Assembly: GCA_902779165.1 (NCBI GenBank)
Contig: CACZAN010000007.1
Location: 21,163 to 85,162 of the forward strand
Direction: 5' to 3'
Length of the DNA: 64,000 nucleotides
From: an uncultured Bacteroidales bacterium
GTDB taxonomy: Bacteria > Bacteroidota > Bacteroidia > Bacteroidales > Bacteroidaceae
The position numbers and the translations under genes were made by a program. Positions 1 through 64,000 of this stretch are shown here, in pieces. The number at the start of each line of letters is the position of its first letter. Position 1 is the first letter of the stretch. The notes under the pieces were generated by a model. It had not been told where the DNA came from. It saw only the letters and a list, made by a program, of their open reading frames with translations, and searched no databases.

Positions 1-148
1 TAAGACGTCACGTCTTCCGCGATAGGACGTTACGTCTTCCATGAATGGACGTCTCGGTTCTTACGTATATATGTCTCGGCTCTTACGTATATATGTCTTG
101 GGCTTTACGTATATATGTCTCAGCCCTTACGTATATATGTCTCGGCCT
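1..148. repeat. 22-bp-period tandem dyad repeat array
   Basis: Four units of exactly 22 bp lie at 61-82, 83-104, 105-126 and 127-148, each beginning TTACGTATATATGTCT followed by a variable CGG-type tail. Two related GACGT-containing units precede them (2-23 and 24-45), so the array probably continues left of the window. Each core is an imperfect dyad (ACGTATATATGT), and the first unit contains the perfect palindrome AAGACGTCACGTCTT. The purN stop codon lies inside the third and fourth units, so the last residues of PurN (about ETYIRKG) are written in repeat sequence. A related unit occurs at 38619-38672. Function unknown; it could act as a 3' processing or termination element or as a protein-binding array. 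Confidence 0.85.
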
Positions 149-713
149 TCCACAGTTCCTCCAAGACTGCGGGGTAGTGGGCCATTTCGAGTTGGTGTAC
201 TTTGTCGGCGATGGTTTCTGGGGTGTCGTCGGGCGAGAGGGGAGTGCGGAACTGGGCAATGATCTCGCCTGCGTCGCAGACGGGAGTGACGTAGTGGATG
301 GTGATACCGGTCTCTGTTTCGCCGGCAGCCTTCACGGCTTCGTGGACGTGATGTCCCCACATGCCTTTTCCTCCGTACTTGGGCAGGAGGGCAGGGTGGA
401 TGTTCACGATGCGGCGGGGATAGAGGTCGAGGAGGTAGTCGGGCACCATGGGGAGGAAGCCGGCGAGGACGATGAAATGGATGTCGTTGGCACGCAGCAG
501 GGGCAGCATGATGTCCGGATTCTGCAGGTCGGCCTTCGGCACCACACAGGCGGCAACGCCCAGCCGCTTTGCACGCTCCAGAGCGTATGCATCGCTGCGG
601 TTGCTGACAACGAGTTTGCAACAGACGTCTTCTCGTCCGCTGAAATAACGGATGATATTTTCACAGTTCGTGCCGCTGCCCGACACAAAGATGGCTATAT
701 TCATGCACTTCAT
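120..713 (-). CDS. purN: Phosphoribosylglycinamide formyltransferase PurN
   Basis: Transfers a formyl group from 10-formyl-THF to GAR, the third step of de novo purine synthesis, in the cytoplasm. The 197-residue protein has the family's N-terminal FVSGSGTN phosphate-binding loop, the catalytic segment around NIHPALLP (Asn and His), and a later HYVTPVCDAG segment carrying the essential Asp. Length is normal for the family. The start at 713 gives MKCMNIAIF; an alternative ATG at 704 gives MNIAIF, which matches most homologues slightly better. A -7 box lies 38 bp upstream. The C-terminus runs into the 22-bp repeat array, so the final six or so residues are probably repeat-derived. Confidence 0.93.
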   Translation of the reverse strand: MKCMNIAIFVSGSGTNCENIIRYFSGREDVCCKLVVSNRSDAYALERAKRLGVAACVVPKADLQNPDIMLPLLRANDIHFIVLAGFLPMVPDYLLDLYPRRIVNIHPALLPKYGGKGMWGHHVHEAVKAAGETETGITIHYVTPVCDAGEIIAQFRTPLSPDDTPETIADKVHQLEMAHYPAVLEELWKAETYIRKG

Positions 714-750
714 GAGCGATAGTTGCAGAGTTTTTTCTCTAACTTGGCCG

Positions 751-758
751 CAAAGTTA
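751..758 (-). promoter_or_regulatory. Bacteroidetes -7 box for purN
   Basis: TAACTTTG on the minus strand matches the TAnnTTTG consensus used by the Bacteroidetes primary sigma factor. It lies 38 bp before the purN ATG, in the divergent region shared with the DUF2461 gene. No clear TTG at -33 is seen. Confidence 0.6.
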
Positions 759-832
759 CGGAATAATTCGCTAATAACCCTGCTTTCACAATTATTTTCT
801 GCAAAATGTCCCTCTCTTTAGAAACTTTTTCT

Positions 833-840
833 TAACTTTG
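833..840 (+). promoter_or_regulatory. Bacteroidetes -7 box for the DUF2461 gene
   Basis: TAACTTTG matches TAnnTTTG and lies 21 bp before the ATG at 862, implying a leader of about 15 nt. The -33 element is weak (TTTAG instead of TTTG). Confidence 0.6.
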
Positions 841-861
841 CACCGCAAATACTAAGGAATA

Positions 862-1527
862 ATGGATATTACTCCCATTTACACGTTTCTACATCAGATT
901 GCAGAACACAATGACCGCGACTGGTTCCACGCCCACCAGCCAGAGTACAAGGCGGCGCGTGCACTCTTCGAGGACATCACCCAGCAGCTGATTGTCAGGA
1001 TAGCAGCCTTCGATGCATCGGTGGCCTACCAGACTCCGAAGACATGTATCTATAGGTTCGCGCGCGATATACGTTTCTCCAACGACAAGTCGCCCTATAA
1101 ACGTCACTTCGGAGCGTTCGTCTGTTCGCATGGTCGCAAGAGCTACCGCGGCGGCTACTATCTTCATATCCAGCCGGGAGGAAGCCTTGTTGCAGGCGGA
1201 TCCTGGTGTCCGCCTCCTCCGATGCTGAAGCATATTCGTGAGACGATTGTCGATGGAATCGACCATTTCCGCGATATAGTGGAGGACGAGCGCTTCCATG
1301 CGTTGTATCCCGTGGTGGGTGAAGACGCCTTGAAGACACTGCCCAAAGGCTGCCCCAAGGACTTCCCCTTTCCCGACTATCTGAAGCCGCGACTCTACAC
1401 GGTCTGGCATCCTCTCTCCGATGATTCCTTCCAGAAGCCCTCAGCTATGGATGAGATTGAGGAGATGTTCCGCACCATGGCCCCCTTCAACCGTTTCCTC
1501 AACGAGATATTCGATGATTATGAATAA
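862..1527 (+). CDS. DUF2461 domain-containing protein
   Basis: A 221-residue cytoplasmic protein that fits the DUF2461 (TIGR02453) family across its whole length. The typical conserved words are present: an N-terminal NDRDWF segment, RFARDIRFSNDKSPYK near residue 70, the G-rich GGYYLHIQPG segment and the late YTVWHPLSDD. The biochemical role of the family is unknown. The gene has its own -7 box and lies 27 bp upstream of the GH51 gene on the same strand, so the two may be co-transcribed, but nothing in the sequence links their functions. Confidence 0.9.
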   Translation: MDITPIYTFLHQIAEHNDRDWFHAHQPEYKAARALFEDITQQLIVRIAAFDASVAYQTPKTCIYRFARDIRFSNDKSPYKRHFGAFVCSHGRKSYRGGYYLHIQPGGSLVAGGSWCPPPPMLKHIRETIVDGIDHFRDIVEDERFHALYPVVGEDALKTLPKGCPKDFPFPDYLKPRLYTVWHPLSDDSFQKPSAMDEIEEMFRTMAPFNRFLNEIFDDYE

Positions 1528-1554
1528 AAAGCTAATACATAAACTATAAGCATT

Positions 1555-3612
1555 ATGAAACTCAAACACTTCCTCCTTGGCGCAGCCCTGTTCTGCACAG
1601 CCAACGTCCAATTCTCAGACTTTAGTCTCCAGCTTTCGACCGCTTCGGCCGGCAATGTCATCACTGTCAATGCCAAGAAGTTGGGTGCGCCCATCCAATC
1701 CACGCAGTGGGGTATCTTCTTCGAGGACATCAACTATGCTGCTGATGGCGGTCTGTATGGCGAACTGCTGAAGAACCGTTCATTTGAGTTCCCCGATCAC
1801 TATTGCGGATGGGATATCTCCGGCAAGGTGACGTTGATGAACGATGGTCCCTTTGATAAGAATCCTCACTACGTTCGTCTGGCACCCTCTGGCCACCGCG
1901 ACAAGCATACGATGATTGAAAACCACGGTTTCTTCGGCATTGGAGTCGTGGGCGGCGAGGAATACCGCTTCTCTGTCTGGGCGCGAGTGCCAGAAGGCGG
2001 AAATGCCAAACTGTGGGTGGACCTCGTGGACAATGCCACGATGACCGAAGATCAGAAGATGGGCAATGTAGGTGTTGACGTTAGCGGGTCGGAGTGGAAG
2101 AAATACACCGCTATCATCAAGCCCACCCGCACCTTCGCCAAGGCGCACCTCCGCGTGTGGGGCGACAGCAAGGCGACTACGGATGTGGAGCATGTCAGCC
2201 TCTTCCCCGTCAAGACCTACAAAGGTCATGAGAATGGTATGCGACTGGATGTGGCTCTGGCTCTGGAAGACCTGCATCCCGGCGTGTTTCGCTTCCCCGG
2301 TGGCTGCATCGTAGAAGGCACCGACCTGGAAACGCGCTACCAGTGGAAGAACTCAGTTGGACCCGTAGAGAACCGTCCGCTGAACGAGAACCGCTGGCAC
2401 TACACGTTCACCCACCGCTACTTCCCAGACTATTTCCAGAGTTATGGCCTCGGCTTCTTTGAATACTTCCAGCTGGCAGAGGAAATCGGCGCAGAGCCGC
2501 TGCCCGTGCTGAATGTTGGTATGGCTTGTCAGTTCCAGAACGGAGTGGAGGCTCATGCTCCCTGCACGAAGGAAGGCCTGCAGCAGTTCATCGACGACTG
2601 CATCGATCTCATCGACTTCGCCAACGGTGACCCCGCTACGAACCAGTGGGCCAAGCTGCGTGCCGACATGGGACATCCCGCTCCCTTCAACCTTAAGTTC
2701 CTGGCCATTGGCAATGAGCAGTGGGAGAAACCCTACTTCGACCGTCTGGCCATCATCGCCCCCGAGGTGCGCAAGGCACATCCTGAAATCAAACTCATCG
2801 GCACCAGCGGTCCCAACGCTGAAGATGACTACTTCAAGCACGGCTGGCCTGCTATGCGCGAGCTGAAGGCAGACCTCGTCGACGAGCACTACTACCGTGA
2901 TATTCAGTGGTACAAGAACTGGATGAACCGCTATGACGACCGTGCGTTCTACACGAAGGACGGTCCGCGTGTGTTCGCTGGTGAGTGGGCTTGCCACGAC
3001 CGCGGAAAGAAGTGGAACCACGCCGGCGCCAGCATCTATGAAGCAGCCTTCATGACGAATATCGAGCGCAATGCCGACCTCGTTCACATGGCTACTTATG
3101 CTCCACTCTTCGCACATGTCGAGGGATGGCAGTGGCGTCCGGACCTCATCTGGTACGACAACCTCTCTACGGCCCGCACTGCCAGCTACTATGTACAGCA
3201 GCTCTATATGCTTAATCGTGGTACCAACGTGCTGCCGACCACCCTCAGCATCGACGGCGGACAGCCCTCAGTGAATCCCGTGGAGAAAGGTCAGGACGGT
3301 GTCTTCGCCTCCAGTGTCATCGACACCCAGAAGCAGGAAATCATCGTCAAGGTCATCAATACCACCTCCGCAGCACAGCCACTCACCATCAAACTGACAG
3401 GCATGAAGGCCAAACAGCTAACAGCCATCAAGACCAACGTTGAACTCATCAGCCTTAACTGTGCAGACTACGATGCAGAGAACGTTCCAGGACAGCCTGA
3501 AGTTGTCAGCCCGCAGACCTTCGGTGCTACGCTGACGGCTGATAAGAAGGAAGCCTCCATCGAAGGACGCATTCCTGCCAAGACGTTCCAGGTTTACAAG
3601 GTGAAGCTGTAA
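1555..3612 (+). CDS. GH51 alpha-L-arabinofuranosidase, secreted
   Basis: Probably removes terminal alpha-L-arabinofuranosyl residues from arabinoxylan or arabinan. The 685-residue protein starts with an export signal (MKLKHFLLGAALFCTANV). An N-terminal beta-sandwich, CBM4/9-like region (about 80-225) precedes a TIM barrel. The acid/base is E388 in AIGNEQWE and the nucleophile is E477 in FAGEWACHDRG, both in the spacing expected for GH51. A C-terminal beta domain (about 560-685) fits the alpha-L-AF C-terminal domain. No SusC/D pair or sugar regulator lies nearby, so it is a lone enzyme rather than part of a polysaccharide utilisation locus. A long inverted repeat follows the stop codon. Confidence 0.92.
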   Translation: MKLKHFLLGAALFCTANVQFSDFSLQLSTASAGNVITVNAKKLGAPIQSTQWGIFFEDINYAADGGLYGELLKNRSFEFPDHYCGWDISGKVTLMNDGPFDKNPHYVRLAPSGHRDKHTMIENHGFFGIGVVGGEEYRFSVWARVPEGGNAKLWVDLVDNATMTEDQKMGNVGVDVSGSEWKKYTAIIKPTRTFAKAHLRVWGDSKATTDVEHVSLFPVKTYKGHENGMRLDVALALEDLHPGVFRFPGGCIVEGTDLETRYQWKNSVGPVENRPLNENRWHYTFTHRYFPDYFQSYGLGFFEYFQLAEEIGAEPLPVLNVGMACQFQNGVEAHAPCTKEGLQQFIDDCIDLIDFANGDPATNQWAKLRADMGHPAPFNLKFLAIGNEQWEKPYFDRLAIIAPEVRKAHPEIKLIGTSGPNAEDDYFKHGWPAMRELKADLVDEHYYRDIQWYKNWMNRYDDRAFYTKDGPRVFAGEWACHDRGKKWNHAGASIYEAAFMTNIERNADLVHMATYAPLFAHVEGWQWRPDLIWYDNLSTARTASYYVQQLYMLNRGTNVLPTTLSIDGGQPSVNPVEKGQDGVFASSVIDTQKQEIIVKVINTTSAAQPLTIKLTGMKAKQLTAIKTNVELISLNCADYDAENVPGQPEVVSPQTFGATLTADKKEASIEGRIPAKTFQVYKVKL

Positions 3613-3658
3613 CCCCAATCGGTCATTAGGCGACAATTATTTATAATTCGTTTAGCCT

Positions 3659-3734
3659 AAACCCAAATAAAGCATTTCCTTTTTTAACACCATGTTTTTA
3701 TTCTTGGTGTAAAGGAAATGCTTTATTTGGGTTT
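3659..3734. terminator. Large inverted repeat between convergent GH51 and dgt
   Basis: A 76-bp hairpin with arms of about 30 bp. AAACCCAAATAAAGCATTTC at 3659 pairs with its complement ending at 3734, and the inner ends (TAACACCA / TGGTGT) also pair. The left arm has a 4-base bulge. It sits between two convergent genes and has T-rich stretches on both sides of the loop, so it can act as a bidirectional terminator. The arms are AT-rich and unusually long for an intrinsic terminator. Confidence 0.75.
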
Positions 3735-3745
3735 GGGTTAAATTA

Positions 3746-5104
3746 TCAGATGTTGGGGATGCTCATGCCCAAGGTCTTGCGATACAAATCGAGGGCATAG
3801 ACATCCGTCATTCCTGAGATGTAGTCGAGCACTGCCATCAGGCGGTCGAAGAGTCGTGGCGCACGAATCTGGTACTGACGCGAGACGCGGTTCAGCAACA
3901 GTTGGGAATAGGTCCGCGTAGGATGCATCACGGCATCGACCATCAAGTGCAGGAGCTCTGTGATGACCCTGAAACCGGCTAACTCTATATCTACCACCTC
4001 CTTGGAGTGGTAGATGTGTCCGTAGCTCATCTTCACACAGGCTTCGTAGGCTTTCAGGGGAACATCGGAGAGATGCTTGATGAGTGTTCCCTCGAAGGTG
4101 CCGTTCAGGATTTCTTCCTCATGGTCTACGAAGATACGGGCGCATTCCCCTTCCAGCAGGTTGATGATGCAGGATCGGAGATATACAATCTGTTCGTTCA
4201 CGTCGTACACATCCAGACGGTCGAGGTAGTTCTCTATTTCGCGGCGACGTTCATCTGTGAAATAAGCCAGAAGCAGGTCCTTCGTATCGGAGGTGGAGAG
4301 TATCTTCAGCTTATGTGCATCCTCGATGTCCATGATTTCATAGCAGATGTCATCTGCCGCCTCAACGAGATAGACGAGCGGAAAGCGGGCGTAGCGCAAC
4401 GTGCCTTCAGGGCTGGGCAGGCGGGTAATGCCCAATTCATCGGCAATTCTCAGGTAATCCTCGCGTTCGGAAGAAAAGAATCCGAACTTCTGATGACTGC
4501 CGGCGAGGTTGCTGGAGAAAGGATATTTCACGATGCTGGCCAGCGTGCTGTAGGTCATCACGAAACCGCCTTTGCGACGGCCGTCGAAGTGGTGCGTCAG
4601 CAAGCGGAAGGCGTTGGCGTTGCCCTCGAAGTGCGTGAGGTCGTTCCATTGTTCAGGGGTGAGGCAGTCGCCCGTAGTCTCGTCCACATAGTCGCGCAGC
4701 CAACTGCCCTTGCCTTCGCTGAAATAGGTGGCGATAGCGCGCTCACCCGAGTGGCCGAAGGGCGGATTGCCGAGGTCGTGGGCCAGACAGGCAGCACTGA
4801 CGATGTTGCCCAGTTCCGTGAAATGTGTCTCGCGCAGTTCCGGATGCCGTTCTAAAAGCAGTCGCGACACGTCGTTGCCCAGCGAACGTCCCACACTGGA
4901 AACCTCCAGGCTGTGGGTCAGACGGTTGTGAACGAAGATACTTCCCGGAAGAGGAAAAACCTGCGTCTTGTTCTGCAGCCGGCGGAAAGGGGCCGAGAAG
5001 ATAAGGCGGTCGTAGTCGCGCTGGAATTCCGTACGGTCGTCGCGCTGCTGTCCTCTGCTTTCCAGTCCCAGGCGCTTGCTGCTCAAAAGTTGTGTCCAAT
5101 ACAT
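3746..5104 (-). CDS. dgt: Deoxyguanosinetriphosphate triphosphohydrolase (dGTPase)
   Basis: Hydrolyses dGTP, and possibly other dNTPs, to the deoxynucleoside and triphosphate, helping to set the dNTP pool. The 452-residue protein belongs to the HD superfamily: the first metal-binding His is in NRLTHSLEV, followed by CLAHDLGNPPFGHSGE with the His-Asp pair. Downstream segments (NANAFRLLTHH, YLVEAADDICYEIMDIEDAHKL) match the dGTPase family. It is divergent from dut, another dNTP-pool enzyme, across a 217-bp region with a promoter for each. The minus-strand -7 box implies a leader of roughly 45 nt. Confidence 0.93.
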   Translation of the reverse strand: MYWTQLLSSKRLGLESRGQQRDDRTEFQRDYDRLIFSAPFRRLQNKTQVFPLPGSIFVHNRLTHSLEVSSVGRSLGNDVSRLLLERHPELRETHFTELGNIVSAACLAHDLGNPPFGHSGERAIATYFSEGKGSWLRDYVDETTGDCLTPEQWNDLTHFEGNANAFRLLTHHFDGRRKGGFVMTYSTLASIVKYPFSSNLAGSHQKFGFFSSEREDYLRIADELGITRLPSPEGTLRYARFPLVYLVEAADDICYEIMDIEDAHKLKILSTSDTKDLLLAYFTDERRREIENYLDRLDVYDVNEQIVYLRSCIINLLEGECARIFVDHEEEILNGTFEGTLIKHLSDVPLKAYEACVKMSYGHIYHSKEVVDIELAGFRVITELLHLMVDAVMHPTRTYSQLLLNRVSRQYQIRAPRLFDRLMAVLDYISGMTDVYALDLYRKTLGMSIPNI

Positions 5105-5155
5105 ATATTATATAATGTGTGGGGATTAGAGGCGTATTTAATGCCTAATTGGGTG

Positions 5156-5163
5156 CAAAGGTA
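5156..5163 (-). promoter_or_regulatory. Bacteroidetes -7 box for dgt
   Basis: TACCTTTG on the minus strand, 51 bp before the dgt ATG, matches TAnnTTTG. Confidence 0.65.
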
Positions 5164-5261
5164 CATAAAAGTTTCATGTTTCGTTCTGTAAAAGCGTACT
5201 TTTCGGCTTTCCATATTATAAATAAGGTAAAAAAAGGCGTTTCTGTCGCAAAAACTTTCGG

Positions 5262-5299
5262 CTTTAAACTTTAAACCTTAAACTTTTTATGTACTTTTG
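5262..5299 (+). promoter_or_regulatory. dut promoter: CTTTAAA heptamer array abutting a -7 box
   Basis: Four 7-bp units (CTTTAAA, CTTTAAA, CCTTAAA, CTTTTTA; 5262-5289) run to within 2 bp of TACTTTTG (5292-5299), a match to TAnnTTTG. The array occupies the place where a -33 TTG would be. The same arrangement precedes rpsO at 58640-58683. Confidence 0.7.
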
Positions 5300-5321
5300 C
5301 GCCCAAAATAAGGAATAAGAC

Positions 5322-5756
5322 ATGCAAGTACCCGTTATCAACCGTTCCCACCACGCCCTGCCGGCTTATGCCACGGCGCTCTCGGCTGGGTTAGATCTTC
5401 GTGCAAACATCGATGCTCCCATCGTTCTCGAACCTTTGCAGCGAGCCCTGGTGCCCACAGGACTCTTCATGGCGCTGCCCGCAGGAGTGGAGGCACAGGT
5501 GCGGCCCCGTAGTGGTCTTGCCATCAAACATGGAATCACCGTCCTGAATTCTCCCGGTACCATCGATGCAGATTACCGTGGTGAGGTGTGTGTCATCCTC
5601 GTGAACCTCTCCTCGGAACCCTTCACCATCAATGACGGCGAACGTATTGCGCAAATGGTAGTGGCCCGCCACGAGCAGGTAGAATGGCTGCCGACCGAGA
5701 CATTGGAAGAAACAGAACGCGGTGCCGGTGGATTCGGGCATAGTGGAAAGAGTTGA
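5322..5756 (+). CDS. dut: dUTP diphosphatase
   Basis: Hydrolyses dUTP to dUMP, keeping uracil out of DNA and supplying dTMP synthesis. The 144-residue protein has the trimeric dUTPase motifs in order: AGLDLRAN (motif 1, near residue 23), [11 protein letters not shown] (motif 2, near 67), [10 protein letters not shown] (motif 3, near 84), GERIAQMVV (motif 4, near 107) and the C-terminal GAGGFGHSG (motif 5), which closes over the active site. Full length, with all motifs intact. It begins a same-strand run with the TPR, DUF4292 and EnvC-like genes, an arrangement I recall as conserved in Bacteroidetes. Confidence 0.97.
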
Positions 5757-5769
5757 AACATTGAGATTT

Positions 5770-5816
5770 CGAAATATCGAAATGTCGAGATGACGAAATA
5801 ACGAAAGTCGAAATGA
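5770..5816. repeat. CGAAATNN octamer tandem array
   Basis: Six consecutive units: CGAAATAT, CGAAATGT, CGAGATGA, CGAAATAA, CGAAAGT (one base short) and CGAAATGA. It fills the gap between dut and the TPR gene. Three units of the same family lie in reverse orientation at 13004-13027, including the shared word CGAGATGACGAAAT. Confidence 0.8.
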
Positions 5817-5827
5817 CGTAAAGCAAA

Positions 5828-7651
5828 TTGGGTAAAAAACGATTCATAGGAATATGCTTGGCGGCAATACTGCTGGCGTCCTGCGGTGCTTCGAAGAAAG
5901 CGGCGGGGGACGATGCGTATGTGCCTCAATCTCCTGCTCTCGACTGCTCGCAACCGCCCCGCTATACCCATCTCTCTGTCTCTGACCGCGCCCGACTGGA
6001 TTACATCTATCAGGAAGCTGGCCGACAGAAGCTGGCAGAGAACCATACTGCTGCCTTTGACCTCCTCTGCCATGCACAGCAGATTTGTCCCGATGCGCCC
6101 GAGGTGCTTTATGACCTCGCTCTCTATCGTCTGTTGTTGCGTCAGGATTCGTTGGCGGAACTGCTGTTGGAGCGCGCTGCCTACCTCGATCCCCTGAATA
6201 CTTATTATAAAGAAGCACTCGCATCGTTCTACCTGCAGCGTCGTAATACAGAGAAAGCCCTGCCACAACTTGAGACTCTGGCGGCACTGCAATCCAAGCG
6301 AACAGATGTCCTCTCGCAACTCGTCAATATCTATTCCAGTCTCGATCGTCCTGCAGACGCTATCCGCACCCTCGACCGCATCGAGGTCCTGGAAGGAAAG
6401 ATGGCATCGGTCAGCTATCGCAAGTTCCAACTCTATAAGTCTATGGAAAAAGAGGAAGAGGCCTTCGCCGAGCTGGAATCACTCTGCAAAGAGTTTCCCC
6501 ATGAGATGAGTTACCGTCTGGCTATTGGTGATCAGCTTTTGAAGGCAGGGCGCATCGAAGAGGCAGAGCGCGTCTATGACGAGGTGCGCAGGTTGGAACC
6601 TGATAACCTCGGACTGCAACTCTCCATGCTCGAACTCTATCGCGAGACGGAGCAGGATTCCCTTTACCGAACCACGCGCGACTCGCTGCTCTTTGCCCCA
6701 AAGACCGAGTCCGAAGCACGTGTGGCGTTGATGCGCGATGTCATAGCCTCTGAGCAAAATGCCGATTCCATCGGCCCCCAGCGCATCAGATCTTATTTCC
6801 GGCGCCTGGACGATTCCTTCCCTCAGGACCTCTCGCTGTTGCAGCTGCAGGCCGCCTACCTCGCCACCTATGACTCCTCCAATGATTCGGCTTTCGTGGC
6901 AGTGATGGATCGAGTGCATGAATTGGAACCTGCCAACACCCAGGCCATGTACTACCTGGTGCAGTACTACGCCGAACATCAGGATTTTATCCGTCTGGAG
7001 AATATCTGCCGTCGGGCCGTGCTGACTCACCCCGACGAGCTACTGTGCCACTATTTCCTGGGCGTAGCCCTCTACCAGCAGGATAAGAAGCGCGAAGCAC
7101 TGGCTGCCTTCCGTGCGGGTATCGTGCAAAAGACAGAGGACAGTCGGCCGGCAATGGTGTCTGATCTCTACAGTATCATGGGCGATATTCTCCATGAAAT
7201 GGGGGCAAATGAAGAAGCCTACGAGGCTTATGACTCCTGCCTCGTCTATCAGGACGACAATATTCAGTGCCTGAATAACTACGCCTACTACCTCTCGTTG
7301 GAGGAAAGAAATCTGGACCGCGCTGAGGAGATGAGCTACCGCACTATCCGGCTGCAACCCGATAACAAGACTTATCTCGACACTTATGCCTGGATTCTCT
7401 TCATGAAAGAACGCTTCAGTGAGGCACAGATATATATAGATCGCGTGTGTCCGCCTGATACCGCAGACTCGGTGCTGCTCAATGATGAAGGTATCTCGGG
7501 AGTGGTGTTCGAACATGCAGGTGATATCGCAGCCTGCAACGGCCTCATGGAACAGGCGGTGCGCTTTTGGATACTGGCGCAGCAAGCTGGAGGCAATGGA
7601 CTTACCGCCCTGCTCCCCAAGAAAATAAAACTCAGAAAATACCTCCGATAA
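5828..7651 (+). CDS. Tetratricopeptide-repeat lipoprotein
   Basis: A 607-residue protein that begins with a lipoprotein signal (KKRFIGICLAAILLASC, lipidated Cys near residue 19) and then carries TPR-type helical repeats over most of its length, for example NTEKALPQLETLAALQ, GRIEEAERVYDEVRRLEPDN and RNLDRAEEMSYRTIRLQPDN. It is probably a periplasmic or outer-membrane-anchored scaffold. The start is inferred to be TTG at 5828: a stop codon lies three codons upstream, and no in-frame ATG precedes the signal peptide. Two bases separate it from the DUF4292 gene, so the two are very likely co-transcribed. The partner proteins are unknown. Confidence 0.85.
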   Translation: MGKKRFIGICLAAILLASCGASKKAAGDDAYVPQSPALDCSQPPRYTHLSVSDRARLDYIYQEAGRQKLAENHTAAFDLLCHAQQICPDAPEVLYDLALYRLLLRQDSLAELLLERAAYLDPLNTYYKEALASFYLQRRNTEKALPQLETLAALQSKRTDVLSQLVNIYSSLDRPADAIRTLDRIEVLEGKMASVSYRKFQLYKSMEKEEEAFAELESLCKEFPHEMSYRLAIGDQLLKAGRIEEAERVYDEVRRLEPDNLGLQLSMLELYRETEQDSLYRTTRDSLLFAPKTESEARVALMRDVIASEQNADSIGPQRIRSYFRRLDDSFPQDLSLLQLQAAYLATYDSSNDSAFVAVMDRVHELEPANTQAMYYLVQYYAEHQDFIRLENICRRAVLTHPDELLCHYFLGVALYQQDKKREALAAFRAGIVQKTEDSRPAMVSDLYSIMGDILHEMGANEEAYEAYDSCLVYQDDNIQCLNNYAYYLSLEERNLDRAEEMSYRTIRLQPDNKTYLDTYAWILFMKERFSEAQIYIDRVCPPDTADSVLLNDEGISGVVFEHAGDIAACNGLMEQAVRFWILAQQAGGNGLTALLPKKIKLRKYLR

Positions 7652-7653
7652 CT

Positions 7654-8610
7654 ATGAAGAAGGATATTTACAGGATGAAAAAGAAAGCCCTTTGCCAATG
7701 GGCGCTCATACTGCTGATGGCTCCAGCCTTGTTGCTGGTGGGTTGCCGTTCCAGTAAGCGGGCGGTGCAGGAAGGCAGTTCTGCCACGGCGCCTGCTACC
7801 GACGCCACTACAGGTGCCTCACCCTCTGCCGTCACTGTTCAACCCGCTACGGGCGAAGACTCAGGAAAAGCCAAGAAGGGTAAGAAGGGCAACTCGGTGG
7901 TTGCCCGCATCAATGCAAACCGCCAGACGGCTCGCGGCATTCGGGGTAAGATGAACCTCACCCTGCGTACTGGCAGCAGTCCCCTGTCGGCATCCGGCAC
8001 CATCAAGATGAAACGCGATGAAATCATTCAAATCTCCATCACTGCACTCGGATTGCTGGAACTCGGACGCATGGAGCTGACGCCCGAGTACCTGTTTATT
8101 CAGGACCGCTACCATAAACGCTATATCAAGGCGAACTGGAATGACATTCCCTCGCTGCAAAGTGCGGGCATCGATTTCACAGCCCTGCAGGCGTTCTTCT
8201 GGAACGAACTGTATGTGCCGGGAAGCCGTGCGCTGCCTACGGACGATGACTACGAGCATAAGAGCGTATCGCCCAAGATTTGTCTGCAGCCCAAGTTAGG
8301 ACAACAGGTGATGGAAGCCCTCTTCTATACTAACGATGACAAGGAACTGGTGCAGCAGACCTCTCTTGTTGCCCGCAACGGTAAGATGCGTTTCGACGGA
8401 CTTTGCCGCAGCTGGACGAGACTCGACGGAAAGCAGTTCCCTGCTGATATGTATATGGCGTTCTCTGTAGGAGACAAAGGCTACACTCTCGAGCTTGCTT
8501 TTACCCGACTGCAAGTTGATGAGGCTATGGGCGATATTGCGACTTCGCTTTCTGATGGAAAGTACACACGTGTTGAACTCGGCGAGATCCTTAAAGGATT
8601 ACATCTTTAA
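7654..8610 (+). CDS. DUF4292 family lipoprotein
   Basis: A 318-residue predicted lipoprotein. The signal LILLMAPALLLVGCRSSK has a VGC lipobox near residue 30 and is followed by a low-complexity Ala/Thr/Ser/Lys linker. A folded domain starts near VVARINANRQTARGIRGKMNLTL. The layout resembles DUF4292, which is related in fold to LolA/LolB-type lipoprotein carriers; the function is not established. ATG 7654 (MKKDIYRMKKK) is taken because it lies 2 bp after the TPR gene; ATG 7675 is an alternative. Its position between a TPR lipoprotein and an EnvC-like protein suggests envelope maintenance. Confidence 0.82.
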   Translation: MKKDIYRMKKKALCQWALILLMAPALLLVGCRSSKRAVQEGSSATAPATDATTGASPSAVTVQPATGEDSGKAKKGKKGNSVVARINANRQTARGIRGKMNLTLRTGSSPLSASGTIKMKRDEIIQISITALGLLELGRMELTPEYLFIQDRYHKRYIKANWNDIPSLQSAGIDFTALQAFFWNELYVPGSRALPTDDDYEHKSVSPKICLQPKLGQQVMEALFYTNDDKELVQQTSLVARNGKMRFDGLCRSWTRLDGKQFPADMYMAFSVGDKGYTLELAFTRLQVDEAMGDIATSLSDGKYTRVELGEILKGLHL

Positions 8611-8628
8611 CACCTTTATATATAGCCG

Positions 8629-9921
8629 ATGAAATCGACGATTCTTGTATCTCTCCTTCTGCTGGCTACCAGTGCTACAGCACAAACCAAGCAAATACGT
8701 GACCTTCGGAACCAGAAGGCACAGTTGGAACGTGGCATCAAGCAATCTCAGACGCAGCTGGAACGGACCCGCCATCAGGCAGACAAAAAGGAGAAAACAG
8801 CCGATTTTATTGAAGATCAATTGAAGATACGACTGGACTATATTGGGCAGTTGGAAACTGAAATCGACAGCCTCAATAAGGAGGTCGAACGCTTGGAACA
8901 GGAGTTAGGAGAACTGGAAATACAGGTGAACGCCCGAAAGAATAAATATATCACCAGTCTGCGTCAGGCTCGAAGCTCCCTCGCTCTGCATAATCCTCTC
9001 TTGTTCATTTTCTCCGCTGAATCCTTTCCCCAGATACATCGTCGTATGCGCTACGCCCGAGAGTTCGCTGCGCTTCAGAAGACCTTGGGCATTCAGCTGA
9101 TGGAAAAACAGAACAGCGCCCGCGATAAGCAGAATGAATTGCTCGAGACGAAGCAGAAGGTGAGCGGACTCGTGCAGGAGGTTATCCGTCAGCGCCGACA
9201 TCTGGCGGCTGAACATTCTGTGGTGCAGGCGAACGTAGCGCAACTGCATAAGAAGCAGAAAGAGATCGAGAGGCAAGTGGCTGAGCAGCAGAAACAGCTG
9301 AATACGTTGACCAAGAAAATCGATGAATTGGTAGCTTATGAATTGGAGCAGGCACGTAAACGTGCTGAGGCTGAAGCTCGTCGAAAGCGTGAGGCTGAGC
9401 TTGCAAAAGCGAAGAAAAATGGCAAAGGCTCGTCTGGCAAGGGCGGTGCTAAGGGCACTACCTCTGGCAAAGCTGTTGCTCACTCAAAATGGCTGACTGC
9501 CGAAGATCAGAAACTCAATGGTAACCTTGAGCAGAACAAGGGTCGCCTGCCCGTTCCCATCACAGGACCCTATCGTATCGCCCGCCGTTTTGGGTTGACA
9601 CAGGTGACGGCAGGTGTGGTTCTTGATAATAAGGGAACTAACTATTTGGGACAGACTGGTGCTCGTGCCCGTGCCATCTTTGACGGTGAGGTCTCTGCCG
9701 TCTTCCAACTTGGTAATATGAAGAACGTCCTTGTGCGCCACGGTTCCTACATCTCGGTTTATTGTAATCTCTCATCGACGATTGTCCAGCGAGGACAAAA
9801 GGTGAAAGCCCGGGATATCTTGGGCACGGTAGCTGACGACGGTCAGGGCAACTATGTTCTTCACTTCCAATTGCGCAAGGAGACTGCCAAACTCAACCCT
9901 GAAGCCTGGATTGGCCGATAG
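8629..9921 (+). CDS. EnvC-like murein hydrolase activator (coiled coil plus M23 domain)
   Basis: A 430-residue periplasmic protein with a signal peptide (SLLLLATSATAQ), a long coiled coil (about 20-240, rich in Gln, Glu, Lys and Arg heptads) and a C-terminal LytM/M23 domain (about 305-430). The M23 domain lacks the full zinc ligand set that I would expect in an active endopeptidase (HxxxD and HxH): I see GTNYLGQTGARARAIFDGEV and YVLHFQLRKE. This suggests a degenerate, EnvC/NlpD-type activator of amidases rather than an enzyme. A Lys/Gly/Ser-rich linker (about 255-285) joins the two parts. It ends the dut cluster. Confidence 0.85.
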   Translation: MKSTILVSLLLLATSATAQTKQIRDLRNQKAQLERGIKQSQTQLERTRHQADKKEKTADFIEDQLKIRLDYIGQLETEIDSLNKEVERLEQELGELEIQVNARKNKYITSLRQARSSLALHNPLLFIFSAESFPQIHRRMRYAREFAALQKTLGIQLMEKQNSARDKQNELLETKQKVSGLVQEVIRQRRHLAAEHSVVQANVAQLHKKQKEIERQVAEQQKQLNTLTKKIDELVAYELEQARKRAEAEARRKREAELAKAKKNGKGSSGKGGAKGTTSGKAVAHSKWLTAEDQKLNGNLEQNKGRLPVPITGPYRIARRFGLTQVTAGVVLDNKGTNYLGQTGARARAIFDGEVSAVFQLGNMKNVLVRHGSYISVYCNLSSTIVQRGQKVKARDILGTVADDGQGNYVLHFQLRKETAKLNPEAWIGR

Positions 9922-9944
9922 CTGTTGGAATAAACAAGCAGGTT

Positions 9945-9968
9945 GAGTGACGGGTGCGCTCTTTTTTT
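9945..9968 (+). terminator. Short intrinsic terminator after the EnvC-like gene
   Basis: GAGTG pairs with CGCTC (one G-T pair) around a 7-base loop and is followed directly by seven T. It lies 24 bp after the stop codon. Confidence 0.55.
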
Positions 9969-10051
9969 GTTAAAAATTGAAAAAATATGGGCAAGAGCAC
10001 CAAAAGATGAGAAAAAACACAGAAAATATCGGTATTGTGGCGGGAAATCCT

Positions 10052-10109
10052 TATATTTGTCCCCCGAAATGAGCAAATAAGCGCCCTCTGCCACCTGTTG
10101 GCGGCAGAG
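10052..10109 (+). promoter_or_regulatory. Promoter and leader hairpin of the rubredoxin operon
   Basis: TATATTTG at 10052-10059 matches TAnnTTTG; the nearest TTG upstream is too close to be a good -33. The leader of about 85 nt contains a hairpin at 10086-10109 (CTCTGCCaCC / GGcGGCAGAG, one mismatch). Its role is unknown. Confidence 0.5.
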
Positions 10110-10149
10110 AAGTTCCTAACCTGCAACTCACTTATAAACCATTACGATT

Positions 10150-10308
10150 ATGAAAAAGTATGTTTGCGACCCCTGTGGTTACGTTTATGACCCTGAACTT
10201 GGCGATCCGGACAACGGCATAGCTCCCGGCACCGCTTTCGAAGACCTGCCCGATGATTGGGTGTGCCCCATCTGTGGAGTAGGCAAGGAAGATTTCACCG
10301 CTGAATGA
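10150..10308 (+). CDS. Rubredoxin
   Basis: A 52-residue one-electron carrier with a single iron bound by four cysteines. Both CxxC loops are present: [11 protein letters not shown] near residue 6 and [10 protein letters not shown] near residue 39. The intervening [20 protein letters not shown] is the typical rubredoxin middle. The length is exactly that of the family. The stop codon overlaps the ATG of recX (ATGA at 10305), indicating translational coupling. Next to a flavodoxin/ferredoxin gene it probably serves anaerobic oxidative-stress or redox chemistry. Confidence 0.96.
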
Positions 10309-10748
10309 CCTACGAACAAGCACTCGGCCGCATGGCCGCCCTCTGTAGCACTGCCGAACACTGCGAGAGCGAGATTCGCGAGAAGCTGCAGCGGGCGGCT
10401 TTGACCGAGACTGACATTCAGCGTATCGTAGATTACCTCTATGATGAGCAGTATATGGACACGGCACGTTATTGTCGTGCATTTGCTCATGACCGCTTAC
10501 GTTTTGCCCATTGGGGGCGGGTGAAGATCCAGCAGTCACTGCGACAGCGTGGCCTGCCGGAAAGTGACATCCGACACGCACTTGACGATCTTCCCTCCGA
10601 TGAATACAGCCGTGTCCTTGAAGGACTGTTGGAACAGAAAGCCCGCAGCCTGCATGATGAGGACGACTATACACGTCGAGGCAAACTGATTCGTTTTGCT
10701 GCTGGAAGAGGTTTTACGATAGACGAAGTTCTACACGCTTTAAACTAA
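10305..10748 (+). CDS. recX: Regulatory protein RecX
   Basis: A 147-residue helical protein of the RecX family, which binds RecA filaments and limits recombinase activity. Family signs are the helical repeats [48 protein letters not shown] and [23 protein letters not shown], the last matching the usual W..G..I...L...G(I/L) core of RecX. It starts inside the rubredoxin stop codon and ends 12 bp before the EFR1 gene. recA is not in the window, so this is recX away from recA, which is common in Bacteroidetes. Confidence 0.9.
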
Positions 10749-10760
10749 GACCGCACCCTT

Positions 10761-11573
10761 ATGATTTTCTATTTTTCTGGTACAGGCAACACCCGCTGGG
10801 CAGCGCAGAAAGTCGCTGAGGCCACAGGTGACCGATTGTTGTTTATCCCCGACGAGCTGAAGGGCGACTGCTCTTATTCTCTCGTGCCTCATGAGGCCGT
10901 TGGGTTCTGTTTCCCCGTTCATGGATGGCAACCTCCTCATATCGTGCGAGAGTTCATACGCCGTCTGAAACTCACCTCCTCGTTTCCCCTGAAGGTGCAT
11001 TTCTGTTACGCTTTGGTCACCTGCGGCGACAGTATCGGTCGTACCATGAACATCCTAAGCAAAGAACTGGCAACAATCGGGTTAGGGCTCAACAGCCGTT
11101 TTTCCCTGATTATGCCGGAGAGTTATGTATGTCTACCTTTTATGTATACAGATACGCCAGCCCGCGAGCGTGAAAAAATAGAAAAGGCGACAGCGGACTT
11201 GGAGCAATATTCTGAACTCATCGTCAAACATACCCGTAACGAGCGTCATATCCGCCGCGGACTCACTCCATGGACCTTCTCTCATGTCTTTGGCGCTTAC
11301 TTCAACGCGAAGATGATAAGTGACAGGAAGTTCACCGTTGACGCAGACAGCTGCATTCACTGTGGCCGTTGTCAGAAGTCTTGTCCGGTAGGCGATGTCA
11401 CCCTTGTTGACGGGCTGCCGCAGTGGCATCACGATGGTTCGTGTACCAATTGTCTGGCCTGTTATCATTACTGTCCTCAGCACGCCATCAATTACGGCAT
11501 TATTACCCGTAAACGCGGGCAATACTACTTCGGACATGACGAACAGTTGAAAGATTCAAATATTGAAAACTAA
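10761..11573 (+). CDS. EFR1-type flavodoxin/ferredoxin fusion
   Basis: A 270-residue cytoplasmic redox protein. The N-terminal flavodoxin-like domain (about 1-160) has an FMN-binding loop, FSGTGNTRWAA. The C-terminal part (about 190-250) is a two-cluster ferredoxin: CIHCGRCQKSCPVGD and CTNCLACYHYCPQHAI, each a CxxCxxCxxxCP motif for a 4Fe-4S cluster. This layout fits the EFR1 family. The electron donor and acceptor are unknown. It lies between recX and uxaC with gaps of 12 and 7 bp. Confidence 0.9.
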   Translation: MIFYFSGTGNTRWAAQKVAEATGDRLLFIPDELKGDCSYSLVPHEAVGFCFPVHGWQPPHIVREFIRRLKLTSSFPLKVHFCYALVTCGDSIGRTMNILSKELATIGLGLNSRFSLIMPESYVCLPFMYTDTPAREREKIEKATADLEQYSELIVKHTRNERHIRRGLTPWTFSHVFGAYFNAKMISDRKFTVDADSCIHCGRCQKSCPVGDVTLVDGLPQWHHDGSCTNCLACYHYCPQHAINYGIITRKRGQYYFGHDEQLKDSNIEN

Positions 11574-11580
11574 TACATAT

Positions 11581-12990
11581 ATGAAACCATTTATGGATAA
11601 GAACTTCCTGTTGCAGACAGAGACCGCTCAGGAACTATATCATCGCCATGCTGCCAAGCAGCCCATTATCGATTACCATTGTCATCTCGACCCCGCCATG
11701 GTGGCCGAAAATCACCGCTTCCGCAGCATCACAGAGCTGTGGCTGGGCGGCGATCATTATAAGTGGCGTGCCATGCGAACCAATGGTGTGCCTGAACGGC
11801 TTATCACAGGCGATGCTTCGGACTGGGAGAAGTTCGAGGCGTGGGCGGCTACGGTGCCTTACTGCCTGCGTAACCCGCTCTATCATTGGACACATCTGGA
11901 GCTGAGCACCGCCTTCGGTATCCATGAATGCCTGAATCCTCAGACGGCACGCAGCATCTATGACCGCTGCAACGACCGCCTGCAGAACGATCCGAATTTC
12001 ACGGCTCAGGGACTGATGCGGCACTATCATGTTGAAGTAGTCTGCACGACGGACGACCCCATAGATGATTTGCGATACCATAAAAGCCTCTCGCCCCAAT
12101 CTGGATTTACCATGTCGCCCGCCTGGCGTCCTGATAAAGCCATGGCCGTAGAGTCACCGAAGGCTTTTTGTGGCTATGTGGAGAAACTCGGGGCTGCGGC
12201 GGACGTCAATATACGCACATTCTCCGATTTCATCGATGCTTTGCAGCGCCGCCACGACTACTTCCACGAACAGGGAAGTCGCCTTAGTGACCACGGATTG
12301 GAGGAATTCTATGCAGAGCCCTACACCGATACCGAAATTGATGTCATATTCAATAAGGTGATGGACGGCAATGAACTCGATAACCTGGAGATCCGTAAGT
12401 TCAAGAGCGCCATGCTCTACATCTTCGCCGTGCAGGACTACGAGGCCGGCTGGGTGCAGCAGTACCACTATGGTGCCATGCGCAACAATAACAGTCGGAT
12501 GATGGCACAGCTGGGTCCTGATACGGGCTTCGACTCTATTGGTCAGTGGCAGACGGCGAGGTCGATGTCGCGCTTCCTCGACTTGTTGGATAGTGAGGAA
12601 CGTCTCACCAAGACGATACTCTATAACCTTAACCCTGCTGATAACGAGATGGTAGCCACTATGTTAGGTAATTTCCAAGATGGTAGTGTGGCAGGCAAGA
12701 TACAGTGGGGCTCCGGCTGGTGGTTCCTCGACCAAAAGGACGGCATGGAACGTCAGATGAATACCCTCTCGCTGCTGGGGCTCCTCAGCCGCTTCGTGGG
12801 TATGCTCACCGACAGCCGCAGTTTCCTCAGCTATCCCCGTCACGAATACTTCCGCCGCACCCTCTGCAACCTTCTCGGTAACGACATAGAGAATGGTGTC
12901 ATCCCCTTCACGGGTTATGAGGAACAGCGCGTGCGTCAGATGGTGGAGGATATTAGCTACAATAATGCAAAACAGTATTTTAGCCTTTGA
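11581..12990 (+). CDS. uxaC: Glucuronate isomerase
   Basis: Converts D-glucuronate to D-fructuronate (and D-galacturonate to D-tagaturonate), the first step of hexuronate catabolism. The 469-residue protein is a metal-dependent amidohydrolase-fold enzyme: IIDYHCHLDP near residue 24 carries the HxH metal ligands, and CTTDDPIDDL lies mid-protein. ATG 11581 (MKPFMDKNFLLQTE) matches the family start; an upstream TTG at 11563 would overlap the preceding gene and add an atypical extension. It is followed by a hexuronate transporter gene, and uxuA and an SDR oxidoreductase face it, completing the route to 2-keto-3-deoxygluconate. Confidence 0.96.
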   Translation: MKPFMDKNFLLQTETAQELYHRHAAKQPIIDYHCHLDPAMVAENHRFRSITELWLGGDHYKWRAMRTNGVPERLITGDASDWEKFEAWAATVPYCLRNPLYHWTHLELSTAFGIHECLNPQTARSIYDRCNDRLQNDPNFTAQGLMRHYHVEVVCTTDDPIDDLRYHKSLSPQSGFTMSPAWRPDKAMAVESPKAFCGYVEKLGAAADVNIRTFSDFIDALQRRHDYFHEQGSRLSDHGLEEFYAEPYTDTEIDVIFNKVMDGNELDNLEIRKFKSAMLYIFAVQDYEAGWVQQYHYGAMRNNNSRMMAQLGPDTGFDSIGQWQTARSMSRFLDLLDSEERLTKTILYNLNPADNEMVATMLGNFQDGSVAGKIQWGSGWWFLDQKDGMERQMNTLSLLGLLSRFVGMLTDSRSFLSYPRHEYFRRTLCNLLGNDIENGVIPFTGYEEQRVRQMVEDISYNNAKQYFSL

Positions 12991-13003
12991 TTTTGTTGTT
13001 CCT

Positions 13004-13027
13004 ACATTTCGTCATCTCGTAATTTCG
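13004..13027. repeat. Inverse copy of the CGAAATNN octamer array
   Basis: On the minus strand this reads CGAAATTA, CGAGATGA, CGAAATGT, the same 8-bp family as 5770-5816. It fills most of the gap between uxaC and the transporter gene. Confidence 0.75.
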
Positions 13028-13046
13028 TAAACATTATTTTACTAAC

Positions 13047-14567
13047 ATGAATAAGAGTAATTGGCGCTGGTGGCTGTGCGGCCTTCTCTTTGTCGCCACC
13101 ACAGTAAACTATCTCGACCGACAGGTCCTTTCGCTGACATGGAAGGACTTTATAGCACCAGAGTTTCATTGGACGAACTCCGATTACGGTAGCATTACCG
13201 CCGCTTTCTCGTTGTTCTATGCTTTCGTCAGTCTCTTTTCAGGAAAGTTCATCGACTGGGTCGGCACGAAGAAAGGGTATCTCATCGCTATCTTTGTCTG
13301 GAGCTTGGGTGCTTGTCTGCATGCGGGTTGTGGTTGGTTGACGATGCACATCCATGGCTTGGAGAGCGTGGAAGCACTGAGACTGGTGGAGGCAGGCAGC
13401 ACGCTGGCACTCGCCATCTCGACCACCAGCGTGTGGCTTTTCATGGTCTGCCGTATGGTGCTGGCTGTCGGTGAGAGCGGTAACTTCCCTGCTGCCATCA
13501 AGGTCACGGCTGAATACTTCCCCAAGAAAGACCGGGCACTGGCCACCAGTATTTTCAATTCCGGAGCTTCTGTGGGAGCCTTGGTGGCACCTGTCACCAT
13601 CCCCTTCCTTGCCAGCGCCTACGGCTGGGAGTGGGCTTTCATCATCATCGGTGGTCTTGGTTTTCTGTGGATGGGCTTTTGGTATTATATGTATGAGAAG
13701 CCTGAGCAGAGCCGGCACGTGAATGAAGCGGAGCTGGAGTATATCAATCAGGATGAGATAGACTCTCCCCCCGCCCTCCCTGTTAGGGAGGGAGCAGAAT
13801 GTGAAGAGCAGGCATCCGCTTCGCAATCCTCGATTGTATCCGCTCCCTCCCTAACAGGGAGGGCGGGGGGAGAGTCTGAATCCTCTGGCATTTCTATTTG
13901 GAAATGCTTCACCATCCGTCACACTTGGAGCTATATCTGTGGCAAGTTCTTCACCGATGGTGTCTGGTGGTTCCTGCTTTTTTGGGCACCCGCCTACTTC
14001 AGCGACCAGTATGGCTACCGCAGTGACTCAGCGATGGGTGCCACGCTCATCTTTATCGTTTATCTCATTGTTACCCTTGTCAGTATCGCTGCCGGTGGCT
14101 ATCTGCCCAAGTACTTCATCGAACGACGTGGTATGGAAGCGTATGCAGGACGACTGCGTGCTATGTTGATGTTTGCCTTCCTGCCTGTCTTCTCCCTCTT
14201 CGCGCAACCGTTGGGCGCTTACAGCGCTTGGTGGCCGGCTATCATCATTGGCTTGGCAGGCGCAGGACACCAGTCGTGGTCTGCTAACCTTTACAGCACC
14301 GTAGGCGACATGTTCCCCAAGAGTGCTGTTGCAACGATTACAGGAATCGGAACGATGACTGGTGGCATCGCCTCTTTCGCTATCAACAAAGGAGCCGGTT
14401 GGCTCTTCGACTATAGTGATGCACAAGGTTCCGCCTTCCAATTCCTCGGCTTCGAGGGAAAGGAAGCAGGCTATATGATAATCTTCTGCTATTGTGCTGT
14501 CGCTTACCTTATTGCTTGGGCGTGTATGAAGACGCTCGTACCACGTTATAAAAAGGTGGAGCTCTGA
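13047..14567 (+). CDS. MFS hexuronate transporter (ExuT-like)
   Basis: A 506-residue inner-membrane transporter of the anion:cation symporter branch of the MFS, probably importing glucuronate or galacturonate with protons. Hallmarks are the N-terminal TTVNYLDRQVLSL in TM1 and the TM4 segment RMVLAVGESGNFPAAIKVTAEYFP. About twelve membrane segments can be counted. The central cytoplasmic loop carries an unusual insert (about residues 239-277, rich in Pro, Ser, Ala and Glu) encoded entirely by a 116-bp palindromic DNA element. The insert sits between the two six-helix bundles, where a flexible loop is tolerated, so the gene is probably still functional. Confidence 0.93.
   Translation: MNKSNWRWWLCGLLFVATTVNYLDRQVLSLTWKDFIAPEFHWTNSDYGSITAAFSLFYAFVSLFSGKFIDWVGTKKGYLIAIFVWSLGACLHAGCGWLTMHIHGLESVEALRLVEAGSTLALAISTTSVWLFMVCRMVLAVGESGNFPAAIKVTAEYFPKKDRALATSIFNSGASVGALVAPVTIPFLASAYGWEWAFIIIGGLGFLWMGFWYYMYEKPEQSRHVNEAELEYINQDEIDSPPALPVREGAECEEQASASQSSIVSAPSLTGRAGGESESSGISIWKCFTIRHTWSYICGKFFTDGVWWFLLFWAPAYFSDQYGYRSDSAMGATLIFIVYLIVTLVSIAAGGYLPKYFIERRGMEAYAGRLRAMLMFAFLPVFSLFAQPLGAYSAWWPAIIIGLAGAGHQSWSANLYSTVGDMFPKSAVATITGIGTMTGGIASFAINKGAGWLFDYSDAQGSAFQFLGFEGKEAGYMIIFCYCAVAYLIAWACMKTLVPRYKKVEL
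13762..13877. repeat. Palindromic GC-rich element inserted in frame in the transporter gene
   Basis: Two perfect 35-bp inverted arms (13762-13796 and 13843-13877) flank a 46-bp spacer. Each arm also contains its own small hairpin (CTCCCTGTTAGGGAG). The left arm begins GACTCTCCCCCCGCCC and the right arm ends GGGCGGGGGGAGAGTC. The whole unit is open in the transporter frame. A diverged relative lies in frame at 33239-33337. Confidence 0.9.
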
Positions 14568-14580
14568 AAAGAAGTTAGAT

Positions 14581-14713
14581 AAGTTATGTGGCCTTTAGCC
14601 ATGGAAGTAATGTCGCGATGCGACGGAAGTTTCCGAATTATCAAGGTGTTGCGAGTACCAAACGATGTAGATTACTTCTTTATGACATTCCGTGGCTGAA
14701 CGCCACATAACTT
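14581..14713. terminator. Long imperfect hairpin between convergent hexuronate genes
   Basis: AAGTTATGTGGC at 14581 pairs perfectly with GCCACATAACTT at 14702. The next segments, AGCCATGGAA (14597) and TTCCGTGGCT (14688), also pair with one G-T. The interior holds the smaller hairpin CGGAAGTTTCCG. It lies between the stop codons of the transporter and SDR genes, so it can stop transcription from both sides. It lacks a classical T-run, so a small mobile element is also possible. Confidence 0.6.
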
Positions 14714-14737
14714 CTCGATAAGCGTAGCTCGCTAAAA

Positions 14738-15550
14738 CTACATTGCGAAGGCATTGAAGCCACCGTCGACCACTGCGACGGTTCCGGTTACAAAGCGCGA
14801 CGCATTAGAAATCAGGTAATGAATGGTGCCGCAGAGTTCTTCGGGTTCTCCCATGCGGCCGAAGGGGGTCTGACGAATGACATCCTGTCCGCGTTGCGTG
14901 AAGCTACCGTCGGGATTCGTCAGTAGTGAGCGGTTTTGCTCCGTGATGAAGAACCCTGGAGCGATGGCGTTCACACGTATGCCTTCGCCGAATTTCTTGG
15001 CGCACTCGGTAGCCATATAGGCCGTGAAGTTCGAGATACCGGCCTTTGCGGCAGCATAGCCACAGACACGTGTCATCGGACGGAAGGCTGCCATTGAAGA
15101 GAAATTGACGATGGCGCCACGCTTTTGAGCCGCCATGGGACGCAGGAACACCTGAGTGGGGATGACCGTGCCCGTGAGGTTCAGGTTCAGCACCGTCTGG
15201 AACTGTGCCGGATCTAAATCGAAGAACGTCTTATCGGGAGCGATGGTGGCACCGGGCATATTGCCTCCTGCGGCGTTCAGCAAGGCGTCCACACGTCCGT
15301 ATTTTTCCACAATTTCATCGCAGTTTTGCTGTACCTTGGCAATATCGAGCACGTCTGTTTCGAGGAACATAGCCTCGTTACCTGCAGCCTGGATTTCTGC
15401 CACGATAGCGTTGCCGACTGCGGCCTTGCGACCAAGAATAACGACCTTAGCACCTTCTGCGGCCAGGTATTTGGCGATGGAACGGCCGAGTACGCCTGTA
15501 CCGCCTGTGATGACAACAACGTTGTCTTGAATGTTAAAGAGAGAAGACAT
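14738..15550 (-). CDS. SDR-family D-mannonate oxidoreductase
   Basis: A 270-residue short-chain dehydrogenase that probably reduces D-fructuronate to D-mannonate with NAD(P)H, replacing UxuB. The Rossmann motif TGGTGVLGRSIA lies at about residue 16, the NAAGG segment near 92, the catalytic Ser in NFSSMAAF near 150, and the YxxxK motif in GYAAAKAG near 165. The C-terminal VTGTVAVVDGGF is typical of the family. The substrate is inferred from the position 59 bp downstream of uxuA on the same strand and from facing uxaC. Similar SDRs sit in hexuronate loci of other Bacteroidetes. Confidence 0.87.
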   Translation of the reverse strand: MSSLFNIQDNVVVITGGTGVLGRSIAKYLAAEGAKVVILGRKAAVGNAIVAEIQAAGNEAMFLETDVLDIAKVQQNCDEIVEKYGRVDALLNAAGGNMPGATIAPDKTFFDLDPAQFQTVLNLNLTGTVIPTQVFLRPMAAQKRGAIVNFSSMAAFRPMTRVCGYAAAKAGISNFTAYMATECAKKFGEGIRVNAIAPGFFITEQNRSLLTNPDGSFTQRGQDVIRQTPFGRMGEPEELCGTIHYLISNASRFVTGTVAVVDGGFNAFAM

Positions 15551-15573
15551 GATGAATAGTATTAATTGTGATT

Positions 15574-15589
15574 ATGGGGCTTATAGGGC
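15574..15589 (-). repeat. Shared GCCCTATAAGCCCCAT motif
   Basis: On the minus strand this reads GCCCTATAAGCCCCAT in the uxuA-SDR gap. The identical 16-mer occurs at 28616-28631 and 31968-31983 within nonamer-like arrays. Confidence 0.7.
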
Positions 15590-15609
15590 CAATAGAGGTC
15601 AAGGGGCAA

Positions 15610-16839
15610 TTAAATCGCTGCCATCACTCCCTGCACCTGTGCCATGGCAAACATACGGCCGAGGAAGCTGTAGCCGGCGTTGTAGCCGCGTGTCTCGTCG
15701 CCAAGCATTGTCTTGCCGTGGTCTACGCGGAAGGGGAGAAGACCCTGTGAACTATCATTAGGGAGAGAGGTTGCCTGGCGACGAGTTTCTTCTGCACTGA
15801 AAATGCGGCAGAGCTCCACGACATTGGCGCGTCCGCCCAAGTGACTGGCCTCTGTGAAATCGCCATTGGGGAAGATGTGGCAGGAACGAAGGTGGACGAA
15901 GTGCGTGCGAGGAGCAAACTCACGGGCCATGGCCACCACATCATTGTAGGCTCCTGCCGAAAGGCTTCCGGCACAGAATGTGAGGCCATTGTGGGGATTG
16001 GGCACTGCGTTGAGGAACCAACGGATATCCTCTGACGTGCGGACAATACGCGGCAAACCTAAGATTTCGATTGGGGGATCATCGGGATGTACGCACATAT
16101 TGATGCCGCATTCTTCGCAGACAGGCATGATGGCTTCGAGGAAGTACTTCATATTGGCGCGAAGCTGCTCCTTGCCAATGCCTTTATATTTGTCGAGTAG
16201 CTGATGGAATAGCTCCAACGGATGCTCGTCGCCCTCCTTGAAGTTGCCGCTGACGAAGCCTTGCGTCTTGATGACGATGTTCTCTACCAACAGATGATCC
16301 TTCTCTGGTGTCATCGTGCGGGCCAGCTCGTCGGCTTCGGCCAGTACGTTGCGGCCTTCACCCACGCCGTCGGGGAAGCGGAATGCAGCCCACTCTTCCC
16401 GCGCGCCTACGCGTTTTAATATATAGGTGTCGAAGTAAGCAAACTCCGAGTAGGAGAAGTAAAGGTTATAGGTGCCGTCGTCATTAGGATGCATCAGGTC
16501 TGTGCGCGCCCAATCCAACACGGGCATGAAGTTGTAGCATACTGTATGAATACCTTCTGCTGCCAGGTTGCGCAGACTCTGTTTGTAGGTTTCTATTTGT
16601 TCGTCGCGGTCGGGGCCACCATATTTTATGGTCTCTGTGACGGGAAGGCTCTCCACGACACTCCATCGCAATCCTCTGGCCTCGATGAACTCCCGCAGGT
16701 CACGAATCTGTTCCCGAGTCCATACTTGTCCGAGAGGCACATCGTGCAGGGCAGTTACGATTCCCTCCACGCCGATTTGCCTTAACATTTCTAATGTGAT
16801 CTTGTCCTTTTTGCCGAACCAGCGCCATGTTTTTTCCAT
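15610..16839 (-). CDS. uxuA: Mannonate dehydratase
   Basis: Dehydrates D-mannonate to 2-keto-3-deoxy-D-gluconate. The 409-residue protein starts MEKTWRWFGKKDKITL, typical of UxuA. The internal HTVCYNFMPVLDWARTDL segment and NMCVHPDDPP carry the family's Mn2+-binding Cys, His and Asp region. Length is normal. It is the first gene of the minus-strand pair uxuA-SDR, with a -7 box 33 bp upstream. The later enzymes (KDG kinase and aldolase) are not in the window. Confidence 0.96.
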   Translation of the reverse strand: MEKTWRWFGKKDKITLEMLRQIGVEGIVTALHDVPLGQVWTREQIRDLREFIEARGLRWSVVESLPVTETIKYGGPDRDEQIETYKQSLRNLAAEGIHTVCYNFMPVLDWARTDLMHPNDDGTYNLYFSYSEFAYFDTYILKRVGAREEWAAFRFPDGVGEGRNVLAEADELARTMTPEKDHLLVENIVIKTQGFVSGNFKEGDEHPLELFHQLLDKYKGIGKEQLRANMKYFLEAIMPVCEECGINMCVHPDDPPIEILGLPRIVRTSEDIRWFLNAVPNPHNGLTFCAGSLSAGAYNDVVAMAREFAPRTHFVHLRSCHIFPNGDFTEASHLGGRANVVELCRIFSAEETRRQATSLPNDSSQGLLPFRVDHGKTMLGDETRGYNAGYSFLGRMFAMAQVQGVMAAI

Positions 16840-16872
16840 ATATTTTAGGGCTTTTTAAATGATTTCTTTGTG

Positions 16873-16880
16873 CAAAAGTA
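16873..16880 (-). promoter_or_regulatory. Bacteroidetes -7 box for uxuA
   Basis: TACTTTTG on the minus strand, matching TAnnTTTG. The region 16840-17129 between uxuA and the large secreted-protein gene is noncoding and carries one promoter for each direction. Confidence 0.65.
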
Positions 16881-17015
16881 CTACTTTTCGATGAGAAACC
16901 GCCTTTTCATACCTCAAAATATGCAAAAGCAACATCCAGAATCGACAAAAAGAGGGAGAAAAACAGGAAAATGGAAGAAAAAAGGTCCTTTATTACGTTT
17001 TTTTTGCAAAAAACC

Positions 17016-17045
17016 TTGCTCGTACCGCCAAAAGCCGTAACTTTG
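17016..17045 (+). promoter_or_regulatory. Full Bacteroidetes promoter for the 2171-residue protein
   Basis: TTG at 17016-17018, a 19-bp spacer, then TAACTTTG at 17038-17045 gives good agreement with the -33/-7 consensus. The leader to the ATG is about 78 nt, with no clear hairpin. Confidence 0.72.
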
Positions 17046-17129
17046 TCCCCGCTAAGGGTGAAATATGCCCTATGCCTACCTATCTAGAAACTTTAATTAA
17101 CCCTATTTATTAACTTAATTCATCAAACT

Positions 17130-20100
17130 ATGAAGAAAAAACTACTATTTCTCTTCTCGATGATGGCTCTCCTGTTCGCTCCGTTTTCTTTGAGCGCTCA
17201 AACAGATGATGAGTACAATGCTGCTCTCGCAGCCATCACAGATGGAGGTACGTATCGTGTCTTCACAGACATTGGAGGAACCAATTATTATCTGAATACC
17301 TCAGGTAAGTTGGTTAGCAATGTCAAGAAGGCATCGACTTTCACCTTTACCGCAGTAAAGGCTGAAGGTACTCTCTATGAAACGGGTTGGAACCTTGGTT
17401 GCAAGTTTACCAACCCCAGTCTTGATGGTGGTTCCACTGGTAATGTCGTCCAAAAGGGCGGTATCAATGTGGGTTCCAACGACCGCAATGATTGGGAACG
17501 TCAGGTATTCTTCAAGAATGCTGAGGGCAAGTATGCCATCCGTTCCACAAATGCCAACAGTGCTAACTGGGGTGCCAATACCTATTGGGACGCCGTAACT
17601 TACGAAGAATTACCTGCTGCAGGCTATTCTCTCGAAGCTTCTTTCGTTTGGCAGATCGAGGCAAACGTCGACAACCGTCCTGCAGCTTGGAATAAGACTC
17701 AGACTTGGGCTCCTATTCTTCAGGCTCTCGGAGGTCTGGCTACAAAGGGTGAACAATTCACATCCAATGCTAAAGAGTCAAGTGAAGGAAGTTATGACGC
17801 CCTCGTAGATGGCGAATATACGACCTACTTCCACTCCACATGGAGCGGATCGGCTGATGCTGACCACTATCTTCAGGTTGCATTGCCCGATGCAGTTCAA
17901 GACTTCTACATCTATTTCAAGAAGCGTTCTCAGAACAACAACAACCGTCCGACTGATATCATCGTTAGCGGTAGCAATGATGGCGAGGCTTTCACTCAGA
18001 TTACTGAGATTAACGAAGGGTTACCTACAGGTGCAACGCCTATTGATTACATTTCCGCTAAGGTTTCGGGAGCTGAGGCTTACACATATCTCCGCTTCAC
18101 GATTATTGACACTAACAACCATGCAGTTGACAAGTCAGCTGAAGGTCACAAGTTCTTTACTTTCTCCGAATTCTACATCCTGCCCAGCAATGCCCTGACG
18201 GATGCTGCCGCTCCTCTGATGGTTGCTGACTACACCGATCTTGAGGATGAGGATGTTGCAAAGATTAACGAGCTCGATGCAAAGATTGCAGCACAGGCAC
18301 AGTATGCTGATGCAATGGCTAAGATTGAAGATGGCGGCAACTATAGCATATCCACAGAGTTCGGTGGTGATAAGTATTATCTGACTGCTGCTGGTACTCT
18401 TACAAAGGATATTGCTTCTGCTGGTGCCTTCACCTTCACGAAGGTTGCTGGTGTTGAATACCCGTATGGCTTCTATGTTGATGCTGGAAAACGCTTCACC
18501 AATGCTCCTGGGACATCAGAGTCTGTTTTGAAGTGTGGAAACATCAATGTTACTGATGGTAATCGTGCAGATTGGGAAGCACAGGTGTTCTTCATGAACG
18601 AAGAAGGTAAGTTTGCTGTCCGTTCTACCAACGCTGGCTATACAGCAAGCGGTTGGGGATGGATTGGCAGCGCTTATTGGACCGTTGATGAAGTTGACGG
18701 TGCTCCCGTTGCTCAGTATAGTTTTGATAAGATTTTCATCTGGACACTTGAGGACAACAGCCTCATTGACGTAACCTACAACCTCGTTGTCAACGGCGAA
18801 ATCGCTGCTACCGAGTCTATTAAGGCTCCTGTTGGCTTCGTTCCTACAGCTCCCGCAAGCTTCAACGAAGCTATCGCAGGCCAGACTCATGGTCTTTTTG
18901 CCCTGAAGCCCGATGTGGAGGCTATCACAGCTGAGACCACAGTCGTGAACTTCACTCCCGAATGGGGCGGTCTCTTCGAGTTCTCTGAGAGCTTCGCAAA
19001 GGCTAAGTGGTATAACATGACCATCCGTGGCGATTATTGGGTAGCTATGGACGAAAGCGAGCCTTACTATCCGAAGTCCGACAAGGATCTCAAGAACCTG
19101 AACAGCTATTGGGCATTCAAGGCTGTCGAGGGCGAACCCCTTCAGGTCGTCATCATGAATGCTGCAGCTGGTGAAGGCAAGAGCCTGTCCGTAGATGGCG
19201 ACAACGTCGTTATGCGTGATGGCGAGTGCAAGTGGGATATCTATGGCAATAGTGACGGTTTCGTAATGCGTCCTGTGGAAGGTGGCGAGAACGACTGGGT
19301 GAACCAGAATGGCGGTTCCAGTGGTCCTCTGCAGTTCTGGAAGAGCACAGGTGGCCGGACCGATAATGGTTCTACTTTCCGTGTTAAGGAAGCTGCAGCT
19401 ATCTATGCAATCACACTCGCAGAAACAGTTAACGGAACTGTCGCTGCCGACAAGGATAAGGCTCCTGTTGGTGCAACGGTTAAGTTGACTCTCACTCCTG
19501 ATGAGGGCAAAGTCGTCGATGAGGTTATTGTTAAGGCTGGTGAAGAGACTGTCGAGTATGACGCCAAGAAGTTCACTTTCGTGATGCCTGCTTCTGATGT
19601 CATAGTCACCGTCACCTTCACAGATGCTCCTGACATCTACATCGAAACCGACCTCACCGCTCAGTTCCCGATCGATTGGCAGGGCTGGACTGGTGCAACC
19701 GGTTTTGTTGGCTGGGCAGCTCCCGCTGTTACTACCAATGACGGTCGCGAGACACCTGCTTGCGAAAAGTACCAAGGAACTTGCGAGCCTACGGGTGATG
19801 TGTTCACTCGCACTCTGACAGGTCTGGCAAATGGTATATATAATATTGAATTGTATGGTGCCGCAGCCTATACTTCTGGCCGTGGCTTCGACTCCGAACT
19901 GGTGGAGGGCGACGAGACCGCTGTATATCTCTATGCTAAGACTCCTGCTGGTGAGGTTAAACAATACATTCCTGCTCACGTTGCTGACAACTTCAATGGA
20001 ACAGGCATTGCTACCGCATTACTTGAAAATGTGGAGGTCACCGATGGTACCATTGTAATTGGTATGACTAAAGAGAAGGGCCTGACCAACTGGCATGTCG

Positions 20101-23100
20101 TACAGATTAAGGGTGTGACAGCTAAGGTTAAGGCTGCTGAAGTGTTGGCTACTACTGTAGCTCGTGCTAAGGCTGTTGATACTTCTGTTCTTTCCAGCGC
20201 TCTCGCTGGTAAGTTGGCACAGGCTGTTGAGGACAACGATGGCGTTTATTACACAGCCGAAGATTACATTGCAGCCATCAATGCTATTGAGGCTGTCATC
20301 GCTGAGGCCGACATTTACGTTGTTGCCGCTCCGAAACTTGAGCAGATGAAGAAGTTCGTAGACGCTACCAACTTCTACACAGCCGAGGCTAAGGCTACCT
20401 ATTATGACACTCCGAAACAAAAGCTGGATGAGGGTACACTGACCATGGGCGAAGCTAATGCCCTGCAAGATCCTTATGTTATTACAGGCTGGCGTGCAGA
20501 CGTCGCTGTTGATGACCTGCTTTGCAGTGTTTGGGATGTCGAACCCGCAGACTGGAATAACCTCCACGTGAATACATGGAGCAATGAAGGCGTGAACGAC
20601 GGCTCTGAGTTCAAGGTTCCGTTCTTCGAGTACTGGACAGGTGATGACAACTCTTTGGCTGAAAAGACAATGACCGCCACCTTCGAAGGTCTCGAGGCAG
20701 GTAAGACCGCTTTGGTTAACATTTGGGTACGTGTACGAGCTAAGAACGAAGTGGCCGCTGCTGACGCTACCGGCATCACTCTGCAGGTGAACGACGGCGA
20801 AGCTGTTGACGTAACCGAAGGTGAGGCTTTCGGCCAGTTCAATGTTGCTAAGTATGCTGCTCTTGGTGTTGTTGGTGAAGATGGCAAACTCGTTGTTAAG
20901 TTCAACGTTGCCGCTGACAACAACATCAGCTGGCTCAGCTTCCAGAACGCTCAGTACAGCTACGTTGATCCTGAGTTGGTGGATTATGCTACAGCTCTGT
21001 ACAATATCGAGGATGGTGCTAACTACAGCATCACTACCAAGGTTGGTGAAGATACCTATTATCTGACAGCCGATGGTAAGTTGACCGCCGATGCTGACGC
21101 CGCTGGTATCTTCGGATTCCAGAAGGTCGAAGGTGCACAGTATGAGTATGGCTTCTTGCTGACTTCTCAGAACAACACTCGCTTCAGCAATCCTGTTAAC
21201 ACCGAGGAAGCCGCTCTGACGAATGGTAGCCTGAATACTTCCACGAACAACCGTACCGATTGGGAAGCTCAGGTCTTCTTCTATAAAGATGGTAAGTTTG
21301 CCGTGCGTTCCACAAACGCTGCCTATAACGGTGAAACCAGCGGATGGTCTTGGATTGGCAACACCTACTGGGCAGTCCATGAAGGTCCTCTCGCTGAGTA
21401 CGGCTGGGAGAAGAGCTTCGATTTTGAACTCGTGAAAGTGAATACCGTGAAGGTGACCTATGCATTGTATGATGATGGTAGCGAAGAGCCCGTTCAGAGC
21501 GTTGTTGTTACTCAGAAGATGAACAGCGAAGTCTCGATACCTTCTGCTTACACCTCTGTCGCATTCTACGATTATGTTGCTGAAGGCACGATCGGTACGG
21601 AAGACTGCACCATCAAGGTGACCCGTACCTACAAGGCTGGCTTGATCTTCAATCTCGATGATCTGAGCAATACAAAGGCTTACACCGTCGCTTGCGACCG
21701 CGGTGCTATGCTGACAAACGGCGAAACCATCGCCTCCACATCAAGCACCGATTATGCAAGCGCAGATCCTGGCCAGTTCGCTATCATCAGCTATGAGGAC
21801 AACTACTACCTCTATAGCGTGGCTGACAAGAAGTTCGTGACCAACAGCGGTATTTTGTCAGACGTTCCCGTGAACGGTGCTGCAGATGCCATCAAGATGG
21901 ATCCGAAGACCGCTCCTTACTTCATGTACTACTTCACGGTTGCCGAAGGCACGAACTACGGCGTCAACACGAACGGTACGGGCAATCTTGGAGGCATTGT
22001 CATTAACGATTGGATGACTGCCGATCCTGGTAACCAGTACTACATGATTGAGGCCGCTGACTTCGATCCCACTGCAGCTCTGGCAATGTTGGAGAAGGGT
22101 GCATATCTCGTTCCGTTACAGGAAGCTCTGGCTGCCAACGAGCCTAATCCCGTACTTGCTGGTGCAGGCCTGTTCCAGAAGCCTCAGGGAGCTTATGACA
22201 CCTATAAGCAGATTTACGATGCACAGAAGCTCGTGGCTGAAAACGAGGCTTCCACCATTGCAGAACTCATAGATGCTAAGGCTGCTCTTGATGACGCAAT
22301 TGCAGACTACGCTGCTGTTGAGGTCAACAAGCCCATAGCCGGTGAGTTCTATATGTTCCAGCACAAGTCCAGTGGTGGTTACATGGGCTTCAATGAGGCA
22401 GGCAATCTGTTCGTACTTGATGATCCCGATGCCTTCGTTTGGAGCGAGGTCGAGGGTGGCTACAACCTCAACAATGGAGCTGTCTTCATTGCCGTAGATG
22501 GTAGCACACTGCTTGGTAACGCTGCAGAAGGTGTTCTGATTAATGCTACTCCTGTTGCTACTACTGAGGACGGTCAGCTGTTCTACAATATCTTCACCAC
22601 CACCACCGATGGTAAGGTAAGAGCTATCACTGGTTCTACCGCAGGTAAGAAGGCAACCTTGCTCACCACTCCCAGCGAGAAGTCTCAGTGGACGATTGTG
22701 AAGTACGAGCCTAAGACCACTATAGATATCGCCGTTAATGTCGAGCGCTATTCTGGCATGGGTTACACCGTAACCGAAGCAAGCGTAGACTTCGCTGAAG
22801 CTAAGAAGTTCCTCGGTGTTGAAGAACTGACAACCGACATGCTCAGCATCATCAATCCTGATGAGACTGAAATCACCGACTATGCAACGTATGACGGTTG
22901 GTTCAATGCAGAAGGTGTTGCTACCACTTGGGGCGAGACCACTGCTATCAATGTGAAGTTCTTCCAGGCTATTCCTGATGGTAAGTTCACCATCTGCGAC
23001 ATGAATGGTGCAGACGAGATCGGTAAGGCCTACACTGTTAAGTGGGCTCTGACCGCTAACGGGAAGAAGGCCATCTTCGCCATCACAGTCACCTTCGTCG

Positions 23101-23645
23101 AAGCTCCTTCTTACAAGCCTGAAATTATTAAGACTATTGAAATTGCTCACACTGAGATGCCTGAAACTGCTTACAGTGAGGCAGAGCCTGCTCCTAAGTT
23201 CGACGTGGCAGAAGTATGCAACGCTCTGGGTATTGCTGATATCAGTGAGGCCAAGGCTTATATTGTCAACGTGACAACAGGAGAATTCGTAGAGAACACC
23301 ACCGATGGCTGGCGTGATGCTAATGGTGATGCCGCTCAATGGGCAAAGGCTGAAAATGGCTTCTGCGTGAAGTTGGATAATCCCTCAAGTGGTGAGTTCA
23401 ATTACACAGGTGCACACGATGCTAACTTCAAGGAAGGTGACACTTACCTTGCACAGTGGGGTATCGTTGCTAATGATAAGGCTGTTTTGTTGAAGGTAAA
23501 CGTGACATTCTCAACTCGTGTTGGCATCCGCGATATGCAGCTCGATGGTAAGGCTGAAATCTACGATCTCAACGGTCGCAAGGTCAGCAAGATCCAGCGC
23601 GGCGGTATCTATATCGTCAACGGCAAGCGCGTAGCTGTGAAGTAA
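17130..23645 (+). CDS. Giant modular secreted protein (2171 aa)
   Basis: Exported by a Sec signal (FLFSMMALLFAPFSLSAQ). Three copies of one module of about 150 residues stand at about 28-180, 393-545 and 1285-1437. Each has the pattern (I/T)xDGGxYxxxTxxGGxxYYL, then FTN/FSN, NRxDWExQVFF, (F/Y)A(V/I)RSTNA and a YW near the end; the fold looks beta-trefoil-like. Between them lie a discoidin/F5-8C-like domain (about 183-353), an InlB-type B-repeat (about 758-830, VGATVKLTLTPDEGK) and FIVAR-like helices (about 1650-1730). The C-terminal tail (IYDLNGRKVSKIQRGGIYIV) is a T9SS-like sorting end. No catalytic motif is visible, so it is probably a glycan or host-ligand binding protein. Confidence 0.8.
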   Translation: MKKKLLFLFSMMALLFAPFSLSAQTDDEYNAALAAITDGGTYRVFTDIGGTNYYLNTSGKLVSNVKKASTFTFTAVKAEGTLYETGWNLGCKFTNPSLDGGSTGNVVQKGGINVGSNDRNDWERQVFFKNAEGKYAIRSTNANSANWGANTYWDAVTYEELPAAGYSLEASFVWQIEANVDNRPAAWNKTQTWAPILQALGGLATKGEQFTSNAKESSEGSYDALVDGEYTTYFHSTWSGSADADHYLQVALPDAVQDFYIYFKKRSQNNNNRPTDIIVSGSNDGEAFTQITEINEGLPTGATPIDYISAKVSGAEAYTYLRFTIIDTNNHAVDKSAEGHKFFTFSEFYILPSNALTDAAAPLMVADYTDLEDEDVAKINELDAKIAAQAQYADAMAKIEDGGNYSISTEFGGDKYYLTAAGTLTKDIASAGAFTFTKVAGVEYPYGFYVDAGKRFTNAPGTSESVLKCGNINVTDGNRADWEAQVFFMNEEGKFAVRSTNAGYTASGWGWIGSAYWTVDEVDGAPVAQYSFDKIFIWTLEDNSLIDVTYNLVVNGEIAATESIKAPVGFVPTAPASFNEAIAGQTHGLFALKPDVEAITAETTVVNFTPEWGGLFEFSESFAKAKWYNMTIRGDYWVAMDESEPYYPKSDKDLKNLNSYWAFKAVEGEPLQVVIMNAAAGEGKSLSVDGDNVVMRDGECKWDIYGNSDGFVMRPVEGGENDWVNQNGGSSGPLQFWKSTGGRTDNGSTFRVKEAAAIYAITLAETVNGTVAADKDKAPVGATVKLTLTPDEGKVVDEVIVKAGEETVEYDAKKFTFVMPASDVIVTVTFTDAPDIYIETDLTAQFPIDWQGWTGATGFVGWAAPAVTTNDGRETPACEKYQGTCEPTGDVFTRTLTGLANGIYNIELYGAAAYTSGRGFDSELVEGDETAVYLYAKTPAGEVKQYIPAHVADNFNGTGIATALLENVEVTDGTIVIGMTKEKGLTNWHVVQIKGVTAKVKAAEVLATTVARAKAVDTSVLSSALAGKLAQAVEDNDGVYYTAEDYIAAINAIEAVIAEADIYVVAAPKLEQMKKFVDATNFYTAEAKATYYDTPKQKLDEGTLTMGEANALQDPYVITGWRADVAVDDLLCSVWDVEPADWNNLHVNTWSNEGVNDGSEFKVPFFEYWTGDDNSLAEKTMTATFEGLEAGKTALVNIWVRVRAKNEVAAADATGITLQVNDGEAVDVTEGEAFGQFNVAKYAALGVVGEDGKLVVKFNVAADNNISWLSFQNAQYSYVDPELVDYATALYNIEDGANYSITTKVGEDTYYLTADGKLTADADAAGIFGFQKVEGAQYEYGFLLTSQNNTRFSNPVNTEEAALTNGSLNTSTNNRTDWEAQVFFYKDGKFAVRSTNAAYNGETSGWSWIGNTYWAVHEGPLAEYGWEKSFDFELVKVNTVKVTYALYDDGSEEPVQSVVVTQKMNSEVSIPSAYTSVAFYDYVAEGTIGTEDCTIKVTRTYKAGLIFNLDDLSNTKAYTVACDRGAMLTNGETIASTSSTDYASADPGQFAIISYEDNYYLYSVADKKFVTNSGILSDVPVNGAADAIKMDPKTAPYFMYYFTVAEGTNYGVNTNGTGNLGGIVINDWMTADPGNQYYMIEAADFDPTAALAMLEKGAYLVPLQEALAANEPNPVLAGAGLFQKPQGAYDTYKQIYDAQKLVAENEASTIAELIDAKAALDDAIADYAAVEVNKPIAGEFYMFQHKSSGGYMGFNEAGNLFVLDDPDAFVWSEVEGGYNLNNGAVFIAVDGSTLLGNAAEGVLINATPVATTEDGQLFYNIFTTTTDGKVRAITGSTAGKKATLLTTPSEKSQWTIVKYEPKTTIDIAVNVERYSGMGYTVTEASVDFAEAKKFLGVEELTTDMLSIINPDETEITDYATYDGWFNAEGVATTWGETTAINVKFFQAIPDGKFTICDMNGADEIGKAYTVKWALTANGKKAIFAITVTFVEAPSYKPEIIKTIEIAHTEMPETAYSEAEPAPKFDVAEVCNALGIADISEAKAYIVNVTTGEFVENTTDGWRDANGDAAQWAKAENGFCVKLDNPSSGEFNYTGAHDANFKEGDTYLAQWGIVANDKAVLLKVNVTFSTRVGIRDMQLDGKAEIYDLNGRKVSKIQRGGIYIVNGKRVAVK

Positions 23646-23686
23646 ATTTGTTCCCCATGCTGCAACAATGTTGCAGTTGAGATAAG

Positions 23687-23715
23687 AGCGGGGCGGCCAT
23701 TGCGGTCGCCCCGCT
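23687..23715 (+). terminator. Intrinsic terminator after the giant protein gene
   Basis: A GC-rich stem, AGCGGGGCGGCC / GGTCGCCCCGCT (12 bp with one G-T), with a short loop and followed by TTT. Confidence 0.75.
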
Positions 23716-23793
23716 TTCGATTGTCCTCCATGGCTCATATCCTTAAATATTCATGCTTTTCCCATATCAATAGATAGAAACTTCCCGAAAAAT

Positions 23794-23824
23794 TTGCACA
23801 ATCACGAAGAAAGCAGTACTTTTG
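23794..23824 (+). promoter_or_regulatory. Full Bacteroidetes promoter for the M60 gene
   Basis: TTG at 23794-23796, a 20-bp spacer and TACTTTTG at 23817-23824. It lies 32 bp upstream of the M60 start codon. Confidence 0.72.
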
Positions 23825-23856
23825 CCGACACAATAACTAACAAAACCCCTATGATT

Positions 23857-26800
23857 ATGAAACGTCTTTACCTATTTATGATTGCTTTCCTCGGAGTCGT
23901 AGGAAGCATAACCGTGAGCGCTCAGGACATCCCGACAGGGCTGATTCGACTGAAGAGCGACCGTACGTCGTGGTACCTTTCTACTGCCAGCGCAGGCAAT
24001 GCTACCACAACAGCCAAGAATCTGAACAAGCTGGACCAAGTGTGGATCCTGCAAACTAACGGCAGTGGATACTCATTGCGCAGCGCCAATACTGGTGAAT
24101 ACCTGCAGGCCACGATGACAGAAACGGGAAGTGGCAAGGCTACTCTTTACATCCGCAAGAGCCCCAATGCCACCAACTCGAAAGAGCTTTATAACATCTC
24201 GGCGAAGAGCGACTGTAGTGGTGATTTTCTGAATACCAACACCAGCCATAACCTCTTTAAATATTCCTTTGATGCCGGATGCGACTGGTACTTTGAAGCA
24301 GTGGAGAACTTCACGGTTGATGAGATCCGCGAACGCATCCTGGGGATGAGTCCTTATGCCAAGGAACTGGAGGACGGCGCCTACTATCGCCTCGTCAGCT
24401 ACTATGACCTCGTAGCCACTGGAGGTAGTGATATCAGCACTAAGAATTCCGATCCCGCCAACTTCTATCAGTACTGGCAACTGAAGAAGAGCGGAACGGG
24501 GTGGACTATACAGGATGTGGTTTCTCAGAAGTACATCCAGCACCAGACGACCACCAGCGCCATTTATCGTGAAGGTTCCACCAAGGTCATCTTCAACATC
24601 AAGCCCGTCAATGATGATTGGGACTACCGATGGACGATAGCCTATGGAAATGAGAGCGCAGGCTTGCACGATGCCAGCACGCAAGGTCATAATGTGGTGC
24701 TCTGGAGTACCAATGCCGCCGCCAGTGAATGGCACTTCGAGAAGGTGGAGCTTTCGGAGCAGGATATTGAGAATGCTCGTGCCGGACAAGGTGCCTATGA
24801 TGAACTTGTCAAGAACAAGAGCCAGTTGCAGAAGAAGCTCGACAGCCTCTTTGTCGATAAGTCTTGTCTGACGCTGAAGGATGATATTCAGGCTCTCAGC
24901 GATGAGGCTTTGGCTGCAAATGAGAACTTTGCAGCCCTCACCGACGACATGAAGGCAATGGTGCTGAAGGTAAAAAACAATACATGGCAACAATATACCT
25001 CATCAACGGGCTATACCGCTGGATACGAGAAGTTCTTCCGTGCTGCTGACTATAGGATATATAGCAACTATAATGAGATGTATAAGGTCTTCACGGTATC
25101 AAATCCTTTTGGACGTTTGTCTGGCCCCACGGGTATCGTGGCAAATCCGGGTGATATTCTCTATGTTTATGTTGGCTCCGCTCCCAAGACGGGAACTACG
25201 TTGCAGCTTGAAGCCGTGAGCACTGACGGTTGGTCTGGCAGTCATCCGACAGGTGAATTGACCACGCTGAAGGCTGGCCTTAACCTCTTCCGCTTTACCG
25301 AGCAAAAGATGATTTATATCCTTCATCAGCTTACAGATACAAAGAAGTTTCTGAAGGATTATCCTGACATCACGGTACACATCGAAGGCGGTCAGCTCAA
25401 CGGCTACTGGGATGCCACCCGCGGTATGACAAATGATGACTGGAAACTCTTGCAAGAAAAACTGCTAAAGGCTGGTCGCTACATCAATTTAAAGACCGAA
25501 CGACTCGTACACCAGGTCGAAGCTGAATACGTACTACTGGAAAAAGATAATATGGAAGGTCTCATGCATATGTGGAACACCATTTGTGCAAACGAGCAGC
25601 GTTATATGGGTGTTGAGGACTTCGAGGGGCGCTACAATAATATCTGGAACGTATTTGCTGTTGCTAATTCACCCAGTTATGCCGCATATTCCACGACTTA
25701 CGGTACGTATTATGCAGAGAACGCCATAAAAGGTGCTATGAAATATAGTGAATGGTTAAAGGGCGGTAACTTCTGGGTTTCAAGCCATGAAATCGGCCAC
25801 AACCATCAGGCTAGCATCAATGTCATAGGAACTACGGAGAGTTCTAACAATGTATTCTCGAACATCAATGTCTTTGAGTCTGGCATTCATAATTCCCGTG
25901 CCATGTATCCCCACCAGAACTTTGAATACATGGCAAATGGAACACATTGGCTGGATCGCAGTATATGGATGACTACGGATATGTTCTTACAGCTCTACCT
26001 CTACTTCCATGTTCAGGGCCACAACCCCGACTTCTATCCCAATCTGTTTCGTCTGATGCGTAAAAATCCCATCAACAAATGGAGCGGCCCCGGCAACGGT
26101 GGACCAACCTCCTATGGTAAGGATGACTACTTGCATTTGGCCAAGATGATTTGCGATGCCGCTCAGGCTGATCTCAGCGAGTTCTTCGAAGCCTATGGCA
26201 TGTTCATCCCCTGCAACATGCATCACGTTGGTGACTACTCCAACTATGACGTTACCACCACACAAGCGCATATCAATTCCGCCAAGGCATATATGCAGAA
26301 GTACGAGAAGAAACTTGGTAACATCATGTTCATTGACGATCGTGTCATCAAGAAGAAAGCCGACCCGGATAATATCTTTGGATGTGTTCCCGAGTCTGAT
26401 GGCTACAAGCGGCAAACCGAGGAGTGGGCGTATCTGATGGCTACTTCTACGTCATCTTACGTAGGTGGCGACTACGAATCCTTCACCGATGACGCAGCAC
26501 CTGTCACGGATGACTGGTATAAGTTATCCAGTAATGGCAAGACCATTACCTTCCAGGGGACCAAGAAATATGCAGGCCACAAGTTCTATGATGCTGACGG
26601 AAACCTTATCTGGGCGACCAACACGGTGAAAGCGACCTTGCCTAAGTGCGTGTTAGACCTGGGTATCGAGAATGTCACTATTATGACCGCCAACTACGAT
26701 ATGAGTGACACACCTTGTACTGATGTAGATCCTGCAGTAGCCGTGCGCGATGTCCAGAGGGGCGATGTACCCGAGAGTATGAAGGTCTTTGACCTTACGG

Positions 26801-26871
26801 GCCGCCGCATCAACACGATTACGCAATCTGGCTTGTATATCGTAAATGGAAAGAAGGCGTACATTAAGTGA
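23857..26871 (+). CDS. M60-family zinc metallopeptidase, secreted
   Basis: A 1004-residue peptidase of the M60/enhancin type, a family that cleaves O-glycosylated mucin-like proteins. The signal peptide is FMIAFLGVVGSITVSAQ. The N-terminal 300 residues contain two ricin-like binding regions (WYLSTASAGN, YLQATMTETGSG, QYWQLKKSGTGW). The catalytic motif is HEIGH at about 644-648, with a Glu 13 residues further on (in GTTESSN), fitting HExxH(x8-24)E. A C-terminal beta domain and the tail VFDLTGRRINTITQSGLYIV suggest T9SS-type export. ATG 23857 is chosen; ATG 23851 is equally placed. It heads a same-strand run with the duplicated DUF6057/CxxCH cassette. Confidence 0.9.
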   Translation: MKRLYLFMIAFLGVVGSITVSAQDIPTGLIRLKSDRTSWYLSTASAGNATTTAKNLNKLDQVWILQTNGSGYSLRSANTGEYLQATMTETGSGKATLYIRKSPNATNSKELYNISAKSDCSGDFLNTNTSHNLFKYSFDAGCDWYFEAVENFTVDEIRERILGMSPYAKELEDGAYYRLVSYYDLVATGGSDISTKNSDPANFYQYWQLKKSGTGWTIQDVVSQKYIQHQTTTSAIYREGSTKVIFNIKPVNDDWDYRWTIAYGNESAGLHDASTQGHNVVLWSTNAAASEWHFEKVELSEQDIENARAGQGAYDELVKNKSQLQKKLDSLFVDKSCLTLKDDIQALSDEALAANENFAALTDDMKAMVLKVKNNTWQQYTSSTGYTAGYEKFFRAADYRIYSNYNEMYKVFTVSNPFGRLSGPTGIVANPGDILYVYVGSAPKTGTTLQLEAVSTDGWSGSHPTGELTTLKAGLNLFRFTEQKMIYILHQLTDTKKFLKDYPDITVHIEGGQLNGYWDATRGMTNDDWKLLQEKLLKAGRYINLKTERLVHQVEAEYVLLEKDNMEGLMHMWNTICANEQRYMGVEDFEGRYNNIWNVFAVANSPSYAAYSTTYGTYYAENAIKGAMKYSEWLKGGNFWVSSHEIGHNHQASINVIGTTESSNNVFSNINVFESGIHNSRAMYPHQNFEYMANGTHWLDRSIWMTTDMFLQLYLYFHVQGHNPDFYPNLFRLMRKNPINKWSGPGNGGPTSYGKDDYLHLAKMICDAAQADLSEFFEAYGMFIPCNMHHVGDYSNYDVTTTQAHINSAKAYMQKYEKKLGNIMFIDDRVIKKKADPDNIFGCVPESDGYKRQTEEWAYLMATSTSSYVGGDYESFTDDAAPVTDDWYKLSSNGKTITFQGTKKYAGHKFYDADGNLIWATNTVKATLPKCVLDLGIENVTIMTANYDMSDTPCTDVDPAVAVRDVQRGDVPESMKVFDLTGRRINTITQSGLYIVNGKKAYIK

Positions 26872-26882
26872 AAAGTAAATAA

Positions 26883-28556
26883 ATGAAAGGTGAAAGGATG
26901 AACAGTGGCAAACATAAATCACCAAAGTCTGTTAAGGTACAGATGGCAGACAACTTTCGTAAAAAGCAAATAGCAGAGAGTTCTCCAAAAGGAGTGACTG
27001 CCGTCCGAGAAAACTCCCTTTTTCCACTCTCCATTCTTTCACTTTTCACTTTCTTTGCCCTCTCCTGGCTGTGGGCTGGGTGGTGGATGGGCGACACGTT
27101 ACGCATTGCTTATGAGCGTTCGTTCTTTGCCGCCGATGCCACCTTAATGCATTGGCTGTGGCAGCAGTCATTTGGCTCTCTCTGGATCCTTGGTCGCGCC
27201 TTGCTGACGCTCTACCACTGGCCTGTCGTAGGGGGATTGCTGGTAGCTTCCTTATTGACAGCGGGCTCCCTCCTGTTTGGCTACTGCCTGCGTCTGCCCA
27301 AGCGATGGAGGTGGATTCAGTATCTTCCAGCTGGAGCATGGATGATTTGGGTATCTTGGTCCGGACTTGACCTCTTCTTCATGCATGAGCCAGGACGAAT
27401 TCTTGGGATTCCCCTGTTGGCGGTACTGGTTTGCCTGATGGACGCTGTGATTATCTGGAGTTTCAAGAGAAGAAGGCCAGCCTCCAGCAGCCCCACCCCC
27501 AACGCTTCGCGGGATGGGGTGAGAGCGGGGCTTTTCGGTCTTTTGGTAGTAGTCCTTTTATTCCTTCTCCCCTGTTTGCTTCTCAATCAACGCCACCCCT
27601 ATCTCCGTCCATTAATGCGGATGCAGGTGCAGTTGTTGCATGATGACTATGCAGGAATGTCAGCCACAGCCCACGAAAATGCTTCGTTGAGCTATAGGCC
27701 TCTTGCAGCTTACTATGCTGTCGCCCTTACACGTCAGGGAACGATTGCCGAGCAGCTATTCGACGTTCGTCTGGAGTATGACAGCATCTGTGTTCATGAC
27801 TATGATGGCGACCCGGATTTAGGGGGTAACTATTATCTTATCGACTGTGACTACCATTCGGGCCTTATCCGTCCGGCCATGCACCGTGCTGTGGAGGAAC
27901 TGACGATGGACGGTCCTTCGCTGTTCACGTTGAAGTATCTGGCGAAGATGTCGCTGATTGAAAACGATTGGGCGTTGGCACGCAAGTATTTCCACATCCT
28001 GCATCAGGCGCCTTTTGAAGGTGAGTTCCTTGCTAAGTATGAGCCGATGTTAGATCGTCCCGACCTCGTGCAGGCCGACCCTGAGTTTGCTGGTGTCCTG
28101 AAGGCGGCTCCCATCCAGGATTCTTTCGAAAGTTTTTACGAGAAACCTTGTTTCCTGGGATATCATGCAGTGACGTCCTCTGGCCGCACGATGGAAGCCC
28201 TCACGCTGAGCGTGATGGCCAATCTCTACAGCAAAAGAATGCCCGATTTTCTGATGCGTTGTCAGCCGTTTGTAGGCACTACCCCCCCACGTTCCATTGC
28301 TGAAGGACTTATCACACAGACTCAGAAACATCCAGAGATATTGCAGGCCTTCCCGCAATTGCAGATGGATGCACAGCGTTTCCGCGGTTTCATTCAGGTG
28401 GCACAAAACTATATGCAAGACCGTCCGCGAGGGGCAGAGGTTCTCTTCAACCAGTTCTGTGGTTACTATCCCTACTACTATTTCTTCGGCAACCTTCGCG
28501 CTACCCGAAAGAGTGGGGATTCGGAGAAAGAACACTCGAAAGCGGGGGTGAATTAA
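26883..28556 (+). CDS. DUF6057-like membrane protein, copy 1
   Basis: A 557-residue protein with about six N-terminal membrane helices (residues about 50-230) followed by a large soluble domain. Segments shared with copy 2 include FMHEPGRIL, RHPYLRPL, MQVQLLHDDY, TAHENASLSYR, YLIDCDYHSGLIRPA and GYYPYYYFFGNL. I believe this is the DUF6057 family; no catalytic motif is obvious and the function is unknown. The first 45 residues are poorly conserved with copy 2. A GC-rich insert at about 27490-27530 (SSPTPNASRDG) lies between the membrane and soluble parts. It starts 11 bp after the M60 stop codon. Confidence 0.72.
   Translation: MKGERMNSGKHKSPKSVKVQMADNFRKKQIAESSPKGVTAVRENSLFPLSILSLFTFFALSWLWAGWWMGDTLRIAYERSFFAADATLMHWLWQQSFGSLWILGRALLTLYHWPVVGGLLVASLLTAGSLLFGYCLRLPKRWRWIQYLPAGAWMIWVSWSGLDLFFMHEPGRILGIPLLAVLVCLMDAVIIWSFKRRRPASSSPTPNASRDGVRAGLFGLLVVVLLFLLPCLLLNQRHPYLRPLMRMQVQLLHDDYAGMSATAHENASLSYRPLAAYYAVALTRQGTIAEQLFDVRLEYDSICVHDYDGDPDLGGNYYLIDCDYHSGLIRPAMHRAVEELTMDGPSLFTLKYLAKMSLIENDWALARKYFHILHQAPFEGEFLAKYEPMLDRPDLVQADPEFAGVLKAAPIQDSFESFYEKPCFLGYHAVTSSGRTMEALTLSVMANLYSKRMPDFLMRCQPFVGTTPPRSIAEGLITQTQKHPEILQAFPQLQMDAQRFRGFIQVAQNYMQDRPRGAEVLFNQFCGYYPYYYFFGNLRATRKSGDSEKEHSKAGVN
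27490..27530. repeat. GC-rich palindromic remnant inside DUF6057 copy 1
   Basis: AGCCCCACCCCC at 27490 and GGGGTGAGAGCGGGGCT at its right end form an imperfect inverted repeat around ACGCTTCGCG. Composition and position (linker between domains) resemble the palindromic elements at 13762 and 33239. Copy 2 has unrelated sequence here. Confidence 0.5.
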
Positions 28557-28557
28557 G

Positions 28558-28655
28558 GTTGAAAAGTTGAAAGGTTGAAAAGTTGAAAGGTTGAAAGGTT
28601 GAAAAGTTCCCATGAGCCCTATAAGCCCCATGAGTCCCATGAACCCCAATTAATA
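28558..28655. repeat. GTTGAAAR octamer array and nonamer array
   Basis: Six perfect-period units of GTTGAAAA or GTTGAAAG run from 28558 to 28605. About four 9-bp units follow (CCCTATAAG, CCCCATGAG, TCCCATGAA, CCCCAATTA). A shorter version of the same block lies at 31927-31999, between the second cassette's genes. Confidence 0.85.
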
Positions 28656-28663
28656 ATTAATCC

Positions 28664-30280
28664 ATGCGCTGCAATTATACATTCTTGAAGTGTCAAGCGA
28701 GCAAGCTCGAGCGATACATTATACATTATACATTCGCCATCGCATCGACGATGGCGCTACTTGCCTGCAGTTCCCGTCCTTCTGCTATTCCTGCGACCTT
28801 CACGGAACTGACTGACAGCGCTACAGTCTATCCTGACTACCGCGATGTAACCATTCCGCCGAATATTGCGCCACTGAACTTTATGGTCACCGATGCCTCG
28901 GCCAGCGAGTTCGTTGCTGAGGTGGGAGGTATTGTCTGTGGCGCGAACAAGGACGGCAAGTTTGATATCGATACCATCGCTTGGCGCCAGCTACTCGCCG
29001 GCAGTAAAGGAAAGGACGTTCGAGTGAATGTCTATGCCCACCGCGAAAACGGATGGGTACAGCAGCCCGCGTTCTCATTTCATGTGGCTGCGGAGGATAT
29101 TGACGGATACCTCTCATACCGCCTTATTGAGCCGGGCTACGAGCTCTATCGGCAGATAGGTCTTTATCAGCGTAACCTGACGAACTTCACTCAGACAACC
29201 ATCTACGAGAACAACCGCACTTTTGATGGCGGCAAGAACCATTGCGTCAACTGTCATAACTATCAGAACTACGACACAGAGCGGATGCTGTTCCATGTGC
29301 GCGCTGCTCATGGAGGTACTGTCGTCACGCATGGTAGCAAGGCTCATAAGATTGCCATTAAGCACGACAGCATCCTCGCAGCAGGCGTTTATCCCAGTTG
29401 GCATCCCACCCTGCCTCTTGTGGCATTCTCCACCAACAAGACCGGGCAGGTCTTTCATCTCCTGCACCCGGAGAAGATAGAAGTTCTGGATACAGAGTCC
29501 GACCTTATCCTGTATGATGCCGACCGCAATGAAGTGAAGAATGTCCTCCGCACCACTGATTTTCTGGAGACCTTCCCTTGTTGGACTCCTGATGGACGAC
29601 GCCTGTTCTATTGTTCTGCACGTGTGCCTCAATACGATGCACCTACTTTAGATGTTGGTCTCACAACTCGCTATGATAGCCTGCTCTATGATATCTATTC
29701 CATGTCATTTGATCCCGAGACTCGCTCTTTTGGCGAGCCGCGGCTCGAGGTGGATGCCAGCTCGAAGGGAATGAGCTGTAGCGTGCCGCGCATCAGTCCC
29801 GACGGACGCTATCTCCTTTATACCCTTGGGCAATACGGACAGTTCCACATTTGGCACAAGACTGCAGATCTGTGGGTGAAGACGTTGAACGATGATAGTT
29901 TAGATGTGAGTGAAGAGAACTGTTATCCCCTTTCCGCAGCAAATTCCTCAGATGCCGACAGCTATCACACTTGGTCCTCTAATGGTCGATGGATTGTCTT
30001 CAGTTCCCGGCGCGATGATGGTAATTTCACCCGTCCTTATATTGCTTATTTCGACCAAACGGGTCAGGCTCATCGACCCTTCATGCTGCCGCAGCGTGAT
30101 CCTGAGTACAACCTCTTGCTACTCAAGAGCTACAATGTACCGGAGCTCACCCGTTCTGCCGTGCGCGTATCAATTGAAGAACTGAACCATGTCGTGCGGC
30201 ACACCGAGGCAGAGTTGGCTACTTTTCAAGGACCCGCCCCTGAACCCCTCTCAGGGAAGGGAGAAGCCTCCGGACAATAA
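28664..30280 (+). CDS. CxxCH lipoprotein with TolB-like beta-propeller, copy 1
   Basis: A 538-residue predicted lipoprotein (lipobox MALLACSS near residue 37). An N-terminal beta region is followed by CVNCH near residue 190, a c-type heme-binding motif, and then by PD40/TolB-like propeller blades (YPSWHPTLPLVAFSTNKTG, CWTPDGRRLFYCSA, RISPDGRYLLYTL, WSSNGRWIVFSSRRDDG). Homologues are often labelled cytochrome c biosynthesis or TolB-like proteins. With one heme motif and a propeller, it may couple redox or heme chemistry to an envelope complex with the adjacent DUF6057 protein; this is inference. Residues 10-28 of the unusual signal peptide are encoded by repeat DNA. The C-terminus (GPAPEPLSGKGEASG) is written in a half-palindromic element. 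Confidence 0.8.
   Translation: MRCNYTFLKCQASKLERYIIHYTFAIASTMALLACSSRPSAIPATFTELTDSATVYPDYRDVTIPPNIAPLNFMVTDASASEFVAEVGGIVCGANKDGKFDIDTIAWRQLLAGSKGKDVRVNVYAHRENGWVQQPAFSFHVAAEDIDGYLSYRLIEPGYELYRQIGLYQRNLTNFTQTTIYENNRTFDGGKNHCVNCHNYQNYDTERMLFHVRAAHGGTVVTHGSKAHKIAIKHDSILAAGVYPSWHPTLPLVAFSTNKTGQVFHLLHPEKIEVLDTESDLILYDADRNEVKNVLRTTDFLETFPCWTPDGRRLFYCSARVPQYDAPTLDVGLTTRYDSLLYDIYSMSFDPETRSFGEPRLEVDASSKGMSCSVPRISPDGRYLLYTLGQYGQFHIWHKTADLWVKTLNDDSLDVSEENCYPLSAANSSDADSYHTWSSNGRWIVFSSRRDDGNFTRPYIAYFDQTGQAHRPFMLPQRDPEYNLLLLKSYNVPELTRSAVRVSIEELNHVVRHTEAELATFQGPAPEPLSGKGEASGQ
28693..28714. repeat. Small covarying palindrome, copy 1
   Basis: TCAAGCGAGC AA GCTCGAGCGA, whose inner stem GAGC/GCTC is flanked by the constant AAGCG and CGAGCG. 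It is translated as part of the lipoprotein leader (QASKLER). Related copies lie at 32045, 59143, 62063 and 62468. Confidence 0.7.
30233..30276. repeat. Half-copy of the palindromic coding element at the gene 3' end
   Basis: CCCGCCCCTGAACCCCTCTC followed by AGGGAAGGGAGAAGCCTCCGG resembles the left arm of the element at 33239 (CCCCGCCCCCTCCCG, AGGGAGAGGAGTCCTCCGG). The encoded peptides are also alike: PAPEPLSGKGEASG and PAPSRKGEESSG. Copy 2 of this gene ends with a different sequence. Confidence 0.6.
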
Positions 30281-30290
30281 TCACTGACGT

Positions 30291-31925
30291 ATGAAAAAGA
30301 GCAATAATAGTACAAAGAATAATTCACGACCTACAGCATCGCGCCAACCTTCTTCCTTCCTTTATTGGAGGGGCTTGGGAGTGGGCCTCCTTTTCTTTCT
30401 TCTCTCCTGGCTGTGGGCCTCATGGTGGATGGGTGATGTGTTTCGTATCGCCTACGAACGCTCGTTTATTGTAGCCGACAGCACGCTGATGTTCTGGTTG
30501 TGGCAAAAGTCCTTCGGGTGGTTGTGGATAATAGGGCGTGCGCTGCTCATCATGTATCGTTGGAAAATAGTGGGTGGATTGCTGGTGGCTGTTCTCCTGA
30601 CAGTCGGTTCCTGGCTCTTTGGTTATTATCTGCGACTGCCGCAGCGGTGGCGTATCCTACAATTCCTGCCGGCTTCTCTTTGGATGCTATGGACAGCGAA
30701 GGTGGGACTGAACCTCTTCTATATGCACGAGCCTGGGCGCATCCTTGTCTTCCCCTTCCTCCTTTTTGTGGTATGTGCGATTTGGGCCGGAATCGTTTGG
30801 CGCTTGAAGAGAAGCAAGCCAAGTTTCCCAAATCTGACGAGTAGTACCAGTTCTCCTGAGACTCCTCGTTCTTCTCGTAAGTTGAGAACCCTCCAGGCTT
30901 TGGCTTATGTGGTTGTTCTTATAGCCTTCTTTGCCGTTCCCATGTTTTATCTCAATCATCGCCACCCTTATTTGCGTCCCTTGACCAAGATGCAGGTGCA
31001 GCTGCTGCATGAGGACTACGAAGGCATCTCGCGCACGGCCCACGAAAATGCAAACTTGAGCTACCGGCAAATGGCAGGCTATTATGCCCTTGCCCTTGCC
31101 CGTTTGGGACGACTGGGTGACCAACTCTTCGATATTAAACTGGATTTCGATACCCTCCACACCTATGGTTACCACAACCAGCATACCAACAGTATGAACT
31201 ATCATATCATCGACTGTGACTATCATGCTGGTCTTATCCGTGCAGCCCGTCATTACGCAGTGGAATCTCTGACGATGGATGGGCCTTCGTTGTTCTCCAT
31301 AAAATATATGATAAAGATTTCTCTTATCGAGGGGGACTGGGTGCTCGCCCGTAAGTACCTTCATATCCTTCATAAGGTACCTTTCGAGAGCGATTTCATC
31401 AACAGATATGAACCGATGGTCGGGCGAGCGGACTTGGTCCAGGCAGATCCTGAGTTTTCGGCCATTATGGCAACCCTCCCACCTTATCATACCTTTGAAC
31501 AAATGGACTTGAAACCTGGTTTCATCGGTTTTTATGCAGGTTTGAGATCCTTCAACAGTTCCGAAACGCTGATATGGAGTGCAATGGCCTGTCTATACAG
31601 CAAACGCATAGATGCCTTCCTGATGCGTTGCAAGAAACTGAAAGGTACTTCGCTCCCGCGTTCTATTGCCGAAGGGCTCATTGTTGCTGCCGGCAAGGAG
31701 CCTGCGATACTACAAGAATTCCCGCAGCTGCAGATGGGGGCGGAACGCTACTACCTCTTCTTGCAAGCAGCACAGCCATACATGAATGATCGGGAGCGAG
31801 GCAGCGAGGTGCTCTTCGAGCAATACAAGGGCTACTATCCTTACTACTATTTCTTCGGGAACATCCGCTCATCACAGAAACCCGATGAAGAAGACGAGGG
31901 ACATCACAAAGCGGGAGTTAATTAA
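30291..31925 (+). CDS. DUF6057-like membrane protein, copy 2
   Basis: A 544-residue paralogue of the protein at 26883, with the same plan: about six membrane helices (residues 28-215) and a soluble domain containing YMHEPGRIL, HRHPYLRPLTKMQVQLLH, GISRTAHENANLSYR, HIIDCDYHAGLIRAA and GYYPYYYFFGNI. It begins 10 bp after the CxxCH gene. Residues 23-36 (SFLYWRGLGVGLLF) just before TM1 lie on a GC-rich segment (GGAGGGGCTTGGGAGTGGGC) similar to the right arm of the element at 33239, so part of the N-terminus may be repeat-derived. No function can be assigned. Confidence 0.72.
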   Translation: MKKSNNSTKNNSRPTASRQPSSFLYWRGLGVGLLFFLLSWLWASWWMGDVFRIAYERSFIVADSTLMFWLWQKSFGWLWIIGRALLIMYRWKIVGGLLVAVLLTVGSWLFGYYLRLPQRWRILQFLPASLWMLWTAKVGLNLFYMHEPGRILVFPFLLFVVCAIWAGIVWRLKRSKPSFPNLTSSTSSPETPRSSRKLRTLQALAYVVVLIAFFAVPMFYLNHRHPYLRPLTKMQVQLLHEDYEGISRTAHENANLSYRQMAGYYALALARLGRLGDQLFDIKLDFDTLHTYGYHNQHTNSMNYHIIDCDYHAGLIRAARHYAVESLTMDGPSLFSIKYMIKISLIEGDWVLARKYLHILHKVPFESDFINRYEPMVGRADLVQADPEFSAIMATLPPYHTFEQMDLKPGFIGFYAGLRSFNSSETLIWSAMACLYSKRIDAFLMRCKKLKGTSLPRSIAEGLIVAAGKEPAILQEFPQLQMGAERYYLFLQAAQPYMNDRERGSEVLFEQYKGYYPYYYFFGNIRSSQKPDEEDEGHHKAGVN

Positions 31926-31926
31926 G

Positions 31927-31999
31927 GTTGAAAGGTTGAAAAGTTGAAAGGTTGAAAGTTCCCATGAGCCCTATAAGCCCCATGAGTCTCACGAACCCG
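31927..31999. repeat. GTTGAAAR octamer array and nonamer array, second cassette
   Basis: Four 8-bp units (31927-31958), then CCCATGAGCCCTATAAGCCC and a further CATGAG unit. The block matches 28558-28655 but has two octamers fewer and a diverged tail. Confidence 0.85.
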
Positions 32000-32015
32000 A
32001 ATAAAAAATTAATCC

Positions 32016-33689
32016 ATGCGCAGCAATTATACATTCTTGAAGTGTCAAGCGAGTAAGCTCGAGCGATACATTATACATTATACATTCGCCATCGCAGCAA
32101 TGATGGCTCTACTTGCCTGCAGTTCCCGTCCTTCTGCTATTCCTGCGACCTTCACGGAACTGACGGACAGCGCTGTAGTCTATCCTGACTACCGCGATGT
32201 GACCATTCCGCCGAATATTGCGCCGCTGAACTTCATGGTGATGGATTCTGCAGCCTGCGAGTTCGTTGCTGAGGTGGGATGCATCGTCTGTGGCGCGAAT
32301 GAGGACGGCAAGTTTGACATCGATACCACCGCTTGGCGCCAGCTTCTCGCAGACAGCAAGGGGAAGGAGGTCCGGGTGAACGTCTATGCCCACCGGGTGA
32401 ATGGATGGGTGCGGCAACCCGCCTTCTCGTTCCAGGTGGCAGCGGAAGAAATTGATCCCTATGTCACTTATCGTCTTATCGAACCAGGATATGAGGTCTA
32501 TTTCCAGCTTGGAATCTACCAACGGAACCTGACCAACTTTGATGTCACGACCCTCTATGAGAACGAACGTACGGATCACACCCGCAGCCACTGTATCAAC
32601 TGTCATCAGTTCCAGAACTACGACACACAGAGAATGTATCTCCATGTGCGAGAGAATAATAAAGGAACGGTGATTACCCATGGGACCGAGGCGCATAAGA
32701 TGCTGATCAGGCACGACAGTATCGTAGCCTCTGGCGCTTATGGCGGTTGGCACCCTACGCTTCCCATTATTGCCTTCAGCAGTAATAAGACGGCACAAGT
32801 GTTCCACTATCATTACAACGAAAAGATAGAGGTGTATGATGCGGAATCCGACATTATCCTCTATGATGCCGACCGCAATGAGGTGCGAAACATCATCCGT
32901 ACTCCAGATTACTTCGAGACCTTCCCCTACTGGTCGGCCGACGGCACACGCCTTTACTACTGTTCGGCACGTGTGCCTAAGTTCGAATCTACCAACTTCG
33001 AGGCCAGTCTTGTCCTGCGTTTCGACAGCCTGCACTATGATATCTATTCCATGCCTTTCGATACGGTAACTTATACTTTCGGTGAACCCAGACTGGAGGT
33101 GAATGCCAGTGCCCAGGGACTCAGCGCCAGCGTGCCTCGTCCCAGTCCCGACGGACGCTATCTACTCTTTGCCCTTGCGCGCTATGGCCAGTTCCACCTC
33201 TACCATAAGGATTCTGATTTGTGGGTGAAGGATTTAAGACCCACCCCCGCCCCCTCCCGTAAGGGAGAGGAGTCCTCCGGGTCGTCTGAGGGTGACCGTA
33301 CTCCCCTCTCTAACGGGAGTAGCTTGGGTGAGGGCCTTTACCCATTAACCGCCACCAATTCCCCAGAGGTCGAGAGCTACAGCTGTTGGTCCTCGAATGG
33401 ACGGTGGGTGGTCTTCAGTACCCGCCGCGATGATGGTGACTTCACCCGCACCTACATTGCCTACTTCGATGCTCAGGGACAGGGCCATCGTGCTTTCATC
33501 CTTCCACAGCGCGACCCGGAATACAATTTGCTCCTTCTGAAGAGTTATAATGTCCCTGAACTCACTCGTACCGCTATCCCTATCACTCAGGAACAGATGA
33601 ACCACGTCATCCGGCACACGGAATCAGAACTGGCCACTTATATTGATGAAGCATCACCTCAGAATGCGGAGTCGGGTGACAAAAAGTGA
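32016..33689 (+). CDS. CxxCH lipoprotein with TolB-like beta-propeller, copy 2
   Basis: A 557-residue paralogue of the 28664 product, nearly identical in the first 80 residues (signal peptide, LLACSS lipobox, RPSAIPATFTELTDSA). The heme motif is CINCH (SHCINCHQFQNYD). Propeller blades include GGWHPTLPIIAFSSNKTAQ, YWSADGTRLYYCSA, RPSPDGRYLLFAL and WSSNGRWVVFSTRRDDG. Compared with copy 1 it carries about 22 extra residues (RPTPAPSRKGEESSG through SSLGEGL) between DLWVK and YPL, encoded by a palindromic DNA element. This is a clear before-and-after view of an in-frame insertion. The start ATGCGCAGC matches copy 1. Confidence 0.8.
   Translation: MRSNYTFLKCQASKLERYIIHYTFAIAAMMALLACSSRPSAIPATFTELTDSAVVYPDYRDVTIPPNIAPLNFMVMDSAACEFVAEVGCIVCGANEDGKFDIDTTAWRQLLADSKGKEVRVNVYAHRVNGWVRQPAFSFQVAAEEIDPYVTYRLIEPGYEVYFQLGIYQRNLTNFDVTTLYENERTDHTRSHCINCHQFQNYDTQRMYLHVRENNKGTVITHGTEAHKMLIRHDSIVASGAYGGWHPTLPIIAFSSNKTAQVFHYHYNEKIEVYDAESDIILYDADRNEVRNIIRTPDYFETFPYWSADGTRLYYCSARVPKFESTNFEASLVLRFDSLHYDIYSMPFDTVTYTFGEPRLEVNASAQGLSASVPRPSPDGRYLLFALARYGQFHLYHKDSDLWVKDLRPTPAPSRKGEESSGSSEGDRTPLSNGSSLGEGLYPLTATNSPEVESYSCWSSNGRWVVFSTRRDDGDFTRTYIAYFDAQGQGHRAFILPQRDPEYNLLLLKSYNVPELTRTAIPITQEQMNHVIRHTESELATYIDEASPQNAESGDKK
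32045..32066. repeat. Small covarying palindrome, copy 2
   Basis: TCAAGCGAGT AA GCTCGAGCGA, the counterpart of 28693-28714 in the duplicated gene. One stem base has changed from C to T, giving a G-T pair. Confidence 0.65.
33239..33337. repeat. Palindromic GC-rich element inserted in frame in copy 2
   Basis: The left arm (CCCGCCCCCTCCCGTAAGGG and following) and the right arm (CTCCCCTCTCTAACGGGAG and following, ending TTGGGTGAGGG) are imperfectly inverted around a spacer of about 27 bp. Both contain the core CTCCCGTnAGnGAG shared with 13762-13877. The DNA is absent from the paralogue at the same place. Confidence 0.85.
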
Positions 33690-33772
33690 CAAAAAGTAAG
33701 CAAAATCACAAATATTTGTCTGTTTTTGCATCTTTTTCTTCTAAAATGCATGGTGGTGTGCGGAATAATGTG

Positions 33773-33780
33773 TACTTTTG
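33773..33780 (+). promoter_or_regulatory. Bacteroidetes -7 box for nagB
   Basis: TACTTTTG matches TAnnTTTG and lies 75 bp before the nagB ATG. No good TTG at -33. Confidence 0.6.
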
Positions 33781-33855
33781 CCGCGCAAATTCAGAGCAAT
33801 TAACTCTTCAAGCAACGATAAAAACAATCATAACCAACAAAAAGTAAATAAGACT

Positions 33856-34647
33856 ATGCGCGTAATTATTGAACCGAACTATGATCAGATGTCCCAATGG
33901 GCAGCTGAGTACATCATCAACAAGATTAATGCTGCTCAGCCCACCGCTGAGAAGCCCTTCGTCCTCGGTCTGCCTACCGGCAGCAGCCCCATTGGCACCT
34001 ACCAGGCTCTCGTAAAGGCCAATAAGGCAGGTCGCGTCAGCTTCAAGAACGTCCTCACTTTCAACATGGACGAATATGTGGGTCTTCCCGAGAGCCATCC
34101 TGAGAGCTACCACAGCTTCATGGCCACCAACTTCTTCAATCACATCGATATTCCCAAGGAGAATATCCATATTCTCAATGGCAACGCCAAAGACCTCACT
34201 GCCGAGTGCGCGCACTACGAGCAGATGATCGAGGAAGCAGGCGGCATCGACCTCTTCATGGGTGGCATCGGTCCCGACGGGCACATCGCCTTCAACGAGC
34301 CGGGCAGCAGCCTCACCAGCCGCACCCGTCAGAAGACGCTGACAACAGACACCCGCGTGGCCAACAGCCGTTTCTTCGGCGGCAAGCCCGAGGACGTCCC
34401 CGCCACTGCACTCACTGTTGGTGTTGGCACCGTGATGGCTGCCCGCGAGGTCCTCATCCTCTGCAACGGCCACAACAAGGCTCGCGCTCTCCAGGCTGCT
34501 ATCGAAGGTCCCGTCACCCACTGGTGGACCATCAGCGCCCTGCAGCTCCATGCCCACGGCATCATCGTCTGCGACGAGGCTGCCACCGAGGAAATCAAGC
34601 ACGGCACCTATAAGTACTTCAAGGACATCGAGAAGGATAACCTCTAA
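33856..34647 (+). CDS. nagB: Glucosamine-6-phosphate deaminase
   Basis: Converts glucosamine-6-phosphate to fructose-6-phosphate and ammonia, feeding amino sugars such as those from mucin or peptidoglycan into glycolysis. The 263-residue protein shows [13 protein letters not shown] (phosphate loop, about residue 36), [10 protein letters not shown] with the catalytic Asp (about 69), and [17 protein letters not shown] (about 136) carrying the catalytic His and Glu region. Full length. ATG 33856 ([17 protein letters not shown]) is the family start; upstream in-frame sequence is leader. It is a single-gene unit with its own promoter and terminator. Confidence 0.97.
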
Positions 34648-34697
34648 ACCTTCTTCGAACGGACAATACTCGTCCTCGAACGAATAAAAAGTAAAAT

Positions 34698-34733
34698 AAT
34701 TGCACGCCCGGCCCTGTGCTGAGGCGTGCAATT
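34698..34733 (+). terminator. Intrinsic terminator after nagB
   Basis: AATTGCACGCC pairs perfectly over 11 bp with GGCGTGCAATT around a 14-nt loop. It is followed by TATGTTTT. Confidence 0.75.
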
Positions 34734-34830
34734 TATGTTTTGCAGCAGAATTTCAGAGAATTCTTTGCCAAGGATTTTGTCAATAAGTCAATACTTTGTT
34801 TCTTTGCATCATCAAATGAAGCTAAAGCCT

Positions 34831-35352
34831 ATGAAACGCATCCGTAGAATGCTCTTCATCAGTTTATTCGCATGTCTTGCCGTGTGTAGCATCTATGCAC
34901 AAACGGATGTCCGTTCAGTGATGCACCTCACTTTGAAAGACGGTACCGTATACCACTTCCTGTTATCTGACCAGCGTCCTACGCTCAAGAGTCACTACAG
35001 TCGATTGGTAGTTACTTATCAGTACGCTGATGGTAGTGGACAGGCATCACAGCTGACCTTCGAGCGTGATGTCGTTCAGTCGCTGACCTTCGGCGACTAC
35101 GACCCCACCGCCGTTGCCTCGCGAAAGTCCGAGAGCACCATTCGTTTCAACCTCACCGCTCCTGGTGAAGTCCGCGTCAGCGGTTTGCAGCCGGGCGATT
35201 GCCTTGAAGCCTACGGCGCTGACGGCAAACAGGTTGCTGCTGCACGTCGTGCGGCTTCGGGCGAGCTTTCGCTGAATTTTAGCCGCCAGCCGCGAGGAGT
35301 TTATATTATCAGCGTCAATCGTCGTCAGACCTTTAAATTCTTGAAACCATGA
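34831..35352 (+). CDS. Small secreted protein with T9SS-like C-terminal domain
   Basis: A 173-residue exported protein (signal LFISLFACLAVCSIYAQ). After a short N-terminal strand region (MHLTLKDGTVYHFLLSDQ) it ends with a domain of about 60 residues (VRVSGLQPGDCLEAYGADGK through RGVYIISVNRRQTFKFLKP) of the type A T9SS sorting class. ATG 34831 gives the best signal peptide; ATG 34816 would add five residues. The stop codon overlaps the ATG of the next gene (ATGA), so the three genes 34831-38576 form an operon. The role is unknown. Confidence 0.7.
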   Translation: MKRIRRMLFISLFACLAVCSIYAQTDVRSVMHLTLKDGTVYHFLLSDQRPTLKSHYSRLVVTYQYADGSGQASQLTFERDVVQSLTFGDYDPTAVASRKSESTIRFNLTAPGEVRVSGLQPGDCLEAYGADGKQVAAARRAASGELSLNFSRQPRGVYIISVNRRQTFKFLKP

Positions 35353-37037
35353 AGCGACAGATTCTATACCTCTTATCAACCGTGGTCTTGGTTGCTGCCC
35401 AGCCTGCGCTGAATAGTGCAGGCACAGCTCGCGCCCAGCAATTCCTGGTGGTCGAGACTGCTGAGGGTCGCGAGGTGTTGCTGGCCGACGAAGTCGAAAG
35501 CATTACTGTCGAGCGCGATTCCGTCTTCTACGACCACCTGCTGCCAGCCGCAATTGCTGCCGACCCCGCTACACAAATCTTCGGACAGGTCCTGCAGCTT
35601 ACGGGGTTGGCAGATTCCCTGACGGCTTTTGTGGACGACACCTATCCTGAAATGACGGATAAGGAGAGGATAAGGTGGTTCTACTCATTCAATGTATCGA
35701 ACTATATGGAGATCCCTATAGTACGTCGCCGCAGTTTCACAGCTTTCGTGGAACCCGACTCCGTCTTTGCTGCTCACGGTATTCGTTCACTGAAAGATCT
35801 CGAAGCTTATGCTCGCCGCATTTATGACGAGGCTTTTCCTGAGGATAAGGGAATCAGCGACCCAGCCGACCGCCGTCATCCCCTGAACCGCTTCGTGGCA
35901 TATCACCTGTTGCCTTTCGGCAGTACCTACGATGAATTGACGCCTAATCCAATAATGTTTTACCGCCGTTTGGCCGATGTGGCCGATTGGTACCAGACGT
36001 TGCTGCCTTGTGGCTCGCTGAAGTTTTCGCGTCCCCGAGGTGAGGAAGAGGGCATCTACCTCAATCGCAGAGGCATCGCCAGCGACCCTGACCCCTATGG
36101 TTTGAAAGTGCGAGGCGCACGTATCATTCCTTCCAAGAGTGGTGAATGGACGCAGACCGCGAGTAATGGTGCCTACTACTACATCGACGATTTGCTGGCC
36201 TACGATCTCACGACCCAGCGCGAGACGCTGAATGAACGTTGGCGCATTTCAGCCCTCTCGCTCTCGCCCGACTTTATGACACATGGAATTCGTGCATTGG
36301 CGCCTCTTGATGGTACCTTAAACTTTGACTACGACCGAGTTTTCATCTCCAGTTACTTAGATAACTATATAGTGGCCGACTCCTCTTATGTTGGGGTCTT
36401 ACTGCCGCGAAAGTATTATTGGAATTACGAAACTGATATCAGTTTTCAGGCCATAGAGCACCCTGAGCAAGGGCGTTGCGACCTGACGTTGGCGCTGCCC
36501 GCTCTGCCCGAGGGGGATTACGAATTGCGTTTCGGAACGACGATGTATGCTCGTTCACCGCGAGTGCGTTTCTCTTTGGATGGCGTCCTGCTGGCAGACA
36601 GCGTTGACTTTCAGAATATCAACGATAAGCAATTAGAGGAACGAATAGGCTGGAAGGATTATACCACCGATTCTGCCGAGGTCTATGTCCGTCGTGAGAT
36701 GCGTAGTCGGGGATGGATGCGAGGGCCGAAGGAAAGAGCTCTATGCACCATTGGGGCTGGGGCGCAGTATGATGAACCTACATCCGCGAACTCGTGGCCA
36801 ATGTCCTCCATAGCTCGAAATGCCCGAAGCGTTGTCGGAAGGTTCCATAGTGACGGTCGCCGAGCCAAGCAATTGCGCATAGAAAGCATTCCATATACTA
36901 ACGAAGAAATGGAGCAAAGGGGAGTCGTGAATGGATCATACTTGGGAGGGAGTTATTATAGCGAGCCAATTAAGCTTGATTATATAGAGCTGTGCCCCGT
37001 CTGGATTGCTGACAATGAAGAGATTCCTGAAGACTAA
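35349..37037 (+). CDS. Fasciclin-like secreted protein
   Basis: A 562-residue exported protein. The region from about 55 to 210 resembles a fasciclin (FAS1) domain: FTAFVEPDSVFAAHGI, LKDLEAYARRIYDEAF and RFVAYHLLPFGSTYDEL, where a conserved His follows the (L/F)VAYH pattern. The rest (about 210-562) is beta-rich with no recognised catalytic motif. FAS1 domains usually mediate adhesion. It is translationally coupled to the upstream gene by a 4-bp overlap. Confidence 0.68.
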   Translation: MKRQILYLLSTVVLVAAQPALNSAGTARAQQFLVVETAEGREVLLADEVESITVERDSVFYDHLLPAAIAADPATQIFGQVLQLTGLADSLTAFVDDTYPEMTDKERIRWFYSFNVSNYMEIPIVRRRSFTAFVEPDSVFAAHGIRSLKDLEAYARRIYDEAFPEDKGISDPADRRHPLNRFVAYHLLPFGSTYDELTPNPIMFYRRLADVADWYQTLLPCGSLKFSRPRGEEEGIYLNRRGIASDPDPYGLKVRGARIIPSKSGEWTQTASNGAYYYIDDLLAYDLTTQRETLNERWRISALSLSPDFMTHGIRALAPLDGTLNFDYDRVFISSYLDNYIVADSSYVGVLLPRKYYWNYETDISFQAIEHPEQGRCDLTLALPALPEGDYELRFGTTMYARSPRVRFSLDGVLLADSVDFQNINDKQLEERIGWKDYTTDSAEVYVRREMRSRGWMRGPKERALCTIGAGAQYDEPTSANSWPMSSIARNARSVVGRFHSDGRRAKQLRIESIPYTNEEMEQRGVVNGSYLGGSYYSEPIKLDYIELCPVWIADNEEIPED

Positions 37038-37055
37038 TCAAATGCTGTGAAACCT

Positions 37056-38576
37056 ATGAAACGCTATATCCTCTTTATTATAACCCTGATGGCCTGCTCT
37101 TTTGTACAGGCGCAGGATGCTTTCCTCATACACTTCAAGGATGGCACCACCCAACGAATTCCCCATGGTATCTATTCGGGTATCCTCCGCACTTGGGGAA
37201 CAGAGACGGAAGAACTGGAGTTCGACGGGTTTACGCCCTTGGAAAATGATGACCCTTGGGCGGGGCTCACGGGAAATGTTGCTAAGAACGAGGACGACTT
37301 CCTTACAGCCATGTGGAAAGACCACGATGGTCAATTCATCTATACGGTTCTCCTCTTGATACCTGCCACAGCACCTACTTCGTTGCCCTATAGTTTCTGT
37401 ATGAGTACGTCTCCGGGCGTTGATTTGGTACACGCAGACACGGTGTTGACCCTTTATAAACCTAAGGGATATGAGGAACAGACGGATGTGATATGCTCTG
37501 TAGGGCTGGGCGAACGGCTTGTCAACGATTATGGCAATGGCGCAGGAATCCTCAATGGGCTGCATTACTCTTGGGGCAATATCAGTCCCAACAATTTTCG
37601 CATTCCCCTCGTTCACGGTACGACTTATTACTATCGGTTGGTGGCCCATATTCCAACTCTTCGACAGGGTGGGCTGCGAGATACGCTGACCGTATATGGC
37701 CCCGAACTCTCATTCCGCATTCCTGATTTTGTGGGCGAGAGTGGTGTGGTGCCTGCTCGCATGGATGCCGACGGAATCCTTGTACCTACCTCAGATGCGT
37801 GGGCGGCTTTCAAGGCAAGATCCTTCGATGTAGGGCTGGTCGCACCTGCTGATTCATCGCTTTGTGAATTATGGGTGGAATGGACGAAAACAGAGGGCGG
37901 TCGGCAGGCCACAGAGTCGCTGTCGCGCACCAGCCATCATTACGACGACGTCTTGGTCTACTTCTGCGACACTGTTCCAGACGCCTTCCTCCCTTGGTTG
38001 CAACATCGGGAATTGGTGTTCACGCAGGAAGAAGACTTTATTGTAGCCCAAGGCGTGACGAACGAAGGGCTGAAGCCCATCGCCGCAAAAGAATATGTCG
38101 ATGATTCTGCATCTACCTGGGGCAACCCCTCTGGACATTTCATCCGTTTCTCGCCTATTAACCTCGAAGGGCAGAAAGCCACAACCAACGCTACTACCCT
38201 CATCAGTTTGCGCCAAATCATTCCAGATGTAAGTTATCGCATGACCGTCACCCTGGCTCCTGAGACAGATACCTTGAGCCACGCTCCCCTTCCTTATCGT
38301 ATGCGTATTTGGCGTACCACCAATTCATTACAGTTGGAAAGTGGCCTGATTCCAAGTTCTACCAGCATGAATGATATCTATAATGTGACGGACGTCCTGT
38401 CCTCCACAGAACCGCACATCCTTACTTTCGAATTTGAACCTAATAAGCTGCTAAATCAGATACTGGTCGTGCAGACGAACAACACGGTCTCTGCTGTAGC
38501 ACGACAAAGGGCCATTAGCGAATTCCGTATTGCAGAAATCCGCCTGACGCCCATTGAATCCGACGAGGGCGACTAA
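37056..38576 (+). CDS. Secreted protein of unknown function
   Basis: A 506-residue exported protein (signal YILFIITLMACSFVQAQ). Right after the signal it has FLIHFKDGTTQRIP, a segment like those at the start of the two preceding gene products (LTLKDGTVYHF, VVETAEGREVLL). The three proteins may therefore share a small N-terminal strand motif. The remainder is beta-rich with fibronectin-like segments (TTYYYRLVAHIPT, VSYRMTVTLAPETDT). ATG 37056 is preferred over GTG 37047. Third gene of the secreted-protein operon; I do not recognise a family. Confidence 0.6.
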   Translation: MKRYILFIITLMACSFVQAQDAFLIHFKDGTTQRIPHGIYSGILRTWGTETEELEFDGFTPLENDDPWAGLTGNVAKNEDDFLTAMWKDHDGQFIYTVLLLIPATAPTSLPYSFCMSTSPGVDLVHADTVLTLYKPKGYEEQTDVICSVGLGERLVNDYGNGAGILNGLHYSWGNISPNNFRIPLVHGTTYYYRLVAHIPTLRQGGLRDTLTVYGPELSFRIPDFVGESGVVPARMDADGILVPTSDAWAAFKARSFDVGLVAPADSSLCELWVEWTKTEGGRQATESLSRTSHHYDDVLVYFCDTVPDAFLPWLQHRELVFTQEEDFIVAQGVTNEGLKPIAAKEYVDDSASTWGNPSGHFIRFSPINLEGQKATTNATTLISLRQIIPDVSYRMTVTLAPETDTLSHAPLPYRMRIWRTTNSLQLESGLIPSSTSMNDIYNVTDVLSSTEPHILTFEFEPNKLLNQILVVQTNNTVSAVARQRAISEFRIAEIRLTPIESDEGD

Positions 38577-38618
38577 TTAGTATTGCAAAGATGTAGGAAG
38601 GATAACCTCTGAACAATT

Positions 38619-38672
38619 AGACGTTATCGTCAAGACGACCTGACGTGGGCGCCGGGACGTATATACATAAAG
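38619..38672. repeat. GACGT dyad repeats related to the array at 1-148
   Basis: AGACGTTATCGTC, AAGACGACC and TGACGT units are followed by GGGACGTATATACATAA, which matches 14 of 17 positions with GAGACATATATACGTAA from the minus strand of the array at 61-148. Unit spacing is again about 22 bp. Confidence 0.6.
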
Positions 38673-38674
38673 GT

Positions 38675-38716
38675 AATCGCGACCAGTCGTAGGAAAGCTA
38701 ACGACTGGTCGCGATT
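38675..38716. terminator. Strong bidirectional hairpin terminator
   Basis: A perfect 16-bp stem (AATCGCGACCAGTCGT / ACGACTGGTCGCGATT) with a 10-nt loop, followed by CGTTTTAT. It stands between the convergent secreted-protein operon and the GH36 gene. Confidence 0.85.
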
Positions 38717-38762
38717 CGTTTTATCACTGGCGGGAAAGGGCAATTCTGCCCTTCGTATAAGT

Positions 38763-38848
38763 GAGTTCCACTGGTGGAACTCGCGAATTCCAGCAGTGGA
38801 ACTGATGAATTCCACCGGTGGAACTCTGGAATTCCACTGGTGGAACTC
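38763..38848. repeat. Four tandem 20-bp palindromes, 22-bp period
   Basis: Units at 38763, 38785, 38807 and 38829 are variants of GAATTCCACTGGTGGAACTC with 9-bp arms and a 2-bp centre. They are separated by exactly 2 bp (CG, AT, TG). The array lies 26 bp beyond the GH36 stop codon. It shares the 22-bp period and dyad character, but not the sequence, of the array after purN. Confidence 0.9.
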
Positions 38849-38874
38849 GGCTAAGGGGATACTTGTCGGAGGCG

Positions 38875-41043
38875 TCAGACCTTGCGGAGTCGGATGACGC
38901 GACTGCTGTACTGGCCGGAGAGGTTGGCATCGAGACCGGTTTCCATAAGGAAGCGGCCGCTGAAGGTCTTGCCCTCGAAGTAGCGGCCACGCTCTGTGCC
39001 GCCGAACTCATTGAGCTGGTAGGTGGCATCGGGATCGAGGCCGGCCATGTGCCAACGTGGCGTCTGCAAGCCTACGTAATGCTCGAACTTATAGCAGAAG
39101 AAGACGGCCTCGGTCTTGTCCTCGGTCACGAACATCTCGCTGCAGAAACCGTTGCCCTCGTAGGGCGAGATGAGTCGGTACTGATCGCCGAGCTGGATGA
39201 TGGGACGAATCTCCTTGTAGAAGGCGACGGCCTGTTTGGCGTATTCGCGCTCCTGGTCGTTGAGGTCGCTGGGCTTCATTTCCATTCCGAGGCGTCCGGT
39301 CATGGCGACGTCAAAGCGGAACTTCAAGGGGATGATACGATGGGTCTGGTGGTTGGGAGAGGCACTGACGTGTTGAGCCATTGCCATAGTGGGGAAGAAG
39401 TGGCTGGTGCCCCACTGGATGAAGAGGCGCTGCTGGGCGTCGGTGTTGTCGGAGCACCAGAACTCATCGAAGTAAGGCATGAAGCCCCAGTTGACACGTC
39501 CTCCACCGCTGGAGCACAGCTGGATGACGAGGTTGGGATGGGCGGCACGAATGCGTTCGAGTGCGCTGCGCAAGCCGAGGTGGAAGTCGACGAAGAGGTG
39601 GCTCTGCTTGTCGGCGGTGAGGTAGCTGCTGCCGAAGTTGTTCATCGACATATTGCAGTCCCATTTTATGTAGTAGAGGCGAGGATTCTCCTTGACGAGG
39701 TTGTCTACGATGCTGACCACGAAGTCCTGCACCTTAGGATTCGACATATCGAGCACGAGCTGTGTGCCGCCGCGTCCTTTAGACAGCTCGCGGGTGGGGT
39801 GTGCTACGACCCAGTCGGGGTGTGCTTCAAAGAGTTCGCTCTTGCTGTTCGTCATTTCGGGTTCAATCCATATTCCGAACTTCAGCCCACGGTCCTCGGC
39901 GGCCTTGAGCAGGGCAGGCACGCCGTTGGGCAGCTTCTGTGTGTCGGTCACCCAGTCGCCGAGACCCTGAGTGTCGTCGGTGCGGCGATACTTGCGGCCA
40001 AACCATCCGTCGTCAACGACGAAGAGCTCGCCGCCCAACTCCTTGATGCCGTCCATCATCTGTTCGCATACTTCCTGATTGACGTTCATATAAACGCCTT
40101 CCCACGAGTTGAGCAGGATGTCGCGCAGCCCTTGTCCGTTGTGAAGTTTGCCGTTGCGTCCCCAGCGGTGGAAGGCACGGCTGACGCCGCCCTTTCCTTC
40201 GGTGCTGTAGGCCAGAGCCAGTTCCGGAGTGCGGAACGTTTCGCCGGGCTTCAGGGTGTAGGCGGTGTGGAGGTCGTCAATGCCGGCAACGAGGGTGTGG
40301 CGATAGTGTCCGCGGGTGTCGATGCGAATCTTGTAATTGCCCGTCCAGCAGAGTGCTGCTCCGATGACGCGTCCGCTGTTTTCCTGCGGTTTGCCGTCGA
40401 GGCTGACCATCACTTCTGCGCGGTCGTTCATTCCATTGCGTACGCCGTCGTGATTGACAATGGTCTTGAGTCCTTGGGCTAACGGTTCCTCGGTCATCTG
40501 TGCTTCCTGCCCCCAGGCACCGTGGAAGTGCGTAATCCAGGCTCCTTCCTGTCGGAAGGTCATCACGCCGCTGGCATACTGTTCCAACTTGATGGGCTTC
40601 TTCTCGCCGTTGCGGATGACGGTCCATGTTTCAATGACGTCGCTCTGTTCGTTGGCTTTGTAGTAGAGGTCTACGAAGAAGTCGTATGCCTTGTCCTTCA
40701 TGGAGATGATGGTGAGGTCGCCCTCGGTGCGTGAGCCGGTAATGGCCAGTTCTGTGGTCATGTTTCCGTCGGCGTGGGTCACACTGAGTGCGGTCTCGTC
40801 AAAGCTCTCGCGTCCAAAGGCAGGGTAGGCGTCGTAGTTGATGCTCATCGCATCAATGACCTCGCGGCCCTGATCGGGCGTAATGCGCGAACCATAGTAA
40901 TGAATTCGGGGCGTGCCACCTTCGTTAGCGGTGAGCATGAGGGTGGTCTTCGGAGTGTTGACGAAGATGTTTTGAGCCTTGACGAAACCTTGCGGACAAA
41001 CCGCAAAGCCCAGGGCAAGAAGGGAAAGAAGTACTTTTTTCAT
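38875..41043 (-). CDS. GH36 alpha-galactosidase, secreted
   Basis: A 722-residue enzyme that hydrolyses terminal alpha-1,6-galactosides such as raffinose or melibiose-type sugars. Signal peptide LLSLLALGFAVCPQGFVKAQ. After a supersandwich N-terminal domain (about 25-330), the barrel shows VVDDGWFGRKYRR, GIWIEPEMTN, the nucleophile D462 in YYIKWDCN, and the acid/base D532 in FWCSDNTD, in order and spacing typical of GH36. The C-terminal beta domain is complete. It lies 117 bp downstream of the GH2 gene but has its own good promoter. With GH2 it forms a galactoside-degrading pair. Confidence 0.95.
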   Translation of the reverse strand: MKKVLLSLLALGFAVCPQGFVKAQNIFVNTPKTTLMLTANEGGTPRIHYYGSRITPDQGREVIDAMSINYDAYPAFGRESFDETALSVTHADGNMTTELAITGSRTEGDLTIISMKDKAYDFFVDLYYKANEQSDVIETWTVIRNGEKKPIKLEQYASGVMTFRQEGAWITHFHGAWGQEAQMTEEPLAQGLKTIVNHDGVRNGMNDRAEVMVSLDGKPQENSGRVIGAALCWTGNYKIRIDTRGHYRHTLVAGIDDLHTAYTLKPGETFRTPELALAYSTEGKGGVSRAFHRWGRNGKLHNGQGLRDILLNSWEGVYMNVNQEVCEQMMDGIKELGGELFVVDDGWFGRKYRRTDDTQGLGDWVTDTQKLPNGVPALLKAAEDRGLKFGIWIEPEMTNSKSELFEAHPDWVVAHPTRELSKGRGGTQLVLDMSNPKVQDFVVSIVDNLVKENPRLYYIKWDCNMSMNNFGSSYLTADKQSHLFVDFHLGLRSALERIRAAHPNLVIQLCSSGGGRVNWGFMPYFDEFWCSDNTDAQQRLFIQWGTSHFFPTMAMAQHVSASPNHQTHRIIPLKFRFDVAMTGRLGMEMKPSDLNDQEREYAKQAVAFYKEIRPIIQLGDQYRLISPYEGNGFCSEMFVTEDKTEAVFFCYKFEHYVGLQTPRWHMAGLDPDATYQLNEFGGTERGRYFEGKTFSGRFLMETGLDANLSGQYSSRVIRLRKV

Positions 41044-41084
41044 TGTGTTGTGGATTTAATGACTATAGGATTAATATCTGTGTG

Positions 41085-41115
41085 CAAAGTTAATTCAATT
41101 ATTGTAGATGACCAA
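41085..41115 (-). promoter_or_regulatory. Full Bacteroidetes promoter for GH36
   Basis: On the minus strand TTG (41115-41113), a 20-bp spacer, then TAACTTTG (41092-41085), 41 bp before the ATG. Confidence 0.7.
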
Positions 41116-41160
41116 AGGATTCTCAGAAAGGAGTCATAAATGGATAAGATAGTGTTATCT

Positions 41161-45426
<4,266 letters not shown>

Positions 45427-45437
45427 TTAAATCTGCG

Positions 45438-45468
45438 CAAAAGTAATTAAATATTTGCAACGATGCAA
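45438..45468 (-). promoter_or_regulatory. Full Bacteroidetes promoter for GH2
   Basis: On the minus strand TTG (45468-45466), a 20-bp spacer and TACTTTTG (45445-45438), 23 bp before the first ATG. The typA promoter faces the other way from the same intergenic region. Confidence 0.7.
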
Positions 45469-45519
45469 ATTTTGCTTCGAAATAAACACTTTGAAAGCAA
45501 AAAACGCCTAACTTTCACC

Positions 45520-45548
45520 TTGAAACTGAAAACTTTTCCGTACCTTTG
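45520..45548 (+). promoter_or_regulatory. Full Bacteroidetes promoter for typA
   Basis: TTG at 45520-45522, an 18-bp spacer and TACCTTTG at 45541-45548, 31 bp before the ATG at 45580. Confidence 0.68.
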
Positions 45549-45579
45549 CACCCGCAAAACGAAATACATCCTATTAAGT

Positions 45580-47385
45580 ATGAAGCAAAACATCAGAAAT
45601 ATTGCCATTATCGCACACGTCGATCATGGTAAAACCACCCTCGTAGATAAGATGCTGCTCGCAGGCAATCTCTTTCGCGACAACCAGCAGACAGGAGAAC
45701 TTATGCTTGATAACAACGAACTGGAACGCGAACGCGGCATTACCATCCTTTCCAAGAACGTTAGCATCAATTACAAAGATACGAAAATCAACATCATCGA
45801 CACTCCGGGTCACTCCGACTTCGGCGGCGAGGTCGAGCGTGTGCTGAATATGGCTGACGGCTGCCTGTTGCTCGTTGATGCATTCGAAGGCCCTATGCCA
45901 CAAACCCGTTTTGTGCTGCAGAAAGCCCTTCAAATCGGCTTGAAGCCCATCGTGGTTATCAACAAAGTCGATAAACCTAACTGTCGTCCCGAAGAAGTGT
46001 ATGAGATGGTCTTTGATCTGATGTGTGACCTCGATGCCACCGAAGACCAGCTGGACTTTCCGGTCATTTATGGTTCTGCCAAACAAGGTTGGATGGGCAG
46101 CGACTGGCAGACGCCGACCGACAATATTTTCTACCTTCTCGATCAGATTTTGGAGCACATCCCAGCGCCTGAACAGTTGGAGGGCACTCCGCAGATGCTC
46201 ATCACTTCCCTCGACTACTCCACCTACACAGGACGTATCGCCGTGGGGCGCGTGCATCGCGGCACGCTGAAGGAGGGTATGGCGATTACTATTGTGCATC
46301 GCGACGGATCGAAGGAGAAAACTAAAATCAAGGAACTCCACACCTTCACGGGGATGGGACATCAGAAGATAGATGCTGTCAACAGTGGTGATATCTGCGC
46401 CATCATTGGGCTCTCGAACTTCGAAATTGGAGATACTATCTGTGATGCCGATGAACCCGAGGCACTGCCCACCATTAGCATTGACGAACCCACTATGTCC
46501 ATGCTCTTCACCATCAACGACTCACCCTTCTTCGGCAAGGAGGGCCGTTGGTGCACCAGCCGCCACATCCATGAGCGACTTATGAAGGAGCTGGAGAAGA
46601 ACCTGGCTCTGCGCGTTGATATTCCCGACGGCTACACCGATCGCTGGATTGTCAGCGGGCGTGGTGTGCTGCACCTCAGCGTGCTCATCGAGACCATGCG
46701 TCGCGAGGGGTATGAGCTACAGGTCGGACAACCTCAAGTAATCTATAAAGAGGTGAACGGTGTACGTTGCGAACCCATTGAGGAGCTGACCATCAACGTT
46801 CCAGAAGAGTTTGCCTCGAAGATGATAGATATGGTCACGCGCCGCAAGGGCGAGATGACCTCGATGGAGAGTCAGGGCGACCGCGTGAACATCGAGTTCC
46901 TCATCCCCTCGCGCGGCATCATCGGCTTGCGCACTAATGTGCTCACCGCCTCGCAAGGCGAAGCCATTATGGCTCATCGCTACAAGGAGTATCAACCCTA
47001 CAAGGGTGAGATTGTACGTCGTATCTCCGGTTCGATGATAGCGCTGGAGAGCGGCACCGCCTTTGCCTATGCAATCAATAACCTGCAGGACCGCGGCAAG
47101 TTCTTCATCGAACCACAGACAGAAGTCTATGCAGGTCAGGTCGTAGGCGAACACATCCATGAGAACGACCTCGTCATCAATGTCACCAAGAACAAACAAC
47201 TGACGAATATGCGTGCCAGCGGCAGCGATGAGAAAGCACGCATCATTCCAGCCACCATCCTCAGCCTGGAGGAGGCGCTGGAGTATATCAAGGAAGATGA
47301 GTACGTGGAGGTAACGCCGAAGTCCATGCGAATGCGTAAGATTCTCCTCGACCACTTGGAGCGTAAGCGTGCAGGTCGCGAGTGA
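45580..47385 (+). CDS. typA: Ribosome-associated GTPase TypA/BipA
   Basis: A 601-residue translational GTPase, related to EF-G and LepA, that helps ribosome assembly and stress adaptation. G-domain motifs are intact: [12 protein letters not shown] (G1, about residue 12), RGITILSKN (G2), [10 protein letters not shown] (G3, about 73) and INKVDKPN (G4, about 127). Beta-barrel domain II, the alpha/beta domain ([24 protein letters not shown]) and the BipA C-terminal domain follow. The 39 codons upstream of ATG 45580 overlap the promoter and are not used. Length is normal. Confidence 0.97.
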
Positions 47386-47422
47386 CATATTGTCGTGTAT
47401 GTTAAAGATTTTAAACTGTTTA

Positions 47423-47439
47423 TGTCGCAAATGTGGACA
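47423..47439. promoter_or_regulatory. Inverted-repeat site upstream of the sigma-54 promoter
   Basis: TGTCGCAAATGTGGACA contains TGTC and GACA half-sites 9 bp apart, about 33 bp before the -24 element. It is a candidate enhancer-binding-protein site; this is inference. Confidence 0.3.
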
Positions 47440-47471
47440 AAATGTCACACCTCCATAGTACATAACGGCAG

Positions 47472-47487
47472 TGGCACGGGCATTGCA
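47472..47487 (+). promoter_or_regulatory. Sigma-54 (RpoN) promoter of hsp20
   Basis: TGGCACGGGCATTGCA is a full match to the -24/-12 consensus TGGCACG-N4-TTGCA. The GG and GC dinucleotides are separated by exactly 10 bp. It lies 49 bp before the hsp20 start codon, and no TAnnTTTG box is seen in this region. Confidence 0.85.
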
Positions 47488-47536
47488 AGGTGAAGGGTGA
47501 AATGTTTAACCCTTTAAAGTATAGGAGATCAAAACT

Positions 47537-47977
47537 ATGTTACCAGTAATGCTTAGAAACGCGTGGTTCCCCACCGTATTTGATGATTTGTTTGACAACG
47601 TAATGCCCACCCGCTCAACTGCAACTTGCACAGCACCTGCTGTCAACGTCCGCGAAGATGCTCTGGCCTACACCATGGAAGTGGCTGTGCCAGGTATCAA
47701 GAAAGAGTTCTGCCGAGTGAATATCGATGAGAATGGCAACCTCAGGGTGGCCATTGAAAACAAGCTCGAACATAAGGAGGAAGACCACGAACAGCCGCGT
47801 CATCACTACCTCCGCCGTGAGTTCAGCTACTGCAACTACCAGCAGAGCTACACCCTGCCCGAAGATGTCGACCGCGAGAAGATTTCCGCTAAAGTGGAGG
47901 ATGGCGTACTCACCATCGTGCTGCCGAAGATGAAGAAGGAAGAAGTGAAGCTCTCCCGCCAGATAGAGATTGGCTAA
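47537..47977 (+). CDS. Hsp20/alpha-crystallin small heat-shock protein
   Basis: A 146-residue ATP-independent chaperone that holds unfolding proteins. The alpha-crystallin domain (about 35-140) is recognisable from NVREDALAYTMEVAVPGIKKEFCRV, RREFSYCNYQQSYTLPEDVD and AKVEDGVLTIVLPK, the last being the usual DGVLTI/P signature. A short N-terminal arm (MLRNAWFPTVFDDLFDN) and the C-terminal tail are typical. A Shine-Dalgarno-like AGGAG precedes the ATG by 9 bp. Transcription appears to start from a sigma-54 promoter, and a strong terminator follows. Control by RpoN implies an activator of the NtrC class encoded elsewhere. Confidence 0.95.
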   Translation: MLPVMLRNAWFPTVFDDLFDNVMPTRSTATCTAPAVNVREDALAYTMEVAVPGIKKEFCRVNIDENGNLRVAIENKLEHKEEDHEQPRHHYLRREFSYCNYQQSYTLPEDVDREKISAKVEDGVLTIVLPKMKKEEVKLSRQIEIG

Positions 47978-47994
47978 GGTTCATAATAAAGGAA

Positions 47995-48030
47995 AGAGGA
48001 TGTGTCCTGATCGGCACATCCTCTTTTTTT
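47995..48030 (+). terminator. Intrinsic terminator after hsp20
   Basis: AGAGGATGTG pairs perfectly with CACATCCTCT around a 10-nt loop, then a run of T. Confidence 0.9.
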
Positions 48031-48048
48031 ATACGCTGGGATTTCATA

Positions 48049-48497
48049 TTAAAAATCCATCATATGGTCCCATTCTTCAGTACGCCACTGGAGCATTTTC
48101 TTAACTTGGCTCTTGGAATATCCAGAGTAGGATTCAGTTCCATCCCAAGTAATCGTCTTACCACTACGGGTTATATCCTTATACGATTCCTTCTCTTTAG
48201 GGTCGTTCTGGATTTCTTCCATGAACTGCTTGGCAAGCGATTCTGAGGGGAATGTCTCGGAGATGGTAACTTTGACTACCTCGTCGTTATTGAAGGTGTA
48301 AGTTTCAACAAAGTTAACGGTGAGACCGGCATAGCTTGTGGAATAAGAGAACGTAATGGTGTTGCCACTTTCTTTCATTACGGGCTTTGAGAGTTCGATA
48401 TCATCGGGGTCCAATTCATCATCCTTGTCATTACCACAAGCTGTAAAGGTCATTGCGGGCACAAGTGCCAGCAGGAGCAGATAAAGATACTTTTCAT
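48049..48497 (-). pseudogene. Small lipoprotein with a 1-nt frameshift in its signal peptide
   Basis: The main frame (to 48049) encodes MTFTACGNDKDDELDPDD and about 125 more residues, a typical small lipoprotein with an Asp-rich linker and no recognised domain. Upstream the same frame reads KYLYLLLLALVPAMTFTAC, a perfect lipoprotein signal, but has no start codon. The only suitable ATG (48497) is in the next frame, separated by a run of four A; a fifth A would give MKKYLYLLLLALVPAM. As assembled, the ATG reads only 15 codons. Either a sequencing or assembly error, a true pseudogene, or a slippage-controlled gene. The GTG at 48462 would give a product without an export signal. Confidence 0.75.
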
Positions 48498-48563
48498 TTT
48501 GTTTGTTTTTTTAGGGGGTTAAACTATTTGTTAGAAGGTTATAGGCTATCAGTCATAGGCGAC

Positions 48564-49175
48564 TTATACAAGGTGTTGTTCTATTGCCGTACGTACGAGC
48601 GATGCTGTATTCTGGCAATGAAGCTTCTGGCGAAGATATTTAGTGTAGCTGTGTACCGTCTCGAAGCCCAGGAAAAGCTCTTCGGCGATTTCCTTGATGG
48701 TCTTTCCCTGTACGATGAGTGCCAGGACCTCACGTTCGCGAAGGGTCAGTGTTGGCACAGCCTCCATTTCTTCATGGGCGTGGGAACGAGCTTCCTCACA
48801 AATATAATTCTCACCATTAAACACTGTTTGAATGGCTTCCAGAAGTTCCTTGGACGCGACGCTCTTGAGCAGGTATCCGTGGGCTCCTGCCTTCATCGCT
48901 CTGGCGATGACAGCTCCCTCCGCATACATCGTGAAAATAATGATGCGCATTGACGGACAAGCTTCAACGAGCAATGGAATTGCATCAATGCCGTCGCCGT
49001 CTGGCAAAGCAACATCCAGCAGCAAAAGGTCTGGATGCAACTTCTTCACAAGCATTAGAGCATCTGCCAGATTGCTGGCAATATCCGTTTCTGCATCAGG
49101 GAATTGTTCCTTGATGATTCGGACGATTCCTTCTGCTACTACTTGGTGATCGTCTGCAATGAGGATTCGAGCCAC
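48564..49175 (-). CDS. NarL/LuxR-family response regulator
   Basis: A 203-residue regulator. The receiver domain has ILIADDH (acidic pair), the phospho-acceptor Asp in LLLLDVALPDG (about residue 54), the Thr region IIIFTMYAEG and the Lys in HGYLLKS. The C-terminal HTH (LTLREREVLALIVQGKTIKE, then FLGFETVHSYTKYLRQKL) is of the LuxR type. The start is taken as GTG 49175 (VARILIADD) because the -7 box lies 31 bp upstream of it, inside a longer ORF that begins at 49235. It is encoded just downstream of its likely partner kinase. Target genes are unknown. Confidence 0.93.
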   Translation of the reverse strand: MARILIADDHQVVAEGIVRIIKEQFPDAETDIASNLADALMLVKKLHPDLLLLDVALPDGDGIDAIPLLVEACPSMRIIIFTMYAEGAVIARAMKAGAHGYLLKSVASKELLEAIQTVFNGENYICEEARSHAHEEMEAVPTLTLREREVLALIVQGKTIKEIAEELFLGFETVHSYTKYLRQKLHCQNTASLVRTAIEQHLV

Positions 49176-49205
49176 GCTTTTAGTTTTATTTGTAGATTTC
49201 GGCCG

Positions 49206-49235
49206 CAAAGGTAGAGTATTTTCTGTGAACCTCAA
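49206..49235 (-). promoter_or_regulatory. Full promoter for the response regulator gene
   Basis: On the minus strand TTG (49235-49233), a 19-bp spacer and TACCTTTG (49213-49206). Its position excludes the upstream ATG at 49235 as a start. Confidence 0.7.
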
Positions 49236-49264
49236 AATAAAATATCACCCCCAAATGTGGGTTT

Positions 49265-51166
49265 TTAAACTTTTCGTGGTATTTCCACGTTAATTTCAGT
49301 CCCTTTGCCCTCCTTGGAATAAGCGTTTATGGTGCCTCCGATAGCCCTTACCCGTTCCTGGATGTTTCGAAGCCCGGAGCCTTCTGATGCTTGTTCAAAT
49401 GAGAAACAGCCATTGCCGTCATCACTCACATTCACGGCAATATATTCTTGGCCAGTAATGATTTGTACGCGAATATGTGCGGCCTCAGCACTCTTGACCG
49501 CATTATTCACCAGCTCATAGACAATGCAATAGATGATTTCCTCGTGCTCAACGCGTACATCATCTCCCACAAAGGAGAAGCTGACATGTGGCATCGTTTC
49601 GCAATAATCGCGAAGGGCGGTGCGTAGCCCATATCGTCTGAGCGAGTCGGGCAGCAGATGGTGGGAGATATTCCTCATCTCATGAATGGCTTCATCGGTG
49701 AGTTTCCTTGGTTTCTCCATTTCGGCATCATCGAACTCCGCGAGTTTCAGCTTTAATGCAGTCAGTAGTCCGCCGAGGCGGTCGTGCAAGTCGCGGGCAA
49801 TGCGCACCCGTTCCTCCAATTCTCCGTCCAGTTTTGCCTTGATTAGCGCTGTGCGCTTGCTGAGCCTTACACTACGCCAGAGCACAAAGAACAGCACTGC
49901 CACCAGCAGCAGTATCAATCCTCCCAAAATGGTGCCCCACATCATCCAGCGCCGTTGCTCCTGCAGCTGTTCGATTGCAGCCTGCTTCTTCTCGGTCTCG
50001 TAGAGCACCTCCATCTGCGAGAGCCCCGACTGATAGTGCTCTGTGGCGAAACGTTGCATGAGGTTGTACACCTTATTTATATATACACGTGCGGAATCCT
50101 TGTTGCCCAGTTCGGTAAAGATCTGTGCGAGCAGCACCTGGCAGCTGGCATCGTTGTAGGTGATGACGGAGTCGTTGTAAACAGACTTCAAACCATAAGC
50201 CAGTGCCTCGTGCCATCTTTTCTCGTGCATGGCGACCTCACAGGCCGCAGCATAGATGTTGCAGCGGTCCTCCGACATCATCTCTGCCGTCCTCTCTATT
50301 TCCAGCGCCTCATCGGCGTATGCCCTGGCCTTCTTCACATCTTCATGTCCCTCCATCAGATGCAACCGAACGATGGAGGACAGCAGGTTTGCATAGGCCC
50401 CAGGAAGCTCGCTGCGGTGGGCGTGGAAGTAGGTGTAGGCAGCCTCCGCAATCTTGCGGGCCTGTTCATAATCTTTGTCTAAATAGATTTTTAACAGCCC
50501 ACTCCATGAGGTGCCCATCATCAGCGAATCCCCGGCCTCGTTGGCTTTCTCCGAGGCCAGTGAGTAGTTGCGTTCCGCCTCTGTCATATTGCCCATGGAG
50601 AGGTACAGCTCGCCTACGTTGTAATAAAGGATGGTCTGGCTTTCGAGCCAGCCGTAGCGTTCAAAGATCGGCAATGCCCGCTGATAATAGTTGATGGCCA
50701 GATGTGCCTTGTCCTGCATGTTATAGACATTCCCCAGGGCACCGTACAGCTGCGACAGGCAGTCGTCCACATCGCTTTCTGTGTAGCGCCGGTCCTGTCG
50801 CATGGTGTCTATGACAGCCAGAGATTGCAGGAAATAGTCTACGGCGCTGTCCCAGTCATCTCTCCCATAAGCTGTGAGACCCAAGTAATAGAGGGCATTC
50901 TGACGGGCGCGTAGGGCGTTGATTTCATAAGACAGTGCCAATGCCTTCTGGGCATATTCCAGACAGCGCTGGCCGTCTCTCACCTCATATCCTCTTGCCA
51001 ATTCCATATAGGCTCGGATTAGCTCCTCACCTTTGGGAGGATGAGGGCTGCGGAGCACTGCTTCCAAAGAGTCGACATGTGTGTCGCGGAAGTCATTGTA
51101 GGCCACCGCTGTGCCGCCCAGACATAGAAAAAGGGCGGTTATAAGAAGGTTTTTTAAGGATAACAT
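49265..51166 (-). CDS. TPR-containing sensor histidine kinase (HisKA_3)
   Basis: A 633-residue membrane kinase. A signal peptide (LLITALFLCLGGTAVA) leads to a periplasmic TPR region (about 30-385, for example ALGNVYNMQDKAHLAINYYQRAL). One membrane helix follows (MMWGTILGGLILLLVAVLFFV is its core, about 408-430). The cytoplasmic part has the HisKA_3 box RIARDLHDRLGGLLTALKLK with the phospho-His, and an HATPase domain (YELVNNAVKSAEA, VSDDGNGCF, GSGLRNIQERV). It lacks a receiver domain and pairs with the regulator 89 bp downstream. The ATG at 51166 is only four bases after a -7 box, suggesting a leaderless or nearly leaderless mRNA. Confidence 0.92.
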   Translation of the reverse strand: MLSLKNLLITALFLCLGGTAVAYNDFRDTHVDSLEAVLRSPHPPKGEELIRAYMELARGYEVRDGQRCLEYAQKALALSYEINALRARQNALYYLGLTAYGRDDWDSAVDYFLQSLAVIDTMRQDRRYTESDVDDCLSQLYGALGNVYNMQDKAHLAINYYQRALPIFERYGWLESQTILYYNVGELYLSMGNMTEAERNYSLASEKANEAGDSLMMGTSWSGLLKIYLDKDYEQARKIAEAAYTYFHAHRSELPGAYANLLSSIVRLHLMEGHEDVKKARAYADEALEIERTAEMMSEDRCNIYAAACEVAMHEKRWHEALAYGLKSVYNDSVITYNDASCQVLLAQIFTELGNKDSARVYINKVYNLMQRFATEHYQSGLSQMEVLYETEKKQAAIEQLQEQRRWMMWGTILGGLILLLVAVLFFVLWRSVRLSKRTALIKAKLDGELEERVRIARDLHDRLGGLLTALKLKLAEFDDAEMEKPRKLTDEAIHEMRNISHHLLPDSLRRYGLRTALRDYCETMPHVSFSFVGDDVRVEHEEIIYCIVYELVNNAVKSAEAAHIRVQIITGQEYIAVNVSDDGNGCFSFEQASEGSGLRNIQERVRAIGGTINAYSKEGKGTEINVEIPRKV

Positions 51167-51170
51167 GGCG

Positions 51171-51178
51171 CAAAGGTA
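51171..51178 (-). promoter_or_regulatory. -7 box directly before the kinase start codon
   Basis: TACCTTTG on the minus strand. Only CGCC separates it from the ATG, so a transcript from this promoter would start at or next to the start codon. Confidence 0.6.
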
Positions 51179-51348
51179 CGGAAAATCTTTTTAGTTCGCC
51201 TTCTTTCGACCGGCAAAATGTCAAACGCAGGGTTAAGGCGCCGGTTTTTCGGCGTTTATGTTATCGTTTTTCTTCCTTTTTCGTGCTAAAAGGAGGACGA
51301 ATATGCAAAAACCCCCAATGGGGCTAAGGATAAATATCGATTATTATC

Positions 51349-51356
51349 TATCTTTG
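51349..51356 (+). promoter_or_regulatory. Bacteroidetes -7 box for the OmpA-family gene
   Basis: TATCTTTG matches TAnnTTTG, 33 bp before the ATG. Confidence 0.6.
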
Positions 51357-51389
51357 CGGCAGTAAAAACCTGATAAACCCTATAGAATT

Positions 51390-52676
51390 ATGAAAAAACA
51401 AACCCATTTTATCGTATTTATATGGCTATTAGCCTGTTCTACCGGTGTGTCTGCCCAGGGATTTCTGGGAACTCTTGGTAAGCGCGTCCTCGACCGCGCC
51501 AAACAGAAGGTAGAAGAGAAGGTTGACCAGACGGTGGATCAGGCTGCTGATCGCGTGCTCAACCCCACAAGACCGGGAAACCCGACCAGTGAGGGCGAGG
51601 GCGAAGGCGATCCTCAGGACCCCGAAGCTGTACAGGGTGGTGCGAACAATCCCCAGGTCGTTATCAACTGGAACAATTATGACTTTGTCAGCGGCGACGA
51701 GATTATCTTCGAGGACAATCAAGTCGGCGAGAAGTTAGGTGAGTTCCCTTCCATGTGGGACACTTTCAGCGGCGCTGCCGAAGTGGTGGAATTCGACGGT
51801 CAGCCTGCCATCAACACGCAGGCAGCCACCATTACTCCGCTCTTTGCCGACAACAAGGTCTACCTCACCGATGAGTGTACGGTGGAGTTCGACATCTACC
51901 TTTGGAACAATGATACCTACGTCAACCAGTACAATAATGGTGAAGGCGTAGGCCTGAACTCCTACGAAATCTTGCTCGTTGTGGGCGACGAAATCTCGGA
52001 TGGCGACGACCATTCACTACGTTTGCAGATAGATGCCGTCGGCGTGGGCAGTAACCAGGAGTTCTATTATCAGTGGCAACCTCCCGTGGGTGATTATCGC
52101 GAAGGGACCTACGAAATCAAGGGCCTCCAGCGCGACGCCTGGCACCATATTGCCATCTCTTTCAACAAACGTGCCTACAAGGTCTATTTCGACAATCAGC
52201 GCGTGGCCAACATTCCCAACGCCAAGGCACCGAACTTCCTGAAACTGCGAGGCAACTATGATTACCAGCGCATGTACTTCTGGCGCAATATCCGCATTGC
52301 TAAAGGTGCCGTGCCTCTGGCAACCCGCCTGCAGAGCGAGGGCAAGATCGTGACTTATGCCATTACCTTCGACGTGGGTAAGGCGACCATAAAGCCTGAA
52401 TCCACCGGCGAAATCAACCGCATCACCAAAATTATGACCGACGACCCCAGCATCAAGTTCGAGGTGCAAGGCCACTGCGACAATACAGGTTCCACCGCCA
52501 CCAACGACAAGCTCTCGCAGCAGCGCGCCGAAGCCATCGTGGCAGCACTCGTCGCGAAAGGAATTGATGCCTCCCGCCTCACAGCCGTGGGCAAGGGCTC
52601 CAAGGAACCCATTGCCGACAACGCTACAGATGAGGGTCGAGCCAAGAACCGCCGAGTGGAATTCGTGAAGAAATAA
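51390..52676 (+). CDS. OmpA-family protein with a LamG-like domain
   Basis: A 428-residue exported protein (signal FIVFIWLLACSTGVSAQ). A Glu/Gly/Pro linker (about 65-85) leads to a concanavalin-like beta-sandwich (about 115-305, with VEFDIYLWNNDTY and WHHIAISFNKRAYKVYFDNQRV), typical of LamG-like domains. The C-terminal OmpA domain (about 318-428) carries TFDVGKATIKPES, VQGHCDNTGSTATNDKLSQQ and KGSKEPIADNATDEGRAKNR, the usual peptidoglycan-binding signature with D and R residues. It probably anchors the outer membrane or an attached protein to the wall. It ends 12 bp before the next large gene, suggesting an operon. Confidence 0.9.
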   Translation: MKKQTHFIVFIWLLACSTGVSAQGFLGTLGKRVLDRAKQKVEEKVDQTVDQAADRVLNPTRPGNPTSEGEGEGDPQDPEAVQGGANNPQVVINWNNYDFVSGDEIIFEDNQVGEKLGEFPSMWDTFSGAAEVVEFDGQPAINTQAATITPLFADNKVYLTDECTVEFDIYLWNNDTYVNQYNNGEGVGLNSYEILLVVGDEISDGDDHSLRLQIDAVGVGSNQEFYYQWQPPVGDYREGTYEIKGLQRDAWHHIAISFNKRAYKVYFDNQRVANIPNAKAPNFLKLRGNYDYQRMYFWRNIRIAKGAVPLATRLQSEGKIVTYAITFDVGKATIKPESTGEINRITKIMTDDPSIKFEVQGHCDNTGSTATNDKLSQQRAEAIVAALVAKGIDASRLTAVGKGSKEPIADNATDEGRAKNRRVEFVKK

Positions 52677-52688
52677 ACATTGTTATTT

Positions 52689-55600
52689 ATGAACAGGTTA
52701 TTATCATTCCTGTTACTCTTGCTATCCTGGATGGTGGGGGTAACCGCTGCTGAGCCGTTGGTGCTGACGAAATCCACCACCCTCAGCGACATCACCCCTT
52801 GGTCGGGTGCGGATGTCAGTTTCCAGATGTCTGAGGAACTTGACATGGAGACCTTTAGTTATGTTTATACCATGGGCTCTTTGACCTTGGATGCGCCGGC
52901 GACTCCTAAATGGCAGATCGGACGCTTCACACTGCCCGTGGATTACTACGACTACCAAACCAACTACAGCTATGCTGACGATGTCCTGAAAACGACAGAT
53001 GTGTACGCCATTGGATCCTTCCTGAACCAGCGTACGGAGGTGGAAGCCAGGGTTATAGAGACGAAAATCGGCGATGCCAGATGGAATGCGTGGACTGTTT
53101 TTTCTGTACCTTATGACGTCAACTTCAATGACATCCAAGGCGGCAAAGGCCGCTGGGTCATCCGCCGTTATGATGGAGCTAACCGTGCTGCCGTTAAAGC
53201 GGGCGAGACGTGGGTGGATGTAAAACCTGGCGAGATGCTTCATGCCTACGAAGCCTATATTTTCCAGCGCGATTACTATAGCTTGGAGGGCAACGATGAA
53301 GAGGAGGCTTCCGAGGAGGATCACATTTTGACGTTGCCTGCAGCCCAGACGTCCAACAAGCAGAATATCTTTGCATCGGGCGATGTAGTGGTTCCCCTGA
53401 AGAAATATCCTGCCGCGATGTCGCATAATGCCGACTGGAACTTCGTGGGCAACCCCTATCCTTGTTATTACGACCTTCGTGCCATCAAGGAACATGTGAT
53501 CGTCTATCTATGGGATGACAGTCAGGAAACGTTCCGCTGTTTTGATACTCGCAACGACAACGGTTTCGTGTTGGCTCCCTGCCAGGGCTTCTTTGTGCAG
53601 GCCACCGATATTGAGCATCTGACTTTCCAGGCCAGCGGTCGACGTATTCTTGGCAAGTTCCATTTGCCGGAACCAGATGATGATGAAGATGATAATGACG
53701 AAGAGGCCGCAGCCCGCAGCCTTGCACCCGAGGCAAAAGCAATGAGCGCAGCAGACACTTTCAACCCAGAGAACCCTGGCGATCCAGGTGCCAACTACTA
53801 CAACCCGATGACCGGTGAGGCCTACTTTGACCTCTTCCAGCCTGGTCGGATGAATTTGGCAGAAGAACTGCTACTGGACAATTCCCGCGTGCAACCCGAG
53901 GATGTGAAGATTTTAACGGTGGTCGCACCGATGGCAGGAACGGATCTCTTCTTCTCGAATTACAGCAATGCCACCCGCGTCGATTTGGGAAAGAGCAGCG
54001 GTTTCACCGACATTCCCGCTTGGTCTTTCACTTACATGACGAAACTGAAGGAGCTCATCCTACCCTCCTGTGTTCAAGTGATTGATGATGACGCATTCTT
54101 GTATACCAACTCCATTGAACGGTTCGATATCTATGCCACCACGCCTCCTACGGTTGGCAGCAAGACTTTCAGGTCTTTCAACAAGGAGAACTGCCTGGTG
54201 CGTGTTCCCAACGAGGCCGTGGCGGCTTATAAGGCAGCAGCCTACTGGAAGGACTTTACTATCATGCCTTTAGAAGGCGGGGGAGGGGAGCTGCAGAGTG
54301 TCACCCTCGTGGTGAAGAGCCCCGATGGTCAGGACCTTACCGACCAGTGTAGCATTCTCTGGCACGATGCAAACAACAACCTTCTGGGTGTGGGCAGTAC
54401 GCTCTCGGCTCAGCCCGTGGGCTCAACTGTCTTCTACAGCGTCGGTCTTCCGGCGAATGCCGCCAACCTCTATGTGCCTGTTCCGGAGGGGACCTGCACC
54501 GTGCTGTCTGCCGGCAACATCATCACCATTACCCTCGAAGCTACGGGTGTGGTTGATTTGGGCGGAAAGCAGCTATTAGGTTCCAGCGGTGTGCTGGATG
54601 TAACCTTTGTGGCTTCGGACAGCGATGCACCCACGGTGTTCAACAGCGCTGATCTCGTTCTTACTATATATAATAAGGTGTCAGGTCAGCAACTTACGGA
54701 CTTCGTACTGCGGTATCCCAATGTGCTCTTCGAACAGACACAGTTGGAGCCTGGACAGACGCTGCAGCTTAATGTGACCTCTCGCAGCGACCTCTTCCAG
54801 AGCACTCAGGCCGAGACCACGGTGGACGAAACCGGTGTATTCAAAGCCGAACTCATCGTCAAGGAATGGGGTCTGGCCAACATCACCTGTTCGCCTGCCG
54901 AGGGGGTGACGGACATCATGGCTCTGGTGTTTGACCAAAGCGGGAAGTATGTGGCGCGCTATGCGGCCAACAGTACCGTCGTCCGGGTGAAAGACCTGAA
55001 GGACGGTGCCTACAAGGTGGTGCTTGTGCAGCAGAACCAGTTCCTCAATGCCGTCGGTTCGCTGGACGACCTGCGTCGGACCGTACTGCGCGAAGGCGAA
55101 GACTATGCTCTGCTGTCCATCCGGCTTGCCGCAGGCACCACCACTCAGTATGAGGCCGCTGTGCCGGCTTTAGACATGAGCCGCATCAGCCACATCAGTA
55201 CAGCCAGCTACATCGCCACCAACGACCCCCATGTCCATATCGCCACCGCCGCCACACTCAAGGCCAAGGTGGTCTTCAAAGAAGAGTTTGCCGAACAGGT
55301 GAGCAATCTACAGCTGATTGTGGATATTCCAGAGGGTATGCAGTTCGTGGAGAACTCTGTGATATCTGTTGGCGGCAGTCATCAGCTTTCGGGTCAGCGC
55401 CTTATCATTCCCTGCCAGCAGGGAGAGCAGGTGCGCTGGTGCCTGACTTCAAACAAGTCAGGCCAGAAGACCGTAACGGCTATGGTGCAGTACATTTTGG
55501 GCGGGCAGCAGTTCCTGCAGCCCTTGGGCTCTGCTGCCGTTGAGGTGGTAGGCATCACCCTTGACATGGCCACTACTACCCATACGCCACAGATCAATGT

Positions 55601-58592
55601 CCGAGGCACTGCTTTCGGAGGTAGCCGCGTCACCATCTACGACGGCCGCGCCATCGTGGCAGAGACCACAGCCAAGAGCGACGGTTCCTTCAGCGCCGAC
55701 ATCACGCTGAATCCGGCCCTCGACGGTACGCACCACAAGCTCTATGCCGACATCGTGACCAGCGGACAGCCTGACTTCAGCACGGAGAGTTCCGTGATTC
55801 TGTATGACACACATGCCAGTGTGCTTAAAAAGGTGACGATGCTGTATCAGAACCAGCGTCTCACCTGGAACGAGCTGAATGGCGTCCTTAATCCAGGCTA
55901 CTATAGTGTGAATCCAGAATCCTCACCCACAGCCACTTTCACTGCCAGCTTCATTAACCCGAAGCCTGACTGCATCCTCGATCCCTACTTTGAGGTCGTT
56001 GCCTCCGACGGCTCACATCGCTCCTTCGATGCCACCTGGGACGAGGCTTCACAGCTCTACACGGCAGTGGCTGACTATCCCGAAGTTTACAGCCTGCCCA
56101 TAGATGTGCAGTTCCTCTTCTCTTACTCCGACTCCACCGCCTACAGCCGCGAGGAAATCTTCAATGCCGAGGTCAGTGCTTTGGTGTCGGCCCACAACCA
56201 GCTGGTGGAAGATATAGAGGCTACCGTAGAAGTGACAGAAATGCCGGTGGAAGAAGACGACAAGCTGGAGTATGTCTTCAAGATTGGTGATGAAGGCGGC
56301 TACCGTCTGACGGCACAAATGGAGGACTACGACCGCGTGATGCACCTGCAGGCAGAGCTCGAACGTCCCTTCATCCGCACTATCGAGGAGGGAGATACCG
56401 TCATCGTGTTCTTCATCGTCAACAACGATTATTCCACGACGCTCTATTTCGCCAACCCCGCCAGACACGATGCCTACTCCGAGACCGTCACCTCGCCGGC
56501 TCCTGCTGCGGGTCGCCACAGGATAGACTTTGGCGGTCTTGTCAGCGGTGCCGTATCAGGCATCAAGGACTTCTTCTCACCCACGCCCAGCAACCTGAAG
56601 ACTCTCAATGAGAAAATTGCCAATCTCAATGGACGCATGGAGCAGGCCAACACGGCTCTGGAGGCACTGAACTACATCGATGAGATGCAAGCAGAATATG
56701 ATCAGTTCAACAACGACCTCAGCAACCGCATCAACCTCTGCCAGTACCTGTTGCTGGCGCGCTGTCCCAATGGCGACCTGCGGGTACCTTCTAACATGTA
56801 TGGTCACTTCCAGTCCGAGATTCGTCGGATCGACGAGCAGCGTAAATTCTACTGCAAACAGATGCAGGGGCTCATCCTGAGCTACGCCAATGCCCTCGAG
56901 AACGCCGGCTACAAGGAGATTACCAAGGAACTGGGCAAGTTCCTGGCTAAGTACGCTGCCAAGGCGAAGCTGTCCAGCCGTATAACTGGTATGTCCAACC
57001 GAATGGAAGCCAGGGGGATAGGTACTGCCGCAGAGTTCGAAAGCTTCTTGACCGACGGCCTCAATAGTGCCTTGGAAACAGGTGTGGAGGTCATCGCCGA
57101 TAAGCTTTTCAGTATGCTGGATGCTCCCACCGATTATGCCGGCGTCCGCAAGTTCTGGGAGTCATGGGTGCCCAAGGAGTACCACAAGATCTCGATGCCT
57201 CTCACCGACCTGCGCTTCAGTATCACCGCTTCCTACGAGAAGTGTAAGGAGGAGGAAATCAACCGTCCGCCCGTGCCCTGGGCCACAAAGAAGAAGCCCG
57301 TGCGCCCCATCGTGGATCCTTCCGGCTACGTCTATGTAGGCGTAGAGGACAACCGCGTGGAAGGCGTGATAGCCACAATCTATTACAAGGAGAACGAGTC
57401 TGCCGCCGAGCAGCTCTGGAATGCCGCTGACTTCGGGCAGGAGAACCCCCTCACGACGGATGCCGCTGGCCTCTATATGTGGAATGTGCCGCAGGGCCTC
57501 TGGCAGGTGCGCTTCCAGAAGGAAGGCTATCAGCCCACACAGACTGCATGGCTGCCAGTGCCTCCGCCACAACTGGAAATCACCATCCCCATGACCCAAA
57601 CCGCAGCACCGGCTGTCGTTGAGGCAACGGCCTACGCCGATGCCGTCAGCATCCGATTCAGCCAGTATATGCAGGTCGCTTCGCTCGGCGATATCGCTGT
57701 CCGACAGAACAACATCGTCCTTCAGGGAACGCTCGTGTTGCTGGACGGCGAGGACGGTCTGGCCCGCGCGATTCGCTTCCTGCCCAGCGAGAAGCTGACA
57801 GCGAAAAGCATACAGCTCACTGTGCCCGCCACTGCTAAGAGCTATGCCGGCTCTACGCTCGCTGCCCCCTACGCTGCTACCCTCGACGTGCAGCACACCA
57901 TCGAGGGGCTTGTCGTTCAAGATAATGCCGCTGTTGAAGTAGGCCAGACGGGCTATGTCACCGTCACCGCCTATCCTGCAGTAGCCGTAGCCGGAAAGAC
58001 ACTTGACATCAAGTCCTTGTCTCCTATTCTTGAACTGGCCACTACTGAGGTAACCTTCGATGATAACGGCCAGGCACTCGTGCCGTTGCGTGGGCTGCTG
58101 CCTGGCGTGGCAGAGATCACCTTTGGCGTTGGCGACTTGCAGGCCCTTGCCGCCGTAGAAGTCAGATACCACCTCCATGAACTCTGCTCGCGGCCCGTGG
58201 CTTCCGTTGTGTCCGGCGTCGTTGCTGAAGGCACCCGGGTGGAACTCTACTCCGCCACGAAGGGGGCGACAATCTACTACACCACCGACGGCAGTTGTCC
58301 CTGCGACGAGGCGGCCCGCCAGCGCTACACGGAACCCATCGTCATCCATTCCGATGTGACGATTCAGGCGATCGCCGTGCTCGAAGGGATGACCGACAGC
58401 GAGGTGACCACCCTCACTTACACCATAGCAACAGGGGCCGCTGCGCCGGAGATGATTGAAGACGTGGAGCCCGAAGACTTTTACTACAGCCTCAATGGCA
58501 CACGTGTGATGCCGCCGCTGCCACGTGGCATTTTCATCCATGTTCAGCGCACTTCAAGTGGTGTCAGGAGCCGTAAAGTAAGGATCAAATAG
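52689..58592 (+). CDS. Giant secreted multidomain protein (1967 aa)
   Basis: Signal LLSFLLLLLSWMVGVTAAE. An N-terminal beta region (about 20-370) with an acidic linker (DDDEDDNDEE) is followed by a BspA-type leucine-rich segment (about 410-530, AFLYTNSIERFDIYATTPP, then AAYWKDFTIMPL). Several beta-sandwich domains follow (about 545-1250). A helical, coiled-coil-rich region (about 1290-1500) has KTLNEKIANLNGRMEQANTA. A carboxypeptidase-regulatory-like domain (about 1540-1630) precedes a chitobiase/HexA C-terminal type domain near 1860 (ATIYYTTDGSCPCDEAARQR). The tail YYSLNGTRVMPPLPRGIFI looks T9SS-like. No catalytic site is visible. It is probably an adhesin or matrix protein co-expressed with the OmpA-family protein. 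Confidence 0.75.
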   Translation: MNRLLSFLLLLLSWMVGVTAAEPLVLTKSTTLSDITPWSGADVSFQMSEELDMETFSYVYTMGSLTLDAPATPKWQIGRFTLPVDYYDYQTNYSYADDVLKTTDVYAIGSFLNQRTEVEARVIETKIGDARWNAWTVFSVPYDVNFNDIQGGKGRWVIRRYDGANRAAVKAGETWVDVKPGEMLHAYEAYIFQRDYYSLEGNDEEEASEEDHILTLPAAQTSNKQNIFASGDVVVPLKKYPAAMSHNADWNFVGNPYPCYYDLRAIKEHVIVYLWDDSQETFRCFDTRNDNGFVLAPCQGFFVQATDIEHLTFQASGRRILGKFHLPEPDDDEDDNDEEAAARSLAPEAKAMSAADTFNPENPGDPGANYYNPMTGEAYFDLFQPGRMNLAEELLLDNSRVQPEDVKILTVVAPMAGTDLFFSNYSNATRVDLGKSSGFTDIPAWSFTYMTKLKELILPSCVQVIDDDAFLYTNSIERFDIYATTPPTVGSKTFRSFNKENCLVRVPNEAVAAYKAAAYWKDFTIMPLEGGGGELQSVTLVVKSPDGQDLTDQCSILWHDANNNLLGVGSTLSAQPVGSTVFYSVGLPANAANLYVPVPEGTCTVLSAGNIITITLEATGVVDLGGKQLLGSSGVLDVTFVASDSDAPTVFNSADLVLTIYNKVSGQQLTDFVLRYPNVLFEQTQLEPGQTLQLNVTSRSDLFQSTQAETTVDETGVFKAELIVKEWGLANITCSPAEGVTDIMALVFDQSGKYVARYAANSTVVRVKDLKDGAYKVVLVQQNQFLNAVGSLDDLRRTVLREGEDYALLSIRLAAGTTTQYEAAVPALDMSRISHISTASYIATNDPHVHIATAATLKAKVVFKEEFAEQVSNLQLIVDIPEGMQFVENSVISVGGSHQLSGQRLIIPCQQGEQVRWCLTSNKSGQKTVTAMVQYILGGQQFLQPLGSAAVEVVGITLDMATTTHTPQINVRGTAFGGSRVTIYDGRAIVAETTAKSDGSFSADITLNPALDGTHHKLYADIVTSGQPDFSTESSVILYDTHASVLKKVTMLYQNQRLTWNELNGVLNPGYYSVNPESSPTATFTASFINPKPDCILDPYFEVVASDGSHRSFDATWDEASQLYTAVADYPEVYSLPIDVQFLFSYSDSTAYSREEIFNAEVSALVSAHNQLVEDIEATVEVTEMPVEEDDKLEYVFKIGDEGGYRLTAQMEDYDRVMHLQAELERPFIRTIEEGDTVIVFFIVNNDYSTTLYFANPARHDAYSETVTSPAPAAGRHRIDFGGLVSGAVSGIKDFFSPTPSNLKTLNEKIANLNGRMEQANTALEALNYIDEMQAEYDQFNNDLSNRINLCQYLLLARCPNGDLRVPSNMYGHFQSEIRRIDEQRKFYCKQMQGLILSYANALENAGYKEITKELGKFLAKYAAKAKLSSRITGMSNRMEARGIGTAAEFESFLTDGLNSALETGVEVIADKLFSMLDAPTDYAGVRKFWESWVPKEYHKISMPLTDLRFSITASYEKCKEEEINRPPVPWATKKKPVRPIVDPSGYVYVGVEDNRVEGVIATIYYKENESAAEQLWNAADFGQENPLTTDAAGLYMWNVPQGLWQVRFQKEGYQPTQTAWLPVPPPQLEITIPMTQTAAPAVVEATAYADAVSIRFSQYMQVASLGDIAVRQNNIVLQGTLVLLDGEDGLARAIRFLPSEKLTAKSIQLTVPATAKSYAGSTLAAPYAATLDVQHTIEGLVVQDNAAVEVGQTGYVTVTAYPAVAVAGKTLDIKSLSPILELATTEVTFDDNGQALVPLRGLLPGVAEITFGVGDLQALAAVEVRYHLHELCSRPVASVVSGVVAEGTRVELYSATKGATIYYTTDGSCPCDEAARQRYTEPIVIHSDVTIQAIAVLEGMTDSEVTTLTYTIATGAAAPEMIEDVEPEDFYYSLNGTRVMPPLPRGIFIHVQRTSSGVRSRKVRIK

Positions 58593-58639
58593 GCGAAAAT
58601 CAATAAAAATGCACAAAAAAGCGAGCGCAAAGGAAAAAA

Positions 58640-58683
58640 CTTTAAACTTTAAACTCTAAACTTTAAACTTTTTTGTACCTTTG
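58640..58683 (+). promoter_or_regulatory. rpsO promoter: CTTTAAA heptamer array abutting a -7 box
   Basis: CTTTAAA, CTTTAAA, CTCTAAA, CTTTAAA, then CTTTTTT (58640-58674) and TACCTTTG at 58676-58683. It has the same layout as the dut promoter at 5262-5299, 53 kb away. Confidence 0.75.
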
Positions 58684-58714
58684 CGCCCGCAAAACCCGAA
58701 ATACGGGTGCATTC

Positions 58715-58756
58715 GAGGGTGGGTGCTCGACGATTGATGACGACGGCTCACCACCT
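58715..58756 (+). promoter_or_regulatory. Structured 5' leader of rpsO
   Basis: The leader of about 105 nt contains GGTGGGTGC, which can pair with GCTCACCACC about 20 nt later. S15 represses its own mRNA through leader structures in several bacteria; a similar role here is inference. Confidence 0.35.
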
Positions 58757-58796
58757 GAAGGATGTAATTCATTCACATTTCAATCATCAAAACACT

Positions 58797-59066
58797 ATGT
58801 ACTTAGATTCCGCTAAGAAAGCCGAACTCTTCGAGAAGTTCGGAAAGGGCACGACCGACACTGGTAGTGCCGAGAGCCAGATTGCACTCTTCAGCTTCCG
58901 CATTGCTCACCTCACCGAGCACATGAAGCAGAACCGCAAGGACCACAGCACGGAACGCGCACTTACCGGCCTCGTCGGAAAGCGTCGCGCATTGCTGAAC
59001 TACCTGAAGGCACGCGATATCAATCGCTATCGTGCTATCGTCAAGGCTCTGGGTCTGCGTAAGTAA
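58797..59066 (+). CDS. rpsO: 30S ribosomal protein S15
   Basis: An 89-residue protein of the small-subunit platform that binds 16S rRNA helices 20-22 and bridges to 23S rRNA. The family core is intact: GTTDTGSAESQIALFSFRI, HLTEHMKQNRKDHSTERAL and GLVGKRRALLNYLKARDINR. ATG 58797 gives exactly the usual length. Single gene with a strong-looking promoter. Confidence 0.98.
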   Translation: MYLDSAKKAELFEKFGKGTTDTGSAESQIALFSFRIAHLTEHMKQNRKDHSTERALTGLVGKRRALLNYLKARDINRYRAIVKALGLRK

Positions 59067-59085
59067 ACCCATTGAAAATCGAAAC

Positions 59086-59253
59086 GTTGAAACGTTGAAG
59101 GTTACCTTATACAACAGGGTATCTTTCAACGTTTCAACATTTCCGCTCGACCTTTGGTCGCTTGACCCTTCAAGAACTTTTCAACAATGAAGCATCTTAA
59201 TTCACAGGGTGTCTTTCAACGTTTCAACCTTTCAACCTTTCAACCTTTCAACA
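59086..59253. repeat. Octamer arrays and duplicated start context before the YfhO-type gene
   Basis: GTTGAAAC/GTTGAAGG (59086-59101), then TTTCAACG/TTTCAACA (59124-59139) in the opposite sense, and five TTTCAACN units (59214-59253) ending directly at the ATG. The words TTCAACAATGAAGCATCT occur both at 59180 and at the true start, 67 bp apart. Only the second continues into a long frame. Confidence 0.8.
59143..59165. repeat. Small covarying palindrome, copy 3
   Basis: On the minus strand TCAAGCGACC AAA GGTCGAGCGG. The stem GACC/GGTC differs from GAGC/GCTC at 28693 in both strands together. Confidence 0.7.
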
Positions 59254-61800
59254 ATGAAGCATCTGAAATACCTCCTCCCCGACCTCTTGGCCATCCTTTT
59301 CTTCCTGGCCCTTTCCTTCCTCTACTTCGCCAGCCCCATCAGCAAAGGCTACATCCTGACGGGTCATGATCATAGCGGCGGCGCCGGTGCTGCCCATGAG
59401 ATGCAGGAGTATCGCGAGAGCCACGGGGGCGAACGCACCCGCTGGACCAATGCTCTCTTCAGCGGTATGCCCACCTACCAGATAGCGCCCTCCTATCCCT
59501 CTACGGAACGTCTGCACGAGGCGGAGCGCGTCTATAAGCTCTACCTCCCCGACTATATGGTGCTGGTCTTCGTGATGTTGCTGGGTTTCTACATCCTCCT
59601 GCGCGCCTTCGATTTCAAGGTGTGGATGTCTGCCCTCGGTGCCATCCTCTGGGCGTTCTCCAGCTATTATTTCATCATCATCGCTGCCGGCCATATCTGG
59701 AAGTTCTACACCCTGGCATACATCCCGCCAACCATTGCGGGTATGGTACTCTGCTATCGTGGCCGCTATCTCTGGGGACTGCTCGTCACCGCCTTCTTCA
59801 TGGCGCTGCAGATCCTGTCGAACCACGTGCAGATGACCTACTACTTCGCCTTCGTCATTGCGCTGATGGCGCTGGCCTTCTTCCAGCCCCGCGAATGGCA
59901 GAAGTGGCTGAAAGGTACCCTCACCTTCGCCCTCGGCTGTCTCATCGGCATTGCCATCAATGTCAGCAATCTCTACCACACGTGGGAATACTCCAAGGAG
60001 AGTATGCGCGGCAAGAGTGAGCTGACGCAGAAGACCAAGGACCCCGCCGACCAGACGTCCAGCGGCCTCGAGCGCAGCTACATCACCGCTTGGAGCTATG
60101 GAATCGGTGAGACGTGGACGCTCCTCGTCCCTAACGCCAAGGGCGGCGCCAGCCAGCCTCTCACCCAGAATAAGACCGCTATGGCGAAAGCCAACCAGAT
60201 GTACATGCCCGTCTATCAGAGCCTCGGTCAGTACTGGGGCGAACAGCCCGGCACCAGTGGTCCCGTGTATGTCGGCGCCTTCGTCATCTTCCTCTTCGTC
60301 CTCGGCCTCTTCATCGTAAAAGGCCCGATGAAATGGGCACTTTTGATAGCAACGCTGCTTTCCATCACCCTCGCGTGGGGAAAGAATTTCATGCCGTGGA
60401 CAGACTTCTTCCTCGACTATGTCCCCATGTACGATAAGTTCCGCACCGTGGCCTCCATCCTCGTCATCGCAGAATTCACCATCCCGCTTTTGGCTATGTT
60501 GGCGCTGAAAGAGATCGTGGAAAATGTAAAAATGGAAGAATTAAATAATACAAAAGCCTCCTCCAAGACTTCATTTTTTAATTTTTATACTCTTGCATTT
60601 TTACTCACCGCAGGTCCCTGTTTCCTCTTCTGGCTCATGCCCGATGTGTTCTTCGGCAACTATATCAGTTCCTCAGAATCCCAGATGTTGTCCAATGCCG
60701 CAGCCCAGGGCTACATTCCTCAGGATATGCTCGCTCCCATCTTTGCAAACCTCAGTGAGATGCGCCGTGCCGTCTTCACCGCCGATGCGGGCCGTTCGCT
60801 GCTCATCATCCTTGTGGGGTGCGCCGTGCTCCTGGCCTACTATTATAAGAAGATCAAGACTGTGCCTATGGTGGCCTGCCTCATCGTGCTCTGTACCGCT
60901 GATATGTGGGACGTCAACAAGCGCTACCTCAACGACTCCATGTTCTCCGCCCCCCAGCCCGCGGAACAGTTTTTCCAGAAGACACCCGCCGATGAGGCCA
61001 TTCTTCAGGACAGCGACCTCTACTACCGCGTCGTCAACCTCGCCGTCAGTACCTTCAACGACAACACCACCAGCTACTGGCACAAGAGCATCGGCGGCTA
61101 CCATGCTGCCAAGCTGCGTCGCTACCAGGAACTCATAGAGGCCCACATCCAGCCCGAACTCGTGGCACTGCATCAGTCTGTGGTCGCCAGCGGTGGACGT
61201 CTCGACAGCGTGCGCGGCGACAGCATCTTCCCCGTGCTCAACATGCTCAACACCAAGTACGCCATCATCGCCCTCCAGGGAGGCGAGACGCTGCCCGTCC
61301 AGAATCCGTGGGCACAGGGCAACGCCTGGTTCGTGGATGACGTGCAAATCGTGGATAATGCCGACGAGGAGCTGGCAGCTCTTGCCACCGCAAACCTCCG
61401 CACCACCGCTGTCATCGACCGCAGCCGCTTCCCCGCCGCAGCCTCCCTCTCCAGCACAGGAGCCGCAGACGGTGAGCTTCGCCTGACGGACTATGTCGCC
61501 AACGCCCTCACCTTCCAGGCAGAGACCGCAGCACCCCGCCTCGCTGTTTTCTCTGATATCTATTATCCCGGCTGGCGCTGCACCATCGATGGCGAGGATA
61601 CCGACATCCTGCGTGCTGACTACGTCCTGCGTGCCGTCGTCATCCCCGCCGGCAAGCACCAGGTGGAGTTCCGCTTCGACCCGCAGAGCCTGCACACCAC
61701 CGAGGCCGTCGCCAACACTTCCTTAGTGGCCCTCATCCTCCTCTTCCTCGCCCTCGTAGGCTATGAAATCTACCGTCGGCGCCGTTCTGCCGCACAATAA
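59254..61800 (+). CDS. YfhO-family multi-pass membrane protein
   Basis: An 848-residue inner-membrane protein. The start MKHLKYLLPDLLAILFFLAL gives TM1. About ten further membrane segments lie between residues 100 and 530, for example YMVLVFVMLLGFYILL and FVIFLFVLGLFIV, with a last helix at the C-terminus (LVALILLFLALVGYEIY). The large extracytoplasmic C-terminal part (about 560-810) includes YPGWRCTIDGEDTDILRADY, typical of YfhO proteins, which are related to GT-C-type glycosyltransferases. Its substrate is unknown. The start codon directly follows an octamer array, so no standard ribosome-binding site is present. Confidence 0.88.
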   Translation: MKHLKYLLPDLLAILFFLALSFLYFASPISKGYILTGHDHSGGAGAAHEMQEYRESHGGERTRWTNALFSGMPTYQIAPSYPSTERLHEAERVYKLYLPDYMVLVFVMLLGFYILLRAFDFKVWMSALGAILWAFSSYYFIIIAAGHIWKFYTLAYIPPTIAGMVLCYRGRYLWGLLVTAFFMALQILSNHVQMTYYFAFVIALMALAFFQPREWQKWLKGTLTFALGCLIGIAINVSNLYHTWEYSKESMRGKSELTQKTKDPADQTSSGLERSYITAWSYGIGETWTLLVPNAKGGASQPLTQNKTAMAKANQMYMPVYQSLGQYWGEQPGTSGPVYVGAFVIFLFVLGLFIVKGPMKWALLIATLLSITLAWGKNFMPWTDFFLDYVPMYDKFRTVASILVIAEFTIPLLAMLALKEIVENVKMEELNNTKASSKTSFFNFYTLAFLLTAGPCFLFWLMPDVFFGNYISSSESQMLSNAAAQGYIPQDMLAPIFANLSEMRRAVFTADAGRSLLIILVGCAVLLAYYYKKIKTVPMVACLIVLCTADMWDVNKRYLNDSMFSAPQPAEQFFQKTPADEAILQDSDLYYRVVNLAVSTFNDNTTSYWHKSIGGYHAAKLRRYQELIEAHIQPELVALHQSVVASGGRLDSVRGDSIFPVLNMLNTKYAIIALQGGETLPVQNPWAQGNAWFVDDVQIVDNADEELAALATANLRTTAVIDRSRFPAAASLSSTGAADGELRLTDYVANALTFQAETAAPRLAVFSDIYYPGWRCTIDGEDTDILRADYVLRAVVIPAGKHQVEFRFDPQSLHTTEAVANTSLVALILLFLALVGYEIYRRRRSAAQ

Positions 61801-61809
61801 ATGCTAAAA

Positions 61810-61853
61810 AATTTGGTCGCGTCGATAATTTCCACTATCTTCGCGGCCAAATT
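61810..61853. terminator. Hairpin after the YfhO gene overlapping a tRNA promoter
   Basis: AATTTGGTCGCG pairs with CGCGGCCAAATT (12 bp, one G-T). The loop region contains TATCTTCG, a weak -7-like box 20 bp after a TTG, which could drive the tRNA gene just downstream. Confidence 0.5.
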
Positions 61854-61858
61854 ACGCT

Positions 61859-61930
61859 GGCCCTGTAGTTCAACGGATAGAATAGAAGTTTCCTAAACTT
61901 TAGATAGGGGTTCGATTCCCCTCGGGGCTA
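61859..61930 (+). tRNA. tRNA-Arg(CCU)
   Basis: A 72-nt cloverleaf: acceptor GGCCCTG / CGGGGCT (G1-U72 wobble, one further G-U), D arm GTTC...GAAT, anticodon stem GAAGT/ACTTT with loop TTCCTAA (anticodon CCT), T stem AGGGG/CCCCT with loop TTCGATT. The discriminator is A and no CCA is encoded, as is common in Bacteroidetes. It lies at the edge of an accessory stretch. Confidence 0.93.
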
Positions 61931-62062
61931 CAATCATTTCTGGGAAGTCGCCGTTCATCGGCGGCTTTCTTTTTTCTTCATTATCAGTTATTCCTAAATT
62001 CCGCAACATCCTGATTTAAATTAATTTATAAGTTCCTAAGCAACAAAAAGTTCTTCGACGCG

Positions 62063-62083
62063 CGAAGCGGCAAAGCCGAGCGG
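62063..62083. repeat. Small covarying palindrome, copy 4
   Basis: CGAAGCGGC AAA GCCGAGCGG, with stem GGC/GCC. It lies about 80 bp upstream of the transposase remnant. Confidence 0.7.
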
Positions 62084-62140
62084 CCCAGGATTTTGCCATG
62101 TCAGATTTTTCACTTATCTTGGTGCTACATTTAATAACAA

Positions 62141-62592
62141 GCAAATATAATCATCAATGGCGACTTGTGGGAGGGCGAGTACACTTACCGCTGCATCCTG
62201 ACCAACGACTACACCTCAACCTGCCAGGAGATTGTCGAGCTCTACAACCTCAGAGGTGGCAAGGAACGCATCTTCGACGACATGTCGGGCGGCTTCGGAT
62301 GGGCCAGGCTGCCAAAGTCCTTCATGGCAGAGAACACCGTGTTCCTGCTGCTGACGGCACTCATACGCAACTTCTACAAGTTCCTTATGGGCAGGCTGGA
62401 CACAAAAGCCTTCGGACTGAAGAAAACAAGCCGCATCAAAGCATTCGCGTTCAAGTTCTTTGCAAGCAAAGCGGCATAGCCGAGCGCATCAGTGTACCCG
62501 CAAAGTGGATAAGGACGGCAAGGCACTATCTGCTGAACATCTACACGGACAACAAATCATACCAGAACCCTTTTGCTCTCGCTGATGGATGA
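62141..62592 (+). mobile_element. IS1380-like transposase C-terminal remnant, frameshifted
   Basis: The frame from 62141 reads NGDLWEGEYTYRCILTND, IVELYNLRGGKERIFDDMSG, GWARLPKSFMAENTVFLLLT and KTSRIKAFAFKF, all matching the C-terminal third of IS1380-family DDE transposases (the YxxRGxxE segment). It stops at 62479. The adjoining frame then gives ISVPAKWIRTARHYLLNIYT to 62592, the expected C-terminal end. The N-terminal two thirds are missing and no terminal inverted repeats are evident. The frameshift coincides with a small palindrome (62468-62486). Confidence 0.85.
62468..62486. repeat. Small covarying palindrome, copy 5, at the transposase frameshift
   Basis: AAAGCGGC AT AGCCGAGCG. The segment of about 29 nt between the codons for AFKF and ISVPAK contains this palindrome and is not a multiple of three, accounting for the frame change. 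Confidence 0.65.
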
Positions 62593-62762
62593 GCTGGTTT
62601 GCTTCGAGGGTTAACCACAACATCCCCCACCTGCATGCTTGATGGGGTAAGGGGAATTATGCACGATTCAACACATGACGGACTATATTTTAACTTGTAT
62701 AAGCCATATAAGACACCATAACGTGAATTTCAAGACGAAAGAATATTAGTTGCGGATTTTAG
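62593..62762. other. Noncoding gap between two gene remnants
   Basis: About 170 bp with no supportable gene. It contains a CCCCCACC ... TGGGGTAAGGGG imperfect palindrome near 62622-62652, which might be an old IS end, but I cannot confirm it. Confidence 0.4.
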
Positions 62763-62960
62763 GTTAAGCATTATTCCTTGGATGAAATACTATCTTTTTA
62801 CTGTCGTAAGTACCCTGAACATTCCGAGTTCGTTGCCCTTCGCAGTCTGACATATTTCGAAGATGCAGAGTCATTTGCCATGCCCAAAATGTATGCGGAT
62901 TTGGATTGGGAAGAACTGAAGCATTTCATCATTTCAGCCGTTCAAAAATACGCAAGCTGA
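62763..62960 (+). pseudogene. Possible AbiEii/AbiGii-type nucleotidyltransferase remnant (C-terminus)
   Basis: An open frame of 65 codons without a good start: KHYSLDEILSFYCRKYPEHS, then FVALRSLTYFEDAESFAMPK and DLDWEELKHFIISAVQKY. I recall the pattern (L/I)xSLTYFxDAExxPMPxM followed by DWxxVKxF as the usual C-terminus of AbiEii-like toxin nucleotidyltransferases and related proteins. A stop codon (TAG) precedes the fragment and the catalytic part is absent, so it is a remnant of a defence or toxin-antitoxin gene. The family call is from memory and needs a profile search. Confidence 0.4.
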
Positions 62961-62999
62961 AAAGATTGTAAGCATACCCTTCTCACACTCTCCTTCATC

Positions 63000-63030
63000 A
63001 AGGAACCCTCACCCCAGGGTTCCTTTTTTG
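63000..63030 (+). terminator. Intrinsic terminator
   Basis: AAGGAACCCT pairs perfectly with AGGGTTCCTT around a 6-nt loop, followed by TTTTT. It lies 40 bp after the remnant gene. Confidence 0.85.
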
Positions 63031-63252
63031 TGTCTTTCTCATAATTGTAATGGGTCGAAAGGTGAACAATGAGCTACAAAAGCTACTTCTAAAAACTCTG
63101 CCGCGAAAAAGACACCAGATGCACCTTTAACGCCACTTCAAAGCCCCCCTCTACATGCCTTCTCGACCCCGTTTCAGAACAAAATACAAGAAAAAATGCC
63201 TTTAAAACGAAAAAAGTTGGAATTTCTTAACGTGCCATTCAAACCTTTTTCC
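63031..63252. other. Noncoding stretch before the putative ncRNA
   Basis: About 220 bp, AT-rich near the right end, with no ORF, repeat or hairpin that I can support. Confidence 0.5.
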
Positions 63253-63260
63253 TACATTTG
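63253..63260 (+). promoter_or_regulatory. Bacteroidetes -7 box for the putative ncRNA
   Basis: TACATTTG matches TAnnTTTG and is not followed by any gene for 580 bp. No TTG at the right -33 distance. Confidence 0.5.
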
Positions 63261-63265
63261 CCCTC

Positions 63266-63590
63266 GATTCTCGAAGTCTTCGACCTCTTTTAGCACCTCA
63301 GACGCGCTCTGAAACACCAAAATGCCAAGACAGCCTACGCCGAGCCAAAGGGTATATGTAGGGTCTTACCCCGTGTTAGACCGTTCACTCCGAGGCGGGA
63401 AAAAGGGAACGCGGACAACCGTTCGCATCAAAGAGACAGATTCCGTCTGTCCCCCTGTGAGGTGGGAAGAGAGTCGCTATATATCGAAAGGCGTTTACTA
63501 AGGCGCTTGTTCTTGACCACTTGAAACTTCGCAAACTTCTGGTATTGTCATGAACATAGCAACAGTAGATGCTCATGGGATGTTTTTATA
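63266..63590 (+). ncRNA. Putative structured noncoding RNA of about 320 nt
   Basis: This gene-free region holds a series of consecutive hairpins: CCTAC...GTAGG (63334-63362), GGTCT...AGACC (63362-63382), CGTTC...GAACG (63383-63412), CGGACAACCG (63412-63421), GACAGATTCCGTCTGTC (63435-63451) and CATGAACAT...ATGCTCATG (63550-63578), the last followed by TTTTT. A -7 box stands just upstream. It is not tmRNA (no tag ORF or tRNA-like end), and the RNase P or SRP signature words are absent. It may belong to one of the Bacteroidales-specific RNA families known by comparative genomics, but I cannot name it. Confidence 0.5.
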
Positions 63591-63670
63591 AGCATTCCTT
63601 TCTTCACCTATAAATTACATATTATGTGTAATGCGGGTGTTTGATTGGGATAACTATATATTAAACATCG

Positions 63671-63767
63671 GCGTGGGTTTCGTGTTGCTCGTTCTCAATA
63701 CCGGGCAATGCGAAGGCCTCAAGTGGAAGATCGGGCAACGAGGTACGGATCTCCACGCTTTTTCTTT
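63671..63767 (+). terminator. Attenuator-like leader with alternative pairings
   Basis: TTGCTCG (63685-63691) can pair with CGGGCAA at 63702-63708 or with the second CGGGCAA at 63732-63738. A terminator-type stem GTGGAAGATC / GATCTCCAC (63723-63756) followed by GCTTTTTCTTT overlaps the second site. GCGTGG (63671) also pairs with CCACGC (63753). The whole lies 75 nt before the Tat lipoprotein gene. It could be a simple terminator of the upstream RNA. Confidence 0.45.
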
Positions 63768-63841
63768 ATATTAGCCTCAAAATAATCAAAACTTTAACCT
63801 GCTGACACTGGGAGGTCGATAGGCACTTGTTCCAATACATA

Positions 63842-64000
63842 ATGGAAAATAACAAAAAGAACGAAGAACTGCAAAGTCGTCGTGAGTTCTTCAAGAACGC
63901 TGCAAAGGGTGCGCTGCCTATTTTAGCCTTGACAACCCTTGGCCCTTCTTTCTTGTCATCATGTAGCAAGGATGACGATGACAACGGAAGCTGTAAGAAC
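63842..64000 (+). CDS. Tat-exported lipoprotein, 5' part only; possible Cys-rich CXXX-type peptide precursor
   Basis: Fifty-three residues are visible before the window ends. The leader MENNKKNEELQSRREFFKNA has a strong twin-arginine motif (SRREFFK). A hydrophobic stretch (GALPILALTTLGPSFL) and a lipobox (LSSC) follow, then SKDDDDNGSCKN. Nearly identical Tat leaders (LQSRREFFKNAAKGALPIL) precede, as I recall, Cys-rich CXXX-repeat peptides processed by radical SAM maturases in Bacteroidales. The Cys at residue 51 fits the start of such a repeat, but the diagnostic part is outside the window. Other Tat lipoproteins remain possible. Confidence 0.6.
   Translation, partial: MENNKKNEELQSRREFFKNAAKGALPILALTTLGPSFLSSCSKDDDDNGSCKN

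Follow-up and report, generated by a model that had tools for sequence, protein, structure and literature searches.

The best-known translated palindromes are those of Rickettsia and Wolbachia, which live as obligate intracellular bacteria. The genome of an uncultured Bacteroidales bacterium (GenBank assembly GCA_902779165.1, contig CACZAN010000007.1) holds a perfect palindrome in frame within a membrane transporter gene, and the locus raises the question of what kind of element this is and how a gene can take it up and stay whole. Here, we analyzed the palindrome within a 64,000-nucleotide stretch of this contig, referred to as the window, and compared it with further copies in the same genome, in relatives, and in other genome records. 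We conclude that it is very probably one copy of a translated, mobile, nonautonomous palindrome, REPIN-shaped and similar in its behavior to the Rickettsia palindromic elements (RPEs).

Table 1. The palindrome and its host gene, in positions of the window
Feature	Position	Strand	Description
Host gene	13047..14567	+	MFS transporter, hexuronate-transporter-like, 506 aa; from the ORF list; Pfam MFS_1 1.2e-52, residues 14-444
Palindromic element, whole	13760..13877	.	118 bp, flanking A/T included; core GAC...GTC of 116 bp at 13761-13876
Left arm	13760..13795	+	36 bp; translates as DSPPALPVREGA; inner hairpin 13774-13792
Spacer	13796..13841	+	46 bp; frame 0 open on both strands; varies among copies
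Right arm	13842..13877	-	exact reverse complement of left arm; translates as APSLTGRAGGES; inner hairpin 13845-13863

The first-pass annotation had described two identical inverted 35-bp arms, each with an inner hairpin, around a spacer. Its spacer length stands, the arms are one base pair longer, the whole element has 118 bp, and the 116-bp core is shifted by one position (Table 1); the inner hairpin was confirmed in each arm as CCCTCCCTGTTAGGGAGGG, 10 nt from the terminal GTC. This inverted repeat is the strongest in the transporter loop (it scores 36, and the best of 200 shuffles scores 10), and the RNA fold predicted for the palindrome reaches −95.8 kcal/mol, against −45.9 ± 4.2 for 200 shuffled sequences (z = −11.9). 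No known RNA family reached its gathering score in window positions 13000 to 14800. Another inverted repeat, imperfect and with arms of 29 nt (86%), lies directly 3′ of the transporter gene, at 14578-14716, and has partial short matches only, at three places on one other contig of the genome.

As had been proposed from the letters of the DNA, the palindrome is read in frame in a loop of an MFS transporter, as residues 239 to 277 (39 residues, DSPPALPVREGAECEEQASASQSSIVSAPSLTGRAGGES) free of stops. In a crude Kyte-Doolittle scan, the insert falls between hydrophobic segments 197-215 and 329-347; the scan detects only 9 segments, so the transporter topology is approximate. The protein is presumably a hexuronate transporter, a label that we take by eye from the neighboring ORFs (uxaC-like upstream, SDR and uxuA-like downstream). 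Alignment of ExuT homologues, set beforehand as a check, bore out the expectation that other genera are without the palindrome residues. The nearest homologue by identity (genome G018; 91 to 92% over two matched pieces) has a short loop without the element. Such loops hold other repeats too. In G018 (L056), the loop has a perfect palindrome of 16 bp that is unrelated in sequence and is read in frame, and in G020 (L055) it has a distinct inverted repeat with many GGAGCAAGG-like motifs. Inspection by eye shows a related palindrome in the G015 loop and a degenerate right arm in the G019 loop. Counting our own, 4 of 30 ExuT loops have a significant inverted repeat, in three different sequences, and the site has the look of a landing place for palindromes.

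The element is one of many. Its 116-bp core has 93 matches in its own genome, a count that includes single arms and takes palindromes on both strands, and thus more than the second copy whose absence would have refuted the first-pass annotation. The stretches around these matches hold 65 units at ≤5 edits. Two types of unit sequence predominate (GACTCTCCCCCCGCCC... and GACCCACCCCTCACCC...), ending in AGTC or GGTC. Among 60 relatives, with at most 14 candidates scored per genome so that high counts are lower bounds, the element was matched in 17 of 36 genomes of the same genus, and none of the 24 genomes that represent other families in the order had a match. A family-wide survey that scored two candidates per genome found matches in 45 of 301 genomes (own included), across 10 of 30 genera, and those outside the genus are mostly single-arm matches. 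The exact 30-mer of the arm occurs in at least 110 stretches of genome contigs; the 80 matches listed are from Bacteroidaceae, Prevotellaceae, or Bacteroidales metagenome-assembled genomes (MAGs), and the source animals named among them are goat, sheep, reindeer, and roe deer. Presence is patchy across sister species. We ruled out an assembly artifact, as many MAGs that were assembled separately contain the family and further genomes do too, and we rejected phage or plasmid transfer, as no match was found in phages, plasmids, or (with the exact 30-mer) viral contigs.

How does a gene accommodate such an insert? We collected inverted arm pairs of 90 to 126 bp, of which 45 were found and 41 kept after 4 with poor arms were dropped. 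These compact copies (12 from the own genome, 20 from named records picked by the exact arm 30-mer, and 9 from relatives) are not all independent, since orthologous or duplicate rows such as L015/L151, L138/L172, and L122/L077 are included. Their lengths are mostly 113, 116, or 119 bp and equal 2 mod 3 in 39 of 41. In 38 of the 41, the copy lies within a single open frame-0 stretch, read from GAC and extending at least 40 codons to each side, and 31 also passed a codon-usage filter on both sides. In the own genome, an open ORF surrounds each of the 12 compact doublets, and 9 of these pass the codon filter; of those that failed it, L019 and L020 have Pfam domains flanking or spanning the element, and L018 is taken as coding from its open frame. 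The misfits are L106 (111 bp), whose left arm stands in a different frame, L080 (105 bp), whose frame is closed, and L122, which is truncated by the end of its locus; L122 has the same spacer and left flank as L077, a copy that fits, and the two seem to be one copy.

On either strand, 32 of the 41 compact copies keep frame 0 open, the other frames being mostly closed, and both orientations of the element are used as coding sequence. Being palindromic and 3n+2 long, the element yields identical arm peptides from either strand, usually DSPPALPVREGA...APSLTGRAGGES in either orientation. The final TC codes for Ser regardless of the third base supplied by the host. Single arms likewise occur in frame within genes. 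When all arms, compact or not, were passed through a first filter, 15 of 41 in the own genome and 52 of 125 in named records lay inside coding ORFs, the rest being at or between genes or unplaced. Putative decayed copies in relatives still keep the frame.

The genes that carry the element are unrelated to one another. From a selection of candidate hosts, 19 proteins were scanned and 17 found a Pfam family; the host proteins of L025 and L027 found none. Hosts in the own genome comprise the MFS transporter, an Fer4 protein, AcrB, PurL (FGAR-AT), MazG, HisRS, a DHH/DHHA1 protein, altronate dehydratase, an HATPase (histidine kinase), and MutS2/Smr, and a GH2 gene holds a wider arm pair. The altronate dehydratase (L020:1503-3098) has two elements, a decayed copy standing 44 residues before the intact one. 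In L134, L163, and L143, the arms enclose 100 to 150 bp of host-like coding sequence, all of it in frame. Another palindromic in-frame coding family (SPGPSPVREG...SPLPNRGGAGEGA; L027:4099-4200 and L017:4793-4837) is apparently a relative of the element with different arms.

Homologues beyond ExuT likewise are without the insert in most cases. For HisRS, 32 relatives were matched and 18 aligned, and all 18, of the same genus, have a plain loop without the element. For PurL, 29 were matched and 20 aligned; the element is absent in 19, and only G019 shares the insertion of the own genome (the G019 stretch shown is identical to named record L151). Because the HisRS and PurL loops are variable, neither an exact empty site nor a target duplication was definable in them.

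Comparisons between copies show that the element moves whole, because near-identical spacers sit in unrelated genes. Spacer identities of 100%, 95%, 89%, 89%, and 86% were found between copies whose 100-bp flanks are no more alike than unrelated sequences; the 100% pair joins the copy in the own-genome HisRS gene (L017) to one in another gene (L121, RUG11694). The first-pass annotation had read the perfect arms as a sign of recent insertion or gene conversion. Recency need not follow: in the PurL insertion, orthologous in two species, the copies show 1 difference over 70 arm positions, 12 over 43 spacer positions (28%), and a divergence of 17 to 20% in the flanks. Perfect arms are no clock, since these arms are near-identical despite the divergence of their spacer. 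Sequence comparison points to gene conversion or selection as what upholds the likeness of the arms.

Set beside known systems, of which the cited descriptions are taken from excerpts of the papers, the element behaves as RPEs do and has the architecture of a REPIN, and at least one defining feature tested is lacking for each. RPEs are reported as multicopy elements of ∼100 to 150 bp, in frame in unrelated conserved genes and with a conserved peptide, in Rickettsia and in Wolbachia too (PMC2229807, PMC10969869). Ours is likewise a multicopy palindrome (compact form mostly 113 to 119 bp), in frame and open in unrelated genes, and this part of the RPE-like behavior proposed at the outset is sustained. 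Membership in the RPE family does not follow from it: the phylum is another, and the units end in AGTC or GGTC, whereas a terminal CGTC tag, absent here, is reported for the RPEs of R. conorii (PMC3733652). Compared by description only, near-constant arms with a variable spacer, a frame open on both strands, and junction pairs (described below) stand beside the RPE pattern as features of the present family.

REPINs are described as inverted hairpin doublets with a spacer, also found as singlets, the doublets being extragenic (PMC3116915). Two inverted hairpin units around a spacer, and single units too, are found here, but the arms have no GTAG, the compact copies lie within genes, and no good unit stands beside the RAYT-like genes fetched. 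GTAG- and CGTC-tagged REPs are reported within ORFs, often as dimers, where they encode 20 to 30 amino acids, although most REPs are intergenic; in the recB genes of two Xanthomonas species, different REPs occupy about the same site (PMC3733652). Translated repeats within ORFs are common to both, whereas our arms carry neither tag and the compact form is genic. In subclass 2.4 of TnpA-REP (Cyanobacteria, Bacteroidetes, and others), frame-keeping REPs lie in the transposase's own gene, between the HuH and Y motifs (PMC6006769); the frame-keeping insertions are alike, but the hosts here are many unrelated genes. Perfect inverted repeats in protein genes of Nematomorpha mitochondria have both arms encoding conserved regions (PMC6649704), whereas the palindrome here is an added, mobile segment. 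For MITEs, which share terminal inverted repeats with a parental IS and go with a target duplication, the comparison yields the presence of inverted repeats, in loops too variable to define a duplication.

The remark that such behavior had not been described for Bacteroidetes needs narrowing, as in-frame REP insertions in the TnpA-REP genes of a subclass that is abundant in Bacteroidetes, and CGTC-type REPs in this phylum, are in print (PMC6006769, PMC3733652, as excerpted). What remains of it is that, by the titles and abstract openings of the open-access papers that our searches listed, we found no translated palindrome family in many Bacteroidetes genes. We regard these elements as translated mobile palindromes of a new variety.

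What might move them? The canonical Y1 transposase (Pfam PF01797) was rejected as the mover, as several element-rich draft genomes (among them G015, G016, G018, G019, and G029) had no match to it. A divergent RAYT-like family is marked by an HUH motif, a YxxDNP-type motif, and a long C-terminal part. It was matched in 29 of 61 genomes, and our own genome has 14 pieces that match. Its proteins score E values of 5e-11 and 2e-7 with the NCBIfam model REP_Tyr_transpos, both below the cutoff. With phylogeny ignored, RAYT-like matches accompany all 9 genomes that have ≥12 element matches versus 12 of 28 others (Fisher p 0.002), and 14 of 18 element-bearing versus 7 of 19 element-free genomes (p 0.014, again ignoring phylogeny). 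By this co-occurrence of sequences, a RAYT-like HUH protein is perhaps the mover. The divergent RAYT-like proteins occur in several copies (L042:1857-3011, L043:1701-2729, and L313 to L318), many with variable-length low-complexity linkers between the HUH and tyrosine motifs.

These proteins bear on a narrower version of our explanation, compatible with it, in which the element is a true REPIN whose cognate RAYT, a divergent HUH/Y1 protein with a long C-terminal extension, excises and copies it as single-stranded DNA, the in-frame copies being survivors of random insertion. We hold this to be a serious possibility that falls somewhat short of an even chance. The inverted hairpin doublet and singlets would suit it, as would the RAYT-like matches in the own genome and in all of the high-copy genomes, together with the subthreshold NCBIfam scores. 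It is opposed by 4 element-bearing genomes without a RAYT-like match, by arms without GTAG, and by compact doublets that are genic, REPIN doublets being reported as extragenic in the excerpted account (PMC3116915). In addition, 22 fetched RAYT-like loci, part of such genes, contained no element unit at ≤3 mismatches; two unit matches with 4 mismatches in 20 lie in RAYT-like loci, more than 1 kb from the gene start.

Arm pairs also occur in a second arrangement. Wider pairs of 127 to 260 bp (46 rows, of which 11 are own and 35 named; some overlap or are orthologous) often span a gene junction, with one arm just 3′ of a stop codon and the other in the N-terminus of the next gene. Where an upstream stop stands just before the left arm, the best open coding frame of the downstream gene is frame 0 of the right arm in 22 of 26 pair-orientations (the remaining 4 comprise 2 in frame 2, 1 in frame 1, and 1 without coding); 9 further wider pairs lie within a gene. 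That count was made without a frame condition, which is built into a frame-filtered junction set of 23 of the 46 pairs. An ATG is present in 20 of these 23, and the right arm starts 27 to 36 nt behind it in 13 pairs and 57 to 84 nt behind it in 7, several of which, by eye, resemble signal peptides. In most of the 15 relatives shown, nadC starts near M(L/Y)(S/T)V-ELNDRL; the N-terminus in our genome reads MNENNLSIQSAPSLTGRAGGES-VKELIDRL and, by eye, G019 has both arms in decayed form and G016 a one-arm remnant, all in frame. In L016 (2993-3176), the left arm of a junction pair is apparently split by ∼40 bp of other sequence. In L023 (2535-3020), the stop-side and start-side arms of an apparent single junction are ∼480 bp apart, and the arrangement is therefore without fixed spacing. 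We found no description of junction pairs in the titles and abstract openings of the open-access papers that our searches listed.

Folding predicted an arm-to-arm duplex in 19 of 20 junction pairs, around an interior that averages 29% G+C. Across the same 20 pairs, predicted start-codon accessibility is unchanged by the arms (0.549, versus 0.546 with shuffled arms), and we rejected the idea that the arms raise it. Initiation in Bacteroidetes has been proposed, in the excerpted source, to proceed without Shine-Dalgarno pairing and to favor unstructured 5′ leaders (PMC3155529); on this account, GGAGGG-rich arms may be better tolerated in coding sequence in this phylum. A bolder thought, which we rate as unlikely, is that the family evolved for life inside translation, with the compact form as an insert for either orientation and the brackets at operon junctions, with one hairpin just after the upstream stop and the other in frame after the next start codon or signal peptide, as marks or insulators of start sites. 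If so, the start codon would stand in an AU-rich loop between brackets, and a selfish palindrome would have turned into a genome-wide punctuation system.

A related alternative is that the palindromes are not mainly selfish and are retained for a function in RNA or DNA, such as mRNA stability, start-site framing, or nucleoid or gyrase binding. The nearly unchanged arms of the orthologous PurL copies would be expected of such a function, and so would the junction pairs, set just after stops and in frame after start codons, with their predicted duplexes. We think it quite improbable, given the patchy presence among sister species, the near-identical spacers in unrelated genes, and the indifference of start-codon accessibility to the arms. 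Least probable is the removal of the palindrome by RNA excision or ribosome bypassing, leaving a host protein of ancestral length: the extreme hairpin and the conserved genes hit, such as HisRS and PurL, could be cited for it, but an open frame and matching phase would be needless in a skipped insert, yet both are kept by nearly all compact copies despite spacer divergence, and apparent decayed copies in relatives are still in frame.

We thus return to a translated, mobile palindrome and suggest the following course for it. The family has multiplied in the genomes of a genus whose named carriers are Bacteroidaceae and Prevotellaceae MAGs, mostly from ruminants. Since the compact form holds a 3n+2 length and an open frame, entry in the right phase would add 33 to 40 residues (DSPPALPVREGA-variable-APSLTGRAGGES) and leave the gene unbroken, and palindromy would let one frame serve either orientation. 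Copies would persist in loops and linkers, where the added residues are perhaps present in the mature protein and nearly neutral, and would diverge as ordinary protein sequence while their arms stay alike through homogenization or continued selection. The element would be mobilized in trans, and the RAYT-like HUH proteins that these genomes encode may be what moves it.

Translated palindromes are now found in gut bacteria of another phylum, in genes as conserved as those for HisRS and PurL. With apparent decayed in-frame descendants in sister species, the seeding of protein loops by selfish DNA becomes traceable species by species, and selection for the translatability of an element on both strands becomes testable with this family.
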